From Prochlorococcus sp. AG-402-N10 (GTDB taxonomy: Bacteria > Cyanobacteriota > Cyanobacteriia > PCC-6307 > Cyanobiaceae): a stretch of 64,000 nucleotides of DNA. The position numbers and the translations under genes were made by a program. Shown here one piece after another: positions 1 to 64,000 of the stretch; positions within the stretch are counted from its first letter, which is position 1; every line of letters starts with the position of its first letter. Under the pieces are notes generated by a model that was not told the DNA's origin, searched no databases, and was given only the letters and a program-made list of their open reading frames with translations. Location: positions 62,001 through 126,000 of the forward strand of contig QCIU01000001.1 of assembly GCA_003216465.1 (NCBI GenBank), given 5' to 3'.

Positions 1-157
1 GGTTACAAGGCTGCCAGGCAATTCTATCTAAATTGATTGTAAATAATGCTGTTGAAAATCCTAATTTTGCTGTTGTTATAGCTGCTTCGCATCCTGCATG
101 CCCTCCACCAATAACGATGATGTCAAAAGATTCATTAGGGGATTGATGATCTTGCAT
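1..157 (-). CDS. mnmG: tRNA uridine-5-carboxymethylaminomethyl modification enzyme MnmG (5' end only)
   Basis: Only the first 52 codons lie in the window; the gene runs off the left edge. The reverse-strand translation starts [19 protein letters not shown] and continues HAGCEAA, the FAD-binding dinucleotide fold ([10 protein letters not shown]) that opens MnmG/GidA. With MnmE, MnmG modifies the wobble uridine of certain tRNAs. The ATG is at 155-157, and dnaB ends 12 bp upstream of it, so mnmG is probably the downstream member of a dnaB-mnmG transcript. Identification rests on the N-terminal signature and on the known closeness of mnmG to dnaB in cyanobacteria. Confidence 0.9.
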
Positions 158-169
158 TTTAGGATCGAA

Positions 170-1552
170 TTAATTAGCTAAATTCCTAAATCTAGTAAAT
201 TGGGGCTCAAATAATAATTTAACAGTTCCAACAGGACCATTTCTGTGTTTCGTGACAATAATTTCAGTTATTCCTCTATCTTCAGTTTCAGGATTGTAAT
301 ATTCGTCTCTATAAATCATTAATACTAAGTCTGCATCTTGCTCTATAGATCCAGATTCTCTAAGGTCACTTAACATAGGTCTTTTATTTGTTCTTGATTC
401 AACTCCTCTACTTAATTGAGATAAAGCTACTACTGGTACTTTTAATTCTCTTGCCATACTTTTTAATCCTCTAGTAATACGAGATAGCTCTTGAACTCTA
501 TTATCAGGGGTTGTTCCTTCCATTAGTTGTAAGTAGTCAATAACTATTAAACCAAGCTCTTTTTTCTGTTCAGCTATTAATCTTCTGCATAGGGATCTCA
601 TCTCTAAAACACTTAAATTAGGTTTGTCATCTATAAATATTGGAAGTTGACCTAATGAGTTAATTCCTTCTCCAAGTAAAGGCCATTCATCTTGTTGTAG
701 TCTTCCGGTTCTTAATCTTCCGCTTTCTATACCTACTTCCATAGAAAGTAATCTATAAGTAAGTTGTTCTTTACTCATTTCAAGGCTAAATACACAAACA
801 GGAAGATCCTGAGATTGAGCTACATTCTTTGCTAGGTTTAAAACCATTGAGGTTTTCCCCATTGAGGGTCTTCCAGCTACGATTATTAAATCACTTCTTT
901 GAAAACCTTGAGTCATTGCATCAAGGTCATAAAAATTTACTGGAATACCCGCTACCGATGTACCTAGGGACCTTGACTCTATTTCATTAAATGTACTTGT
1001 CAGAATTTCTGCGGCTTGTGTAAGCCCTTTTGTAGGTTTTTCTTGACTAATTTCAAAAATTTTTTGTTCTGCCTTATCTAGTACTTCATTAGTTTCTTGT
1101 GTTTGATCAAATCCTAGTTGAACAACCTCATTTCCAGATCTTATTAGTTGTCTTCTTATAAATTTATCACTAATTAAATTCGCTACTTGTTCTATTGAGG
1201 CAGTAGAAGATACATTTTCGACTAATTCTACTAATTTAGTGTTTCCTCCAATTTTTTCAAGTGATCCATTGTCAGCAAGCCAAGCGCTCATTGAAGTTAG
1301 ATCTGTAGGTTTGCCTTGCGTATGTAACATTAAGGCTGTTTTATAAATCTCTTGATGCGCATTTATATAAAAAGCTTCTGGTTTAATTAAATCTGCAATT
1401 CTTCCTATTGCATCTGGATCAAGGAGGATCCCACCTAAAACAGCCTCTTCTGCTTGAATATTTTGAGGAGGAACCAAGCCAGCATTTTCGTTATCAAAGT
1501 CTTTTTTAAAATTTTTATTAGACCCATTATTTGGAAAAGGAACCGAAACCAT
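170..1552 (-). CDS. dnaB: Replicative DNA helicase DnaB
   Basis: A 460-residue protein of normal DnaB length. The N-terminal primase-interaction domain (about residues 28-130, PQNIQAEEAVLGGILLDP) is followed by a RecA-like motor with Walker A GRPSMGKTS at 227-235 and Walker B IVIDYLQLM at 336-344, plus the DLRESGSIEQDAD and RNGPVGTV helicase motifs near the C-terminus. It is the hexameric 5'-3' helicase that unwinds the replication fork and recruits primase. There is no intein, although some cyanobacterial dnaB genes carry one: the spacing between motifs is uninterrupted. rplI lies 58 bp upstream on the same strand. Confidence 0.98.
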   Translation of the reverse strand: MVSVPFPNNGSNKNFKKDFDNENAGLVPPQNIQAEEAVLGGILLDPDAIGRIADLIKPEAFYINAHQEIYKTALMLHTQGKPTDLTSMSAWLADNGSLEKIGGNTKLVELVENVSSTASIEQVANLISDKFIRRQLIRSGNEVVQLGFDQTQETNEVLDKAEQKIFEISQEKPTKGLTQAAEILTSTFNEIESRSLGTSVAGIPVNFYDLDAMTQGFQRSDLIIVAGRPSMGKTSMVLNLAKNVAQSQDLPVCVFSLEMSKEQLTYRLLSMEVGIESGRLRTGRLQQDEWPLLGEGINSLGQLPIFIDDKPNLSVLEMRSLCRRLIAEQKKELGLIVIDYLQLMEGTTPDNRVQELSRITRGLKSMARELKVPVVALSQLSRGVESRTNKRPMLSDLRESGSIEQDADLVLMIYRDEYYNPETEDRGITEIIVTKHRNGPVGTVKLLFEPQFTRFRNLAN

Positions 1553-1610
1553 ATACTTAAATACTTAGATATATACTCTGACTAGTTTTCGGAATAATGC
1601 AACAAATTTA

Positions 1611-2066
1611 TTAACTTGTTACTTCAATGTTAACTTCCGCACTTACTTCTTGATGTAATTTTATTTTTGCAACGAAAGAACCCAAATTATGAATATCTGG
1701 AACTGTTATATCTCTTCTTTCAATATCTTTTTTCGTGGCTGCCTCAATAGCTTCAGCAACATCCCCATTAGTCACGGTTCCAAAAAGAACTCCATCTTCA
1801 CCTACTTGTTTCTTAATTATAAATCTACCTATGGTTGCTAAAGCTGTTTTAAACTCTATAGCTTCTTGTTTTACTTTTTCTGCAGCAATTTTTTCTTTCG
1901 CTCTTTTGCGCTCAATTTGTTTCAGAATTGAAGGAGTTACATTAGCTGCTTTACCAAATGGAAATAAGAAATTTCTTGCATAACCAGGTGCTACTTCAAC
2001 AACATCACCATCTCTACCGAGAGTGGAAATTGATTCTGTTAAAACGACTTTTACTCTTTTAGCCAT
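1611..2066 (-). CDS. rplI: 50S ribosomal protein L9
   Basis: 151 residues, the usual bacterial L9 length. The N-terminal rRNA-binding domain carries the family signature (residues 14-40: [18 protein letters not shown] then FPFGKA). A long charged connecting helix ([21 protein letters not shown]) and a C-terminal domain with [13 protein letters not shown] complete the dumbbell-shaped protein. It binds 23S rRNA near the base of the L1 stalk. It sits between the desaturase gene and dnaB on the same strand; rplI-dnaB adjacency is common in bacteria. The ATG at 2064-2066 gives the expected [11 protein letters not shown] start. Confidence 0.97.
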
Positions 2067-2086
2067 GAAAATATATATTTATGTAT

Positions 2087-3025
2087 TTAATAATAAGACC
2101 TAGAGGGTAACTTTACTTTTTTTGCAAATCCTAATTTAGCAAGAATCTTAATATGTTCCCAGGTTAGATCAATTTGGCCTCTGAATAATCCTTGTCTAGC
2201 TGAATTCGGAAAAGCATGATGATTATTATGCCAACCCTCACCAAATGTTAAAGCAGCAACCCAAGCATTATTTTTTGATGAATCGCCACTGTCAAAAGGA
2301 GCTTTGCCCCAACAATGAGTAGCTGAGTTTACTAACCAAGTTATGTGGTAAACGACTACAAGCCTTAAAGGAATCCCCCAAAGTACTAGAGCCCATCCTC
2401 CAACACCCAATTCTTGCCCTATTGCATAAAGACATAAACCTATAGGAATTTGTAAAATGAGAAAATATTTATTGAGAAATCTATAGTATGGATCTTTAAT
2501 TAAATCTGCACTGAGTTTAGGTACAGCTTTTAACGCCTCAACATCTTTAAACATCCAACCCATGTGACTCCACCAAAATCCTCTTTTACTATTGTGATGA
2601 TCAACTTCTGTATCTGAAAAAGAGTGATGATGCCTATGTAAACCAACCCAATCTATTGGCCCATGTTGACAACTAATAGCTCCACAAGTAGCAAAAAATC
2701 TTTCTAACCATTTTGGTACTATAAATGATCTATGTGAGAGTAATCTGTGATAACCAAGTGTGACTCCTAGGCACGCTGTTAACCAGTAGAAAAATAATAA
2801 TGATATAACTGCTGGAAGACTCCAGAATTGTGGTTGTAAAGAAACTAGTGAAAGCAAATGTATTGCAATCATGAAAACGATGGTGCCCCATGTTTTGTGT
2901 AATCTGGGAGGATATCTTTTCGAGTGACTAGATGGTTCTAGTAATTTATCCGAAAGTTCTATAACTTTTTCAGCAGGGACAGGCTTTTTTAATTTGGCTG
3001 TTTCTTGGAAGACAACTGAATTCAT
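2087..3025 (-). CDS. desC: Acyl-lipid delta-9 fatty acid desaturase (DesC-like)
   Basis: 312 residues with the three histidine boxes of membrane di-iron desaturases: HRLLSH (93-98), HRHHH (130-134) and HNNHH (266-270). Hydrophobic membrane spans lie around 46-62, 70-90 and 188-230. In cyanobacteria such enzymes introduce the first double bond at C9 of lipid-bound acyl chains and use ferredoxin as electron donor. Low-temperature membrane adaptation is the known role of the family. The 40-residue hydrophilic N-terminus is somewhat longer than in many delta-9 enzymes. Specificity (delta-9 rather than delta-12) is inferred from the box spacing and the HRHHH/HNNHH sequences. Confidence 0.88.
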   Translation of the reverse strand: MNSVVFQETAKLKKPVPAEKVIELSDKLLEPSSHSKRYPPRLHKTWGTIVFMIAIHLLSLVSLQPQFWSLPAVISLLFFYWLTACLGVTLGYHRLLSHRSFIVPKWLERFFATCGAISCQHGPIDWVGLHRHHHSFSDTEVDHHNSKRGFWWSHMGWMFKDVEALKAVPKLSADLIKDPYYRFLNKYFLILQIPIGLCLYAIGQELGVGGWALVLWGIPLRLVVVYHITWLVNSATHCWGKAPFDSGDSSKNNAWVAALTFGEGWHNNHHAFPNSARQGLFRGQIDLTWEHIKILAKLGFAKKVKLPSRSYY

Positions 3026-3101
3026 AATATTTTAGAAACTATTTTCAAAAGAACCGATATGTAATATTATCATACTATACTATTGATTAGTTTAATTATC
3101 C

Positions 3102-3821
3102 GTGAGCTTAGGATATCGCGATAAATTATTGAAGGGTCGAAGAGCGATGGCTCATTTGATTCATCTTTGGCATGAGAGAAATGGCTGGTCTCACAGGGTT
3201 TTACCCTTACTTTCTGAAATACTTGATTTAGGAAGAGTACATAATTCTCAAATTTCAAATCTAAGGAATGGAAAGTTATCTTCACCCGGTCCTGAAGTTT
3301 TTCTTGCATTAGCACAGGTTAATACGATTCTTGATCAAGGAATAGAACCAATAAGGGATCAATTAGAAAAAAGTCATCCTGAATTATTGAGGTCATTAGA
3401 GGATTCTGCTCTTCCATTAAAAAATGATTATGGGAAGCCATTGTCAGCAGGAGAATTATTTGAGATTTTTGCAGGATTAAAACCCCTCCCATCTTCTTTC
3501 GACTGGTATATAGAGGACGAAGAGGCTTCTGCTTTAAGTGATGCTCTTTCTGATCATTTTTGTCAAAATAAACCTTGGAGATCTTGTAAAGTTACAATCA
3601 TGGATGCTTATACAGTTACAAAACCTTCAAGAAGAGAACGTTTCGCAGAGGTTATTGCTGGAATAAAGGATTTTACAGCTGAAGAGTTAGATGGAGAATT
3701 AATAGATTTATATGAGACTTCAAAAAAACTATCCTTTTTTCATGGAGGAGGACCAAATGCTTTTCTCAACCAATTAAGAGATATTGCTTTAAGTAAGACG
3801 CAAGTGATTACTAATGAATAA
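3102..3821 (+). CDS. Conserved cyanobacterial protein with XRE-like helix-turn-helix appearance
   Basis: 239 residues of unknown function. Residues 36-75 (LPLLSEILDLGRVHNSQISN, then LRNGKLSSPGPEVFLALAQ) look like a helix-turn-helix of the XRE/Cro kind, in which an S/T-Q-I-S-x-L-R-N-G turn is typical. The rest (about 110-239) is soluble, with no recognised catalytic motif. The GTG start at 3102 gives 239 residues. An ATG at 3147 (MAHLIHLWHERN), with AAGGG upstream, is an alternative giving 224 residues. The 3' end overlaps the PLP-enzyme gene by 8 bp, so the two are translated in tandem at the head of the gcvH-gcvP operon. A regulatory role is only inference from the HTH resemblance. Confidence 0.75.
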   Translation: MSLGYRDKLLKGRRAMAHLIHLWHERNGWSHRVLPLLSEILDLGRVHNSQISNLRNGKLSSPGPEVFLALAQVNTILDQGIEPIRDQLEKSHPELLRSLEDSALPLKNDYGKPLSAGELFEIFAGLKPLPSSFDWYIEDEEASALSDALSDHFCQNKPWRSCKVTIMDAYTVTKPSRRERFAEVIAGIKDFTAEELDGELIDLYETSKKLSFFHGGGPNAFLNQLRDIALSKTQVITNE

Positions 3822-5103
3822 CAAAAACTATAATTTTAGATTAGCTGAAGAAATGGTTATATCTGCTGAAAATGATTTAAAGGATATTTTTCATAATAGA
3901 TCAAATCAAATTTACAGCAAATTGAGTAATATATTGAAAATTTTTAAAGATGAAAAAGTTTCAACTAATCATTTCAATCAATCTACAGGAAGCGGACATG
4001 ATGATATCTCTAGAGAAAAGATTGATGATGTATTTGCTAAATTTTTTCTGGCAGAAAAATCAGCTGTTAGAATGCAATTTGTGAGTGGGACGCATGCTAT
4101 AAGTTCAGTTCTCTTCGGGATTTTGAGGCCAGGTGATTTAATGTTATCTGTAACAGGAAGTCCTTACGATACTCTGGAAGAAGTTATAGGCTTAAGAGGA
4201 AAGGGAAAAGGTTCTTTGTTAGATTTAGGAATTGAATATAAGCAAATCAGTTTTGATGAAGAAAAAAGTTTTTTCGAGGATAAACTTATAGATTTTTTTA
4301 AAAAAAATCAATGTAAATTAGTCTTTATTCAAAAAAGTTGTGGTTACAGTTGGAGAAAATCATTAAAAAATAAACAAATAAAAAAGATTTGTCATTTAGT
4401 TCATTCATTAAATCCTGGTTGTATTTGTTTTGTGGATAATTGTTATGGTGAGCTTGTTGAAGATAGTGAGCCAATTTCTAATGGCGCAAATATAATTGCA
4501 GGCTCATTAATTAAAAACTTGGGAGGTACTATAGTTCCTACTGGAGGATATATTGCTGGTGATTCCGATCTAGTAGAAATGGCATGCTGTAGATTAACTG
4601 CTCCAGGAATAGGTTCAAATGCAGGAATTAATTTTGGGTTTGGAAGATTGATTTTACAAGGATTATTTTTAGCACCACAAATGGTAAATGAATCTTTGAA
4701 GGGTGCTGATTTAATAGCTTCAGTTTTTAATAAGCTTGATTTTATGGTCTTACCAGAACCGAAGGCATATAGATCAGATATAATCCAAGCAATTAGATTA
4801 AAAAATTCGTATTTAATACAAAAGGTATGTCAGTCGTTTCAAAATTCTTCACCGATAGATTCTTTTTTAAATGTCATACCCTCTCCAATGAGTGGGTATG
4901 AATCGAAATTATTAATGTCAGGAGGTACATTTATTGAGGGAAGTACAAGTGAATTTTCTGCAGATGCCCCTTTAAGAGATCCATATAATATTTTTGTACA
5001 AGGTGGTTCTCATATGGCTCATATCAAAATTGCTTTAATTCAATTAGTATTTGAGTTATTAGAAGAAAATCTTATTAAAAAGGAATCTCTCATTTCTTCA
5101 TAA
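3814..5103 (+). CDS. PLP-dependent enzyme, aluminium-resistance / methionine gamma-lyase-like family
   Basis: 429 residues matching the Alum_res family (PF06838) fold-type I PLP enzymes throughout. Recognisable blocks are STGSGHDDISR (57-67), VSGTHAISSVLFGILRPGD (90-108), GSPYDTLEEVIG (115-126), SCGYSWR (175-181), FVDNCYGE (206-213) and AGSLIKNLGG (229-238), where K234 is the expected Schiff-base lysine. The substrate is not established; relatives are annotated as methionine gamma-lyase-like or as aluminium-resistance proteins, neither well supported. It overlaps the preceding gene by 8 bp and gcvH begins 8 bp after its stop, so it is translated within a glycine-cleavage operon. That context suggests amino-acid (sulfur or glycine/serine) metabolism, by inference only. 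Confidence 0.88.
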   Translation: MNNKNYNFRLAEEMVISAENDLKDIFHNRSNQIYSKLSNILKIFKDEKVSTNHFNQSTGSGHDDISREKIDDVFAKFFLAEKSAVRMQFVSGTHAISSVLFGILRPGDLMLSVTGSPYDTLEEVIGLRGKGKGSLLDLGIEYKQISFDEEKSFFEDKLIDFFKKNQCKLVFIQKSCGYSWRKSLKNKQIKKICHLVHSLNPGCICFVDNCYGELVEDSEPISNGANIIAGSLIKNLGGTIVPTGGYIAGDSDLVEMACCRLTAPGIGSNAGINFGFGRLILQGLFLAPQMVNESLKGADLIASVFNKLDFMVLPEPKAYRSDIIQAIRLKNSYLIQKVCQSFQNSSPIDSFLNVIPSPMSGYESKLLMSGGTFIEGSTSEFSADAPLRDPYNIFVQGGSHMAHIKIALIQLVFELLEENLIKKESLISS

Positions 5104-5111
5104 CAATTACT

Positions 5112-5501
5112 ATGTCTTACAAATTTCCAAATTACTTAAAATATGCTGATACACATGAATATGTAAAAGAAGAAAATGGATTGTTAAAAATTGGTGTAAG
5201 TGAATTTGCAATTGACCAGTTAGGGGATATTGTTTTTGTTGAATTAGTTGAGAAAGGCAGTAACTTAAAAAAAGGAGAAACTTTTGGAACAATAGAATCT
5301 GTTAAGGCTGTTGAAGAAGTTTATCTCCCTTTCTCAGGTGTAGTTATTTCTGTAAATGAAGTAGTTATCGATAATCCAGAAATATTGCAAAATGACCCAA
5401 TTAATGAAGGATGGTTGATAATTATTAAACCAGAAATAAATGTTTCATTGAACAAACTAATGAATTCAGATGAATATAAATCAAAGGTTGTTCCAAATTG
5501 A
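5112..5501 (+). CDS. gcvH: Glycine cleavage system H protein
   Basis: 129 residues, standard GcvH size. The lipoyl-attachment motif GTIESVKAVEEV places the lipoylated lysine at K65; HEYVKEENG near the N-terminus and NPEILQNDP followed by NEGWLIIIKP in the C-terminal half are family hallmarks. GcvH carries the aminomethyl intermediate between the P, T and L proteins during glycine decarboxylation, a photorespiration-linked pathway in cyanobacteria. It is 8 bp downstream of the PLP-enzyme gene and 45 bp upstream of gcvP. gcvT is not in this window. Confidence 0.97.
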   Translation: MSYKFPNYLKYADTHEYVKEENGLLKIGVSEFAIDQLGDIVFVELVEKGSNLKKGETFGTIESVKAVEEVYLPFSGVVISVNEVVIDNPEILQNDPINEGWLIIIKPEINVSLNKLMNSDEYKSKVVPN

Positions 5502-5546
5502 AGCAATTTTCTGAAAAACGGTTATTTTAAAGAAAAATAATTAAAT

Positions 5547-8456
5547 ATGAATCCCACAAGAAACTCGGATTTATTTATTGATAGGCATCTTGGTTTAAAG
5601 GATAATGATGAGAAAAAAATGCTACAAAAACTTGGTTTTGATGATTTAGAAGATTTTATAGATCAAGTTATACCGTTAGATATTCAACTGAAGGATAAAT
5701 TTTCAGAAGTCTTACCAAAAGGATGCTCTGAAATTGAGGCTTTGAGTGAATTAGAAGCAATATCTCAAAAAAATATTAAAATGAGATCCTTAATTGGACT
5801 AGGATATTATGGTACCCATACTCCTAAAGTTGTTCAGAGACATGTTCTAGAAAACCCTAGATGGTACACGGCATATACTCCTTACCAAGCAGAAATTGCG
5901 CAAGGAAGATTAGAAGCTCTATTTAATTTCCAAACTTTAATTTGTGAATTAACAGGATTTTCTGTAGCTAATGCATCTCTTTTAGACGAAGGAACTGCAG
6001 CAGCTGAAGCTATGACAATGAGTTTTGCTTCAAGAAAAAACAATTTGTCTAATGTATTTCTAGTAGATGAAAATGTTTACGACCATACATTTAATGTCTT
6101 ATCAACGAGAGCAAAACCTTTAGGAATTAGTTTAAAACGTTTTAATCAAAATAATTTAAATAATATTGATAATGTTTTTGGCATTTTAATACAACTACCT
6201 GGAAAAGATGGACAATTGTTTGATCCTACATTCTTAATTTCTAAAGCTCATAAAGCAGAAATAATAGTCACTTCAATTATTGATCCTCTTGCACAAGTTT
6301 TAATAAAACCAATAGCCCAATTCGGAATTGATGTAGCTGTAGGGAGTTTACAAAGATTTGGTGTTCCAATGGGTTTTGGTGGCCCTCATGCAGCATTTTT
6401 TGCATGTAGTGAAAAATATAAAAGACTTATACCAGGAAGAATAGTAGGCCAAACTCTCTCTAAAAATGGAGAAAGATCATTGAGATTGGCATTGCAAACT
6501 AGAGAGCAACATATCAGGAGAGAAAAAGCGACCAGTAATATTTGTACGGCTCAATCTTTGCTAGCAATAATTTCATCTTTTTATGCGATTTATCATGGCT
6601 CTTATGGCTTAACAAAAATGGCTAAGAGGATTGTGATATTAAGAAGATATCTAGAATCTTGTCTGTCTGACCTAGGCTTTAAAATTCCTGTCGGATGCAG
6701 ATTTGATAGTTTCGATATTTATTATGAAGAATCTGAAAAGATTCATAATGAAGCTTTAAAAAATGGTTTTAACCTTAGAATTTTACCTTTGGGATCAAGG
6801 ATTGAGGAATCTACTGGTTTTGGAATTTCTCTCGATGAGCTTACTGATGAAAATGAAGTCTATGAGATTTTAAACTTTGTAGCAAATGCGCTAGGAAAAA
6901 AAAGAGATTTCAAGGAAATAAAAATTAATAAGTTTTTTCAGCTTGAAGGCATTGCATTAAGAAATGATGCATGGATGCAACAAAATATATTTGAAAACTA
7001 TCACAGTGAAACTGATTTGATGAGGTATATTTTTAAACTTGCTGAGAAAGATTTTTCACTTGTTGATGGAATGATACCTTTAGGAAGTTGTACTATGAAA
7101 TTGAATTCTGCAGCAGAACTAAGTGCAATTTCATGGGAAAATTTATCCTCAATTCATCCTTTTGCACCCGCTAATCAAACTAAAGGTTATTCAAAAATAA
7201 TATCCGATCTTGAGAAATGGATTAGTGAAATAGTTGGCTTAAAGTCAGTTTCATTTCAACCTAATGCTGGTTCTCAAGGTGAGTTTGCAGGTTTACTAGC
7301 TATTAATTCTTATTTTGCTTCAAAAGGTGATTTATTAAGAAAAAAATGTTTAATTCCTCAAAGTGCTCATGGAACAAATCCCGCGAGTGCAGTTATGGCA
7401 GGTTTTGATGTTGTAACTATAAAATGTGATTCTGAAGGTAATATTTCCTTTGCGGATTTATTAATTAAGGTCGAGGAATTTGATAATCAAATTGGTGCAT
7501 TAATGTTAACTTATCCATCAACTCATGGAGTTTTTGAATTAAATATTAGTCAAATATGTAAATTAATCCATTCAGTTGGCGCATTTGTATATTTAGATGG
7601 AGCAAATCTAAATGCTCAGGTTGGATTGTGTAAACCTGGAGAGTATGGAGTGGATGTTTGTCACCTCAATTTACATAAAACATTTTGCATCCCTCATGGC
7701 GGAGGTGGTCCTGGAGTTGGTCCAGTTGCGACATCAGAAACTTTAAGTCCTTTTCTTCCTTCTCATTCTTTGACAGATAATATTTCTAGTAAATTTGGAT
7801 ATTCTGTATCTTCCTCTCAGTATGGAAGTGCAAGTATTCTTCCAATAAGCTGGATGTATATTAAGATGGCTGGTCATAGTGGTTTAAGAAAGGCAAGTTC
7901 TCATGCAATCCTGTCAGCAAATTATATTGCTAATTCTTTGAAGAATAAATTTAATATTTTGTATAAAGGAGAAAATAACTTTGTCGCACATGAATGTATT
8001 CTTGATTTTAGAGAATTGAAGTCAAAAACTGGTTTAAGTGTAAATGACATTGCTAAGAGATTAATAGATTACAGTTTTCATGCTCCAACGGTAAGTTGGC
8101 CAGTTCCTGAGACTATAATGATCGAGCCAACTGAGAGTGAAAGTTTGACTGAGTTAAACAGATTTTGCGAAGCTATGCTCTTAATAAGCGAAGAAATTGA
8201 AGAAATTGAAAAAAATTCTGCTCTAAGAAATAACAATTTAATTAGTAATGCTCCTCATACAATAAATGAGTTGATTTCAGATGATTGGAATTATCCTTAT
8301 TCAAAAGAAAAGGCTGCGTATCCATATAAAAGTAGATTCGAAAGCAAATTCTGGTCTTCAGTATCAAGGATTAATAACGCGTATGGAGACAGGAATTTAA
8401 TTTGTTCTTGCAATGTTAATTATCAAGACTCTATAGAAGACAAAAAATGCGCTTAA
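5547..8456 (+). CDS. gcvP: Glycine dehydrogenase (decarboxylating), P protein
   Basis: 969 residues, the full-length homodimeric single-chain P protein (two fused PLP-fold halves). The N-terminal half contains YTPYQAEIAQGRLEALFNFQ and the C-terminal half contains PLGSCTMKLN, SAHGTNPASA and HLNLHKTFCIPHGGGGPG. K711 in LHKTF is the PLP-binding lysine. It decarboxylates glycine and transfers the aminomethyl group to lipoyl-GcvH. As the last gene of the 3102-8456 operon it is followed by about 130 bp of AT-rich DNA. No obvious frame disruption is seen. Confidence 0.98.
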   Translation: MNPTRNSDLFIDRHLGLKDNDEKKMLQKLGFDDLEDFIDQVIPLDIQLKDKFSEVLPKGCSEIEALSELEAISQKNIKMRSLIGLGYYGTHTPKVVQRHVLENPRWYTAYTPYQAEIAQGRLEALFNFQTLICELTGFSVANASLLDEGTAAAEAMTMSFASRKNNLSNVFLVDENVYDHTFNVLSTRAKPLGISLKRFNQNNLNNIDNVFGILIQLPGKDGQLFDPTFLISKAHKAEIIVTSIIDPLAQVLIKPIAQFGIDVAVGSLQRFGVPMGFGGPHAAFFACSEKYKRLIPGRIVGQTLSKNGERSLRLALQTREQHIRREKATSNICTAQSLLAIISSFYAIYHGSYGLTKMAKRIVILRRYLESCLSDLGFKIPVGCRFDSFDIYYEESEKIHNEALKNGFNLRILPLGSRIEESTGFGISLDELTDENEVYEILNFVANALGKKRDFKEIKINKFFQLEGIALRNDAWMQQNIFENYHSETDLMRYIFKLAEKDFSLVDGMIPLGSCTMKLNSAAELSAISWENLSSIHPFAPANQTKGYSKIISDLEKWISEIVGLKSVSFQPNAGSQGEFAGLLAINSYFASKGDLLRKKCLIPQSAHGTNPASAVMAGFDVVTIKCDSEGNISFADLLIKVEEFDNQIGALMLTYPSTHGVFELNISQICKLIHSVGAFVYLDGANLNAQVGLCKPGEYGVDVCHLNLHKTFCIPHGGGGPGVGPVATSETLSPFLPSHSLTDNISSKFGYSVSSSQYGSASILPISWMYIKMAGHSGLRKASSHAILSANYIANSLKNKFNILYKGENNFVAHECILDFRELKSKTGLSVNDIAKRLIDYSFHAPTVSWPVPETIMIEPTESESLTELNRFCEAMLLISEEIEEIEKNSALRNNNLISNAPHTINELISDDWNYPYSKEKAAYPYKSRFESKFWSSVSRINNAYGDRNLICSCNVNYQDSIEDKKCA

Positions 8457-8586
8457 AAGACTAGCATTCTTCTTCTTTTTTAGTTATCTTCAGTTTAAAT
8501 AAAAAATTTAATATTTTCTTATAGAATTTTTTTAGATTTTTTGATTACTATTATCAAGCATCAAATTTTTTGGGGTATTTGAAGCT

Positions 8587-8838
8587 ATGAGCAAAGATTT
8601 AAAATCTGGTAAGGTTAAAAGCTTACCAATCACAAATTTGGATTTGCCAAATTTTGTCAATAGTTTTTCTGGAAAAAATTCAAAAGTTAGTGCTGTTGAG
8701 GGCACTAATGTAATTAGAGTGCCATTTGGTAAAAGATTACCCAAAAAACAGAGGCCAGAAAAGAATCAAAATATAGCTACTTTAATACTTCCAATAAATT
8801 CATTCATTAATCCTACTCCACCGCCACATGTGGCTTAG
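8587..8838 (+). CDS. Small conserved hypothetical protein (83 aa)
   Basis: Not recognised. The 83-residue product is basic in its first half, without a signal peptide or membrane segment, and has a region VEGTNVIRVPFGKRLPKKQR in the middle. It ends in a proline-rich tip, PTPPPHVA. It lies alone between gcvP and the oppositely oriented sqdX, with its stop only 12 bp from the sqdX stop. A reading frame of this length with its own 130-bp upstream gap in such a tightly packed chromosome is likely a real gene, and its composition is protein-like. No function is proposed. Confidence 0.65.
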   Translation: MSKDLKSGKVKSLPITNLDLPNFVNSFSGKNSKVSAVEGTNVIRVPFGKRLPKKQRPEKNQNIATLILPINSFINPTPPPHVA

Positions 8839-8849
8839 TTAATATAAAT

Positions 8850-9983
8850 TTAGGAGATATTTTCTAGTGTTTCTGAATAATATTTTTGTAATTGAAGAGT
8901 AGCTTGATTCCAATCCCATTGCTCTGCTTCTTTCCTCGCTTCTTTTCTCATCTCTTCTTTTTTATTGTTGTCTACCAAGATTTTTTTTGTAGCTTCAATT
9001 AAACTTTTTTCTCCTTTGTCTTTTTCATCTGGGTCATATAAGCAGCCATTAACACCATCATTGATAATATCTGGTATTCCTCCTTTATTTGCACCTATAA
9101 CTGGGCATCCAGCTGCCATTGCCTCTAGTAATACTAACCCGAGAGTTTCTGTGCTTGAAGGGAATAGGAATATATCTCCAGATGCATAAGCACTGGCAAG
9201 CTCTTCACCGGAAAGATATCCTACAAAGTTTGTTTTTGTTTTTTCAAAAATCTTTTCCAACTGTCCTCTATATGGACCATCTCCCACAAGAGCGAGGCAG
9301 GTTCCGGGTATATTATCTAATACTGGTTTTATTCTTTCAATTTGTTTTTCTGCCGATAATCGACCAACATAAATCAAAAGCGAATCACTATCTTTGTGAT
9401 TACCAAATAACTTTTCTCTCATTATTTTACTTCTCAACTCAGGTCTAAAGTTTTCAGTATCTACACCTCTTTGCCATAATGCAGTTCTTTGGATTCCTTT
9501 ATCTTTAAGCTCATTAACCATTGCAGTTGAGGTGCAAAGATTTAATAAGGCTTGATTGTGAGCTGCTTTTAGTAACTCCCATAAAAGTGGTTCTAACATT
9601 CCCATTCCATAATGTTCAAGATATTTAGGGAGATGAGTGTGATAACTTGCAATTAGAGGAATATTATTTGTTTTAGCTAGCCATATACCTCCTAATCCAA
9701 GAACAGCGGGATTAACGACGTGTATTAAATCTGGCTTAAATTTTTCTAACTTATCAGAAACTGCAGGGCCAGGTAGGCCTAATTTCAACTCAGGATATAA
9801 GGGTAATGGCATTGCTGCAACCCCAATTATTGTAGCTCCTTTATATGAGTCAGGACATCCTTCAGGACAAAAAACTATAACTTCATCACCATTTTTTGTT
9901 AAGAATTCGATGGTTTTAGTTAATCTTGTAACGATTCCATCGACTTTAGGTAGAAAAGTTTCAGTAAAGAATGCTATTTTCAC
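8850..9983 (-). CDS. sqdX: Sulfoquinovosyldiacylglycerol synthase, family-4 glycosyltransferase
   Basis: 377 residues with a GT-B, GT4-family layout. An N-terminal Rossmann half (FTETFLPKVDGIVTRL, residues 6-21) is followed by a nucleotide-sugar half with VGRLSAEKQIERI and the E-x7-E loop SSTETLGLVLLEAMAAGCPV. It transfers sulfoquinovose from UDP-sulfoquinovose to diacylglycerol in the final step of SQDG synthesis at the thylakoid/plasma membrane. The specific assignment rests on its position directly downstream of sqdB (27 bp gap, same strand), the usual cyanobacterial arrangement. Without that neighbour it would only be called a GT4 enzyme. Confidence 0.93.
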   Translation of the reverse strand: MKIAFFTETFLPKVDGIVTRLTKTIEFLTKNGDEVIVFCPEGCPDSYKGATIIGVAAMPLPLYPELKLGLPGPAVSDKLEKFKPDLIHVVNPAVLGLGGIWLAKTNNIPLIASYHTHLPKYLEHYGMGMLEPLLWELLKAAHNQALLNLCTSTAMVNELKDKGIQRTALWQRGVDTENFRPELRSKIMREKLFGNHKDSDSLLIYVGRLSAEKQIERIKPVLDNIPGTCLALVGDGPYRGQLEKIFEKTKTNFVGYLSGEELASAYASGDIFLFPSSTETLGLVLLEAMAAGCPVIGANKGGIPDIINDGVNGCLYDPDEKDKGEKSLIEATKKILVDNNKKEEMRKEARKEAEQWDWNQATLQLQKYYSETLENIS

Positions 9984-10010
9984 TTTGTTAGTTAGATATT
10001 AAAACAATTT

Positions 10011-11204
10011 TTAGTTAGTTTTTATTGCTTTAGCCTGTTTCTTTGTCCAAGTTGAAATACAAGGAATTCTTTTTTTATCACATCTCATAGAATATTTTTT
10101 TGCCACTTCAACAACTTCTTCTAATAAGCCATTATCAAGAGTGGTGGGATTGAGTCCTAGTTCTATGAAACATTTATTATCAACTATCAAGTCATTTTCT
10201 ACGGCTTCATTTCGAGGATTTGGTAAGTAATTAATTTGTGCTCCAGTTAGAGAAGCAACTTTTTTGGCTAATTCACCAACCTGATGACTTTCTGTCATTT
10301 GATTAAAAATTTTAACCCTTTCCCCAGATTGTGGAGGGTTTTCTAGAGCTAGTTGAACACATTTAACTGAATCTTTTATATGTATAAAGGCTCTTGTTTG
10401 TCCTCCTGTTCCATGAACAGTTAGAGGATATCCAATAGCTGCTTGCATAAGAAATCTATTGAGAACAGTACCGTAATCACCGTCGTAATCAAATCTATTG
10501 GTCAACCTTGGATCTCTTAATGTTGTATCTGTATTAGTACCCCAAACAATACCTTGATGTAAATCTGTAATTCTAATTAAATCATTTTTATTGTAATAAA
10601 GAAATAATAATTGATCTAATGTCTTAGTCATATGATAAATACTTCCTGGACTGGCGGGATGCAAGATTTCTTCTTCAAAACGACTTCCATCTGGTTGAGG
10701 AACTTCAACTTTTAAATAACCTTCAGGAATTGTTGCACCTCTATGTGATCCATATCCATATACACCCATTGTTCCTAGATGAACGATATGAATATCTAAA
10801 TTACTTTCTACAATTGCAGCAAGCAAATTGTGAGTACCATTTACATTATTATCAACTGTATATCTTTTGGTATAACTTGATTTCATTGAGTAAGGTGCAG
10901 CCCTTTGTTCTGCAAAATGTACTATGGAATCTGGTTTTTCTTCAATAAGTAAATTTAGCAATTTTTGGTATTGTTTAGAAAGATCAATATTTATAAATTT
11001 TATAGGTTTTCCTCCAGTTTCTTCCCATGCAGAAAGTCTCTCGTTTATTGAAGAGATTGGAGTGAGAGATTCTACTTCAAGATCTATATCTATTTTTCTG
11101 CGACTTAAGTTGTCAACTATAATTACATCATGATTTTGTTCTGCCAAATTCACCGCACAAGGCCAACCGCAAAACCCATCTCCGCCAAGAACAATTACTT
11201 TCAC
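10011..11204 (-). CDS. sqdB: UDP-sulfoquinovose synthase
   Basis: 397 residues, an extended short-chain dehydrogenase/reductase. The NAD-binding motif GGDGFCGWP is at residues 8-16. HFAEQRAAPYSM is characteristic of SqdB/SQD1, the active-site HLGTMGVYGYG supplies the catalytic Thr-Met, and YHMTK contains the catalytic Tyr and Lys. It converts UDP-glucose plus sulfite into UDP-sulfoquinovose. Together with sqdX it provides the phosphorus-free anionic lipid SQDG, which is abundant in oligotrophic picocyanobacteria. It is the first gene of the sqdB-sqdX pair, preceded by 167 bp of AT-rich non-coding DNA. Confidence 0.97.
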   Translation of the reverse strand: MKVIVLGGDGFCGWPCAVNLAEQNHDVIIVDNLSRRKIDIDLEVESLTPISSINERLSAWEETGGKPIKFINIDLSKQYQKLLNLLIEEKPDSIVHFAEQRAAPYSMKSSYTKRYTVDNNVNGTHNLLAAIVESNLDIHIVHLGTMGVYGYGSHRGATIPEGYLKVEVPQPDGSRFEEEILHPASPGSIYHMTKTLDQLLFLYYNKNDLIRITDLHQGIVWGTNTDTTLRDPRLTNRFDYDGDYGTVLNRFLMQAAIGYPLTVHGTGGQTRAFIHIKDSVKCVQLALENPPQSGERVKIFNQMTESHQVGELAKKVASLTGAQINYLPNPRNEAVENDLIVDNKCFIELGLNPTTLDNGLLEEVVEVAKKYSMRCDKKRIPCISTWTKKQAKAIKTN

Positions 11205-11371
11205 TCAAAACTCCAAAATAGAAAAGATCATTTTATATTTATTAAATTACTACAGAGCGCTTCCAAAATGTGAAAAAGTATTGTAAAAAGTTTCAAATCT
11301 TTTTTTGAATGAACAAATTACTTATGATTCAACTTTTTTTAATACTTAATTTATTTTTCAAGGAGCTAATA

Positions 11372-12169
11372 TTATTTTATTGATATATTTTTGTTGGGAG
11401 AACTAGCGACTGCCAATCTTTGCTTTTCAATTCTTCCAGCTAGAAAAGCTTCTCTTCCTGCTTTTACTCCATAATTCATGGCTCTAGCCATTTTTAATGG
11501 GTTTTTAGCTAATGCTATTGCACTATTGATTAAAACTCCATCTGCTCCAAGTTCCATAGCCTGAGAAGCTTCACTAGGTACTCCTATACCAGCATCAATA
11601 ATTACTGGAATATTAGAATTTTCAATAATTATTGATATATTAGATAAATTTAGGAGACCTTGACCAGAGCCTATAGGTGATCCTAATGGCATAACAGTTG
11701 AGCAACCTGCCTCCTCTAACTTTTTAGCTAATATTGGATCAGCATTTATATATGGAAGAACAACGAAATCTTTCTTTATCAAAATTTCAGCTGCTTTTAG
11801 AGTTTCAATAGGATCAGGTAATAAATATTTTTTATCAGGAATAACTTCTAACTTAACGAAATTATTTTCTTCTTGTCCTGATAATTTTGCAAGTTCCCTT
11901 CCTAAAATTGCTATTCTTACTGCTTCATCTGAATTAGTGCATCCAGCAGTGTTAGGGAGCATCCAGAATTTTTTCCAGTCAATTTTTTCTAATAAATTTT
12001 CACCATTTTTATTGTTTTTAACTCTTCTTATAGCAACGGTTACTATTTCTGATTCAGTATTTGATAAGCTTTTAATCATTTGTTCTGTAGACGAGTATTT
12101 ACCCGTTCCTACCATTAACCTACTTGTGAAGTTTTTACCTCCAATTTTTAATGCTGAATTTTCTTTCAT
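11372..12169 (-). CDS. thiG: Thiazole synthase ThiG
   Basis: 265 residues, a (beta/alpha)8-barrel ThiG. The N-terminus [19 protein letters not shown], the block [15 protein letters not shown], the substrate-lysine strand [22 protein letters not shown] and the phosphate-binding loop [20 protein letters not shown] are all diagnostic. It forms the thiazole phosphate of thiamin from deoxyxylulose phosphate, dehydroglycine/iminoglycine and ThiS thiocarboxylate. It starts 2 bp after the stop of the TPR gene upstream, so it is translated with that gene and with rplT-rpmI. Other thiamin genes are not in this window. Confidence 0.97.
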
Positions 12170-12171
12170 TT

Positions 12172-12729
12172 TTAAAATCCTTTATCTTTTACACCTTTAT
12201 AAGGGGTGTAATTATTCCTTTTTTCAAGCTCTTTACTCTTTTTGATTGCCGTTTTATTATTTGGATCAATGCCTAGAACCTTTTTATAAGTTGCATATGC
12301 CAAATCGTATTCCAGCAATCTTTGTTGAGAGGATGCAAGATTATTTAAAGCGACTGTATATTCAGGGAGAAATTTTATAGCTGAGTTGTAGTGCTTTACT
12401 GAATTTTTAAATTCATTTTGTGCTGCATAAGAAAATCCGAGAGCATTTTCGATGATGGCTTTTGCTTCGTTAGGTTCATTCTCATAATATTCAATAGCTC
12501 TTAAAAAGGTCTTAATGGCCTCTGGATACAACCTTTTTTTAATTTGGATGGAGCCAAATTCGTATAATTCAGAAGCTTGCGTTAGTGAATCTAGGCCTTT
12601 TTGCTCAAACTTTACTAAATTTAGTTCTTCTTTTCTTGTCCTAAGAAATTGTCGAAAAACAAATACGGATATTATTACAAGAACTACAAAAAGGATTATT
12701 AAATAGGATTGAAAGGAAGTTATTTCCAT
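12172..12729 (-). CDS. ycf37: Membrane-anchored TPR protein, Ycf37-like (photosystem I assembly)
   Basis: 185 residues. An N-terminal hydrophobic anchor (about residues 8-26) is followed by a basic [10 protein letters not shown] segment and then TPR repeats (about 54-170, e.g. [30 protein letters not shown], quoted here only as ALNNLASSQ...KKVLGIDP). The layout of one membrane helix, an arginine-rich linker beginning with LRTR and about three TPRs, resembles Ycf37 of Synechocystis, a factor needed for stable photosystem I. The symbol is inferred from this architecture, not from a search. It lies between rplT (37 bp upstream) and thiG (2 bp downstream). Confidence 0.72.
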
Positions 12730-12766
12730 TAATTAAAATATATTTTTCAAAATTCTTTCGTATAAA

Positions 12767-13114
12767 TTATTTATTTATTGTAGTTACAATTTTTTCAAAA
12801 CATTTAGGATCGCTCAATGCTAATTGTGCAAGCATTTTCCTATTGATAATAATCTCAGAAGACTTCATACCATTAATTAATTTACTGTAATTTGTACCAT
12901 TTATTCTCGCAGAGGCATTGATTCTTGATATCCAAAGTCTTCTAAAATCTCTTTTTCTTCTTCTTCTATCTCTGTAAGCATTGCAGAGAGCTTTCATCAC
13001 TCTTTGATTTGCAGTTCTAAAAAGATTTTTGTTTCCTCCTCTAAAACCTTTTGCAAGGTTTAAGATTTTGTTTCTTCTTTTTCTGGCTATGTTGCCTCTT
13101 TTAACGCGTGCCAT
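12767..13114 (-). CDS. rplT: 50S ribosomal protein L20
   Basis: 115 residues, normal L20 length. The strongly basic N-terminal helix ([20 protein letters not shown]) and the motifs [20 protein letters not shown] and [16 protein letters not shown] are characteristic. It binds 23S rRNA early in 50S assembly and, in other bacteria, represses its own operon. It follows rpmI by 32 bp on the same strand. infC, usually the first gene of the infC-rpmI-rplT operon, is about 30 kb away at 43267-43839. Confidence 0.98.
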
Positions 13115-13146
13115 AAATCTATTTTTTGAAAGTAACTTGTATGCTT

Positions 13147-13344
13147 TTAAGCATAAGGGATCATTAATTTTACATTATCGGCATCTTTTTCATCAACAAC
13201 AGCTTTAGTAGAAAGATGCCTCTTTAATTTTGCGCTTTTGTGATCCAACAAATGATTATGGAAAGCTCTACGTCTCATGAATTTACCCGTAGCAGTAGCT
13301 TTAAATCTTTTTGCTGCTGATTTACGAGTCTTAAGTTTAGACAT
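13147..13344 (-). CDS. rpmI: 50S ribosomal protein L35
   Basis: 65 residues, standard length for L35. The sequence is highly basic with the family pattern [20 protein letters not shown] and [19 protein letters not shown]. It is the first gene of the rpmI-rplT-ycf37-thiG run on the minus strand and is transcribed divergently from the SpoIID-like gene, with 91 bp between them. That gap holds the near-repeat AATCTAGATAATCTA close to the start codon. Confidence 0.98.
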
Positions 13345-13435
13345 TTCCCTTGATAATGTTTAATCTAGATAATCTAAACCTTTATATGCATTGGTGCAAA
13401 TTAAAGTTTTGAATTGATAAGGAAATTTCTAATTT

Positions 13436-14974
13436 ATGTCACGCAAATTTAACTTTGGATATCTGATTTATGGATGTTGGTTATTTTGTTCAATTATGCC
13501 AATTTTGACATTAAATGGATTTGCAGAAGATTATTTAAAAATAAATCTTACTAAAGAATTAAAAAAAGGTAATTTTTTAATTGGCTTAAAACAATATTTA
13601 GGCAGTAGTAATGATAGTTTTTCAGAAAAGCAAAATATTATTTTTTCAACAAAAAATAATCCCCTAAAACTTCATTCTTCTAATGGTCTTGTTCATAAAT
13701 CAAAAAAAATAAATATTATATTTAAGGAGATACCGTTGAAAACCCCTTTTACTCTTCAAAGATTTGTCTTTGGTCCGTTTGCAAGCTATGAATCTGCACA
13801 AAACGAAGCTAATAATTTGAAAAAACAAGGATATGAAGCTCTTATTGCCTATCCAAATAATTGGGAAGTTTGGATTCCATTTAGCGAAGATCTTCCAAAT
13901 AAAAATTTAAACTATAAATTGTTTAAAAAATCTTATAAGTCAAAAATCATCCCTTTTGTAGTTAGTGAATACTCTCAAAAAAAACTTCAAGGCCCGATAT
14001 ATATATCTTCATCCGAAGAGATAAAAATTAATGATATCAATTATGGTAAAAAGTTTTATTTAGCGAAAGATTCATATGGAACTTGGACTTTGATTCAAAA
14101 AATTAAATTTGATGATTATTTAGAAGGTGTTTTGCCATATGAAATAGGCTCTAATTCTCCTTTCGAAGCACTTAAAGCACAAGCAGTAATTGCTAGAACT
14201 TGGGCCCTTTTTAATTCTCAAAGATTTAATATAGATAAATATCATTTATGTACGACTACTCAATGTCAAGTTTATAAACCTCCTAAAACTCAATATAAAA
14301 ATGTAAATAAAGCTATAAAAGATACTACAAATTTAATAATTTCTTATAAAAACAAACCAATAAATACTTTTTATCATGGTTCTAACGGCGGTATATCTGC
14401 TAGCGCAAGTGAGTCTTGGAAGATAGAGGATTATTTTTATTTGAATCCATTTATTGACGGTTCAAATTCTTTAAAAAATACTTTTAAGATTCCAATCGAA
14501 AATGACGATGAATTAGATAAATTCCTTGATTTTGTAGATGAACCATTCTATGGAAATTATCATTCTCTTTTTCGTTGGAAGAAAATACGCTCAAGTGAGA
14601 TAATCCAAAATAGGCTAATTAAAAATCAATTGATTGAAAACAAATCAGATTTGATGGATCTAAATATTATTGATAGAGGCCCCAGTGGAAGAGTAACAAA
14701 ATTAGAAATTAAGCTTAGAAATTTTAAGAAACCCATAGTTCTAGTTAAAGATGATATTCGACGAATTTTGAGTTTTTTGCCAAGCAATTTATTTACTATT
14801 AATAAATTAAATGATAATCTTTGGATTTTTAAAGGAGGGGGCTTCGGTCATGGTGTAGGTTTATCTCAATCAGGAGCAATTGAAATGGCTGAATTGGGTT
14901 TTACTTATGAACAAATATTGAATCATTATTATCAAGGAACAAAAATTATGAAAATTGAGATATCGTCTCAATAA
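13436..14974 (+). CDS. SpoIID/LytB-domain secreted protein
   Basis: 512 residues. A signal peptide or signal anchor is seen at about residues 8-30 (YLIYGCWLFCSIMPILTLNG). A sporulation-related-repeat-like segment follows at about 105-150 (FVFGPFASYESAQNEANNLK). The SpoIID domain begins near 220 with DDYLEGVLPYEIGSNSP and EALKAQAVIARTWAL and ends with GHGVGLSQSGAIEMAELG. SpoIID-type proteins act on peptidoglycan: the Bacillus enzyme is a lytic transglycosylase and LytB an amidase modifier. Cyanobacterial members are uncharacterised but probably periplasmic wall-remodelling factors. The downstream glycosyltransferase starts 25 bp after its stop and may be cotranscribed. Confidence 0.88.
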   Translation: MSRKFNFGYLIYGCWLFCSIMPILTLNGFAEDYLKINLTKELKKGNFLIGLKQYLGSSNDSFSEKQNIIFSTKNNPLKLHSSNGLVHKSKKINIIFKEIPLKTPFTLQRFVFGPFASYESAQNEANNLKKQGYEALIAYPNNWEVWIPFSEDLPNKNLNYKLFKKSYKSKIIPFVVSEYSQKKLQGPIYISSSEEIKINDINYGKKFYLAKDSYGTWTLIQKIKFDDYLEGVLPYEIGSNSPFEALKAQAVIARTWALFNSQRFNIDKYHLCTTTQCQVYKPPKTQYKNVNKAIKDTTNLIISYKNKPINTFYHGSNGGISASASESWKIEDYFYLNPFIDGSNSLKNTFKIPIENDDELDKFLDFVDEPFYGNYHSLFRWKKIRSSEIIQNRLIKNQLIENKSDLMDLNIIDRGPSGRVTKLEIKLRNFKKPIVLVKDDIRRILSFLPSNLFTINKLNDNLWIFKGGGFGHGVGLSQSGAIEMAELGFTYEQILNHYYQGTKIMKIEISSQ

Positions 14975-14999
14975 TTTAAAAAATTAGAAGTTTTTCTTT

Positions 15000-16301
15000 A
15001 TGAGTAACGGTTTTTATAAAAATCGAAGATTAAAATCATTGTTATTTTTTGCTGCTTGTTTATTTGTAAGTACTCTTCCACATATTTTTGATTTTAACTA
15101 TTTTTTTTATTTTACTATTGCCATTTCTATTTTTATTGCTTGTTATGGATTAAATGTGATTTCAAAAAATTTTAATAGAGAAATTAATATAGCCGATTAT
15201 GATAAGAAAATTACTGATGATAAATTACCTATACTGGATATTCTTGTTGCCGCAAGAGATGAAGAGAATGTAATTGAAAGATTAGTTGAAAGATTATTTA
15301 ATCTAGAGTATCCCACTAATAAATTAAATATTTACATTATCGATGATGGAAGTGTTGATAAGACTCCTTTGATTTTGGAAAGGTTATCCAGAGAATTTAA
15401 TAAATTAAAAATAATAAGGAGATCCTCAAATGCTGGCGGTGGTAAATCAGGAGCATTAAACTACGCTTTAAAATTTACACAAGGCGAATGGATACTAATA
15501 TTAGATGCTGATGCTCAATTAAAAAAAGATACATTATCAAGATTATTTAATTTTGTTTATAAAGGATCTTGGTCAGCAGTTCAGTTAAGAAAATCAGTCA
15601 TAAATGTTAGTAAGAATTTTTTAACAACATGTCAGTCCATGGAAATGGCAATGGATGCAATTTTTCAATATGGAAGATTATCTGTTGCTGGAGTATCTGA
15701 ATTAAGAGGTAATGGTCAATTAATTAATAAAGAAGTCTTACTTAAATGTGGCTCTTTCAATGAGGATACTGTTACTGATGACTTGGATTTAAGCCTTAGG
15801 CTATTACTTTCCAAAGCAGAAATAGGCATCCTATGGGATCCTCCGGTAATGGAGGAAGCAGTTGAAAATATATCTGCTTTATTTGCACAAAGACAAAGAT
15901 GGGCCGAAGGAGGATTGCAAAGATTTTTTGACTATGGCGAGCAATTATTTTCAAATAAAACTGAATTTATTCAAAAATTTGACTTAAGTTATTTCTTTAT
16001 CTTGCAATATGCTTTACCTATTATTTCTATGGTTGATTTGATTTTGAGTATTGCTCTATTTGAACCACCTATTTATTGGCTAATCTCAACAACAGCTTTT
16101 ACCTTGTCTGGAATTGCAGTTTGGTACGGCTCTTCATGTAAGAGTGAAGGTCCATGTTTGCAAAATCTCAATTTGGTGATGATGTTAGTTTCGCTTTTAT
16201 ATTTATCTCATTGGTTTGTAGTTATACCTTGGGTAACGATAAAAATGTCTATTTTCCCTAAAAAAATTCTCTGGAAGAAAACACTTCATACTGGTGTTTA
16301 A
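15000..16301 (+). CDS. Membrane family-2 glycosyltransferase (possible MgdA-type glycolipid synthase)
   Basis: 433 residues. Two N-terminal membrane helices (about 12-28 and 33-50) precede a processive GT2 catalytic domain with IIDDGSVDKT, LDADAQL, TDDLDLSLRL and the QRQRW motif. Further hydrophobic helices lie near the C-terminus (about 325-425). This resembles cyanobacterial monoglucosyldiacylglycerol synthase (Synechocystis Sll1377 type), the first enzyme of galactolipid synthesis in cyanobacteria. A polysaccharide or other lipid glycosyltransferase is also possible, so no symbol is given. Its stop is 1 bp from the stop of the convergent dnaX gene. Confidence 0.85.
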   Translation: MSNGFYKNRRLKSLLFFAACLFVSTLPHIFDFNYFFYFTIAISIFIACYGLNVISKNFNREINIADYDKKITDDKLPILDILVAARDEENVIERLVERLFNLEYPTNKLNIYIIDDGSVDKTPLILERLSREFNKLKIIRRSSNAGGGKSGALNYALKFTQGEWILILDADAQLKKDTLSRLFNFVYKGSWSAVQLRKSVINVSKNFLTTCQSMEMAMDAIFQYGRLSVAGVSELRGNGQLINKEVLLKCGSFNEDTVTDDLDLSLRLLLSKAEIGILWDPPVMEEAVENISALFAQRQRWAEGGLQRFFDYGEQLFSNKTEFIQKFDLSYFFILQYALPIISMVDLILSIALFEPPIYWLISTTAFTLSGIAVWYGSSCKSEGPCLQNLNLVMMLVSLLYLSHWFVVIPWVTIKMSIFPKKILWKKTLHTGV

Positions 16302-16302
16302 G

Positions 16303-18078
16303 TTATTCTTCTAAATCAATAATTTCCCCGTTAAAGAAATTGGCTAAATTTTTACTGCTATCATTAAAAGATGCTTTTTGGGGATTGTCAGGAGGAATAT
16401 TTGCCCTATTAAGATCACTGCTATTTTTTGCCTTATTTTTACTTGGACTATTAATATGTTCTTCTTGTAATTTTGTAGAGGTTGTATTATTGATTTTTTT
16501 GCTAGAGAAATTAAGTTTTATTTGATCACCAAAAACTTTTATAACTGCATTTTCAATTATTACTTTTCGACTTTTGATCATGTTTTCCCAGTTTGGAGAT
16601 AATGCTATTAAAACTTCATTCGAATCAATACTTGCAAGTTCTGCCTGCTGTGAAAGTAACATTCTTGTCGATGGTAATTCTAACTTAGAGAGAATTAACT
16701 CCCATTTTTCTTTTAAATTATCAGTTTGATTATTATGAGAAATAGTTTTAACACCCTCTTTATTTATTAATTCCTGACTATTAAAATTGTTTGATTCGCT
16801 TTGAATTTTGATTTTATCAGATATAACCTCTTTATTAATTAATTCCTGACTATTAAAATTGTTTGATTCGCTTTGAATTTTGATTTTATCAGATATAACT
16901 TCTTTATTAATTAATTCCTGACTATTAAAATTGTTTGATTCGCTTTGCTTGTTATTTACATTACTAGCTATTTTTTTTATGTCCGTATTTTCAATAAGAC
17001 TTGTTAAGTGTATTTCTAACCATAATCTTGGATTATCGCTTGTTTTGATTTGATACTCAACGTTTTTTAGCTTATTATGCCAATCAATAATCCTTGTTTT
17101 ATTAATTTTATTAGCGAATTTATTCAATTCATTTTGAAAATCAATAGATGTATAGAAAATATCTGAATAATTATTATTTATAGTTTTAAGTAATAGATCT
17201 CTAGTGATATTTAATAATCCAATCAATATCTCATTAGGTTCATTACCCGCATCAAATAATTTAGTACAACTGATTAATAAAGACTCTGGATCATTGTTAA
17301 TTAACGCATTGATTAACTTAATTAAATCGTTTTCTGATACTTCTCCAAGTAAGTTCTGAACATTTTTAGTATTGATACCATCAGGAAGAAGACTTAATTG
17401 GTCTAGTAAACTTTGTGCATCTCGCATTCCACCATTCGATCTTTTCGCGATAAGTTGTAGGGCTTGATCTTCAAATTTGATTGATTCTTTACTGGCTATC
17501 TTGGAAAGGTGCTGGAAAATAGTATTCGAGCTTATTCTTTTAAAATCAAATTTTTGACACCTACTTTGAATAGTCTTTAAAACTCTTTCAGGATTTGTAG
17601 TCGCAAGAATAAAAACAACTCTTGCAGGAGGTTCTTCAATAGTTTTAAGTAAAGCATTTGATGCTGCTGTTGAAAGCATATGACATTCATCAATAACATA
17701 TACTTTCCACCTGGCTTGAGTGGGTGCAAATCTTGCTCTATCTATTATTTCTCTTATATTCTCAACACCAGTATTAGATGCAGCGTCAATCTCAATAATA
17801 TCAAGAGCATTGCCATCAGCAATTTGTTTGCATAATTCACATTTTCCACATGGATCAGGTGTGGGTTGGTCAGAATTTAGGCAATTTAATGATTTAGCAA
17901 AAATTCTTGCACTGGATGTTTTCCCCGTACCTCTAGGTCCATTGAAAAGATAAGCAGGCGCAATTTTTTGAGATACTAATGCTTGTTTAAGTGTAGTTGA
18001 TATAAATTCTTGGCCGACCAGCTCATCAAGATTACTAGGTCTGTATTTTTGATGAAAAGGTTTATGGATATTAAGCAT
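16303..18078 (-). CDS. dnaX: DNA polymerase III subunits gamma/tau (clamp loader)
   Basis: 591 residues. The AAA+ motor contains Walker A GPRGTGKTS (47-55), the zinc-binding cysteines C66, C77, C80 and C83, the DECHM Walker B box (130-134), and the SRC arginine finger in TIQSRCQKFDF. DnaX forms the clamp loader that places the beta clamp on DNA. There is no intein, unlike some cyanobacterial dnaX genes. Residues about 378-440, in the linker behind the AAA+/collar region, hold two and a half copies of a 24-residue repeat (see the repeat feature). It follows clpX by 59 bp on the same strand. Confidence 0.97.
   Translation of the reverse strand: MLNIHKPFHQKYRPSNLDELVGQEFISTTLKQALVSQKIAPAYLFNGPRGTGKTSSARIFAKSLNCLNSDQPTPDPCGKCELCKQIADGNALDIIEIDAASNTGVENIREIIDRARFAPTQARWKVYVIDECHMLSTAASNALLKTIEEPPARVVFILATTNPERVLKTIQSRCQKFDFKRISSNTIFQHLSKIASKESIKFEDQALQLIAKRSNGGMRDAQSLLDQLSLLPDGINTKNVQNLLGEVSENDLIKLINALINNDPESLLISCTKLFDAGNEPNEILIGLLNITRDLLLKTINNNYSDIFYTSIDFQNELNKFANKINKTRIIDWHNKLKNVEYQIKTSDNPRLWLEIHLTSLIENTDIKKIASNVNNKQSESNNFNSQELINKEVISDKIKIQSESNNFNSQELINKEVISDKIKIQSESNNFNSQELINKEGVKTISHNNQTDNLKEKWELILSKLELPSTRMLLSQQAELASIDSNEVLIALSPNWENMIKSRKVIIENAVIKVFGDQIKLNFSSKKINNTTSTKLQEEHINSPSKNKAKNSSDLNRANIPPDNPQKASFNDSSKNLANFFNGEIIDLEE
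16757..16946. repeat. 72-bp tandem repeat inside dnaX
   Basis: The block TTCCTGACTATTAAAATTG recurs at 16771, 16843 and 16915, exactly 72 bp apart. Adjacent copies are almost identical, differing at a few positions such as ATAACCTC versus ATAACTTC. Because 72 is a multiple of three, the array is in frame and encodes the repeated segment QSESNNFNSQELINKE followed by VISDKIKI in DnaX. The low divergence suggests recent duplication by slippage or unequal recombination. Confidence 0.95.
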
Positions 18079-18137
18079 TTCTGGTTATTAATTAAAAATG
18101 ATTAAGGTTTAATTTATCTAAACTACAACCTTAATTC

Positions 18138-19505
18138 TTATGCAGATTCTTTAATGATTCTATTGGTTCCTGAAGGAAGTTTAACAATTTTCGAAGAAAA
18201 CAGATTATCTACCATTTTTTTTGTAATGGTGAATTCTTTTACTTCTTCTTGTGATGGAAGTGTATACATTAAATCAAGCATTAATTCTTCAATTATTGAT
18301 CTTAGAGCTCTTGCACCTGTTTTCCTTTTAAAAGCTTCATCAGCGATTGCTTCAACAGATTCCTGTTCAAATTTTAATTCAACGTTATCCATACTTAATA
18401 AAGTTTTAAATTGTTTAACTAAAGCATCTCTTGGTTCTGTCAGAATTGATTTAAGAGTTTCCTTAGTTAGGCGATCTAATACTGCGCATACAGGAATTCT
18501 TCCTATGAATTCTGGAATTAATCCATATTTGACTAAATCATCAAGTTCCAAATTCTTTAGTGCATCTCTAGAATCAACCATTTTTTTTGAATCTACTTTG
18601 TTTTGTTCTGTGTCTGTAGTAAATCCTATGGAATGTTTACCTAGACGTTTTTGAACAATATCTTCTAAACCAATAAATGCACCTCCACATATAAATAAAA
18701 TCTGACTTGTATCGATTTGAATACAGTCGTGGTAGGGGTGTTTTCTTCCTCCTTGTGGAGGAACATTAGCAATTGTTCCTTCAAGCATTTTTAATAAAGC
18801 TTGTTGAACACCTTCTCCTGATACATCTCTTGTAATTGATGGATTTTCACTCTTTCTCGCGATCTTATCTATCTCATCAATATATATAATCCCCTTTTGA
18901 GCTAAATCCACATTCATTTCTGACTTTTGTAAAAGTCTCAATAAGATATTTTCAACATCCTCTCCAACATATCCAGCTTCAGTGAGGGTTGTCGCATCTG
19001 CCACTGCAAAAGGGACATCAAGAAATTCAGCTAAAGTTTGTGCTAATAATGTTTTGCCACTCCCAGTTGGACCAATTAGTAGGATGTTTGATTTTTGTAA
19101 TTTAGTGGTTTGGCAATCATTAGAATTATCTTCTTTAGGTTCTTCTTTTAATCTCCAAGCAAGCCTCTTGTAGTGATTATAAACTGCGACTGATAGTATT
19201 TTTTTAGCAGATTCTTGACCTACAACTTGGTTATCAAGAAAAGTCTTAATTTCTAGTGGTTTGGGGATAGAAGTTAATTTTAATGGCGAAGATTGATCTG
19301 GTTTATTAGTTGGTAATTTTTTCTTTACTTGTGGGGAATTATTCAGTTTTGCTTGAGTATCAATTAATTCTTCATCGAGAATCTCATTACATAAATCTAT
19401 ACATTCATCACAAATGTAAACCCCTGGACCCGCTATAAGTTTTCTAACTTGATCTTGTGATTTACCACAAAACGAACATTTTAGATGGGCGTCAAACTTA
19501 GCCAT
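18138..19505 (-). CDS. clpX: ATP-dependent Clp protease ATP-binding subunit ClpX
   Basis: 455 residues. The N-terminal C4 zinc-binding domain ([10 protein letters not shown] at 10-19 and CDECIDLC at 33-40) is followed by AAA+ motifs: Walker A GPTGSGKT, Walker [11 protein letters not shown], and sensor [11 protein letters not shown]. The [10 protein letters not shown] segment holds the IGF loop that docks onto ClpP. ClpX unfolds tagged substrates and feeds them to ClpP. It is encoded 107 bp downstream of clpP, in the conserved tig-clpP-clpX order. Confidence 0.98.
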
Positions 19506-19612
19506 CGATTATCAAAGTATATTAAAATAAAAAAGGTTTTTACCTCTTACTTATTAGGATTGCTCATAAAATTGAATTCGTCACCCCATTCTTAAAATAT
19601 TACTTTTACTTG

Positions 19613-20257
19613 TCATTTTTTTATGACTTTATCTATTAATCCATATTGAACTGCTTCAATGGGTGATAAAAAATAGTCTCTTTCAGTATCTTCATTAATT
19701 TTTTCTAAAGATTGACCAGTATGTTCAGCTAAAAGAGAATTCAATGTTTTTTTGAGAAACAGTATTTCTTTTGCTTGTATTTCAATTTCTATTGCTTGGC
19801 CTTGAGCACCTCCAAGAGGTTGATGAATCATTATTCTTGAATTTGGTAAAGCTAACCTTTTCCCCTTAGTGCCTCCTGAGAGAAGGAATGCCCCCATACT
19901 TGCTGCTACTCCGAAACAGATTGTTACAACGTCTGGAGATATTTGCTGCATCGTGTCATATATAGCTAATCCGGCAGTAACAGAGCCTCCAGGAGAATTA
20001 ATATATATTTGTATGTCTTTGTCAGGATCTTCGGCTTCTAAATACAATAATTGTGCAACTAGTGAATCTGATACTTGATCATTAATTCCAGTTCCTAAAA
20101 ATATTATTCTTTCTCTTAATAATCTTGAATAAATATCAAATGCTCTTTCTCCTCTTCCAGATTGTTCGACAACCGTAGGAACGGCTGATCTCGAATTATT
20201 TAAAGCATCACGAGAATTAATTGAGCTTTGAATTAAATGTTTTTGTTCGGAATTCAC
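19613..20257 (-). CDS. clpP: ATP-dependent Clp protease proteolytic subunit ClpP
   Basis: 214 residues. Active-site motifs are [14 protein letters not shown] (catalytic Ser) and [15 protein letters not shown] (catalytic His); [10 protein letters not shown] is the oligopeptide-binding strand. The N-terminus carries a short extension before [19 protein letters not shown], the usual ClpP processing/start area. Cyanobacteria encode several ClpP paralogues plus an inactive ClpR; this one retains the catalytic residues and is beside clpX, so it is probably the ClpX partner (the ClpP2 type). It lies 68 bp downstream of tig. Confidence 0.97.
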
Positions 20258-20325
20258 TTAGTTTAGTCTCTAACCTTTACTTAATTTAGAAGTTTTTTTG
20301 TTGATTAGTCATAATTTTTTATAAA

Positions 20326-21738
20326 TTATTTTTTTTCTTTTTTATTTATTTTAGTTTGACTTCCTTTTTTTGTAGTTAATTTTGTTGTTTTTGTTGTTTT
20401 TGTTGTTTTTGTTGTTTTTTCAATTATTTCTTTTACTTCTGAATTTTCTTCAAGCCAATTAATTAACTTTTCTTTTAGTAGATCATTACGAACCACATTT
20501 TTTAATTTTTGAATATCTATTTGTTTCGGTGATTTTGAAATTTCATCTTCATATTCTTTCATTTTTTGTTCTATTTCTTTATCCTCGACTGTAATATTCT
20601 CTTTTTCTGATAATGCTTTTAAAGCTAAATTCCTATGTACATTTTTTTCTGCTTGAGGACGAGTTGATTCAGCTAAGGATTTTACTAACTCTGGAGTAAA
20701 AGTAGATTTAATATCCATCCCTTGTTGAGCAAACCTTTGAGCTGTTTGTTCAATATTATTTCTAACTTCAATATCAATCATTGCTTTTGGAATATCGGCA
20801 TCTAATTCTTTTGAAAGTGCATCCATTAAAGCTTCAATTTTGATATTTTTTTGAGTATTTTCAAAATTTTCCTTGAGTTGGGCTTCTATATCTTTTTTTA
20901 GTTCTTCTAATGAGTCTTTATTTCCAGATTGTTTTGCAAAATCATCATTTAGTTCAGGTAATTCTTTTTCTTTAAGGTCTTTGAGGCTTACTTCAAAAAT
21001 TGCCTTTTTACCTCTTGAATCTTCATGAGTATAGTCTTTAGGAAATTGGAGATTGAGAGTTTTATTCTCGTCAATTTTCATACCAACAATACCTTCAACG
21101 AATCCTGGAATCATTTTGTTCTTTTCTAATTCAAGATCCATTGATTCACTAGATCCCCCATCTATTTCTTCATTAGAATCTTTATAAATGCCTTTAAAAC
21201 TTACTACCGCAATATCTCCTAACTTGGCAGGCCTGTTAATTACTGGAACAATATTCGCTAATTGATTTCTTGATTTTTCTAGAGCTTCATTTATGGACTT
21301 AGGATCAAATTTACTTTTTTTAATCTCAACAGATATTCCTTTTGATTTTTTTAATTTTAGTTGGGGTGCAACATCAGTTTGTAGAGTAATTTTTAATGGT
21401 TTTTCCGGACTAAAAGTTTTAAGTAATGAGTCAAATCCGTCAACCAACTCTGGTTCACTTAGTGGCTCTATGGATTCTTTTTTTAAAGCTTCATTCCAAG
21501 ATTTCTCAATTATTTTTTCTAAAGCAGAAGCATGAAGTTGATTAATACCGATGCGTTGTATTAATACTTGTCTTGGAATTTTGCCAAGCCTAAAACCAGG
21601 AATTTTAGCTGAACGACTAATGGAATTTATTGTTTCATTTACGCATGATATGCATGTATTAGATGGTATTTCTAATTCAAGTTCAATTCTACTTTGAGGA
21701 AGTGAGGTTGTTTTTACTATTAATGCTTCTTTAATCAT
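20326..21738 (-). CDS. tig: Trigger factor (ribosome-associated chaperone / prolyl isomerase)
   Basis: 470 residues. The N-terminal ribosome-binding domain contains the signature ISRSAKIPGFRLGKIPRQVL at about 42-61 (the GFRxGKxP ribosome-docking loop). An FKBP-type domain follows at about 165-250 (GDIAVVSFKGIYKD, MIPGFVEGIVGM), then a helical C-terminal substrate-cradling domain. The last ~25 residues are low complexity, KTTKTTKTTK then KLTTKKG and a lysine-rich end, encoded by a 9-bp microsatellite. It opens the tig-clpP-clpX-dnaX cluster and is divergent from asd. Confidence 0.97.
   Translation of the reverse strand: MIKEALIVKTTSLPQSRIELELEIPSNTCISCVNETINSISRSAKIPGFRLGKIPRQVLIQRIGINQLHASALEKIIEKSWNEALKKESIEPLSEPELVDGFDSLLKTFSPEKPLKITLQTDVAPQLKLKKSKGISVEIKKSKFDPKSINEALEKSRNQLANIVPVINRPAKLGDIAVVSFKGIYKDSNEEIDGGSSESMDLELEKNKMIPGFVEGIVGMKIDENKTLNLQFPKDYTHEDSRGKKAIFEVSLKDLKEKELPELNDDFAKQSGNKDSLEELKKDIEAQLKENFENTQKNIKIEALMDALSKELDADIPKAMIDIEVRNNIEQTAQRFAQQGMDIKSTFTPELVKSLAESTRPQAEKNVHRNLALKALSEKENITVEDKEIEQKMKEYEDEISKSPKQIDIQKLKNVVRNDLLKEKLINWLEENSEVKEIIEKTTKTTKTTKTTKLTTKKGSQTKINKKEKK
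20381..20420. repeat. 9-bp microsatellite in the 3' end of tig
   Basis: On the plus strand the unit TTGTTGTTT is repeated about four times without interruption, giving the Lys-Thr-Thr repeat in the trigger factor tail. Units are a multiple of three, so a change in copy number would alter only tail length, not the reading frame. Confidence 0.85.
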
Positions 21739-21772
21739 GTTTGAGTTTTTTTAATTATTACAATAAGCAGAA

Positions 21773-21794
21773 ACTTAATTATTCCACATTAAGT
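21773..21794. promoter_or_regulatory. Inverted repeat between divergent tig and asd
   Basis: The 7-bp arms ACTTAAT (21773-21779) and ATTAAGT (21788-21794) are separated by 8 bp. They lie in the 125-bp gap that must contain both the tig and asd promoters. The spacing would suit a dimeric regulator, but arms this short and AT-rich can arise by chance. Confidence 0.25.
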
Positions 21795-21863
21795 GATTTC
21801 CTTGAAAGTTAACTTTTTTGATACAGTAAGAAAAATATTCAATTTTATAAATTTTTTTAGATA

Positions 21864-22895
21864 GTGAGAAAATCTCCATTTTTGCCAAATAGGCCTTTAA
21901 AAGTAGCTATTTTGGGTTCTTCAGGTGCGGTGGGATCTGAACTCCTTAAAATTCTTGAAGAAAGAGATTTTCCTATCGCAGAATTGGTATTACTCTCTTC
22001 TGAAAGATCAGAAGGAAAAATAATTAAATGGAAAGGTGAAGAAATTGTCACTAAAAGAGCAACTAAAGAAGAATTTTTAAATGTTGATTTAGTGCTCGCT
22101 TCCGCTGGTGGAAGTATTTCAAAAAAATGGTTACCAACAGTTAAAGATCAAAATGCGATATTAATCGATAACTCAAGTGCATTTAGATTAGAAAATGATG
22201 TCCCCCTAGTTGTTCCAGAGGTTAATGCTTGTGATGCTCTAAAACATAATGGTGTCATCTCTAATCCAAATTGCACAACTATATTACTGACTTTGGTTTT
22301 AGCCCCTCTGAATAATATTTCTCCCATTAAAAGAGTAATCATTTCTACTTATCAATCAGTAAGTGGAGCAGGACAATTAGCAATGGAAGAATTGCAGTTT
22401 TTAACTAAGAGATATTTGCAGGGAGAACCAAGAGAAAGTGAAGTTTTACCATATTCATTAGCATTTAATTTGTTTCTACATAATTCTCCAATGCTTGCAA
22501 ATAACTATTGCGAAGAAGAGATGAAAATGACAAACGAAACTCGTAAAATACTTAATATTTCTGATTTGAAATTGTCTTCAACATGCGTTCGAGTACCAGT
22601 TCTTAGAGCTCATTCTGAATCAGTTAATATTGAATTTGAGGATATTATCAAACCTTCCTATGCTATTAATAAATTAAAAAAATCTGACGGTATAGATATA
22701 ATAGAAGACTATGAAAAGAATAGGTTTCCTATGCCAAATGATGTTATGGGAAGAGATAATATTGCTGTTGGAAGGGTAAGAACTGATATAAGTAATCCCA
22801 ATGGATTAGAATTGTGGTTATGTGGAGATCAAATAAGAAAAGGAGCGGCACTTAATGCTGTTCAAATAGCTGAACTTTTAATTGCAAAAAAATGA
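21864..22895 (+). CDS. asd: Aspartate-semialdehyde dehydrogenase
   Basis: 343 residues, typical bacterial Asd length. The NADP-binding loop [11 protein letters not shown] is at 18-28, the catalytic cysteine is C137 in SNPNCTTI, and the [11 protein letters not shown] and [11 protein letters not shown] motifs (with the active-site His) are present. It reduces aspartyl phosphate to the semialdehyde, the branch point to lysine/diaminopimelate and threonine/methionine. The start is GTG at 21864. The stop overlaps the dapA ATG by 4 bp (ATGA), so the next pathway enzyme is translationally coupled. The upstream kinase, lysC, is 7 kb away at 29809-31569. Confidence 0.97.
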
Positions 22896-23797
22896 CTGCT
22901 GATAACACTGAGTCTTCTAATCCATTATTTGGGAGAATATTAACTGCGATGGTTACTCCGTTTAATGAAGATGGTGCAGTGGATTGTGAATTAGCAATAA
23001 AACTTTCAAATTACCTTTATGAAAATGGTTCAGATGGAATTGTTCTTTGTGGAACAACAGGAGAATCTCCAACTCTTTCATGGTCTGAACAGCATGATTT
23101 GTTAGTTGCACTTAGAGGTTCTTTAAATTCTAGATGTAAAATAATTGTTGGAACAGGTAGTAATTGTACTAGCGAGGCAATAGAGGCTACTAAGAAAGCA
23201 TACGAATTTGGTGCAGATGGTGCTTTAGTTGTAGTCCCTTACTATAATAAACCTCCTCAAGAAGGACTCTATAACCACTTTAGTTCTATAGCGACTGCAG
23301 CTAAGGGTTTACCTCTAATGCTTTACAACATACCAGGAAGAACAGGTTGTAATTTATTACCCAATACTGTAAATAAACTTATGAATTTCTCAAATATCCT
23401 CAGTATTAAAGCAGCAAGCGGTAGAATAGAAGAAGTAACAGAGTTAAGGTCAGTTTGTGGACCTAAGCTCTCTATATATAGTGGTGACGATTCATTGTTG
23501 CTCCCTATGTTATCTGTTGGTGCTGTTGGCGTAGTAAGTGTGGCAAGCCATTTGGTTGGCCTTCAACTTAAAGAAATGATTGAATTATTTTATAAAGGAG
23601 AAGTTTCATCTGCTCTAGTAATTCATGAAAGACTTCAACCTCTCTTTAAATCACTTTTTATTACAACTAATCCTATTCCAATTAAGGCAGCTTTAGAGCT
23701 TTCAGGATGGAATGTAGGTGACCCAAGGAGTCCTTTATCCCCACTACCCGTGGAGATGAAAAAACAACTTTCAATTATCCTCAAATCCTTACATTAA
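22892..23797 (+). CDS. dapA: 4-hydroxy-tetrahydrodipicolinate synthase
   Basis: 301 residues, a (beta/alpha)8-barrel of the DapA/NAL family. Signatures are [18 protein letters not shown] near the N-terminus, [17 protein letters not shown], the Tyr of [11 protein letters not shown], and the Schiff-base lysine in ILSIKAASG. It condenses aspartate semialdehyde with pyruvate to start the lysine/diaminopimelate branch needed for lysine and peptidoglycan. It overlaps asd by 4 bp, and rnj follows 78 bp downstream on the same strand. Confidence 0.97.
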
Positions 23798-23875
23798 GGA
23801 TTCTATTAAACTTGATAATTAAATTTTAATAAAATTAGTTTGATTACAAGCAAGACTTTATAAATTTTTTAAATT

Positions 23876-25867
23876 ATGCAATCAAGATCAAATTCAACCA
23901 TTAACAGATCTTCCAATAACCCATCAGGATCTAAAAATCATAGCTCCACTCTAAGAGTAATACCATTAGGTGGCTTACATGAAATAGGAAAAAATACTTG
24001 TGTATTTGAATTTGGAGACGAATTAATGTTGGTCGATGCTGGCCTGGCTTTCCCTTCAGATGGCATGCATGGTGTAAATGTTGTCATGCCGGATACAACT
24101 TTTTTAAAAGAAAATCAAAGAAGAATAAAAGGAATGATAGTAACTCATGGACATGAGGATCATATTGGAGGCATTTCTCATCATCTTAAACATTTTAATA
24201 TTCCGATTATTTATGGACCAAGACTAGCAATGTCAATGTTAAGAGGAAAAATGGAGGAAGCAGGCGTTTCTGATAGAACGACAATACAGACAGTAAATCC
24301 GAGAGATGTTGTCAAAGTTGGACAACATTTTTCAGTAGAATTTATTCGCAATACTCATTCAATTTGCGATAGTTTTTCTTTAGCAGTTACTACACCAGTC
24401 GGCACAATTATATTTACTGGTGATTTTAAGTTTGATCATATGCCAGTAGATGGAGAACAATTTGATATTGAAAGAATGGTTCATTATGGTGAGAAAGGTG
24501 TTTTATGTATGTTTAGTGATTCTACTAATGCAGAAGTGCCAGGCTTTTGTCCATCTGAAAAGACTATTTATCCTTCTTTAGAAAAACATATTTCTGAAGC
24601 AAAAGAACGAGTCATCCTTACCACCTTTGCTAGTTCTGTTCATAGAGTGACAATGATCTTAGAGTTGGCGATGAAACACGGAAGAAAGGTAGGTTTGTTG
24701 GGTAGATCGATGATAAATGTTATTGCTAAAGCCAGAGATATAGGTTACATGAAATGCCCAGATGATTTGTTTGTTCCTATTAAACAAATTAGAGATTTAC
24801 CTGATAGAGAAACTTTATTATTGATGACTGGAAGTCAAGGAGAACCTTTAGCTGCTTTAAGTAGAATCTCTCGTGGTGAGCATCAACATGTTCGCCTCAA
24901 AACTACTGATACTGTTATTTTTTCCGCTAGCCCAATTCCAGGGAATACTATTGGTGTTGTTAATACAATAGATAGATTGATGAAAATGGGAGCGAAGGTT
25001 GTTTACGGAAAAGGTGAAAATATTCATGTTTCTGGTCATGGGTTCCAAGAAGATCAAAAATTAATGTTGGCATTAGCAAAACCTAAGTTTTTTGTTCCTG
25101 TTCACGGTGAACATAGAATGCTTGTCTGTCATAGTAGAAGTGCTCAGACAATGGGAGTTCCAAAAGATAATATCTTAATTATTGAAAATGGAGATGTTGT
25201 TGAATTAACTTCTGATTCTATTAATAAAGGAGATCCTGTAAAGGCTGGGGTAGAATTACTTGATAATTCTCGAAATGGGATTGTTGATGCCCGAGTATTA
25301 AAGGAAAGGCAGCAATTAGCTGGTGATGGTGTTGTAACTGTTTTAGCTCCAATAAGTACTGATGGAAAAATGGTTGCTCCACCAAGAGTAAATTTAAGGG
25401 GGGTTGTAACTACTGCAGAACCAAGAAAAATGTCTATGTGGACTGAACGAGAAATTAGTTGGGTTTTAGAAAATAGATGGAAGCAGTTATCTAGGCAAAC
25501 TGGACCTAATAATTTTGAGGTAGATTGGATTGGCGTTCAAAGAGAAATTGAAAATGGTTTAAGTAGAAGAATGAGAAGAGAGTTACAAGTAGAACCTTTA
25601 ATTCTTTGTTTAGTGCAGCCGGCACCAAGTGGAACGCGTGCCTATGTACCAAAGATTACTGAAGATCAAAATAATCATAATAGGAATAGAAATAATCAAA
25701 ATTTTCAAAAAAGAAATAATAATAATAATCCAAATAATTCAAATAATCCAAAAAATCTTAATACTCAAAATAATCCAAAATCTTCAAAAGACTCATTAAT
25801 TAATTCTGAAAAAGAAGAATCCTTTGAGGGTAGGACTAGACGAAGAAGATCAGCAGTAACGTCTTAA
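23876..25867 (+). CDS. rnj: Ribonuclease J
   Basis: 663 residues, a metallo-beta-lactamase/beta-CASP nuclease. The metal site is in VTHGHEDHIGGISHH, with IFTGDFKFDH and the C-terminal VPVHGEHRML histidines. GGLHEIGKNTCVFE near residue 35 marks the RNase J N-terminus. The enzyme has 5'-3' exo- and endonuclease activity in mRNA decay and rRNA maturation. After the core, about residues 595-645 form an Asn-rich low-complexity linker (repeats of NN, NPNN, NNPKN) ending in a basic tip GRTRRRRSAVTS. The stop overlaps the stop of convergent tilS by 4 bp. An aspartate-pathway operon (asd-dapA-rnj) is plausible. Confidence 0.96.
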   Translation: MQSRSNSTINRSSNNPSGSKNHSSTLRVIPLGGLHEIGKNTCVFEFGDELMLVDAGLAFPSDGMHGVNVVMPDTTFLKENQRRIKGMIVTHGHEDHIGGISHHLKHFNIPIIYGPRLAMSMLRGKMEEAGVSDRTTIQTVNPRDVVKVGQHFSVEFIRNTHSICDSFSLAVTTPVGTIIFTGDFKFDHMPVDGEQFDIERMVHYGEKGVLCMFSDSTNAEVPGFCPSEKTIYPSLEKHISEAKERVILTTFASSVHRVTMILELAMKHGRKVGLLGRSMINVIAKARDIGYMKCPDDLFVPIKQIRDLPDRETLLLMTGSQGEPLAALSRISRGEHQHVRLKTTDTVIFSASPIPGNTIGVVNTIDRLMKMGAKVVYGKGENIHVSGHGFQEDQKLMLALAKPKFFVPVHGEHRMLVCHSRSAQTMGVPKDNILIIENGDVVELTSDSINKGDPVKAGVELLDNSRNGIVDARVLKERQQLAGDGVVTVLAPISTDGKMVAPPRVNLRGVVTTAEPRKMSMWTEREISWVLENRWKQLSRQTGPNNFEVDWIGVQREIENGLSRRMRRELQVEPLILCLVQPAPSGTRAYVPKITEDQNNHNRNRNNQNFQKRNNNNNPNNSNNPKNLNTQNNPKSSKDSLINSEKEESFEGRTRRRRSAVTS

Positions 25868-26874
25868 GATTTTTCAAGATTTATATAATCTTTATTCCAA
25901 ATAATTTTTAATCTCTGGGGCAGATTTGTTTGGCCTCTATCTTTTTCAAAAATTGAAGATACCAGATTATTAATATGCTTTGAGCTTAATTGTTTTGTAC
26001 AATTTTTCTTTAAAAAAGTATTTAATATAGTACATCTTGCTTCAATGCATAAGCTATTTAATAAATTTCTTTTAATACCATTTGCATCTTCACAGAAGAG
26101 TGATGCAAGCTTGCTAAGATCCTTTTGTTCATTTTTATAATTACTCATTTTTTCTGCAAAACTATTAATCCTTTCGGAACAACCAGGATACATAGTTTCT
26201 AAAGTCGGTATAATTTTTCTTCTTACTAAATTCCTCTTAATCTTTAGATCGTTGTTGGTTGGGTCTTCCCAGACAGGAATATTCATGTGGTTACAGAATT
26301 GTTTGGTATCTTCTCTGCTGAATATTAATAATGGTCTTATTAAAAAAATATTATTTTCTAGTAATCTTTTCTTTTTGATATAGCTTAGTCCAGCATAATT
26401 TGCCCCTCTCGCTAAATTAAGTAAAAATGTTTCGGTATTGTCGGAGTTTGTATGACCTGTTAATACGTAAATATCTATTTTTTTTTGGTTTTCAATTAAT
26501 AATTGATTAGCTCTTTCACTTAATTTTTTATATCTCCAATCTCTTGCTTTTTCTTCAGAACTAATATTTTTTTTATTAGCTCGATCAAAAAAAAATGATA
26601 TATTTTTTTTATCGCAATAATTTTTTAAGTCAAGCGCATATTTTTCAGATTTTTCATGCCATTGATGATCTCCATGCCAAACATTGATAAACCAATTGTG
26701 TTTATTTCTCATATCATTGATTAGATTTAACAATGCCATTGAATCTTGTCCTCCTGAAACTGCTATCAATAGAATTGCTCCATTAGGAACTATTTTTTTG
26801 TCGCTTATTAACTCTTTATGAAGCAGATGATGCCAGGAAGTCCAATTTTTTTGTCTTAAATTTTTATGTGACAT
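25864..26874 (-). CDS. tilS: tRNA(Ile)-lysidine synthase
   Basis: 336 residues, the compact form of TilS without a large C-terminal domain. The PP-loop ATPase motif AVSGGQDSMALL is at about 36-47; VWHGDHQWHEKS, TGHTNSDNTETFLLNLARG and the VWEDPTNND block are family signatures. It converts the wobble cytidine of tRNA-Ile(CAU) to lysidine so that it reads AUA, an important codon in this A+T-rich genome. It is convergent with rnj and divergent from ycf23. Confidence 0.95.
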   Translation of the reverse strand: MSHKNLRQKNWTSWHHLLHKELISDKKIVPNGAILLIAVSGGQDSMALLNLINDMRNKHNWFINVWHGDHQWHEKSEKYALDLKNYCDKKNISFFFDRANKKNISSEEKARDWRYKKLSERANQLLIENQKKIDIYVLTGHTNSDNTETFLLNLARGANYAGLSYIKKKRLLENNIFLIRPLLIFSREDTKQFCNHMNIPVWEDPTNNDLKIKRNLVRRKIIPTLETMYPGCSERINSFAEKMSNYKNEQKDLSKLASLFCEDANGIKRNLLNSLCIEARCTILNTFLKKNCTKQLSSKHINNLVSSIFEKDRGQTNLPQRLKIIWNKDYINLEKS

Positions 26875-26911
26875 ATTGTTTAACTCAAATAATATTTTTT
26901 AAAAAATGCAC

Positions 26912-26926
26912 TGTTTTACTAAAACA
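26912..26926. promoter_or_regulatory. Perfect 6-bp inverted repeat between tilS and ycf23
   Basis: TGTTTT and AAAACA flank ACT, a compact 15-bp dyad 34 bp upstream of the ycf23 ATG and 38 bp upstream of the tilS start on the other strand. It could be an operator shared by the two divergent genes. No known regulator consensus is recognised. Confidence 0.3.
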
Positions 26927-26959
26927 ATGTCACAATCAGGTAATAAATTCATCAAGTAA

Positions 26960-27736
26960 ATGAGTCTGATTAATCTTTTGCCACAAAAAATTCAAGAAGA
27001 GTTAAGCCATAAATCTTTACTCAAAGTTATTTCAGGCTTAAGTAATTTTGATCCCCAATCTGTTAAGAGAATTTCAGAAGCAGCTTTTATAGGGGGTGCT
27101 GATTTGATTGATATAGCTTGTAAACCTGAATTGGTTGAATCTGCTATTGAGATTTCATCATTACCAATTTGTGTAAGTTCCGTAAAACCTGAATTATTTA
27201 TAAACTCTGTTAAGGCAGGCGCTTCTTTAATAGAAATAGGTAACTACGATAGTTTTTATGAAGAGGGAATTACTTTTTCAGAAGAGAAAGTCTTAAATCT
27301 GACAAAAGAAACTAAAGATATTTTACCTAATGTTCCTTTATCTGTTACTGTTCCTCATACTATGCCTGTTGATAAGCAAGTTGATCTTGCATTAAAGTTA
27401 GTTTTTGAAGGCGCTGATATTATTCAAACTGAAGGTGGTAAAAGTTCTAATCCATATAATTCAGGGATACAAGGATTAATAGAAAAATCAGTACCTACAT
27501 TGGCAGCTACTTTTGCAATACATAAGGAATTTAAGAAACAGTCTATACATATTCCGATTATGAGTGCTTCCGGTTTAAGTGAGGTAACATGTCCCTTAGC
27601 AGTATCATGTGGAGCCTCTGCAGTTGGAGTTGGATCTGTAGTTAACAAATTAGATGATTTAATATCAATGATTGCTGTTGTGAGAGGTTTAAAAGAATCT
27701 TTGGAAAATTCAATAGTTAAAGAAAAAATTTCCTAA
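26960..27736 (+). CDS. ycf23: Ycf23 / DUF561 family protein
   Basis: 258 residues with the (beta/alpha)8-barrel character of the DUF561 (Ycf23) family conserved in cyanobacteria and red-algal plastids. Visible blocks are KVISGLSNFDPQSVKRISEA, GGADLIDIACKPELVE, PICVSSVKPELF, IQTEGGKSSNPYNSG and PIMSASGLSEVTCPLAVSCG. The function is unknown; the fold resembles small-molecule barrels such as ThiG/NanE-type enzymes, and the phosphate-binding-like SGLSEVT loop suggests a phosphorylated ligand. uvrB starts 28 bp downstream on the same strand. Confidence 0.85.
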   Translation: MSLINLLPQKIQEELSHKSLLKVISGLSNFDPQSVKRISEAAFIGGADLIDIACKPELVESAIEISSLPICVSSVKPELFINSVKAGASLIEIGNYDSFYEEGITFSEEKVLNLTKETKDILPNVPLSVTVPHTMPVDKQVDLALKLVFEGADIIQTEGGKSSNPYNSGIQGLIEKSVPTLAATFAIHKEFKKQSIHIPIMSASGLSEVTCPLAVSCGASAVGVGSVVNKLDDLISMIAVVRGLKESLENSIVKEKIS

Positions 27737-27764
27737 TATATAAAAATAATAAGCTATTGGCTGA

Positions 27765-29804
27765 ATGAATAACTATAAGCTTCAAGCACCATATGAACCT
27801 AATGGTGATCAACCAGGAGCTATAAAAAAATTAGTTCATGGAGTTAATAGTGGTAAACAGTTTCAAACTCTATTAGGAGCAACTGGAACCGGAAAAACTT
27901 TCACCATTGCAAATGTAATAGAACAAACAGGTAGGCCCGCACTTGTGTTAGCTCATAATAAAACTTTAGCAGCTCAACTATGCAATGAATTAAGAGAGTT
28001 CTTTCCTAAAAATGCTGTTGAATACTTTATTTCTTACTATGATTACTACCAACCTGAGGCTTATGTTCCAATAAGTGATACATACATAGCAAAAACTGCT
28101 TCAATTAATGAGGAGATTGATATGCTTAGGCACTCTGCTACTCGATCTTTATTTGAAAGGAAAGATGTAATAGTTGTTGCATCTATTAGTTGTATTTATG
28201 GACTTGGAATACCAAGCGAATATTTAAAAGCTGCTGTTAAATTTGTGGTAGGAGAATCAATAAATTTACGTTCTTCTTTAAGAGCATTAGTTGATAATCA
28301 ATATACAAGAAATGATATGGAAATAACTAGAGGTAGATTTAGAATTAAAGGTGATGTATTAGAAATTGGTCCAGCCTACGAAGATAGATTGATAAGAATT
28401 GAGTTATTTGGCGATGAGATAGAGGCTATTAGATTTGTTGACCCATTAACTGGAGAGATTCTTGAGAGTCTTGATCAAGTTAGTGTTTATCCTGCTAAGC
28501 ATTTTGTTACTCCAAAAGAGAGATTAGAGGCTGCCATTAATGCTATTAAAAGTGAATTAAAAGAACAACTAGATAAATTTGCTTCTGAAGGAAAGTTGTT
28601 GGAGGCTCAACGTTTAGAACAGCGTACAAAATATGATTTAGAAATGCTAAGAGAAGTGGGATATTGCAATGGTGTTGAAAATTACGCACGTCATTTGGCT
28701 GGTAGAGAAGAAGGAACTCCTCCTGAATGCTTAATAGATTATTTCCCAAAAGATTGGTTATTAGTAGTTGATGAAAGTCATGTAACGTGTCCTCAATTAC
28801 ATGCAATGTATAACGGAGACCAAGCTAGAAAAAAGGTGTTAATAGATCATGGTTTTAGGTTGCCAAGTGCTGCAGATAATAGGCCTTTAAAGTGTGAGGA
28901 GTTTTGGGACAAGTCTAGACAGACATTGTTTATTAGTGCAACACCAGGTCAATGGGAGTTGGATCAATGTGAAGGCAAGTTTATTGAACAAGTTATAAGG
29001 CCAACTGGTGTTTTAGATCCAATTATTGATGTAAGGCCTAGTGATGGTCAAATAGATGATCTTTTGTCAGAAATAAGAGTTAGAGCCAAAAAAAAACAAA
29101 GAGTACTTGTTACTACTCTTACAAAAAGGATGGCAGAAGATCTTACAGATTTTTTATCGGATAATAAAGTTAGGGTGAGGTATTTGCATTCTGAAATTCA
29201 TTCAATTGAAAGGATAGAAATTATTCAAGATCTTAGATTGGGTGAATATGATGTATTAGTAGGAGTAAATTTATTAAGGGAAGGTCTTGATCTCCCTGAA
29301 GTCTCTTTAGTTGCAATTTTAGATGCTGATAAAGAGGGTTTTTTGAGAGCAGAGCGTTCTCTAATTCAAACTATTGGTAGAGCTGCAAGGCATGTGGAAG
29401 GAGTTGCTTTACTTTATGCAGATAACTTTACCGAATCTATGAAGAGAGCTATATCTGAAACTGAAAGAAGACGAACTATCCAAAAAAAATATAATCAAAT
29501 AAATGGTATTACTCCAAAACCAGCAGGTAAGAAAATAGAAAATTCAATATTATCTTTTTTAGAGCTTTCCAGAAAATTAGATGCCGGAGGATTATCTAAA
29601 GATCTTATAAATATTGTTAGTAATAAAACAGATGAAATTTTAAATGCTAATGATAATCAATGTTTACTGGAAGAAATGCCTGCTTTAATTGATAAGTTAG
29701 AAAATAAAATGAAAGATGCTGCTAAAGAATTAAATTTTGAAGAGGCAGCAAATCTTAGAGATAGAATTAAGAAACTTAGGCAAAAGTTATCTAGAAGCAG
29801 TTAA
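27765..29804 (+). CDS. uvrB: Excinuclease ABC subunit B
   Basis: 679 residues, full-length UvrB. The Walker A motif [10 protein letters not shown] is at about 39-48. The beta-hairpin [12 protein letters not shown] inserts between strands at lesions, and helicase motifs [21 protein letters not shown] and QTIGRAARH are present. The C-terminal UVR domain ([20 protein letters not shown]) contacts UvrC. It verifies damage in nucleotide excision repair, important for a surface-ocean phototroph. The stop is 4 bp from the stop of convergent lysC. Confidence 0.98.
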
Positions 29805-29808
29805 TTAA

Positions 29809-31569
29809 TTATTTATCTAATTGGAAATAAGAATGGATAGCTTTTACTGCTTTATCACAATTCTTTTCTAAGACGATACAAGAAGTTCTTATTTCGCTTG
29901 TAGCAATCATTTCAACATTAATATTTTCATTGGCAAGTGCTCTAAATATTTTTCCAGCTGTTCCAACCTTAAACGCCATGCCAGCACCGACTGTACTGAC
30001 TTTAGCTATTGCAGGCCCATCTTCAACAAAAGATCCTGGAAATTTTTTTGTTAGAGATTTAAAAATTAAATCCGCTTGCTCTCTATCTTGTTTACTCATA
30101 GTAAAACTTATATCCTTAGTTTTAAAAGATGTCACTCTTTCAGATTGAACTATAGTATCAAAAATTAAATTACTTTCAGCAAGAGCTAGACATATGGAAG
30201 CTGCTACTCCAGGTTTATCAGGAAGATTTCTAAAACTAACTTGAACTTGATTTTTATCTAGTGCAATTCCTCTAACTTCAGGTTGATCTTGTTTCTTAAA
30301 TATTGGATTAATCAATATTTGCGAATCAGATAATTTAAATTTTTCTCCTACAAATCTAATAGCTTTAGGGATATTGCTTATATCAATTACACAACTCACT
30401 TTTATCTCACTTGTAGCTATTAATCTTACATTTATGTTTGCCTGGGATAGAGTATCAAACAGATCCGCTGATACACTTGGCCTTCCCATTATTCCTGCTC
30501 CTTGAATACTTAATTTTGTCATATTTGTTTTGTAATTATATTCACCCCCTAATTGATTGGTGATCAACTTACATTGTTCAATAGTCTTTTTTAACTCCAA
30601 TGCATTAACCGTAAAAGCTATGTCATTTATATTTCCGTCATGTGTAGTTTGAATGATTAAATCAACATTAATATTAGCTGCTGACAAAGTTTCAAATATT
30701 TGAGCTGCAATTCCAGGTCTATCAGGAAGATTGGAAACACTTAATACGGCCTGGTTTTCTAATACCTCAAGACTATTTACAGTTTTTGTTAATTCTAACC
30801 CACCTCTTTTTAATGGTAATGGTTTAATTTGACTATGAAGAAGAGTTCCCTTAGATAGTGTTTGGCTTGATTTTACGTATAGTTTAATTCCATAGTTGCG
30901 AGCAATTTCTACAGCTCTTGGATGAAGTACGGATGCGCCTACGCTCGCAAGTTCCAGCATTTCTTCACAACTAATATAATCTAATAATTTTGCATCAGGC
31001 ACTATTCTTGGATCAGTTGTAAGAACTCCTGGAACATCAGTATATATTTCACAAGTTTCTGCACCTAGTGCTGCAGATAATGCTACTGCCGAAGTATCTG
31101 AACCCCCTCTTCCTAAAGTTGTAATTTCCATTAATCCAGTATGACTAAGAGTTGAACCTTGAAAACCTGCAACAATAACAATATAACCTTGATCAAGGTA
31201 GCTTTGAATGCGTTCTGTTTTTATATCTAAAATTCTTGCTTTTCCATGAATTGATTCTGTGATGATACCTACTTGGCTACCAGTCATAGATATTGCAGGT
31301 ATTCCAAAATCATTTAGCGACATTGAAAGTAAAGCAATAGTTACTTGCTCTCCAGTAGAGAGAAGCATATCTAGTTCTCTATTATTTGGCTTACTACTGA
31401 TTAATTTTGCTAATTTATTTAAGTTATCTGTAGAATTTCCCATTGCAGACACTACAACTACAATATCATTTCCAGCTTCTTTACTTTGACAAATACTTTG
31501 AGCAATGGCCTTAATTTTTGTAATATCTCCTACTGAAGTTCCGCCAAATTTTTTAATTAGTAAAGTCAT
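29809..31569 (-). CDS. lysC: Aspartate kinase with four ACT domains
   Basis: 586 residues, longer than the ~400-residue standard enzyme. The kinase domain (1-~250) begins KKFGGTSVG and includes TTLGRGGSDTSAVALSAAL. The remainder contains four ACT-like regulatory modules (about 265-345, 345-425, 435-510 and 515-586), seen as the repeated pattern LPDRPGIAAQIFE, GIMGRPSVSADLFD, LPDKPGVAASICL and GMAFKVGTAGKIF. The four-ACT layout is known from the Synechocystis enzyme, which is feedback-inhibited by lysine and threonine. It catalyses the step before Asd. holA is 38 bp upstream on the same strand. Confidence 0.96.
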   Translation of the reverse strand: MTLLIKKFGGTSVGDITKIKAIAQSICQSKEAGNDIVVVVSAMGNSTDNLNKLAKLISSKPNNRELDMLLSTGEQVTIALLSMSLNDFGIPAISMTGSQVGIITESIHGKARILDIKTERIQSYLDQGYIVIVAGFQGSTLSHTGLMEITTLGRGGSDTSAVALSAALGAETCEIYTDVPGVLTTDPRIVPDAKLLDYISCEEMLELASVGASVLHPRAVEIARNYGIKLYVKSSQTLSKGTLLHSQIKPLPLKRGGLELTKTVNSLEVLENQAVLSVSNLPDRPGIAAQIFETLSAANINVDLIIQTTHDGNINDIAFTVNALELKKTIEQCKLITNQLGGEYNYKTNMTKLSIQGAGIMGRPSVSADLFDTLSQANINVRLIATSEIKVSCVIDISNIPKAIRFVGEKFKLSDSQILINPIFKKQDQPEVRGIALDKNQVQVSFRNLPDKPGVAASICLALAESNLIFDTIVQSERVTSFKTKDISFTMSKQDREQADLIFKSLTKKFPGSFVEDGPAIAKVSTVGAGMAFKVGTAGKIFRALANENINVEMIATSEIRTSCIVLEKNCDKAVKAIHSYFQLDK

Positions 31570-31607
31570 ATTTTAATCATAATATAAATTCTTAAACTTA
31601 AAATTTA

Positions 31608-32606
31608 TTAACTTAAGTTAACTAGATTTTCTGTAAAAACGTTAATAGGATTATTTCCTTTTTTTAACAATGATTCAATATTTAATAAATTACCCATTAA
31701 CTTAATTAAGAAATCTGAAGAAGTACTATGTACTTTTTTCCTTATGTAAAAAATTCTCTTTGGGTTTGATATATTAGCAAGTTTGCATATTTTTGATAAG
31801 TCTTGCTCTCCTGCAGTGTCCAGTAACTTGATTATTGTATGCATTCTAATTTGACTAATTAGTCCTGAATTGAGTCTTAAAGCGGGTTCTCCGTTTTGTA
31901 ATAAAAAATAAATTTCACTAAGACTTTCAGCAATGCTATTTTGTAAAAGATGATCAATTATTTTAAAAATATTTGACTGATGATCATTAAATATTTTCTG
32001 TACATCGTTACTTTTTAAAACAAGTTTTGATTTGTCATTATTTAATGCAGAAAGATATATTTTTGCTTTAGTTAATTCGTTCATTAACTTATAACTATCA
32101 TTTCCAACTGAATCAATAATTAATTCTGCTGCTCCTTTTTCTATCTTTATATTCATTGAATTTGCAGTAATCTCTAAGTATCTTTTCTGTCCTTCATAAT
32201 CCCAGACATCAGGTAAAGAAAATGATGTTTCAATAGCCAAGTCTTTTTTAATTAAATTTTGAATAAATTTTGTGCTCTTTATTCTTGCGTCTGGTTTTTT
32301 TATATTTTGCAAAACAAAATAAGTATTAATTGGAATATTTTGATATGTTTGTTCAAATTTAATTCGCAGTTCTTCATTTTTATTTGTGAATATTGGGTTA
32401 TTTTTTAATACAATTACTCGTGAACCCACTCCTAAAGGAGGTGTTAATATTTCATCAAATGCTTGTTTAAGTTGATTTTCGTCATCACCATTCAAATAAC
32501 TAACATTTATCGCTTCCCAGATTTTTGATACTTTTTGATCGATTATTTCTTGAATAAACTTATTACATGCATTTAAATCATTTCCCCAAATTATTTGTAT
32601 TGGCAT
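31608..32606 (-). CDS. holA: DNA polymerase III subunit delta
   Basis: 332 residues in the HolA family: a clamp-loader subunit lacking ATPase motifs. Family traits are the start IQIIWGNDLNACNKFIQEII, the FDEILTPPLGVGSRVIVLKN segment, and a C-terminal collar domain (IFKIIDHLLQNSIAESL, ALRLNSGLISQIRMH). It opens the beta clamp during clamp loading and would work with DnaX, encoded at 16303. It is divergent from cobH. HolA sequences are poorly conserved, so the call relies on overall pattern and the clamp-loader-like regions. Confidence 0.82.
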   Translation of the reverse strand: MPIQIIWGNDLNACNKFIQEIIDQKVSKIWEAINVSYLNGDDENQLKQAFDEILTPPLGVGSRVIVLKNNPIFTNKNEELRIKFEQTYQNIPINTYFVLQNIKKPDARIKSTKFIQNLIKKDLAIETSFSLPDVWDYEGQKRYLEITANSMNIKIEKGAAELIIDSVGNDSYKLMNELTKAKIYLSALNNDKSKLVLKSNDVQKIFNDHQSNIFKIIDHLLQNSIAESLSEIYFLLQNGEPALRLNSGLISQIRMHTIIKLLDTAGEQDLSKICKLANISNPKRIFYIRKKVHSTSSDFLIKLMGNLLNIESLLKKGNNPINVFTENLVNLS

Positions 32607-32665
32607 ATTTGCTAAAAAAGAAGCTTATTATTATTATGCTTATTTTTAAGATAAATTAAATTTTA

Positions 32666-33289
32666 ATGATAAAAGATCATCCCATTTTTTTAGAAAGTAT
32701 TAGATTTATAAAATCTAACTTGATTGAAAATAACCTTAGTTATTTAGAAAATAAAGTGTTAGAAAGATTAGTGCATACTTCAGGTGATTTTAATATTCAG
32801 AAACTTTTGGTATTTAGTGAAGGAGCGTGTGAAAAAGCAGTAAAATCTTTAAAAGCAGGCGCACCAATATTAACTGATACAGATATGGCTGCTGCAGCTA
32901 TCAAATCAATGGCGAAAAATACAAGCAGAAATAAAGTTGTTTCTGCAAAAAAATGGTTTAATGATAAAGATTTATTAGGGCTTACTAAAACTGCCTATGG
33001 GATTGAAAAAGGATGGATTGAATTATCTGCCAAGAACTTAGGAACTAAATCGCCAATTATCGTTATTGGAAGTTCTCCAACAGCATTAGTAAATTTATTA
33101 AAGATTCTGGATAATTCAAAGCAGATTCCAAGCCTCATTATTGGAATGCCTGTTGGTTTTATTGGTGTTAGACAAAGTAAAAAAAAATTACTTAATACTA
33201 ATTATCCAAGGATTCTTGTTAACTCTACAAGAGGAGGAGCAGCAATGGCTGCTGCAGCTGTTAACGCTTTATTAAGGGAAACTATTTAA
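32666..33289 (+). CDS. cobH: Precorrin-8X methylmutase
   Basis: 207 residues, the usual CobH/CbiC size. The catalytic histidine is H37 in RLVHTSGDFN; other family blocks are GAPILTDTDMAAAAIKS, VIGSSPTALVNLLKIL, GMPVGFIGVRQSKKKL and NSTRGGAAMAAAAVNALLRE. It migrates the C11 methyl group to C12 to form hydrogenobyrinic or cobyrinic acid in cobalamin (pseudocobalamin in picocyanobacteria) synthesis. No other cob genes are adjacent, as is common in scattered cyanobacterial B12 pathways. Confidence 0.96.
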   Translation: MIKDHPIFLESIRFIKSNLIENNLSYLENKVLERLVHTSGDFNIQKLLVFSEGACEKAVKSLKAGAPILTDTDMAAAAIKSMAKNTSRNKVVSAKKWFNDKDLLGLTKTAYGIEKGWIELSAKNLGTKSPIIVIGSSPTALVNLLKILDNSKQIPSLIIGMPVGFIGVRQSKKKLLNTNYPRILVNSTRGGAAMAAAAVNALLRETI

Positions 33290-33324
33290 ACGAATTTTCA
33301 AGATAAGTATTGTTGAAATCTGAA

Positions 33325-36069
33325 TTAAACTTTAATTGTAGAATCCAACTTATTATTTTTTTCTAAATAATCTAAAACTAATCTAGCTTTTTCTATAACT
33401 TCTTTTGGAACTCCTGCTAACTTTGCAGCTTCAATCCCATAACTTTTGTTAGCACCACCTTTATCAATTTTATGACAAAAATGTAGTTTATCCTTTTCTT
33501 GTTTTACTAATACTTGAAAATTTTCTACATTAAAGTTTGTATTTTTAAGATAATTTAGCTCATGATAATGGGTCGCAAAAATGGTATTACATATAATTTT
33601 TTTTGCAAGATATTCACTCACTGACCATGCAATTGAGAGTCCATCAAAAGTAGATGTCCCTCTTCCTATTTCATCAAGCAAGACAAGAGAGTTTGAAGTC
33701 GCTTGATTAAGTATTGATGCAGTCTCGGACATTTCTACCATGAATGTCGATTGTCCGGATGCTTGATCATCTACGGCTCCTATTCTTGTAAATATTCGAT
33801 CTGCAATTTGAATGTTAGCTTTCTTTGCAGGAATGAAGCTACCAATCTGAGATAAAATCTGAATTAATCCTATTTGTCTAATAAAGCAACTTTTTCCACT
33901 TGCATTTGGTCCTGTTAATATTATTAATTTTTGCTTATTATTAAAAATAATATCATTAGATATAAATTGTTTATTATTTAGAAGTTGTTCAACGATAGGA
34001 TTTCGTCCATCAATAATTTCTGTGCTTTGTGTCCCAATTGAATTTTGAATGGGAAAAAGAGTAGGTTTTATATAATTATTTTCTAATGATGTAATTGCCA
34101 AACCTAGTAATGCATCCATACTGGCAATAGATTTTGCAATTGATCTAATTTTTTTTGTTTTTGCAGCTACAAGATTTCTTATTTCGCAAAATATTTCATA
34201 TTCTTTTGCAGCCGCACGACTTTTTACTTGAAATATTTTACTTTCTCTGTTTTTAATTTCTGTAGTTATATATCTTTCTTCATTAGTAAGAGTTTGTCTT
34301 TTAATCCAATGAGTAGGAGCTAAATTAACTTTGGATTTGTTGATTGAAATATAATAACCAAAGTTTTTATGGAATTGAATTTTTAAATTAGATATTTGAC
34401 TAATTTTTCTTTCTTTTAATTCTTCTTGATTTAACCAATCTGAGTAGTCGTCAATTAAATTGCGTAAGCCATCCAATACACTATCAACTCCATCATGGAT
34501 CATGCCTCCTTCACTGGTATTTAAAGGGGGATTTTCTACCAGCTTGAAACTTATTAGATCTGCTAATTCTAAAAGTTCATTATCAATAGTTTTTAATTGA
34601 GCCGTCCAAGATGGGATTTCATAATTAAACAATTCAACAATTGATTTTAATCTAGGTAATTTTTTTAGACCCTCTGATATTGCTATCAAATCTCTTGGGC
34701 TTGCATGTCCAGCGCACGCCCTTCCTGAAAGTCTCTCCAAATCACCCATTGCTCTAAGTATATTTTGAGTATCTATACGTAACTTTTTAGACTCTAAAAA
34801 ATTTGCAATAATATTTTGTCTTTTACAAATTTCATCAATATTTAATAATGGAGAGTCTATCCATCTTCTTAAACATCTAGCCCCCATGCATGTATATGTT
34901 CTATCAATACTCCAAAGCAGTGAACCAACATAATTATTTTCTCGTTGTGTATTTTTTATTTCTAAATTTTTTTGAGTTTGATAATCAATAATTAAATGAT
35001 CTTTTGGAAATTGTATTTGTGGAAAATCTAAAGAAATTTTTAGAGAAGAATCATTTTCTATATTGGAAGGATTAATTTTTTCTAAATAATTTAGTAAGCC
35101 ACCAAGTGATTTAGTAGCATTCTTTAATTTTTTTAGACCTAAACCCTCTAAACTTAAAATTTTAAAATAATGCTTTATCGTTGCACTTGCTTCATTAATG
35201 CTGAAAAAAGTCTCTTGAGTGACCGTATATGTTATTTGTTGATTTTGTTCCTCTAATAAACTTTTTTCTTCATTACTTCCTATGATGATTTCTGAAGTTT
35301 CTAATTTAACCATCTCATCGAATAGTTTTGAGCGTGATTGCCCTTCCATAGTTAATAATTCTCCTGTGCTTACATCAGCTCTTGAAATACCCCATTCATA
35401 TAGACCTTCGGCTTTGTTTTCTGATAAGTGGATTGCTGTTATCCAATTATTTTTTTTCGCAACCAACATTCCTTCTTCAATGACAGTTCCTGGCGTGATT
35501 ATTCTTGTTATTCCTCTTTTCAGCGGTGTTCCATAGTTACCAGAACTTTTTTCTAATTGGTCACAAATCACTACTGAGTTGTTTTTCTTGATTAACTCTG
35601 CACAGTATCTCTCCATTGCATGATAAGGTACTCCTGCCATGGGTATTTTTCCAATTTCTTTTCCAGCATCTTTGCTAGTTAATGTTATCTCTAATAAGTT
35701 AGATATTAATACAGCATCTTCAAAAAAACATTCAAAAAAATCTCCTAATCTATATAACAAAAATCTATTGCTGTGTTCTTCTTTTAATTGAACATAATGT
35801 TTGAGAACTGGAGTCAATTTTTGTTTGTCAACTGTTTTATAACTGTATGATTTTTCATTAATGCAACTATGCTTTTTTTCGTTATTCAAATCATTGTTGA
35901 ATTTGTGAATTAAATTAGGTGAATTTTTTCTTTTTCTGGGCCTTTTCTGCGATTCTTTTTTTAATTCTTCAGCCGATAAATCTTCAGGAATTTGAGTTGA
36001 ACTGTTTGGTTGTTTAGGTTCATTATCAATTGCAAATAAATTCTTCTGAATTAATGTATCTTCTTGCAT
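33325..36069 (-). CDS. mutS: DNA mismatch repair protein MutS
   Basis: 914 residues, longer than the roughly 850-residue typical MutS. The mismatch-recognition motif GDFFECF (in place of GDFYELF) retains the Phe-x-Glu pair. ATPase motifs are [10 protein letters not shown], the [14 protein letters not shown] signature, [14 protein letters not shown] and the ATHYHEL switch. The N-terminus carries an approximately 80-residue hydrophilic extension (1-~83) with a basic stretch [14 protein letters not shown] ahead of domain I ([16 protein letters not shown]). The C-terminus lacks an obvious tetramerisation helix. The start is ATG at 36069, divergent from psbZ. Confidence 0.96.
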
Positions 36070-36126
36070 ATTTTTATTATTTATAAATTGATATTAGGGA
36101 CTAATTTTCTTTTTGCATTTTTACAG

Positions 36127-36144
36127 TGACTAAAAGTATGTAAA
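36127..36144 (-). promoter_or_regulatory. HLR1-like sequence upstream of psbZ
   Basis: Read on the minus strand, TTTACATA-CT-TTTAGTCA fits the HLR1 pattern (K-TTACA-WW, two bases, K-TTACA-WW) perfectly in the first half and in about five of eight positions in the second. HLR1 is the known binding site of the RpaB response regulator, which controls photosystem genes in cyanobacteria. It lies about 40 bp upstream of the putative psbZ -10 box. An rpaB gene is in this window at 58032. One imperfect half makes this only a candidate. Confidence 0.3.
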
Positions 36145-36184
36145 TTTTCTCCAAAAATATTCATTTTCATGAGATCATAGTATT

Positions 36185-36190
36185 TATAAT
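36185..36190 (+). promoter_or_regulatory. Putative -10 box of psbZ
   Basis: TATAAT at 36185-36190, 22 bp before the psbZ ATG, is a consensus Pribnow box that would give a very short leader of roughly 15 nt. No good -35 element is visible, which is common in this group. Confidence 0.45.
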
Positions 36191-36212
36191 TATTTAAAAA
36201 TAAGTTTGAATC

Positions 36213-36410
36213 ATGCAGGCAGTTAACTTTTTCTTTGTAAATGCTCTTCTATTTGCTTCTCTAATTGCAGTGGTTGGGGTTCCAGTTTTATATGTAACTC
36301 AGCCTTCAACTGAAGAAGGACAAAAAGAGAGTAGAAGAAAAATATATTCTATTGCTGCAGTTTGGGTCGTTTTAGTATTTGTTACAGGCATTGTCTCTTC
36401 TTTAGTTTGA
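36213..36410 (+). CDS. psbZ: Photosystem II reaction centre protein Z
   Basis: 65 residues with two membrane helices (about 5-28 and 43-63) separated by a hydrophilic loop, the PsbZ/Ycf9 topology. The motif VVGVPVLYVTQP at the end of helix 1 matches the VPV pattern of PsbZ, and the second helix AVWVVLVFVTGIVSSLV closely resembles the family ending (W-x-x-LVFxxGIxxSL). PsbZ lies at the periphery of photosystem II near the CP43 side and stabilises PSII-antenna interactions. It is divergent from mutS and 48 bp upstream of ribH. Confidence 0.9.
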   Translation: MQAVNFFFVNALLFASLIAVVGVPVLYVTQPSTEEGQKESRRKIYSIAAVWVVLVFVTGIVSSLV

Positions 36411-36458
36411 ACTTAATACCTTTTCATGAGAGTGTAGTTATATAGTGAAAAAAATTTA

Positions 36459-36935
36459 ATGACTATCTTTGAGGGATCTTTTACAAATGCTTCTACTTTA
36501 AGGGTGGGAATAGTAGTGGCAAGATTTAATGATTTAATTACTAATAAAATATTATCTGGGTGCCTTGATTGCCTAAAAAGACATGGTTTAGATACTTCTG
36601 AAACTAGCAAAGAACTAGATATTGTTTGGGTTCCTGGATCATTCGAACTACCAATAGCAGCTAAAATACTCTTGAAAAAATCAAATTATGATGTTTTAAT
36701 TACTCTTGGAGCTGTTATTCGGGGAGAAACCTCACATTATGATGTGGTTGTTTCTGAAGCTAGTAAGGGAATATCTCAAGTTTCATATGAAAATAATGTT
36801 CCGATTATTTTTGGCGTTTTAACAACTGATACTATGCAGCAGGCTTTAGAGAGAGCTGGGATTAAGAATAATCTTGGTTGGAATTATGCTTTACAAGCTA
36901 TTGAGATGGGATCTTTAATCAAAAATTTAAATTAG
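36459..36935 (+). CDS. ribH: 6,7-dimethyl-8-ribityllumazine synthase
   Basis: 158 residues, standard lumazine synthase. Motifs are [19 protein letters not shown] at the N-terminus, [14 protein letters not shown] (substrate-binding), [15 protein letters not shown] with the catalytic His, and [20 protein letters not shown]. It condenses the ribityl-uracil intermediate with dihydroxybutanone phosphate in the penultimate step of riboflavin synthesis. It is the second gene after psbZ, followed 62 bp later by the tRNA-Gly gene. Confidence 0.97.
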
Positions 36936-36980
36936 TTTCAAAAAAAGTTAGGTTTTCTTCATTTCATTCCATTTTTAGGA

Positions 36981-36986
36981 TAAAAT
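36981..36986 (+). promoter_or_regulatory. Putative -10 box of tRNA-Gly
   Basis: TAAAAT at 36981-36986 lies 11 bp upstream of the tRNA 5' end, the spacing expected for a -10 element driving the tRNA. A weak TTCATT at 36958-36963 is 17 bp further upstream and could serve as the -35. Confidence 0.4.
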
Positions 36987-36997
36987 AAATAAGCTAT

Positions 36998-37069
36998 GCG
37001 GATGTAGCTCAGTGGTAGAGCATCTCCTTGCCAAGGAGAATGTCGAGAGTTCGAATCTCTTCATCCGCT
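36998..37069 (+). tRNA. tRNA-Gly (anticodon GCC)
   Basis: A full cloverleaf can be folded: acceptor GCGGATG/CATCCGC, D arm GCTC-AGTGGTA-GAGC, anticodon stem TCTCC/GGAGA enclosing TTGCCAA with anticodon GCC at 37030-37032, a five-base variable loop, and T arm GAGAG-TTCGAAT-CTCTT (one G-T pair). The discriminator base is T and CCA is not encoded. It decodes GGC/GGU glycine codons. Confidence 0.97.
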
Positions 37070-37108
37070 TTTTTAAAATATAATAAAAAGATAATATTTA
37101 ATTTTTTA

Positions 37109-37540
37109 ATGTCTAGAATCATTTCTGTTGAGGATCTAAGGGAACTATTTACTAAACCTTATGGAAAAGATGCACCAACAAAACAAAAATGGGCAGAATT
37201 TTATAATGATAATGTTACCTTTATTGACCCAACGCAAGAAACAAAGGGTTTAGACTCCTATGTTAATGCTCAAGAAAAACTAGTTAAAAGATGCGATGAT
37301 GTTTATTTGGAAACTCATGCAATATCTATTAATGGAAACTGTGGATTCGTTGAATGGACAATGGGCTTAAAAATAATGGGTAAAGAATTCATTTACCCTG
37401 GAACAACTCGTTTAATATTCTCTGAAAATGGATTAATCCAGGAACATAGAGATTACTTTGATTTTTGTGGACCTACCTTTGGCCCAGTACCTATTTTGGG
37501 TCCATTTATTAGATGGTTATATTCAAGATTTGTATCTTGA
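37109..37540 (+). CDS. NTF2-like / SnoaL-like protein
   Basis: 143 residues from the ATG at 37109 (MSRIISVEDLRELF). An in-frame ATG at 37028 lies inside the tRNA gene and is rejected. The cone-shaped NTF2/ketosteroid-isomerase fold is suggested by WAEFYNDNVTFIDPTQETKG, followed later by CGFVEWTMGLKIMGKEFIYPG, TRLIFSENGLIQEHRDYFDF and a C-terminal GPFIRWLYSRF. Such proteins bind small hydrophobic ligands or act as isomerases, but no substrate can be named. It sits alone between tRNA-Gly and a GtrA-like gene. Confidence 0.8.
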   Translation: MSRIISVEDLRELFTKPYGKDAPTKQKWAEFYNDNVTFIDPTQETKGLDSYVNAQEKLVKRCDDVYLETHAISINGNCGFVEWTMGLKIMGKEFIYPGTTRLIFSENGLIQEHRDYFDFCGPTFGPVPILGPFIRWLYSRFVS

Positions 37541-37573
37541 TTAAAGTTATAGTAAAAATCCATTTTTTACATT

Positions 37574-37966
37574 TTGAAAAACATTCCTCAAGAAAATAGA
37601 TATCAGATATGCAGATATATTATTTCAGGATTAATTTCAACGTGTATCAATTTCTTGGCATATAATTCTATTTATTTGATTTTTAAAAATATATTATTTG
37701 CCTCTATATTGGGTTATTCAATAGGCCTTTTTGTCTCATTTGTTTTGGCGAAGATTTGGGTTTTTAGAGATAATTCAAAAAAAAGAATATTAAAAACTTT
37801 TTTTGTTTTTTGTTTGATTTATATTTTAGGTGGTTTAGAAATGTCATTAATAATTATTTTCCTGAATCAATTAATTAGTAATTATAAAGTTGCTTGGGTG
37901 TTTGGGGTATTTGTTGGAGCTCTAAATAATTATTTGGGGTCAAAATATTTTTTGTTTAAAAAGTAA
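37574..37966 (+). CDS. GtrA-like membrane protein
   Basis: 130 residues, TTG start at 37574. Four membrane helices (about 12-30, 36-60, 70-92 and 104-124) follow the start RYQICRYIISGLISTCINFL, and FVSFVLAKIWVFRD followed at the end by NYLGSKYFLFKK is the classic GtrA pattern. The family is implicated in translocating lipid-linked sugars (for example in O-antigen glucosylation), usually with a GT2 flippase partner; here the nearest GT2 gene is far away at 15000. The stop is 1 bp from the stop of the convergent GNAT gene. Confidence 0.85.
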   Translation: MKNIPQENRYQICRYIISGLISTCINFLAYNSIYLIFKNILFASILGYSIGLFVSFVLAKIWVFRDNSKKRILKTFFVFCLIYILGGLEMSLIIIFLNQLISNYKVAWVFGVFVGALNNYLGSKYFLFKK

Positions 37967-37967
37967 T

Positions 37968-38423
37968 TTATATCTCACGTACTAATAAATTTTGAGAAGA
38001 GACTTCTTTGAAATCAATTTGTGAATAAAACAATTTTTTGCTCGTTGTCATTAAATATATTTTTTTGGTACTCTTTATTTTTTTTGATTCTAAAAGATTT
38101 TTTACAATCATTTTTCCGTATCCTTTTCCTTGATGATTCTGATCAATCACTATATCCCATAAAACGCCTCTATAAATACCATCTGATAAGGCTCTTCCAA
38201 AACCAACTGGGTTATTGCCAGACCAGATACTAATAACAACATCGCTATTAGCAAGACATTTTCTAAGATCACTGGTTTTTCTATCCTTAGCCCAAAATGC
38301 ATTGCGATGTAAAAATTGCTGAAGTTTAAATAATCCTTTAGTGGGTTTAAAATTAGGACCTAATCCAAATAATCTTAATCCAATAGCACCTTTTGAATGT
38401 TTAACTAAAAATACTTGTTTCAT
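37968..38423 (-). CDS. GNAT-family acetyltransferase
   Basis: 151 residues. The acetyl-CoA-binding motif A is DIVIDQNHQGKGYGKMIVKN (about 90-109, with the QxxGxG loop), and the preceding strands NNPVGFGRALSDGIYRGVLW and the C-terminal IYLMTTSKKLFYSQIDFKEV complete the fold. The substrate is unknown; a similar cyanobacterial protein set acts on amines or protein N-termini, but nothing in this sequence decides. Directly opposed to the GtrA-like gene, with secA divergent 178 bp away. Confidence 0.85.
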   Translation of the reverse strand: MKQVFLVKHSKGAIGLRLFGLGPNFKPTKGLFKLQQFLHRNAFWAKDRKTSDLRKCLANSDVVISIWSGNNPVGFGRALSDGIYRGVLWDIVIDQNHQGKGYGKMIVKNLLESKKIKSTKKIYLMTTSKKLFYSQIDFKEVSSQNLLVREI

Positions 38424-38557
38424 TATTTTTGAAATTTTACCATTTTGAGAAAAATTTAATAATCTATTGTATAAATTTAATTTGTATTACTTAATCTATA
38501 CTTTTTAAAATAATAAAGAGATATAGGATTTACCCATTTAGTTGTAACGCACTATTT

Positions 38558-38563
38558 TATAAT
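38558..38563 (+). promoter_or_regulatory. Putative -10 box of secA
   Basis: TATAAT at 38558-38563, in the 178-bp gap between the GNAT gene and secA. The predicted start of transcription near 38570 leaves a leader of about 30 nt that includes the Shine-Dalgarno AGAGGA at 38587-38592, 9 nt before the ATG. No clear -35 hexamer is visible at the canonical spacing. Confidence 0.5.
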
Positions 38564-38601
38564 GATTGTAATAGGATTAATTTTTTAGAGGAAAAACAAT
38601 T

Positions 38602-41433
38602 ATGCTAAAACTTTTGTTAGGAGATCCGAATACACGAAAGTTAAAGCGCTATCAACCAATAGTTGAAGAAATAAACTTACTAGAAGAAGAAGTATCTATA
38701 TTAACCGATGATCAATTACGAAAAGAGACACAAAATCTTAAATCAAATGTTTCATCGGAATTAAATATAAAAAAACAAAAAGAATTATTAGAAGAAATAT
38801 TACCAAAAGCTTTTGCAATTGTTCGAGAAGCAAGTAAAAGAGTTTTAGAAATGCGTCATTTTGATGTTCAATTAATTGGTGGGATGGTTCTACATGAGGG
38901 GCAAATTGCCGAGATGAAAACTGGAGAAGGTAAAACTCTTGTTGCAACTCTTCCTTGCTATCTCAATGCGTTAACTGGCAAAGGTGTACACGTTGTTACC
39001 GTAAATGATTACTTGGCTCGAAGAGATGCTGAGTGGATGGGACAAGTGCATCGATTTTTAGGATTATCAGTTGGTTTAATACAGCAAGATATGAGTCCCT
39101 CTGAAAGAAAAAAAAATTACGAATGTGATATAACATATGCCACTAACTCTGAACTGGGATTTGATTATCTAAGGGATAATATGGCTACTGATATTGAAGA
39201 AGTCGTTCAAAGGAAATTTAATTATTGTGTTATTGATGAAGTTGATTCTATTCTAATCGATGAAGCTAGAACGCCTTTAATAATATCTGGTCAGATTGAG
39301 AGGCCACAAGAAAAATATCAAAAAGCTGCCGAATTATCACTTTCTCTTATCAAGGCAAAGGAATTGAGTAAGGATGGAGTTGACCCGGAGGGAGATTATG
39401 AAGTTGATGAAAAACAACGCAGCTGTATATTGACTGATCAAGGATTTGCTAAATGTGAAGAGTATTTAAAAGTTGATGATTTATATAATCCTAAAGACCC
39501 ATGGGCTCATTACATTACCAATGCTTTAAAAGCTAAAGAATTATTTGTAAAAGATGTCAATTACATAATTAAAAAAGATGAAGCAGTAATAGTAGATGAA
39601 TTTACAGGAAGAGTAATGCCAGGAAGAAGATGGAGCGATGGGCAACATCAGGCTATTGAAGCAAAGGAAGGTCTTGAAATCCAGCCCGAAACCCAGACAT
39701 TAGCTTCTATCACTTATCAGAATTTTTTCCTTTTATATCCTGGTTTGGCAGGTATGACTGGTACTGCTAAGACTGAAGAAGTTGAATTTGAAAAAACTTA
39801 TAAATTAGAATCAACAGTAGTTCCAACAAATCAAATTAGGAAGAGACAAGACTGGTCAGATCAAGTTTTTAAAACAGAACTAGGAAAATGGAAAGCTGTC
39901 GCTAATGAAACAGCAGAGATCCATAGGAAAGGAAGACCTGTTTTAGTTGGCACTACAAGTGTTGAAAAGAGTGAATTATTAAGTTCTCTATTGTTTGAAC
40001 AGCAAATTCCACATAATTTATTAAATGCAAAACCAGAAAATGTTGAACGTGAGGCAGAAATCGTCGCTCAGGCGGGAAGATCGGGTGCTGTAACTATCGC
40101 AACTAATATGGCTGGAAGAGGTACTGATATTATTCTGGGAGGAAATAGTGACTATATGGCAAGACTTAAATTAAAAGAGATTTTAATCCCATTACTTGTT
40201 AAGCCAGATAATGAGCATAAGCCACCAATACCTCCACAAAGGAGTTCCAAGTCTGGAGGTGGTTTTTCTTCAAAAGTCGATTTACACTCTAAAAAAAATA
40301 CTAACACTGGTGTTTTAAGCCTTTTCCCATGTCAGTTAGGTGAGGATATTACAAGAAAATTATCAGATTTATCAAATCTACTTGTAAAAGATTGGGGAGA
40401 TAAAACCCTAACAGTTCTTGAATTGGAGGATAAAATTGCAACTGCAGCTGAAAAAGCGCCAACTGAGGATAAACTTATACAATTATTGAGAGATTCTTTA
40501 TCAGATGTAAAAAAAGAATATGAAAGTGTTTTGATTCAAGAAGAAGAAAATGTTAGACAGGCAGGAGGTTTACACGTTATTGGAACTGAACGACATGAGT
40601 CAAGAAGAGTTGATAATCAATTAAGAGGAAGAGCAGGTAGACAAGGGGATCTAGGGAGTACTAGATTCTTTTTGTCTCTAGAAGATAATTTGTTAAGGAT
40701 ATTTGGAGGTGATAGAGTAGCAAACTTAATGAATGCATTTAGGGTAGATGAAGATATGCCAATTGAGTCAGGAATGCTTACAAGATCTCTAGAAAGTGCT
40801 CAAAAGAAGGTAGAAACTTATTATTACGACATTAGAAAACAAGTATTTGAATATGATGAGGTAATGAATAATCAAAGAAAAGCTGTTTATAGTGAGCGTC
40901 TAAGAGTTTTAAAAGGGATTGATTTAAAAAAACAAGTCATAGGATATGGAGAAAGGACAATGGAAGAAATTGTAGAAGCTTATATTAATCCTGATTTACC
41001 CCCAGAAGAATGGGATATTGATCAATTGATTTCTAAAGTAAAAGAGTTTATTTATTTATTAAATGATCTAAAAACAACTGATGTAAGTTTATTATCTGTT
41101 GAAGAATTAAAAAATTATCTTCAAGAGCAATTACGCAATGCATATGATTTGAAGGAAGCTCAAATAGATCAATTTCGTCCGGGTTTAATGCGGGAGGCTG
41201 AAAGGTTTTTTATTCTTCAACAAATTGATAATCTGTGGAGAGAACATCTTCAATCGATGGATTCTTTAAGAGAATCAGTAGGTTTAAGAGGTTATGGTCA
41301 AAAGGACCCTCTAATTGAATATAAAAACGAAGGGTATGATATGTTCCTTGAAATGATGACTAATATGAGAAGGAATGTTATTTATTCAATGTTTATGTTT
41401 CAACCTAAAAGTGAAAAGGAGAGTAAAACTTAG
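38602..41433 (+). CDS. secA: Preprotein translocase ATPase SecA
   Basis: 943 residues. The N-terminal motor has [20 protein letters not shown] (Walker A region at about 94-113), [13 protein letters not shown], and [20 protein letters not shown]. The second half has [14 protein letters not shown] and [11 protein letters not shown], and the helical scaffold and wing ([20 protein letters not shown]) are intact. The zinc-binding CxCxSGxxxxxHC tail of many bacterial SecA proteins is absent; the protein ends in a short charged tip, as is usual in cyanobacteria and plastids. It powers Sec-dependent export across plasma and thylakoid membranes. The stop is 7 bp from the cysE stop. Confidence 0.98.
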
Positions 41434-41440
41434 TCTAACT

Positions 41441-42175
41441 TTAATTATCTCCAAGGAATTCAATTATTTCTTTATCTTTTAGATTTTGAGCATCACCAAT
41501 ATTAGAAATTTCAATAGATTCTGACTTGGCTAAACATTGGATTGTTTTTTGTAATTTAAGAATTTGATTCTCAAGGTGGTCTATTCTGTCCATTAGATTT
41601 TTAATAACATTAGCTTCAGCATCTGGTAAGGCAGAGTGTGCTAAAGGATTAACTTTTACACCACTTTGATGAACGACTCTCCCAGGAACTCCAACTACAG
41701 TACTATTTTCATCAACATTACGAACAACAACAGAACCTGCTCCAATACGTGTATTTTGACCAACTATTATTGACCCAAGAACTTTTGCACCTGCTCCCAC
41801 CACAACGTTTTCTCTTAATGTTGGATGTCTTTTACCGTGACTCTTGCCAGTTCCACCTAGTGTTACGCCTTGGTAAAGTAAGCAATTATTTCCAATTTCT
41901 GCTGTTTCACCAATTACAACTCCCATGCCATGATCAATAAAAACTTTTTTACCAATTTTGGCACCAGGATGAATTTCTATTCCCGTGAAGAATCTATTTA
42001 CATGACTTAATAATCTTGGAATCAAAGGTAAATTTAATTGCCATAATTTGTGGCTTAATCTATGTATAACAATTGATTGAAATCCAGGATAGCAAAGAAA
42101 AATTTCTAATATACCTCTTGCGGCAGGATCTCTCTCTCTGATTATCTCAATATCTGATCTAAAAGTTCTAAACAT
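41441..42175 (-). CDS. cysE: Serine O-acetyltransferase
   Basis: 244 residues. The start MFRTFRSDIEIIRERDPAARG and LFP-like helices precede a left-handed beta-helix built from hexapeptide repeats (IHPGAKIGKKVFIDHG, VVIGETAEIGNNCLLYQG, VTLGGTGKSHGKRHPT), which hold the acetyl-CoA and serine sites including the DHG and H residues. It makes O-acetylserine for cysteine synthesis. The C-terminal ~45 residues are a coiled-coil-like extension. It starts 6 bp after the stop of the GntR-type gene upstream, so the two are probably one operon. Confidence 0.96.
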   Translation of the reverse strand: MFRTFRSDIEIIRERDPAARGILEIFLCYPGFQSIVIHRLSHKLWQLNLPLIPRLLSHVNRFFTGIEIHPGAKIGKKVFIDHGMGVVIGETAEIGNNCLLYQGVTLGGTGKSHGKRHPTLRENVVVGAGAKVLGSIIVGQNTRIGAGSVVVRNVDENSTVVGVPGRVVHQSGVKVNPLAHSALPDAEANVIKNLMDRIDHLENQILKLQKTIQCLAKSESIEISNIGDAQNLKDKEIIEFLGDN

Positions 42176-42181
42176 AATGAT

Positions 42182-43168
42182 TTAATTGATTTCTCCTATT
42201 TCTATTTTTAATTGATTTATTGTATCGATACTCAAATAATTTTTTGCACATACGATTTGTGGGGCTCTTATTAATTGCGAGCGGTTCTTTATTACTGCAT
42301 TTTCTACTACGGATAAGCTAGGTCCATCGCATACTATATGATTTGAGGCTTTTAAAAGCGCTAATAATCTACTACTGTTATCAGAAATTGCATTCATAAG
42401 AATAATTTCACTCCCTCTCATGCTGTGAATGATAATTTCTGCCGCTCTTAGTAAACCAGGACTTATACTAACAATACCTACACAACTGCCAGGTTTTAAT
42501 TCTTTGATAATTTTTAATTCTTTTTGAAAGTCGCTCAAATCAACTGCAATTGCTCTAACACTATATTTTTTTGCTAATTTTTCTAAGGGTTGCAAAAAAT
42601 ATCTACTTGTGACAATTGTGCCACTATTTGAGTTGCAAAGTACTTTTTCTAATTCTTCCATAGGTACTACTTCAACTGGGACATTGATTTTTGGAGCTAG
42701 GTCTTCTGCAATTAACATTGAAGCACCTATGTCTTCCCTAGGAGTGCTAACTAATATTTTTGCACCACATTTTATGCGCCAATCAATTTCATTTGTCAAA
42801 AAATTTCTTGTTTCTTGAAGAGTACATCCAAGTTTTATTAATTTATCAACTGCTTTTCTTGCTTCTTGATCAGGAAGGTTATTAATATTATTTTTTGGAT
42901 TTAAAGAGTTTTTGAAATCCTTTTCTTTAAGATTGTCACGTACATAAATACCTGATCCTGCGATTGCTTCAACAACTCCATCATTTTCTAGTTGCCTATA
43001 GACTTTGCTAATAGTATTTCGATGAAGTCCAGTTTGCATTGCTAGTTGTCTTGTACTAGGTAATCGATGCCCTGGCGGATAATATCTGGCAGCAATTGCG
43101 AAGCAAATCTGGTTATATAATTGAGTAGATGCTGGGATATCAATTTCTTGTTGTATATGGAATCTCAC
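42182..43168 (-). CDS. GntR-family transcriptional regulator with unassigned C-terminal domain
   Basis: 328 residues. The N-terminal winged helix is clear: QLYNQICFAIAARYYPPGHR, LPSTRQLAMQTGLHRNTISK and VYRQLENDGVVEAIAGSGIY (about 16-76). A linker (about 80-105) leads to a ~215-residue domain that is neither an aminotransferase (MocR) nor an obvious UTRA or FCD domain; its pattern (KILVSTPREDIGASMLIAEDLAP, IVTSRYFLQPLEKLAKKYSV) recalls a two-lobed ligand-binding fold. It lies just upstream of cysE, so it may sense a sulfur or amino-acid metabolite, by inference only. Confidence 0.85.
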   Translation of the reverse strand: MRFHIQQEIDIPASTQLYNQICFAIAARYYPPGHRLPSTRQLAMQTGLHRNTISKVYRQLENDGVVEAIAGSGIYVRDNLKEKDFKNSLNPKNNINNLPDQEARKAVDKLIKLGCTLQETRNFLTNEIDWRIKCGAKILVSTPREDIGASMLIAEDLAPKINVPVEVVPMEELEKVLCNSNSGTIVTSRYFLQPLEKLAKKYSVRAIAVDLSDFQKELKIIKELKPGSCVGIVSISPGLLRAAEIIIHSMRGSEIILMNAISDNSSRLLALLKASNHIVCDGPSLSVVENAVIKNRSQLIRAPQIVCAKNYLSIDTINQLKIEIGEIN

Positions 43169-43266
43169 TTTTGAAAAACCCTAATTAGTTTATGATAAGT
43201 AATCTAGTGACACTTTAACATCCGTCATAATATTTGGACAAAATTCTTATTGTTAATTTGATTTTT

Positions 43267-43839
43267 TTAATCTTCTTCTTTCTTAATTAAGGGAGTTTTT
43301 CTTGGACTAAGAAACATAATCATGTTTCTACCTTCTCTTTTTGGCTTTTGCTGGACTTCTGACTGCTCTTCTAGATCATTTGCCATTTTCAAAAGAAGTG
43401 TTTCTGCTAAATTTGAGTGCTGAATTTCTCTACCTCTAAAAATGACTGTACATTTAACCTTGTCACCTGATTTTAAAAATCTAACAGCTTGGCCTATTCT
43501 TACGTCATAATCATGCTTATCTATTTTGTATCTCATTTTTACTTCTTTGACTTCAGTTTGGTGAGATTTTTTTCTAGCTTCTTTAGCTTTCTTTTCTTGT
43601 TCAAATTTATATTTCCCATAATCCATAATCCTACATACAGGAGGTTTAGCTTTCTCGCTTACTAAGACTAGGTCAAGTTCTCTTTGTGTAGCAATTTCTA
43701 ATGCTTTTATTCTGTCAATAACTCCTAGCTGCTTTCCATCTGAATCAACTACTCTTAATTGAGGGTATTTTATCCTGTCATTAATATTTGGGAGCTCTCT
43801 AACAGGAGCGCGGCGATCAAAGCGTGGGCGTGGTGGCAT
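43267..43839 (-). CDS. infC: Translation initiation factor IF-3
   Basis: 190 residues. The N-terminal domain [20 protein letters not shown] with [19 protein letters not shown], the linker [20 protein letters not shown], and the C-terminal domain [19 protein letters not shown] are diagnostic. IF-3 binds the 30S subunit and monitors start-codon selection, relevant to the many GTG and TTG starts in this window. It starts with ATG here (43839), not the rare AUU of E. coli. It is separate from the rpmI-rplT pair. Confidence 0.98.
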
Positions 43840-43890
43840 TCAGTTTCTTTAAATAATTGTTTTGATGATGAACAAGATCTATAACTAAAG

Positions 43891-44790
43891 TTAGCTTAAA
43901 GCAGACTCTATATTGATTATTGCATCTTTTAGCAGGTTTTTGTTATTAAGCCATATTGGATTGTTCTTATTACGAAACCATGTCTTTTGTCTTTTAGCAA
44001 ATTGTGTTGTCTTTTTTGTTGTTAATTCAATAGCTTTATCAATTTTTAAATTTTCACTTAACACATCTTTAGCCTCTTTATATCCAATAGTTTTTAGCAA
44101 AGGTAAATCAAATCCATATTTATTAATAATGTTTTTAGTTTCCTCAACAATACCAAATTCAAACATATTTTTTGTTCTTTTTGAAATCCTTTCTCTTAAG
44201 TCTTCTCTATCTAATCCTAATTCTAATATTCTCCATGGGGGGGGATTTTGAAATCTCTGTGATGACAGTGGTTTTCCTGTTACATAAAAAACTTCTAAAG
44301 CTCTTATAGTTCTTACTTGATCAGCATAATTAATTTTTTTTGTTGAGATAGGATCACAAATTTTTAGTAGATTCCAACATTGTTCTTGCCCTAATTTGTC
44401 TAGTTGATTTCTAAGATTACGCTGTGGTGGTACATCTGGTAAAAAGAAGCCATTTATTATTGAATTCATATACAATCCACTTCCGCCAACTAGGAATGGG
44501 ATCAGTTTCTTTTGTATTTCATTATTAATAGAATCTTTAGCAATTTGTTGAAATTTTCTGGCATTAATTTGATTAGAGGGTTCTGCTATATCAATTAAAA
44601 AATGTTTAATCTGTGCTTGTTGTTGTTTTGTTGGCTTTGCTGTACCAATGTCCATAGACCTATAAATTTGCCTTGAATCAATATTATGTATATTGAAATT
44701 AAAATATTTGGCAATCTCTATCGCTAGTTCCGTTTTGCCACTTGCGGTGGGCCCAATTAAAACTATTACTAATGGTTTTGATAAAAACAT
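43891..44790 (-). CDS. miaA: tRNA dimethylallyltransferase
   Basis: 299 residues, normal MiaA length. The P-loop [15 protein letters not shown] is at 13-27; [36 protein letters not shown] and [22 protein letters not shown] are signatures, as is [10 protein letters not shown] near the C-terminus (present here as [10 protein letters not shown]). It prenylates A37 in tRNAs that read U-starting codons. It is 51 bp upstream of infC on the same strand and divergent from gyrB. Confidence 0.97.
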
Positions 44791-44888
44791 AATTGATTTT
44801 TTTGAGAAAATATTTTATCCATATGATTAAAGTGGTTAAATTTTGCATTTACTTAAAGCCTTTATCTAATACCGATGGTAAATTTAAT

Positions 44889-44919
44889 AAAAGGCCTTTT
44901 AAAAATAACATTTTAAAAG
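44889..44919. promoter_or_regulatory. Overlapping palindromes upstream of gyrB
   Basis: AAAAGGCCTTTT (44889-44900) is a perfect 12-bp palindrome. Overlapping it, CTTTTAAAA (44896-44904) and TTTTAAAAG (44911-44919) are perfect 9-bp inverted repeats with a 6-bp spacer. Both lie 27-57 bp upstream of the gyrB ATG, near where a promoter or operator would lie. gyrB expression is sensitive to supercoiling in other bacteria, so a cruciform-prone element is possible. Confidence 0.4.
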
Positions 44920-44945
44920 TTTTAGTTTTTTATTTTTTATATTAA

Positions 44946-46913
44946 ATGAGTGAGGAAAAAAGATCTAATAAAATCTCAAATGAGTATGGTGCAGAGCAGA
45001 TTCAGGTTTTAGAGGGATTAGAACCTGTTCGTAAACGACCAGGAATGTATATTGGCTCCACTGGTCCAAGAGGTCTTCATCATTTAGTTTATGAAGTCGT
45101 AGATAATTCTGTAGATGAAGCTCTTGCTGGTCATTGTGATCATATAGAGATAATTCTCAAAGAAGATGGATCAGCTTTGATTTCAGATAATGGAAGAGGT
45201 ATACCTACAGATATCCATCCAAGAACAGGTAAGAGTGCTCTTGAAACAGTTCTTACTGTTCTTCATGCGGGTGGTAAATTTGGAAGTGGCGGATATAAAG
45301 TTTCTGGTGGTTTACATGGTGTTGGAATATCTGTTGTAAATGCTTTAAGTGAATGGGTTAATGTTAGTGTATTCAGAAATGGTAGAGAGTTTAATCAAAG
45401 ATTTGAGAAAGGAATTGCAATAGGTGAATTAAAATCTCATAAACAGCAAAATAAACCACTTAAGAAAGGAACTACAATTTGTTTTAAACCAGATCCAACC
45501 ATATTTACTGATGGGATTGAATTTGATTATTCTTTGTTGTCATCAAGATTGAGAGAACTAGCTTATTTGAATGGCGGGGTTAAAATTATATTTAGAGATG
45601 AGAGATGTAAATTAAAAGATGATTCTTTTAAAGAAGAGGTTTATTTATATCATGGTGGAATTAAAGAATATGTTCAATATATAAATCAAGAAAAAGAATC
45701 TATTCATTCAGAGATAATTTATGTCGATTCCCAAAAAGATAATGTTTATGTAGAAGCAGCTTTACAATGGTGTTCAGATGTTTATTCAGACAATATTTTA
45801 GGTTTTGCTAACAATATCAGAACGATTGATGGAGGTACACATATAGAGGGTTTAAAAACAGTTTTAACCAGAACATTTAACGCAATTGCAAAAAAAAGAG
45901 GAAAGAGAAAAGATGTAGATAAAAATTTATCAGGAGAAAATATTAGAGAAGGTTTAACGGTAGTTTTATCTGTCAAAGTTCCTGAACCAGAGTTTGAAGG
46001 TCAAACAAAAACAAAATTAGGAAATACTGAAGTAAGAGGAATTGTGGATTCGCTTATAGGAGAATCACTAATAAAATACATGGAATTTAATCCTAGTGTG
46101 TTTGATTTAATTTTAGAAAAAGCAATTCAATCTTTTAATGCAGCCGAAGCAGCTAAAAGAGCAAGAGATTTAGTAAGAAGAAAAAGTGTTCTTGAAAGTT
46201 CAACTTTGCCTGGTAAATTGGCAGATTGTAGTTCTAGAGACCCTTCTGGTTCGGAAATTTATATTGTTGAAGGGGATTCTGCGGGGGGTTCTGCTAAACA
46301 GGGAAGAGATAGAAAATTTCAAGCGATCTTACCTTTGAGAGGAAAAATATTAAATATTGAAAAAACAGATGATACTAAAATATACAAAAATACTGAAATT
46401 CAATCACTTATAACTGCTTTAGGATTAGGTATTAAAGGTGAAGAATTTGATGTTAATTCTCTTAGGTATCATCGTGTCGTAATTATGACTGATGCTGATG
46501 TCGATGGAGCTCATATTAGAACTTTATTATTAACATTCTTTTACAGATATCAAAGAGAGCTTGTTGAAAAAGGTTTTATATATATTGCTTGTCCTCCATT
46601 ATATAAAGTTGAAAGAGGAAAAAATCATAAATATTGTTATAACGAAAGTCAACTAAAGCATACTATTGAAGAATTTGGAGAAAAAGCAAATTATAATATT
46701 CAAAGATTTAAGGGATTAGGTGAAATGATGCCTAAACAATTATGGGATACAACAATGAATCCACAAACAAGGATGATGAAGAAAGTTGAAATTGAAGATG
46801 CTCTTCAAGCAGATCGAATATTCAATATTTTAATGGGTGATAAAGTGGCGCCAAGAAGAGAATTTATTGAAACTCATAGCGCTAATTTAGATATGGCTAC
46901 ATTAGATATATGA
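44946..46913 (+). CDS. gyrB: DNA gyrase subunit B
   Basis: 655 residues. The GHKL ATPase domain has VLEGLEPVRKRPGMYIGSTG, DNSVDEALAGHC and SDNGRGIPTDIHP, and the ATP-lid GGLHGVGISVVNAL. The TOPRIM domain has IVEGDSAGGSAKQGRDR and IMTDADVDGAHIRTLLLTFFYR, with PLRGKILN nearby. The C-terminal QRFKGLGEMMPKQLW completes the subunit. It supplies ATPase and TOPRIM metal sites for negative supercoiling with GyrA. The next gene overlaps its stop by 4 bp (ATGA). Confidence 0.98.
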   Translation: MSEEKRSNKISNEYGAEQIQVLEGLEPVRKRPGMYIGSTGPRGLHHLVYEVVDNSVDEALAGHCDHIEIILKEDGSALISDNGRGIPTDIHPRTGKSALETVLTVLHAGGKFGSGGYKVSGGLHGVGISVVNALSEWVNVSVFRNGREFNQRFEKGIAIGELKSHKQQNKPLKKGTTICFKPDPTIFTDGIEFDYSLLSSRLRELAYLNGGVKIIFRDERCKLKDDSFKEEVYLYHGGIKEYVQYINQEKESIHSEIIYVDSQKDNVYVEAALQWCSDVYSDNILGFANNIRTIDGGTHIEGLKTVLTRTFNAIAKKRGKRKDVDKNLSGENIREGLTVVLSVKVPEPEFEGQTKTKLGNTEVRGIVDSLIGESLIKYMEFNPSVFDLILEKAIQSFNAAEAAKRARDLVRRKSVLESSTLPGKLADCSSRDPSGSEIYIVEGDSAGGSAKQGRDRKFQAILPLRGKILNIEKTDDTKIYKNTEIQSLITALGLGIKGEEFDVNSLRYHRVVIMTDADVDGAHIRTLLLTFFYRYQRELVEKGFIYIACPPLYKVERGKNHKYCYNESQLKHTIEEFGEKANYNIQRFKGLGEMMPKQLWDTTMNPQTRMMKKVEIEDALQADRIFNILMGDKVAPRREFIETHSANLDMATLDI

Positions 46914-47239
46914 TTAATAACTTTATAAAAAATATCTGTTTAATAGGTTTTGCACTAATCGGACCAATAACTTTACCCGCTGGAGGAATACAAAAGGAAT
47001 TGATAGATTACAAAGTTCTAAATACTTCAAAAGAGATAATTTTAAATACAAATTGTCCACTATATACTTTTCCCAATACTAACGCTAAACAACTAATCGT
47101 TCTTCACTCTGGTTCCTCATTATCAATATTGCGTAAATGGTTAGTAAATGAAAAAGATATTTGGGTAAGAGTAGAGTTAGTTACAAATAAATTTTTTGAC
47201 AGTCCTAACAAAACTACAAGGGGTTGGATTGAAATGTAG
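46910..47239 (+). CDS. Small exported SH3-like protein
   Basis: 109 residues. A hydrophobic signal segment (about residues 7-24, ICLIGFALIGPITLPAGG) is followed by a short bacterial SH3-type domain: NCPLYTFPNTNAKQLIVLHS, GSSLSILRKWLVN, IWVRVEL and the closing GWIEM, the pattern of SH3_3 domains in periplasmic proteins. The function is unknown; such domains commonly bind peptidoglycan or metal-site peptides. It overlaps gyrB by 4 bp and is followed 3 bp later by crcB, so it is translationally linked to them. Confidence 0.72.
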   Translation: MINNFIKNICLIGFALIGPITLPAGGIQKELIDYKVLNTSKEIILNTNCPLYTFPNTNAKQLIVLHSGSSLSILRKWLVNEKDIWVRVELVTNKFFDSPNKTTRGWIEM

Positions 47240-47242
47240 ATT

Positions 47243-47614
47243 TTGGAGTTAGAGGCAATTATTTATACTCTTATAGGAAGTACTCTAGGATTAATATTAA
47301 GGTTTTTTATACAAAATACTCTTAGAAAAAATATAGGATTTTATCTTACTAATATTTCTGTAGTTAACATTTTAGCTTCGTTCATATTAGGAATATTAGT
47401 AGCATTAAATCCCATTAATACAAATTTATTATTTTTGGTTTACATAGGCTTTTTAGGATCTTTTAGTACATTCTCATCGTTTATATATCAATTATTCAAG
47501 TTTATGCAAAGTAGAAAATATTTGCTCTTAATATTCCATTATATTCAAGTATTAATTTTTTCATTCTTATTTTTTTTCGCGGGTCAGTTTATTATTTTCT
47601 CCCTTAAGAATTGA
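47243..47614 (+). CDS. crcB: Fluoride ion channel CrcB subunit (first of two)
   Basis: 123 residues, TTG start. Four membrane helices (about 5-20, 33-55, 63-85 and 95-120). The CrcB/Fluc signatures are GSTLGLILRFFIQ near the N-terminus, VVNILASFILGIL in helix 2, and GFLGSFSTFSSF in helix 3 (family GFxGxxTTFSTF), which carries the fluoride-lining residues. Fluc channels are dual-topology dimers that export fluoride. Its stop overlaps the start of the second crcB gene (TTGA), so the two are coupled. Confidence 0.9.
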   Translation: MELEAIIYTLIGSTLGLILRFFIQNTLRKNIGFYLTNISVVNILASFILGILVALNPINTNLLFLVYIGFLGSFSTFSSFIYQLFKFMQSRKYLLLIFHYIQVLIFSFLFFFAGQFIIFSLKN

Positions 47615-47940
47615 CTAAAAATAACTTTATAATAATTCTTATATCTGCTTATCTAGCAACCTTTTTAAGATTTTATATTGATAATAATTTCCTTGTATCA
47701 ATATTAGGTTCATTTTTTTATGGATTTGTTATTGCAAGATCTATTAGTCATTCAAAAAAAGAAATTTTATTATATGGTTTTTGTTCTTGTTTTACGTCAT
47801 ATAGTGGTTTTATTTTTCTTTTGTATGAAATTTTTAAAGATGGTTACTTTCTGAAATTATTTGTTTATTTAAATTTAATAATTATTTTTAATTTGATAAT
47901 CATGTATCTTGGTTTTTTAATTAGTAGAAAAACTACTTAA
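47611..47940 (+). CDS. CrcB-like fluoride channel subunit (second, divergent)
   Basis: 109 residues, TTG start at 47611, coupled to the gene before it. It is a four-helix protein with the remnants of CrcB signatures: ISAYLATFLRFYI and GSFFYGFVIARS, and GFCSCFTSYSGF in place of GFxGxxTTFSTF. One phenylalanine of the TFS motif is replaced by tyrosine, and the N-terminal glycine pattern is reduced. Paired crcB genes occur in Gram-positive bacteria as heterodimers with one antiparallel subunit each; here too the pair may form a heterodimer. Its relation to CrcB is by pattern. Confidence 0.75.
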   Translation: MTKNNFIIILISAYLATFLRFYIDNNFLVSILGSFFYGFVIARSISHSKKEILLYGFCSCFTSYSGFIFLLYEIFKDGYFLKLFVYLNLIIIFNLIIMYLGFLISRKTT

Positions 47941-47982
47941 TTTTTATATAATGGTTTTGTTACTTTGATTAAGAGCAATATC

Positions 47983-49392
47983 ATGGAAGAAGATAATAAT
48001 CTTGAATTTATTACTCCTTTATCTTCAGATTTGACGACTCGTGGAAAGATAACTATTCAACTTGAAGAATTGCTTATAGCGGGGAATTACGATGAAGCAA
48101 AATTGTTACTTGAACCGTCCCAACCGGTTGATATTGCTGAAGCCATAGGAAGTCTTCCTTTAATACTTCAAGCACTTGCATTTAGGTTGTTAAAAAAGAA
48201 TGAAGCAATTGAGGTTTATGAATATTTAGATCCCATTGTCCAACAAACATTACTTGACAGACTTCGTTCTGGTGAGGTTTTAGAAATAGTCGAAAAAATG
48301 TCTCCGGATGATAGGGTTCAGCTTTTTGATGAATTACCTGCCAAAGTTGTAAGGAAATTTTTATCAGCACTTAGTCCTGGGGAAAGAAAAGTTACAGCTG
48401 AATTGTTAGGGTATGAGCCTGAAACTGCAGGAAGATTAATGACTACTGAATTTATTGACTTAAAAGAGATGCAGACTGCAGAGGAAGCACTATCATTAGT
48501 ACGAAAAAGGGCTCCATTTACAGAAACGATTTATAGTTTATACGTAACGGATAAGGAGAGACATTTAACTGGCATTTTATCATTAAGAGATCTTGTAACT
48601 GCTGACCCCAGCAAGCCTATAGGGGATGTCATGACAAAGGACGTTGTCAATATATCTACAAATACTAACCAAGAGGAGGTTGCTAGAGCAATTCAAAGAT
48701 ATGATTTTTTAGCACTTCCAGTAGTAGATAAAGAAAAAAGATTAGTCGGAATTGTTACTGTTGACGATTTAATTGATGTTATTGAGCAGGAGGCTACAAG
48801 GGATATTTATGCTGCAGGAGCTGTTCAGTCTGGTGATGAAGATGATTATTTTCAAAGTAGTTTATTTACAATTACTCGTAGAAGAATATTATGGCTTTTG
48901 ATTTTGGTTTTAGCTAATGGATTGACCACAAAAGTTATCGCAATGAACGATCAGATTTTAAAAGAAATAGTTTTATTAGCTGCTTTTATTCCATTATTAA
49001 TCGGTACTGGAGGGAATGTTGGCGCACAAAGTTCAACAGTGGTTATTAGAGGTTTAAGTACTCAAAAATTAAAATCTCTGGGGGCAATAAAAGCTGTCAT
49101 AAAGGAATCTATTACAGGAGCTTTACTAGGAGTTTGTATGATGATATTAGTGTTTCCTTTCGCTTGGTGGCAGGGTGAAGGACCTTTAATAGCCTCTGCA
49201 GTAGGCATAAGCTTAATTTCAATAACTACGTTAGCGGCGACTGCAGGTGCTATTCTCCCATTGCTTTTTGATAGGATGGGGTTAGATCCTGCATTAATGT
49301 CTTCTCCATTTATTACGACTGTCACAGATATCGCTGGCGTTTTTATTTATTTAAGCACTGCAAATTGGCTTCTAAATGCTTCAATCCTTTAA
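47983..49392 (+). CDS. mgtE: Magnesium transporter MgtE
   Basis: 469 residues from the ATG at 47983 (MEEDNNLEF, with AAGAG nearby); an in-frame TTG at 47965 would add six residues. An N-terminal superhelical domain (about 25-145) with helices such as ADIAEAIGSLPLILQ (here VDIAEAIGSLPL) is followed by two CBS domains (about 150-270, ETIYSLYVTDKERHLTG and DFLALPVVDKEKRLVGIVT) and a five-helix pore domain (about 300-469) that includes PLLIGTGGNVGAQSSTVVIRG. MgtE is a Mg2+-gated channel. It follows crcB2 by 42 bp. Confidence 0.95.
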   Translation: MEEDNNLEFITPLSSDLTTRGKITIQLEELLIAGNYDEAKLLLEPSQPVDIAEAIGSLPLILQALAFRLLKKNEAIEVYEYLDPIVQQTLLDRLRSGEVLEIVEKMSPDDRVQLFDELPAKVVRKFLSALSPGERKVTAELLGYEPETAGRLMTTEFIDLKEMQTAEEALSLVRKRAPFTETIYSLYVTDKERHLTGILSLRDLVTADPSKPIGDVMTKDVVNISTNTNQEEVARAIQRYDFLALPVVDKEKRLVGIVTVDDLIDVIEQEATRDIYAAGAVQSGDEDDYFQSSLFTITRRRILWLLILVLANGLTTKVIAMNDQILKEIVLLAAFIPLLIGTGGNVGAQSSTVVIRGLSTQKLKSLGAIKAVIKESITGALLGVCMMILVFPFAWWQGEGPLIASAVGISLISITTLAATAGAILPLLFDRMGLDPALMSSPFITTVTDIAGVFIYLSTANWLLNASIL

Positions 49393-49491
49393 AATGAATA
49401 GGTATTTATTCTCATTTTTGTAAAATTGTGGATTTTTTTGTTTAACTTTACATTTCTTAATGGTATTGTTTACAAAACAACATTTACTTTC

Positions 49492-50493
49492 ATGTCACCC
49501 GAAACATTAGTTGAAAATAAATTAGCAACTATTTCATCTTTAAAATCTAGTAATGATGTAGATTTAGTCAGATCTTATTTGAGAGATATTGGTAGAGTTC
49601 CACTGTTATCACATGAACAAGAAATAACTTTAGGTAGGCAAGTTCAAGAGTATATGCAAGTTGAGAGAGCTGAGCTTGAAATTATTGAATTGATTGGGGA
49701 TAAGCCAAGTGTAGAAGACTTAGCTGAGAAATTAAATCTAACCACCTCTCAAATAAAAAAAAGACAAAGAGCTGGTCAAAGAGCTAAAGAAAGAATGGTA
49801 GCAGCTAATCTTAGGCTAGTAGTTAGTGTTGCAAAAAAATATACTAAAAGAAATATGGAACTTCTAGATCTAATACAGGAAGGAACTATTGGACTTGTTA
49901 GGGGGGTAGAGAAATTTGATCCTGCAAGAGGTTATAAATTTTCTACATATGCTTATTGGTGGATTAGACAAGGAATAACTCGTGCAATAGCTGAGAAAAG
50001 TAGAGCAATTAGATTACCAATACACATTACTGAAATGCTTAACAAGTTAAAAAAAGGGCAAAGAGAATTGAGCCAAGAAATGTCAAGGACACCAACAATA
50101 AGTGAATTAGCAAAATATGTTGAGCTTCCTGAGGATGACGTTAAGGATCTAATGTGTAAAGCTGGACAGCCTGTTAGTCTAGAAACAAAAGTTGGAGATG
50201 GTGAAGATACAGTTTTACTTGATTTGCTTGCAGGAGGAGAAGATTTACCGGATGAACAAATTGAGATGGATTGTATGAGAGGAGATTTACACTCACTTCT
50301 TCATCAACTTCCTGATCTTCAGTGTAGGGTTTTGAGAATGAGATACGGAATGGATGGTGATGAACCAATGTCACTTACAGGAATAGGACGTGTATTGGGG
50401 ATTAGCAGAGATAGAGTAAGAAATTTAGAAAGAGATGGTTTAAGGGGTTTGCGCAGACTTAGTGACAATGTAGAAGCTTATTTCGTCTCTTGA
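49492..50493 (+). CDS. Group 2 RNA polymerase sigma factor (RpoD family)
   Basis: 333 residues from the ATG at 49492 (MSPETLVENK); a longer reading from TTG 49426 adds an unlikely hydrophobic start. Region 1.2 (DLVRSYLRDIGRVPLLSHEQ), region 2 (NLRLVVSVAKKYTKRNMELLDL, quoted as NLRLVVSVAKK...LLDLIQEG, and YAYWWIRQGITRAIAE) and region 4.2 (LTGIGRVLGISRDRVRNLE) are intact. The absence of the long region 1.1 and the length make it a group 2 (SigB/C/D-like) factor, not the primary SigA. It ends 16 bp inside the 3' end of the opposite hydrolase gene. Confidence 0.92.
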   Translation: MSPETLVENKLATISSLKSSNDVDLVRSYLRDIGRVPLLSHEQEITLGRQVQEYMQVERAELEIIELIGDKPSVEDLAEKLNLTTSQIKKRQRAGQRAKERMVAANLRLVVSVAKKYTKRNMELLDLIQEGTIGLVRGVEKFDPARGYKFSTYAYWWIRQGITRAIAEKSRAIRLPIHITEMLNKLKKGQRELSQEMSRTPTISELAKYVELPEDDVKDLMCKAGQPVSLETKVGDGEDTVLLDLLAGGEDLPDEQIEMDCMRGDLHSLLHQLPDLQCRVLRMRYGMDGDEPMSLTGIGRVLGISRDRVRNLERDGLRGLRRLSDNVEAYFVS

Positions 50494-51395
50494 ATAAATT
50501 CATAAATTAACTTGTTAGTTTTTTCAGGATTTTCATCATGTGGGCAATGGCCGGCACCTTTTATAACATCAAGCCTCTTAATGTTTTTAAAATTATTTTT
50601 CCAACTTTTTGCTTCATCTAGGGATTCCCATGGATCTTTTTCTCCCCAGATCAATTGTATTGAAACATTAACTTTATTGAAAAGATCCGTTGCGAGATAG
50701 TCATCAAATAAATTAATAAATCCACGAAATGCTTCTTTAGAGTTTTTTCTTAAGGAAGGTGTGTATAAAATTTCTATCAATTCATCATCAATATTTTTTC
50801 CCGAAGGATAAGCTTTTTTGAGTATTTGTCTTATGATTGTAGGATTTGCAGCTCTTGCAAAAAGTGTATTACTTATAAATCTCTGTCTTACTAAAGTTTT
50901 TAATACTGGTCGGAGTAGGTTCATTAAAACATTACTTCTTTTTAATCGTTTATCATCCATTGCTCTTTGTGCACAATCAATCAAAATTACCCCATCGCAT
51001 TTATCTTGGAGAATTTCAGCTGCTTTCAAAGCTACAACTCCACCAATTGAGTTTCCTACTAAAAATACTGGTGATTTTATTACTTCAGAACAAAATGTCG
51101 CTATTTGATCACCCCATAAGTCAAAGGAATATTTAACTGAATTTTCTTTATGAGATTCGTAATCTAATAGAGCGCTAGGCTGACTGCTTTCTCCAAATCC
51201 AAGCAAGTCGATAGAAAAGCAATTAGTGTATTCTCCAAGAAAATCTTGATTATGCCTCCAATGTCTTTTTGATGCCCCGAAACCGTGAATTAATAAAATA
51301 TTTATGTTGTTGTCTTTTGTAGATTGTTTAGATAAAGACCATGAAATATTCCAATTGTTCCAATTCCAATTTTCAGATTTTTTAAGATGCATCAT
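50478..51395 (-). CDS. Alpha/beta hydrolase
   Basis: 305 residues. The oxyanion loop LLIHGFGASKRHWRHNQDFL (about 35-54), the nucleophile elbow FLVGNSIGGVVALKAAE (Ser in GNSIGG), the acid in IQLIWGEKDPWESL and the histidine in IKGAGHCPHDENPEKT form a complete catalytic set. It resembles the esterase/haloalkane-type soluble hydrolases of cyanobacteria with no known substrate. It is divergent from the PfkB kinase gene, and its 3' end overlaps the sigma-factor gene by 16 bp. Confidence 0.88.
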   Translation of the reverse strand: MMHLKKSENWNWNNWNISWSLSKQSTKDNNINILLIHGFGASKRHWRHNQDFLGEYTNCFSIDLLGFGESSQPSALLDYESHKENSVKYSFDLWGDQIATFCSEVIKSPVFLVGNSIGGVVALKAAEILQDKCDGVILIDCAQRAMDDKRLKRSNVLMNLLRPVLKTLVRQRFISNTLFARAANPTIIRQILKKAYPSGKNIDDELIEILYTPSLRKNSKEAFRGFINLFDDYLATDLFNKVNVSIQLIWGEKDPWESLDEAKSWKNNFKNIKRLDVIKGAGHCPHDENPEKTNKLIYEFIQETK

Positions 51396-51480
51396 AGGTA
51401 AATTATTAATTAAACTTTAATTCAAAATAAAATTATTCGTTTTTGATTAATTATTCTTAGTAAAAGAGGGATTTCTATAA

Positions 51481-52479
51481 ATGAAAAAAACTAAGGTTGT
51501 CTGTATTGGAGAGGCTTTAATAGATAGAATCAGGAATAAATCAAATCAAAGATTTACAGATTTTTTGGGTGGTGCACCAGCAAATGTCGCTTGTTCATTG
51601 AAAAAATTAAAAATAGATTCATCATTTATTGGGCGTTTAGGAAATGATGAATTTGGTAAAAGATTTATTAAAAAATTCAATGAGTTAGATATAAATATAG
51701 ATTTTATGCAATTGGATAATAATCTTCCAACTAGGATAGTTATAGTAGACAGAGATAATTCTGGAGATCGATATTTTTCTGGTTTTGATTCAAGCTCACA
51801 AACCGTTTTTGCTGACGAAGCTCTTAATAGCAAGTTATTTGAAAATGATCTTCAAGGTTTAAAAAAACTATTTTTAGAAACAAAATATTTTGTAACTGGA
51901 ACTATCATATTATCTTCCTCAATCTCATTTAAATCTATTAATTTTCTTCTAAGACTTGCTAATAAGTTTGATGTTAAGATAATAATTGATTTGAATTGGA
52001 GACAAGTTTTTTGGGATTATTCAACGTTTTCATGCCAAACTATTCAAAAGGAGAGAATTAATTTAATAAAGAATTTTTTAAACTTTGCTCATATTTTAAA
52101 GTTGGCTAAGGAAGAGGCTATTTTGTTTTTTGGAAATGAAAACCCTTTTCAAATATCAGAAAAACTCTTAAATAAACCTGATGTAATAATTACTGATGGA
52201 GGAAATCCTATTTCATGGTACATAAATAGCATCCAGGGAACTACTGAAGTAATTAATAAATCTAAAATTGTTGATACTACTGGGGCAGGGGATGCTTTTT
52301 TAGCTGGTTTTATTTCAAAATTAATTACTTTTGGTTACCCTTCCACTAAAGCAGAAATTATAAATTGTATAAAATTTGCCAGTGTTTCTGGCTTATTAAC
52401 TTGTTTTGGTGAAGGTGCCATTGATCAACAACCAGATTATGAAAAAGTTAATCAATTCTTAGGATCCCAAATTTTATAA
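51481..52479 (+). CDS. PfkB-family sugar kinase (fructokinase-like)
   Basis: 332 residues. The N-terminal VVCIGEALIDRIRNKSNQR with FLGGAPANVACSLKKLKID (about 28-48) and the C-terminal DTTGAGDAFLAGFISKL (with the catalytic Asp) are the two PfkB signatures. Cyanobacterial homologues are annotated fructokinases, consistent with the sugar-site pattern, but other ribokinase-type substrates cannot be excluded. The start is ATG after a clear GAGG site at 51467-51470. The stop lies 28 bp inside the tsaE 3' end on the other strand. Confidence 0.88.
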   Translation: MKKTKVVCIGEALIDRIRNKSNQRFTDFLGGAPANVACSLKKLKIDSSFIGRLGNDEFGKRFIKKFNELDINIDFMQLDNNLPTRIVIVDRDNSGDRYFSGFDSSSQTVFADEALNSKLFENDLQGLKKLFLETKYFVTGTIILSSSISFKSINFLLRLANKFDVKIIIDLNWRQVFWDYSTFSCQTIQKERINLIKNFLNFAHILKLAKEEAILFFGNENPFQISEKLLNKPDVIITDGGNPISWYINSIQGTTEVINKSKIVDTTGAGDAFLAGFISKLITFGYPSTKAEIINCIKFASVSGLLTCFGEGAIDQQPDYEKVNQFLGSQIL

Positions 52480-52874
52480 ATCCTCCCAGACTTTTCAGCG
52501 TAACTTATTTCTATTTTCCAGAATTTTTCAATAATTGGCTCTATAAATTGTGGCCATTCAATTACTAAAATCGCTTTATTTTGGCTAGCTTCTTCTTCTT
52601 CAGCTAAAAAGAATTCTTTTGCCATCAAACTATTTTCTATTCTGTATAAATCCAGGTGAATCAGAGGAATTGTTCCGGAATAATAATGATGTGATAAAGC
52701 GAATGTTGGACTTGTAATATCTTCTGAAATAGAAAGTCCTTTAGCTATGCCTTGGATGAATGAAGTTTTCCCTGCTCCAATAGGTCCTTTTAATAGAACA
52801 ATTGATTGTGAATCTAATCCTTTCGCAAACTTTCTTCCCAATTTAATAGTTTCTGACAAATTCCCAACAAACAC
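52452..52874 (-). CDS. tsaE: tRNA threonylcarbamoyladenosine biosynthesis protein TsaE
   Basis: 140 residues, TsaE (YjeE) size. The P-loop LLKGPIGAGKTSFIQGIAKG is at about 27-46, and DITSPTFALSHHY, IPLIHLDLYRIE and ILVIEWPQFIEPII are the family signatures. It is the ATPase that activates TsaB-TsaD in making t6A37 in ANN-decoding tRNAs. The start is GTG at 52874; a stop codon six codons upstream rules out a longer N-terminus. It overlaps the PfkB gene by 28 bp and is divergent from ahcY. Confidence 0.93.
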   Translation of the reverse strand: MFVGNLSETIKLGRKFAKGLDSQSIVLLKGPIGAGKTSFIQGIAKGLSISEDITSPTFALSHHYYSGTIPLIHLDLYRIENSLMAKEFFLAEEEEASQNKAILVIEWPQFIEPIIEKFWKIEISYAEKSGRIYKIWDPKN

Positions 52875-52893
52875 AAAATTATATGAAAATCAT

Positions 52894-52911
52894 TTATAGT
52901 TTAAACTATAA
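52894..52911. promoter_or_regulatory. Perfect 18-bp palindrome between tsaE and ahcY
   Basis: TTATAGTTTAAACTATAA is fully self-complementary, with its centre in the 51-bp intergenic gap between the two divergent genes. It contains TATAG/CTATA elements and overlaps where the -10 boxes of both promoters would have to lie. It could be an operator for a dimeric regulator or a structural element. No known consensus is recognised. Confidence 0.45.
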
Positions 52912-52925
52912 GATATTTTTTAGAA

Positions 52926-54344
52926 ATGGTTATTGCTAACTCGCTTAAAACGTCTATACCAAACTACGTAATTGCAGATATTGCTTTATCTGAATTTGGT
53001 TGTAAAGAAATAAGGATTGCTGAAACTGAAATGCCTGGATTAATGGCACTCAGAGAAAAGTATTATTCTGATAAGCCACTAAAGGGAGCAAAAATAGCGG
53101 GTAGTCTGCATATGACTATACAAACTGCTGTTTTAATTGAAACTCTAGTGGATCTGGGCGCTGAAGTTAAATGGGCTTCTTGCAATATTTTCTCAACCCA
53201 AGATCATGCAGCAGCAGCTATAGCTGAGAAAGGGATATCTGTTTATGCAAAAAAAGGTGAGAACTTAGATGAATACTGGCAATATACTCACTATATTCTA
53301 GATTGGGGTGTAGATTCCCCCAATATGATTCTTGATGATGGAGGAGATGCAACGGGTTTACTGATTCTTGGTAGTAAGGCAGAAAATGATTTGTCTGTCT
53401 TAGATAATCCAAGCAACGAAGAGGAAATCGCGTTATTCAATTCTATTAAAGCTAAATTGCAAGACGATAAAAGTTTCTACTCTCGTATTAAGAGTAATAT
53501 AATTGGTGTTACTGAAGAGACTACAACAGGGGTCGCAAGACTTTATCAATTGCAAAAACAAAATGCTTTACCCTTTCCTGCAATTAATGTTAATGACTCA
53601 GTTACTAAGAGTAAATTCGATAATTTGTATGGTTGCAGAGAGTCTTTAGTCGATAGTATTAAGCGTGCAACTGATGTAATGATTGCCGGAAAAGTTGCTT
53701 TAGTTATGGGATTTGGAGATGTAGGTAAAGGGTCTGCACAATCTCTCAGAGGACTTGGTGCAATAGTAAAAGTTGCTGAAGTTGATCCAATTTGTGCTCT
53801 TCAAGCAGCCATGGAAGGCTTTAGCGTCGTTACACTTGAAGAAGTTGTTAAAGACATAGATATCTTTGTTACCGCTACTGGTAATTTTCAGGTGATAACC
53901 CACGATAACCTAATCAAAATGAAAGATGAGGCTATAGTCTGCAATATTGGTCATTTTGACAACGAAATTGATGTTGCTTCATTGAAAGATTATGAATGGG
54001 AAAATATAAAACCTCAAGTTGATCATATTACTTTGCCAAGTGGGAATAAGATTATTCTTTTAGCAGAAGGCAGACTTGTTAATTTAGGTTGTGCAACAGG
54101 CCATCCAAGTTTTGTTATGAGTAATTCTTTTACTAATCAGGTTTTAGCTCAAATCGAACTTTTTAATAAGTCAGAAGAATATTCCAAAGAGGTTTATGTC
54201 TTACCAAAACATTTAGATGAAATGGTAGCGAGGTTACATCTCGATAAAATTGGGGCTAAATTAACAAAATTAACCAAAGAACAGGCTGATTATATTAATG
54301 TCTCTGTTGAAGGACCCTATAAACCAGAATTATATAGATACTAA
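52926..54344 (+). CDS. ahcY: S-adenosylhomocysteine hydrolase
   Basis: 472 residues. NAD-binding [18 protein letters not shown] and the PxT-like active-site segments [33 protein letters not shown] and [18 protein letters not shown] are present, as are [20 protein letters not shown] and the C-terminal PDHYRY-like tail (here PYKPELYRY). The block at about 153-190 ([20 protein letters not shown]) is the usual insertion. It splits SAH into adenosine and homocysteine, regenerating the methyl cycle. The DedA gene starts 2 bp downstream of the stop. Confidence 0.97.
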
Positions 54345-54346
54345 GT

Positions 54347-55003
54347 TTGAGTTTAATTTTTATAAATATACTCACTTCAATTCCTGAATATATAAGTAAG
54401 GCTGTTGAAACAAACTCAATAATTGCTTACCTCACAATCTGTTTGGCAATGTTCTTGGAGAATATTATTCCTCCAATTCCATCAGAAATAATTATGCCTT
54501 TGGGTGGTTTTTTCGTTTTTCAACAAAAACTTAATTTCTATATTCTGATATTTTGCGGCTTATTAGGCACAATTGCAGGATCTCTACCTTGGTATTATCT
54601 CGGGAGATTAGTGAATGAAAAAAGACTTTCAAACTTTTTAGATAAAAGGGGAAAATATGTAGGAATAACATCTACTGATCTTGCTAAAAGCAAACTTTGG
54701 TTTGATAAGTATGGAGTTTCATTAGTGTTCTGGGGCAGACTAATCCCTGGTATAAGAACATTGATTTCAGTTCCTGCAGGTATGGAACTCATGCCATTGA
54801 GAAAATTTTTAATTTGGACTTCTTTGGGAAGCCTAATATGGGTGGGAATTTTGACATATGCTGGATATGTTTTTGGAGAAAATTATCCAATTATTCAAAC
54901 TTATCTGGATCAAATAAAATATATTCTTAAACCTATTTTAATTCTGATAATCGCCTATTTTTTAATGAAGTTTTTTTTCAGGTTTTATAAAAAACTTCAT
55001 TAA
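54347..55003 (+). CDS. DedA-family membrane protein
   Basis: 218 residues, TTG start at 54347, 2 bp after the ahcY stop. Four to five membrane helices, and the DedA signatures FLENIIPPIPSEIIMPLGGFF (about 35-55, quoted as FLENIIPPIPSE) and FWGRLIPGIRTLISVPAGM (about 128-146). The family handles undecaprenyl phosphate or phosphatidylglycerol-type lipid transbilayer movement and membrane homeostasis. The function of this member is not known. The stop overlaps the ssb stop by 4 bp, so transcription is convergent. Confidence 0.9.
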   Translation: MSLIFINILTSIPEYISKAVETNSIIAYLTICLAMFLENIIPPIPSEIIMPLGGFFVFQQKLNFYILIFCGLLGTIAGSLPWYYLGRLVNEKRLSNFLDKRGKYVGITSTDLAKSKLWFDKYGVSLVFWGRLIPGIRTLISVPAGMELMPLRKFLIWTSLGSLIWVGILTYAGYVFGENYPIIQTYLDQIKYILKPILILIIAYFLMKFFFRFYKKLH

Positions 55004-55371
55004 AAAGGAATCTCGCTTGAGTTACTATTATTAGAATATTGATTATTTTCACTATCTTTTTTAGAACTTAATAGATTTAACCTATCAACCCTCACTACTG
55101 GTTTAAATCTATCCTCACCTGTATTTTTATCTTTCCAACTATCAATTTTAAAGCTTCCTGTAATTCCTATTAAAGATCCTTTTTTTACATAGTCTGCAGC
55201 TATTTGTGCTTGTTTGCCCCAAATTTCTAAGTTAAACCAGTCAGGTTCTTCATCTCTACTCCTTCTATTTACCGCGAGAGTAAAATTGGCTACTATAGTT
55301 CCTGATTCAAAATATCTAACGTCTGGTTCTCTTCCTGCCCTGCCAACTAGATTAATAGTGTTAATTTGCAT
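55000..55371 (-). CDS. ssb: Single-stranded DNA-binding protein
   Basis: 123 residues, shorter than the roughly 150-180 of most SSBs. The OB fold has MQINTINLVGRAGREPDVRYFESG and FTLAVNRRSRDEEPDWFNLEIWGKQAQIAADYVKKGSLIGITGS (quoted in pieces as FTLAVNRRSRDEEP and NLEIWGKQAQIAADY). The C-terminal linker is a short low-complexity segment NNQYSNNSNSS that ends SSEIPF, a weak acidic tip compared with the canonical DDDIPF. It protects ssDNA and recruits repair and replication proteins through that tip. It is convergent with the DedA gene and divergent from mreB. Confidence 0.94.
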   Translation of the reverse strand: MQINTINLVGRAGREPDVRYFESGTIVANFTLAVNRRSRDEEPDWFNLEIWGKQAQIAADYVKKGSLIGITGSFKIDSWKDKNTGEDRFKPVVRVDRLNLLSSKKDSENNQYSNNSNSSEIPF

Positions 55372-55506
55372 AGTGAATTTTTTATTAAATACTAATCAAT
55401 TTTTTCTATTTTGCTCAAAGTTTTGCAAGCTATTCGTAACCAAATCAAATAATTTTGAGAGGTATATAGAAAATGGTTATATCATGCACTTAAAAGAATT
55501 CTTATT

Positions 55507-56559
55507 GTGATTTTTAACAGATTTAAATTCAGTAGAGACATTGGTATTGATTTAGGTACTGCCAACACTCTTATTCACGTATCAGGCAAAGGGGTAGTTT
55601 TGCAAGAACCTTCAGTAGTTGCAATGGATCTGGAAGAGGGAGTTCCTATGGCAGTTGGTGAAGAAGCAAAATTGATGCTAGGAAGAACACCTGGTAATAT
55701 CAGAGCTGTTAGGCCACTGAGAGATGGAGTAATTGCAGATTTTGATGCGGCAGAACAAATGATAAAAACTTTTATACAAAAATGTAATGAGGGGAGAGGT
55801 CTTTTAGCTCCCAGAATAGTTATTGGTATTCCGAGTGGTGTCACTAGTGTAGAACGCAGAGCAGTAAGAGAAGCTGGCTTAGCAGGTGCTAGGGAGGTGC
55901 ATTTGATTGATGAACCTGTAGCTGCTGCGATAGGGGCTTCTTTGCCAGTAACTGAGCCAATTGGCACTATGATAGTTGATATTGGTGGTGGAACTACAGA
56001 AGTAGCAGTTTTAAGTCTTGGTGGAACGGTCTTAAGTGAATCTGTTCGAATAGCAGGGGATGAAATTAATGAATCAATAGCAATCTACCTTAAAAAAGTT
56101 CATAATTTAGTCGTCGGTGAGAGAACTGCGGAAGATATAAAAATAAAAATAGGATCAGCATTTCCAGATGATGATTTTGATACTACATCTATAGAAGTAA
56201 GAGGCTTACACCTTTTATCTGGTTTGCCAAGATCAATCACCTTAACCTCTGGAGAAATAAGAGAGGCTATGGCTGATCCTCTCAATAAAATTGTTGAGGC
56301 AGTTAAAAGAACCTTAGAACGAACTCCACCTGAATTAGCTGCAGATATAGTTGATAGAGGAATTATGCTTGCAGGAGGAGGTGCCCTCGTAAGAGGTATC
56401 AGTGATTTAGTTAGCCATGAAACTGGAATTTTTACGCACATAGCAGAAAATCCATTACTGTGCGTTGTTAATGGCTGTGGAGAAGTATTGGATGATTTTA
56501 AAAAACTTAAAAGAGTTGTTGATACGCCTGATTTTATAAGAAATGCAATTAGAGATTAA
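55507..56559 (+). CDS. mreB: Rod-shape-determining actin-like protein MreB
   Basis: 350 residues. The GTG start gives [20 protein letters not shown] near the N-terminus, with actin-family phosphate motifs [11 protein letters not shown], the connect segment [16 protein letters not shown] (seen as [13 protein letters not shown]), [14 protein letters not shown] and [12 protein letters not shown]. MreB filaments guide wall synthesis under the plasma membrane. mreC follows 4 bp downstream and mreD at the next codon, forming the mreBCD operon. A short AUG ORF (55484-55510) overlaps the start codon (see findings). Confidence 0.97.
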
Positions 56560-56563
56560 TTGA

Positions 56564-57313
56564 ATGTTAGATATCCGGCGAGTATCAACTAACCGTTGGT
56601 GGCACAAAAAGAAAAATTGGGTTTTATTTATATTTTTATTATTTTTGTTTTTTGTGAGGATATCAAAAGGTGCAGTATATAAAGATTTTTATTATTTAAT
56701 TTCCAAACCTTTTTGGCCAGGTCAATTCCAAAGAGAAGTTTTAACTAAAAGTGTTGAACAAGAGATTTTGATCAAGTTAAAACAGATTGAACAAGATAAT
56801 AAAAGATTACGCGAAATTTTATCTCTTCAAAGATTATCTGACTCTGAAAGCATTTCAGCAAGCGTAATTTCAAGAAAAACAGGTAGTTGGTGGAGACAAA
56901 TTATCTTAAATAAAGGTACCAGCGCTGGAGTTGATGTTGGGAGTTTTGTTGTTGGGCCAGGAGGTTTATTAGGAAGAGTGAATAGTACTTCTTTATTTAC
57001 TTCATCAGTAAAATTATTAACATCACCTGATAGTAAAATTGGCGTTTGGATTGAAAGAGTTCAGACTCATGGATTATTAGTAGGCTCGGGAAATGACTAT
57101 CCCAAAGTAATTTTTTATAACAAGGATGTGGATATCAAGGTTGGAGACTTTGTCTTAACTTCTCCAGCTAGCACATTATTACCTCCAAATATTGCAGTAG
57201 GTATTATTCAATCTATTGATGAAGAATTACAATCAAAAAAAACCGCAAATATAATGCTTTTAGGTAAACCCCAGGCAATAGATTGGGTACAAATCATAAA
57301 GGTTGAAATTTAA
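56564..57313 (+). CDS. mreC: Cell-shape-determining protein MreC
   Basis: 249 residues. A membrane anchor (about 21-38) follows the basic N-terminus, then a coiled coil (EQEILIKLKQIEQDNKRLREIL, quoted as EQEILIKLKQIEQDNKRL) and two beta-barrel lobes with VGSFVVGPGGLLGRV, IGVWIERVQTHGLLVGSG and VGDFVLTSPASTLLPPN. MreC links MreB to penicillin-binding proteins in the periplasm. The start is 4 bp after mreB, the stop directly adjacent to the mreD start, so translation is coupled. Confidence 0.92.
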   Translation: MLDIRRVSTNRWWHKKKNWVLFIFLLFLFFVRISKGAVYKDFYYLISKPFWPGQFQREVLTKSVEQEILIKLKQIEQDNKRLREILSLQRLSDSESISASVISRKTGSWWRQIILNKGTSAGVDVGSFVVGPGGLLGRVNSTSLFTSSVKLLTSPDSKIGVWIERVQTHGLLVGSGNDYPKVIFYNKDVDIKVGDFVLTSPASTLLPPNIAVGIIQSIDEELQSKKTANIMLLGKPQAIDWVQIIKVEI

Positions 57314-57853
57314 ATGGAGAAATATATAAAAACAAATTTAACTTTAATTTCTTTTACTTTTATACCAATCTTTTATTTGTGGGATCCTAATTGGCTTGGA
57401 TTTTTGGGGGTACAACCCTATTGGCCTTTATTTTGGTTATTACCTTGGTCTTTGATCCATGGTTCGATCAATGGTTTGTTAGTTGGTTTATTTTTAGGAT
57501 TGGTTTTAGATTCAATAAGTCTCGATTATAGTTTTACACAAATTCCCGGTTTGATCATATGTGGAATATGGTTTGGAAAGTTAAGTATTTCTGCTAATGT
57601 TTTTACTGCTCAATTCAAATATGGTTTCATTTGTTGCATTGGTAGTTTTTTATGCAGTTCATTATATCTCTCTCAAATCTTGATTAAGCATATGAATGAA
57701 AATAATATTTTGATGTATTTTCCTAGTATTAAAAATATTTTTGCTCAAGTATTTATAACTGGCTTATTAGCTCCCTTAATATGCTCATTATTGTTTAGAC
57801 TATTCAATAGTTCAAAAGAAAGAGACAAATTAATTAACTTTAAAAATAACTAA
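57314..57853 (+). CDS. mreD: Rod shape-determining membrane protein MreD
   Basis: 179 residues, an integral membrane protein with about five to six helices (for example 12-28, 39-56, 60-80, 95-118 and 145-165), matching MreD's layout. MreD sequences are weakly conserved, so the call rests on topology, length and its position immediately after mreC. The visible start MEKYIKTNLTLISFTFIP follows the mreC stop with no gap. 178 bp of non-coding DNA precede the next gene, rpaB. Confidence 0.85.
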   Translation: MEKYIKTNLTLISFTFIPIFYLWDPNWLGFLGVQPYWPLFWLLPWSLIHGSINGLLVGLFLGLVLDSISLDYSFTQIPGLIICGIWFGKLSISANVFTAQFKYGFICCIGSFLCSSLYLSQILIKHMNENNILMYFPSIKNIFAQVFITGLLAPLICSLLFRLFNSSKERDKLINFKNN

Positions 57854-57985
57854 AAATTTCTTATAAGTTAAAAAATAAGGTATCCTTCAATAATAAAATA
57901 AATTTGTAAATTGCAGAATTATATCTTTTAGGGTGCGTAATGTTATATTTTTAATTGTTAGATTGTATAAACAAGATATTCATTG

Positions 57986-58003
57986 CAAAACATTTTTGTT
58001 TTG
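57986..58003 (+). promoter_or_regulatory. Hairpin in the rpaB leader
   Basis: CAAAACA (57986-57992) and TGTTTTG (57997-58003) are perfect 7-bp inverted repeats with a TTTT loop, 29 bp upstream of the rpaB ATG, in the 178-bp gap after mreD. It could be an operator, an mRNA stem near the ribosome site or a weak mreD terminator. No HLR1 box (the known RpaB autoregulatory site) is evident in this gap. Confidence 0.35.
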
Positions 58004-58031
58004 AAGTATCTGCAAAAATCTTTTTTTTTCG

Positions 58032-58778
58032 ATGTCAAAAGCAAGTATTTTAGTTGTTGATGATGAACCAGCAGTATTGAAAGTTTTAGTTACTAGACTT
58101 CAATTAGCAGGATATCAAGTATTTCAGGCTACTAATGGTGAAGAAGCTCTTGAGGTTTTCCATAAAGAATCTCCAGATTTAATAGTTCTTGATGTGATGC
58201 TTCCCAAAATGGATGGATTTGCAGTTTGCAGAAGAATTAGAGCCGAATCCGTTGTGCCTATAATATTTTTAACCGCTTTAGAGGCTATTTCTGAAAGGGT
58301 GGCAGGTTTAGATTTAGGAGCGGATGATTATTTGTCAAAACCTTTTAGCCCCAAAGAATTAGAAGCTAGAATAGCTACAATTCTGAGGCGCATGGGACCA
58401 AGTATTACAGTGGCTGAAAGTAAAGAGGTTCCCTCTGGTAAAGGAGTAATGAAATTTGGAAATTTAGTTGTTGATACTAATAGAAGACAAGTCTCAAGGG
58501 CTGGAGAAAGAATAAGTTTAACTTATACTGAATTCAGTCTTCTTGAACTTTTATTCGATGAACCAGGTAAAGTTGTTCCAAGAGCTGAAATACTTGAGCA
58601 ACTTTGGGGTTATCCTCCAAGAAGGGCTGCTGATTTAAGAGTTGTAGATGTATATGTGGCAAGATTAAGAGGAAAGTTGGAACCTGACCCAAGAAACCCT
58701 GAATTAATACTTACTGTTAGAGGTATAGGTTATGCTTCCCAAAGAGTAGGAGAAACAGCAACATCTTTGGCAAGTTGA
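58032..58778 (+). CDS. rpaB: OmpR-type response regulator, RpaB-like
   Basis: 248 residues. The receiver domain (about 1-125) has the phosphoacceptor D54 in DLIVLDVMLPKMDG, acidic pocket VDDEP at 9-13 and lysine in LSKPFSPKELEAR. The C-terminal winged-helix OmpR domain (about 145-240) contains LTYTEFSLLELLF, ILEQLWGYPPRRAADLRVVDV and GIGYASQR. RpaB is a conserved cyanobacterial regulator of high-light and photosystem genes; the DVYVARLRGKLEPDPRNPELI segment resembles RpaB more than RpaA. It is followed by lysS and preceded by mreD, a familiar cyanobacterial neighbourhood. Confidence 0.87.
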   Translation: MSKASILVVDDEPAVLKVLVTRLQLAGYQVFQATNGEEALEVFHKESPDLIVLDVMLPKMDGFAVCRRIRAESVVPIIFLTALEAISERVAGLDLGADDYLSKPFSPKELEARIATILRRMGPSITVAESKEVPSGKGVMKFGNLVVDTNRRQVSRAGERISLTYTEFSLLELLFDEPGKVVPRAEILEQLWGYPPRRAADLRVVDVYVARLRGKLEPDPRNPELILTVRGIGYASQRVGETATSLAS

Positions 58779-58826
58779 GCCTTCTTCTGATAACTTTATT
58801 AAATAAAACATAAATATTGATAAATT

Positions 58827-60365
58827 TTGTCAGAAATTAGAGAAGCTCGCTTATTAAAAGCTAATTCACTAGTCAACAAAGGATTCGAACCTTACGCAGA
58901 AACTTTTAAAATATCCCATTCAACAAAATTTCTTACTGAGAATTATAGTTATTTAGATAATGGTCAAGAATTTAATTTAAACGTTTCTATTGCAGGAAGA
59001 GTTTTAGCAAAAAGAGTAATGGGAAAAATTGCTTTTTTTACAATTAATGATCAAGAAGGGAAAATTCAACTTTATTTAGAGAAAAAAATAATTGATGATT
59101 TTGACACTAATACAAAAATACTTTCTTTTGAAGATCTTAAAGAAATTGTAGATATTGGAGATTGGATAGGTGTTCATGGAACTATTAAGAAAACCAATAA
59201 AGGTGAACTATCAATCAAAGTTTCTAAGTGGGAAATGTTATCTAAATCATTAAAGCCATTGCCTGATAAATGGCATGGTTTAAATGATATAGAAAAAAGG
59301 TATAGACAAAGATATCTTGATTTAATAGTTAATCCAGAGTCAAAGAACGTTTTTAAAACAAGAGCAAAGTCTATAAGTCTAATAAGAAGATGGTTAGATG
59401 AACATAACTTTTTAGAAATAGAAACTCCAATACTTCAATCTGAGGCTGGAGGAGCTGAAGCTAGGCCATTTATTACTCATCACAATACCTTAGATATACC
59501 ACTTTATCTAAGAATAGCTACAGAATTACATCTAAAAAGAATGGTGGTAGGAGGTTTTGAGAAAGTATATGAATTAGGAAGAATTTTTCGTAATGAAGGG
59601 ATCAGTACAAAACATAATCCTGAATTTACGTCAGTGGAAATCTATCAGGCTTTCTCTAATTACGTTGATATGATGAATTTAACTGAAGAATTGATAAAAA
59701 ATATTGTATCTAATTGTTGTGATTCTTTAATTATTAATTATCAAGAAAAAGAGATTAATTTTTCAAAACCTTGGAAACGAATCTCAATGAAAAATGTTGT
59801 AATGGAATATACTGGGATTGATTTCGACTCCTTTAATGGTGATTTCAATAAAGCTATACAGAATTTAGAAAAAATTAATATCGAAATATCACCTAAAATT
59901 AATACTTTGGGTAGGCTTTTAAATGAGGTTTTTGAGCAAAAGGTTGAATCTCAATTAGTACAACCTACTTTCGTTATTGATTATCCAATTGAAATATCTC
60001 CTCTTGCAAGACCACATACTAACAATAAAGAGATGGTTCAGAGATTTGAGTTATTTATTGCTGGACGCGAACTTGCAAACGCATTTAGTGAGTTAATAGA
60101 TCCAGTTGATCAAAGAGAAAGAATGCAATTACAGCAATCTTTACGAGAGGACGGAGATCTTGAAGCTCATTGTATTGATGAAGATTTTTTGAATGCCTTA
60201 GAAATAGGAATGCCACCTACAGGAGGGTTAGGAATTGGAATTGATAGACTTGTTATGTTAGTTACCAATAGTGCTTCAATTAGAGATGTAATACCTTTTC
60301 CATTGTTAAAACCAGAAATAACTTCTACTAAATCTGAAAAATTAACCTCGAATGAAGTAAAATAG
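58827..60365 (+). CDS. lysS: Lysyl-tRNA synthetase (class II)
   Basis: 512 residues, TTG start at 58827. The anticodon-binding OB domain (about 50-165, [21 protein letters not shown], quoted in part) is followed by class II motifs: motif 1 [19 protein letters not shown], motif 2 [20 protein letters not shown], and motif 3 [15 protein letters not shown] repeated signature AGGAEARPF (TGGAEARPF) is also present. It charges tRNA-Lys. The next gene starts 27 bp downstream of the stop. Confidence 0.97.
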
Positions 60366-60392
60366 AAATTGATCCAATACGAAATTTTTTAA

Positions 60393-60644
60393 ATGAGTGG
60401 TGAACGTGTTGGTTTCCGTTTCAAGCACGCAGATGCAGTAGTGAAAAGAAATCCTCAAGGCCGATCAAGAAGAGGCTGGGTTATGGAACCAGTTGAACAA
60501 ACTACTAGTAGAGGTACTAAGATGCCTGCTTATAAAATTCGCTGGAGAGATAGCGAAAGACCTGAAACTGTTTTACAGCATATGTTAATTGCTGATCCTG
60601 ATCCATCTCCACCCCCCAATACAGTTAGTTTAGATACTGATTAA
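60393..60644 (+). CDS. Small conserved cyanobacterial protein (83 aa)
   Basis: 83 residues, soluble and basic at the N-terminal half, with no signal or membrane segment. Recognisable blocks are MSGERVGFRFKHADAVVKRN, GRSRRGWVMEPVEQ and MPAYKIRWRDSERPETVLQH, which look like a small beta-rich protein. Its order of charged motifs suggests a conserved protein family in cyanobacteria, but I cannot name a function. It follows lysS by 27 bp on the same strand and lies tail-to-tail with smpB, 25 bp apart. Confidence 0.75.
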   Translation: MSGERVGFRFKHADAVVKRNPQGRSRRGWVMEPVEQTTSRGTKMPAYKIRWRDSERPETVLQHMLIADPDPSPPPNTVSLDTD

Positions 60645-60669
60645 AATTTTGAATATAAGTATGTAAGTT

Positions 60670-61155
60670 TTACCTTTTAAGAGCAGATTTTATTTCTTTT
60701 TTAATATCTTTTTGTTTATCAGCTTGTCTTTTATCATGTAACTTTTTACCCTTACCAATTCCAATAGTTAATTTTATCCATGGACCTTTTAAATAAATAG
60801 ATAAAGGAATTATAGTTAACCCTTTTTTTTCAGTATTAGACTTAAGTTTTAAGATTTCTCTTTTATGTAGTAATAATTTTCTATTGCGTAACGGGTCATG
60901 ATTAAAAAAGGAACCCACATTTTTATGTGGTGAAATGTGAACATTTAATAATATTATTTCACCATCTCTGAAAGAACAGTAACCATCTCTTAAATTCGCT
61001 TTACCATTTCGTATAGATTTTACTTCAGTGCCAAGAAGCTCTATTCCAGCTTCTATTGTTTCAAGAATTTCATATTGAAATCTTGCATATCTATTTTCTG
61101 CAAGAGATTTTAATTTTAGTTCTTTTTTAATACTATTGTTTGAAATTTTTGCCAT
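60670..61155 (-). CDS. smpB: SsrA-binding protein SmpB
   Basis: 161 residues from the ATG at 61155 ([10 protein letters not shown]); an in-frame ATG 33 bp upstream would add an unlikely N-terminus. Signatures are [20 protein letters not shown] (family NKxAxxxYxIxExxExG), [18 protein letters not shown] and [16 protein letters not shown]. The C-terminal tail [20 protein letters not shown] is the helix that enters the A site. SmpB delivers tmRNA to stalled ribosomes. The ssrA gene itself is not visible in this window. It is divergent from ruvB. Confidence 0.96.
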
Positions 61156-61207
61156 TGTTGTTTTAAGAAATCTTCCATCAAAGAACAATTGCTACTAACC
61201 TTCAATT

Positions 61208-62263
61208 ATGGCAATCATTTCTTCAAGTTTAGATGAATCTAATTCTCCTCGCTCAAGAAAAGAGCTCAGGATAGTGGATTCAAACATTATTTCTGAAGAA
61301 AAAAACAATAAAAATGTAAATTTAGCGCGGCCAAATTCTTTTAAAGAATTTATTGGTCAAGATCAAATTAAATCTACATTAAAAATTGCTATAGAGGCTT
61401 CAACATATAGAAATGAAGTTTTAGAACATACACTTCTATATGGTCAACCTGGTTTAGGGAAAACTACATTAGCTTTATTGATAGCGGAGGAAATGAATAC
61501 AAAATGCAGAGTCACAAGTGCACCTTCTATTGAAAGGCCAAGAGATATTGTGGGATTACTGCTTGGATTAAAAGAAGGTGAGATTTTATTTATTGATGAA
61601 ATACATCGTTTAAATAAATTAGCTGAAGAGCTCTTATATTCTGCAATGGAAGATTTTAGATTGGATTTAACGATGGGAGCCAACAGAGGAGCTCGCTGTA
61701 GAACAATTAATCTGCCGAAATTTACTTTAATTGGTGCTACTACAAAATTTGCTTCAATAAGTGCCCCTTTGAGAGACAGATTTGGTATTTGTCAGAAGAT
61801 TGAATTTTATTCTGTTGATGAATTACAAGAAATAATTTTTAATTTTTCTACTTTGATAAATCTTCATCTTGAAAACGATGCTTGTTGCATGCTAGCTAAG
61901 ATATCTAGAGGCACACCACGAATTGCATTAAGATTACTAAAAAGGGTACGAGACTATTCTCAAGTTATTAAAAAGACTAATAAGATTTCTTTAGAGGCAG
62001 TTGAAAAAGCTTTAATTTCTCAAAAAATAGATAATAAAGGTTTGGATAATCTAGATAGGAAATTCTTGTCGTTTTTAAATCTTAATTTAAATTATCCAGT
62101 TGGCTTAGATTCAATAGCTGCAGCTTTGGGAGAAGATTCTTCAATGTTGGAGTTTGTTGTTGAACCATATTTAATTCAAATTGGTTTTATCATAAGGACA
62201 CCTCGTGGAAGAGTACTTACATCTTTAGGAAAAAAGTACATTAATTCTAAAAATGAAAATTAA
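61208..62263 (+). CDS. ruvB: Holliday junction branch-migration helicase RuvB
   Basis: 351 residues. The N-terminal [20 protein letters not shown] is the RuvB opening; Walker [19 protein letters not shown], Walker [41 protein letters not shown] (sensor 1) and the C-terminal winged helix ([20 protein letters not shown] and [14 protein letters not shown]) are complete. It drives branch migration with RuvA. The stop overlaps the TPR gene start by 11 bp, so the next gene is likely coupled. Confidence 0.97.
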
Positions 62264-63041
62264 AAAAAAAATTAAGAGTTACTTTTTATTGATTTTTATA
62301 TTAATCAATATCTTTTATGTTAATCCAAGTTATTCATTAACTTCGAGGGAAGATTTATTTAAAAATTCATTAAATTTAAGTTCAAATGGAAATTTTAATC
62401 TAGCTTTGCAGCAATGGAATAAGTATTTAGAGTTGTTTCCTGATGATGCTGCTGCTTTAAGTAATAGAGGAAATATAAAACTTGTTATTGGTGATCCCAA
62501 AGGAGCAATAGAAGATCAAGATCATGCTATTGAATTAGATCCTGATGAATTAGATCCTTATATTAATAGAGGAATCGCAAAAGAATCTTTAGCTCTCTGG
62601 TCAGACGCAAAAAAAGATTATTTGTATGTTATTGCAAAAGATAATGAGAATTTTTCAGCTTTGTATAATTTTGCAAATGTTGAAGGATCTTTATCAAATT
62701 GGCAAAGTGCAAGGGATTTATTTTCTAAAGCTTCACAATCAAATCCTGGATTTGCTATGGCGAGATCAAGCATGGCTTTGGCAGACTACCAATTAGGAAA
62801 TATAAAGGAATCAGAAAAAGAGCTTAAAAAATTGATCCGGCGTTATCCAACTTTTGCTGATGCAAGAGCAGCTTTAACAGCCTTACAGTGGTCTCAAGGA
62901 ATATCTGGTGAAGCTGAAAGTAATTGGATTGCAGTAACTGAATTAGATCCAAGATATGTAGATGAAGAATGGCTAATAAATGTTAGACGATGGCCTCAAA
63001 AACCAACTAAAGATTTGATGAAATTTATTAGTCTAAATTGA
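62253..63041 (+). CDS. Exported TPR-repeat protein
   Basis: 262 residues. An N-terminal signal peptide (about 1-28, [20 protein letters not shown] then NPSYS) is followed by four or five TPR repeats across about 45-215: [60 protein letters not shown] and [20 protein letters not shown]. The function is unknown; TPR proteins mediate protein contacts, and the signal peptide places it in the periplasm or thylakoid lumen. It overlaps the ruvB stop by 11 bp, and an amidohydrolase gene starts 2 bp after its stop. Confidence 0.85.
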
Positions 63042-63043
63042 AA

Positions 63044-64000
63044 ATGGATAGGGATATATTATTAAAAAAAATTGATTCACTTAATGATGAATTAATTAAT
63101 ATAAGAAGGCATATCCATTCACATCCAGAATTAAGTGGATTAGAAAATCAAACAGCAATTTTGGTAAGTGGTTATTTGAAAAATATTGGTTGGCGAGTTA
63201 CAGAATCTGTTGGTAGAACTGGAGTTGTTGCTGATTTTGGACCAACAGATAATGGTTTTATAGGTTTAAGAGTGGATATGGATGCCCTTCCAATTTATGA
63301 AAATACTAATTTAAGTTTTTCTTCAAAAATAGACGGAGTTATGCATGCTTGTGGACATGATTTACATACCTCTATTGGTCTAGGAGTAGCAAAAATTATT
63401 AAGAATTTAAAACTTAAATTTGGGACAAGAATTATTTTCCAACCCGCTGAAGAAATTGCGAGTGGTGCTAGGTGGATGATTGATGATGGTGTGACCAAGG
63501 GATTAAAACAAATTCTAGGAGTACACGTTTTCCCCGAATTGTTTGTCGGAACAATTGGAATTAAGGAAGGAAGTCTTACCGCAGCCGCAGGTCAGCTTAC
63601 TGTTGAGATAATAGGGAAATCAGGACATGGTGCAAGACCTCACGAAGGGGTAGATGCTATTTGGGCGGCATCTAAAGTGATCTCTGGAATTCAAGAAGCA
63701 ATAACAAGGAAATTAGATCCTTTAGATCCTCTTGTTATTACTTTTGGGAAAATTAATGGTGGTAATGCATATAATATTCTTTCCGAAAAGGTTAAGTTAA
63801 CTGGAACAGTAAGATGTACAAACATTAAATTATTTAAAGAGATGGATGATTGGCTTAATAATAATATTTCTGCTATCGCAAATAGTTGTGGAGCTGAAGC
63901 TAAAATAAAATTTAGAGAGATTACACCGCCTGTAAATAATGATTTTCAAATAAATAAGGTCTTAAGGGATTCGGCAATACGAATATTAGGTCATGAAAAT
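63044..64000 (+). CDS. M20-family amidohydrolase (5' part, runs off the window)
   Basis: About 319 codons of an open frame that continues beyond base 64000. The product starts MDRDILLKKIDSLNDELINI, with RRHIHSHPELSGLE, LRVDMDALPIYENTNL, and the metal-binding HACGHDLHTSIGLG, then IFQPAEEIASGARWMIDDG with EE: the M20D aminoacylase/IAA-amino-acid hydrolase (AmhX/HipO) pattern, which uses a Mn or Zn dinuclear site. The substrate is probably an N-acyl amino acid, but this is not settled. It starts 2 bp after the TPR gene stop and is therefore coupled to it. Confidence 0.93.
   Translation, partial: MDRDILLKKIDSLNDELINIRRHIHSHPELSGLENQTAILVSGYLKNIGWRVTESVGRTGVVADFGPTDNGFIGLRVDMDALPIYENTNLSFSSKIDGVMHACGHDLHTSIGLGVAKIIKNLKLKFGTRIIFQPAEEIASGARWMIDDGVTKGLKQILGVHVFPELFVGTIGIKEGSLTAAAGQLTVEIIGKSGHGARPHEGVDAIWAASKVISGIQEAITRKLDPLDPLVITFGKINGGNAYNILSEKVKLTGTVRCTNIKLFKEMDDWLNNNISAIANSCGAEAKIKFREITPPVNNDFQINKVLRDSAIRILGHEN

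Follow-up and report, generated by a model that had tools for sequence, protein, structure and literature searches.

The window analysed here, a stretch of 64,000 nucleotides from Prochlorococcus sp. AG-402-N10, carries on its minus strand a gene for the tau/gamma subunit of DNA polymerase III, DnaX, in which the AAA+ core, the lid and domain III follow one another in order, with Pfam and NCBIfam scores above cut-off. Between this core and a C-terminal domain lies a linker that contains an array of 72-bp tandem units, and the features are arranged as follows.

16303..18078, minus strand: dnaX, DNA polymerase III tau/gamma subunit, 591 aa (open frame; Pfam, NCBIfam)
16726..16983, minus strand: predicted disordered linker, residues 366-451 (pLDDT under 50, in a model that is weak as a whole)
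16755..16947, minus strand: 72-bp tandem array, 2.7 copies, 98% matches (TRF, repeat finder)
16921..16947, minus strand: partial unit QSESNNFNS, residues 378-386 (read from the repeat copies and the translation)
16849..16920, minus strand: full unit 1, QELINKEVISDKIKIQSESNNFNS, residues 387-410 (translation, motif scan, unit comparison)
16777..16848, minus strand: full unit 2, residues 411-434, with a protein sequence identical to that of unit 1 (translation, motif scan, unit comparison)
16705..16776, minus strand: divergent last copy, beginning QELINKEG, residues 435-458 (TRF, translation, unit comparison)
16501..16731, minus strand: C-terminal folded domain, residues 450-526, Pfam DnaA_N-like_STI (AlphaFold2, Pfam)

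The array has a TRF score of 372, the highest of the 17 TRF rows for the window, and no array with a higher score was found in a 449,833-base sample of the 1,559,102-base genome, a sample that includes the window by choice; as a control, 500 dinucleotide shuffles of the 1776-bp dnaX gene gave a maximum score of 75. According to the repeat finder, positions 16755-16826 and 16827-16898 are 99% alike, with a single difference in 72 positions, and for the third copy (16899-16970) the figure over the full 72 nt is 78%, because this copy ends early. The divergent last copy continues into the conserved LKEKW, and the array proper stops within it, at 16755. The locus therefore has the properties of an intragenic minisatellite, that is, near-identical head-to-tail units with a period that is a multiple of three, within an open frame. 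A phage origin is ruled against, as 16700-17000 has no match among 50,697 phage records at E 1e-5. The first-pass annotation had described an in-frame duplication in the DnaX linker that separates the ATPase/collar core from the C-terminal domain, and both the frame and the location are confirmed, its coordinates and residue numbers agreeing with TRF and the repeat finder to about 2 bases and a few residues.

The disorder of the linker is a prediction, drawn from the low pLDDT of these residues in an AlphaFold2 model that was built from 30 sequences and has a mean pLDDT of 57.4 over its whole length. Foldseek relates the core to clamp-loader chains of E. coli, the best E being 6.1e-22; the TM-scores are low (0.3-0.5) because the weak model misplaces the domains. 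A sequence search retrieved no solved chain matching the C-terminal domain.

Matches to the DnaX protein are present in 260 of the 266 genomes of the genus, some of them merely distant paralogues. The whole linker could be read at 141 loci, which, with identical genes counted once and the window included, correspond to 98 distinct dnaX genes; these represent the best matches first and not the whole genus, L223 and later loci having been left out. We grouped the genes by the identity of their pre-linker part into HLI-like genes (at least 0.86; 23, including the window), neighbouring branches (0.81-0.85; 6) and the rest (69), which are mostly HLII-like and include L161, a fragment without core identity. 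The labels HLI and HLII rest on strain identities that we assume, taking G033 to be MED4, G023 to be MIT9515, G012 to be MIT9301, G001 to be MIT9215 and L085 to be MIT 9302, presumably of HLII.

Linker arrays with a period of at least 24 bp were found in 16 of the 98 genes, and they are confined to the HLI-like genes (13/23) and the neighbouring branches (3/6), with none in the mostly HLII-like rest (0/69); the difference between the HLI-like genes and the 69 others gives a Fisher p of 5e-10, shared ancestry being ignored. In all 16 arrays the best-scoring TRF row has a period divisible by three (72, 69, 78, 57, 39 or 81 bp), and periods of 35 and 27 occur among the weaker overlapping rows. 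Linker length varies from 57 to 129 residues in the HLI-like genes and is 87-91 residues in 62 of the 69 others, the extremes of which are 60 and 93. Two genomes assembled in one contig carry arrays of this kind, of 72 bp x 2.3 (100%) in G033 and of 78 bp x 2.2 (97%) in G023. Among the titles and abstract openings listed by our searches of open-licence literature, we found no earlier report of repeats in Prochlorococcus dnaX. Two loci are peculiar in other ways: the contig of L156 (G105) stops partway through a tandem repeat of another kind in the DnaX linker (NIETKPSDDLVK, two copies), and the reading frame of dnaX in L170, from the one-contig genome G024, is interrupted within the linker, which may be a sequencing error.

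To follow the history of the array, we built a tree from the DNA of 36 of the 98 genes, leaving out the linker; it shows at least 8 changes of array presence or absence and at least 21 changes of linker length. Four close relatives, with end branches of 0.0025-0.014, contain four full units (L037), two (L008), one plus a shortened one (L013) and one (L047), and their linkers reach from 57 residues in L047 to 129 in L037, so that copy number differs between related lineages at the level of species. The end branch of the window has 0.1 changes per site, and its placement among the HLI-like genes is not settled by the tree. As its two full units are 99% alike and match the units of the other 28 genes compared at 78% at best, the array of the window is young, and its duplication or homogenisation would fall in about the last tenth of the end branch if the units change at least as fast as the core. 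Such homogeneity within a gene is not a general rule: the two units of L004, L005 and L007 are 90%, 96% and 90% alike within each gene, and 96%, 99% and 96% alike to a unit of L037. This greater closeness to L037 suggests that the two-unit state of that sub-branch may be partly inherited, and L047 and L067 may then have lost, and L037 gained, units. The array is thus real, recent and recurring. The duplication had been proposed to be recent and perhaps polymorphic between strains. It is recent, and copy number differs between related species according to array counts, units and tree; within a species it may vary as well. The alignment of dnaX across many Prochlorococcus genomes that had been suggested as a check gives differing unit numbers, and the objection that the repeat is old and fixed fails, since the relatives do not have one set of diverged copies in common.

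The spacing of the units seems to be older than the copies themselves. A motif profile, itself seeded from units of the genes being scanned, was used to look for KELINK-like starts at a spacing of exactly 24 residues. Of the HLI-like or neighbouring genes, 13 have no array; such a pair occurs in 11 of them and in none of the 69 others. A looser text pattern, written after the sequences had been viewed, recovers the 24-residue spacing in 50 of these 69 genes, which share ancestry and are not 50 independent cases; in 300 rounds with shuffled linkers the count averaged 0.1 and never exceeded 1. From these comparisons of sequences, we regard the 72-bp register as old and the near-identity of the window copies as young, and the old KELINK pair is likely to have been the seed for slippage.

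Using one unit from each of 19 genes, we obtained a pN/pS of 0.45 for the six KELINK columns (resampled 0.34-0.68), of 0.88 for the next six (0.73-1.06) and of 0.91 for the last twelve (0.68-1.13); the core has a pN of 0.071 and a pS of 0.415, a ratio of about 0.17. Outside KELINK the linker is therefore almost free to change, with a pN/pS of about 0.9.

We consider it probable that a minisatellite of recent origin has arisen, in frame, in the disordered spacer of DnaX, where slippage or unequal recombination recurs in the old 72-bp register and its products are tolerated. The two old KELINK-like motifs, which start 24 residues (72 bp) from each other, would provide a register in which replication slippage or unequal recombination would duplicate and delete the unit repeatedly, chiefly in the HLI branch. 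Selection would preserve the frame and, to a mild degree, KELINK; changes of spacer length would otherwise be tolerated because the spacer depends on frame more than on sequence. We infer that the linker is disordered in vivo as well, and that the number of copies matters little. A process acting freely does not explain the array-free HLII-like genes (0/69), which count against it because HLII-like genomes have as many arrays elsewhere. Also contrary to this reading are the units of L004, L005 and L007, which fit a unit of L037 better than one another, and the failure of the profile to detect a motif pair in any of the 69 others.

With regard to function, a tolerated spacer is the most likely reading and a docking motif a minor case. 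In the latter, the array would be a tuned tether or docking array, each KELINK unit binding a replisome partner such as DnaB, and the number of units or the length of the linker would be selected. Such a role agrees with KELINK being the slowest-changing portion of the unit, with the different copy numbers of close relatives and with the DnaB-binding domain IV that PMC11470591 places in the region after the core of the E. coli protein. We nevertheless regard it as unlikely, given that linkers as different as those of L047 and L037 occur among close relatives, that the unit is nearly free to change outside the motif and that HLII-like genes manage without an array. An extension of this idea, in which the HLI spacer is a fast tuning dial and the HLII spacer, nearly fixed, is under another control, with a gamma-like product made by slippage at a conserved A8, appears to us very unlikely; if it were true, slippage would change the number of KELINK-bearing 24-residue units within HLI species, and the altered tether or number of docking sites would act on the coupling of helicase and polymerase.

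The third reading, a programmed frameshift element in which slippery sites in the units determine how much of a shorter gamma-like product is made relative to tau, is highly improbable. It draws on dnaX being a known frameshifting gene in other bacteria (PMC3711429) and on the A-runs of these linkers. In the window, an A8 run lies immediately ahead of the array (16971-16978, minus strand, which is the coding strand; residue 367), and the longest A runs in the linkers of the other 22 HLI-like genes measure 5-7. However, no slippery heptamer is conserved in the units across 32 genes, which disfavours a frameshift role of the units, and the full units of the window have no run of six A.

A-runs also occur in the array-free linkers. 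Among 68 HLII-like genes, the second ELIEKK motif is written with A8 (GAA AAA AAA) in 40 of the 42 that have EKK there, the expectation from codon shares being 61% and the count at other EKK sites 2/10, and in 34 of the 40 the +1 frame meets a stop 3 codons later. This A8 is a candidate slippage site for a gamma-like product, as judged from the sequences of genes that share ancestry, so that the count is not one of independent cases. At the linker end, T_TTA_AA stands in the zero frame in 85 of the 98 genes, with a stop after one codon of the -1 frame in 53, and this may be due to codon usage alone.

It is hardly credible that the array is an assembly artefact of a short-read draft, even though the window genome consists of 35 contigs and the contigs of several relatives end in the DnaX linker, for its copies differ by a base and arrays are found in many separate assemblies, the comparable ones of the one-contig genomes G033 and G023 also disposing of the objection of an assembly error; the array is very probably not an artefact. 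The contig breaks in the linker of five HLI-like genomes (G055, G066, G067, G069 and G143) hint at longer, unassembled arrays, but weakly: in the same set of 30, eight HLII-like genomes (G082, G088, G117, G120, G123, G128, G134 and G229) also have contigs that end there, between residues 350 and 453. In four HLII-like loci, L178-L181 (G229, G088, G134 and G082), the contigs end at DnaX residue 350 (three) or 361 (one).

Arrays with a TRF score of at least 150 were also counted in 400-450 kb samples of five genomes, giving 3 for the window genome, 5 and 6 for the one-contig HLI-like genomes G033 and G023, and 4 and 5 for the HLII-like G001 and G012. Without the dnaX arrays, the samples of the window genome (G000) and of G033, both of which contain dnaX by choice, have 2 and 4, against 6, 4 and 5 in those of G023, G001 and G012. 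A general excess of tandem repeats in HLI was not seen across these samples, and what is particular is the contrast between the branches at dnaX, not the presence of an array. Contrary to the suggestion that such a duplication is unusual in a streamlined genome, arrays lie in the same linker of 13 of the 23 HLI-like genes and number 3 to 6 in each of the samples.

Several of the sampled arrays are in frame in other proteins, among them the N-terminus of FtsY (Pfam SRP54), and by our reading a Gly-rich RNA-binding protein, the GroEL tail and small lipoproteins are further hosts. L203, L261, L241 and L281, from HLI-like and HLII-like genomes, agree in having two arrays near the contig start, at about 11.9 kb and about 16.3 kb, with periods or copy numbers that differ; in L203 the hosts are the N-terminus of an FtsY-like protein and a Gly-rich RNA-binding protein. 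The window itself contains a 9-bp repeat at 20380-20419, with 4.4 copies that are 100% alike; it lies in the tail, rich in Lys and Thr, of a 470-aa protein at 20326-21738 that we read as trigger-factor-like. There are also degenerate 9-bp and 30-bp repeats at 25665-25789, near the end of a 664-residue open frame that we read as ribonuclease-J-like.

The dnaX array is thus a recent case of an ordinary kind of repeat that recurs in one branch of Prochlorococcus. As a young minisatellite in a tolerant spacer, it would mean that an essential single-copy replication gene of a small genome tolerates repeated change of spacer length. With linker lengths that span 57 to 129 residues, the DnaX proteins of the relatives make up a natural series for measuring the role that is assumed for the tau tether. 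Short-read assemblies may break or miscount at this locus.

Compared with the other array proteins of Prochlorococcus, DnaX shares tandem units in flexible parts within the same genomes and differs in unit length; moreover, two of the other arrays recur at corresponding positions in samples of both kinds, HLI-like and HLII-like, while none of the HLII-like dnaX genes read has an array. More generally, disordered protein regions contain tandem repeats that are mostly of duplication origin, as stated in a census (Delucchi et al. 2020, PMC7230257). The in-frame units within a predicted disordered stretch resemble those of the census, and the difference is that here one locus was traced through a clade, with arrays of several periods. 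In E. coli tau, an unstructured linker leads to the DnaB-binding and polymerase-binding domains (PMC11470591), and the linker of Prochlorococcus likewise joins the ATPase/collar core to what follows, as it does for domains III-V in that account. Unlike E. coli tau, the Prochlorococcus linker has no known DnaB binding, and it leads to a C-terminal domain that matches Pfam DnaA_N-like_STI, for which a sequence search gave no solved chain.
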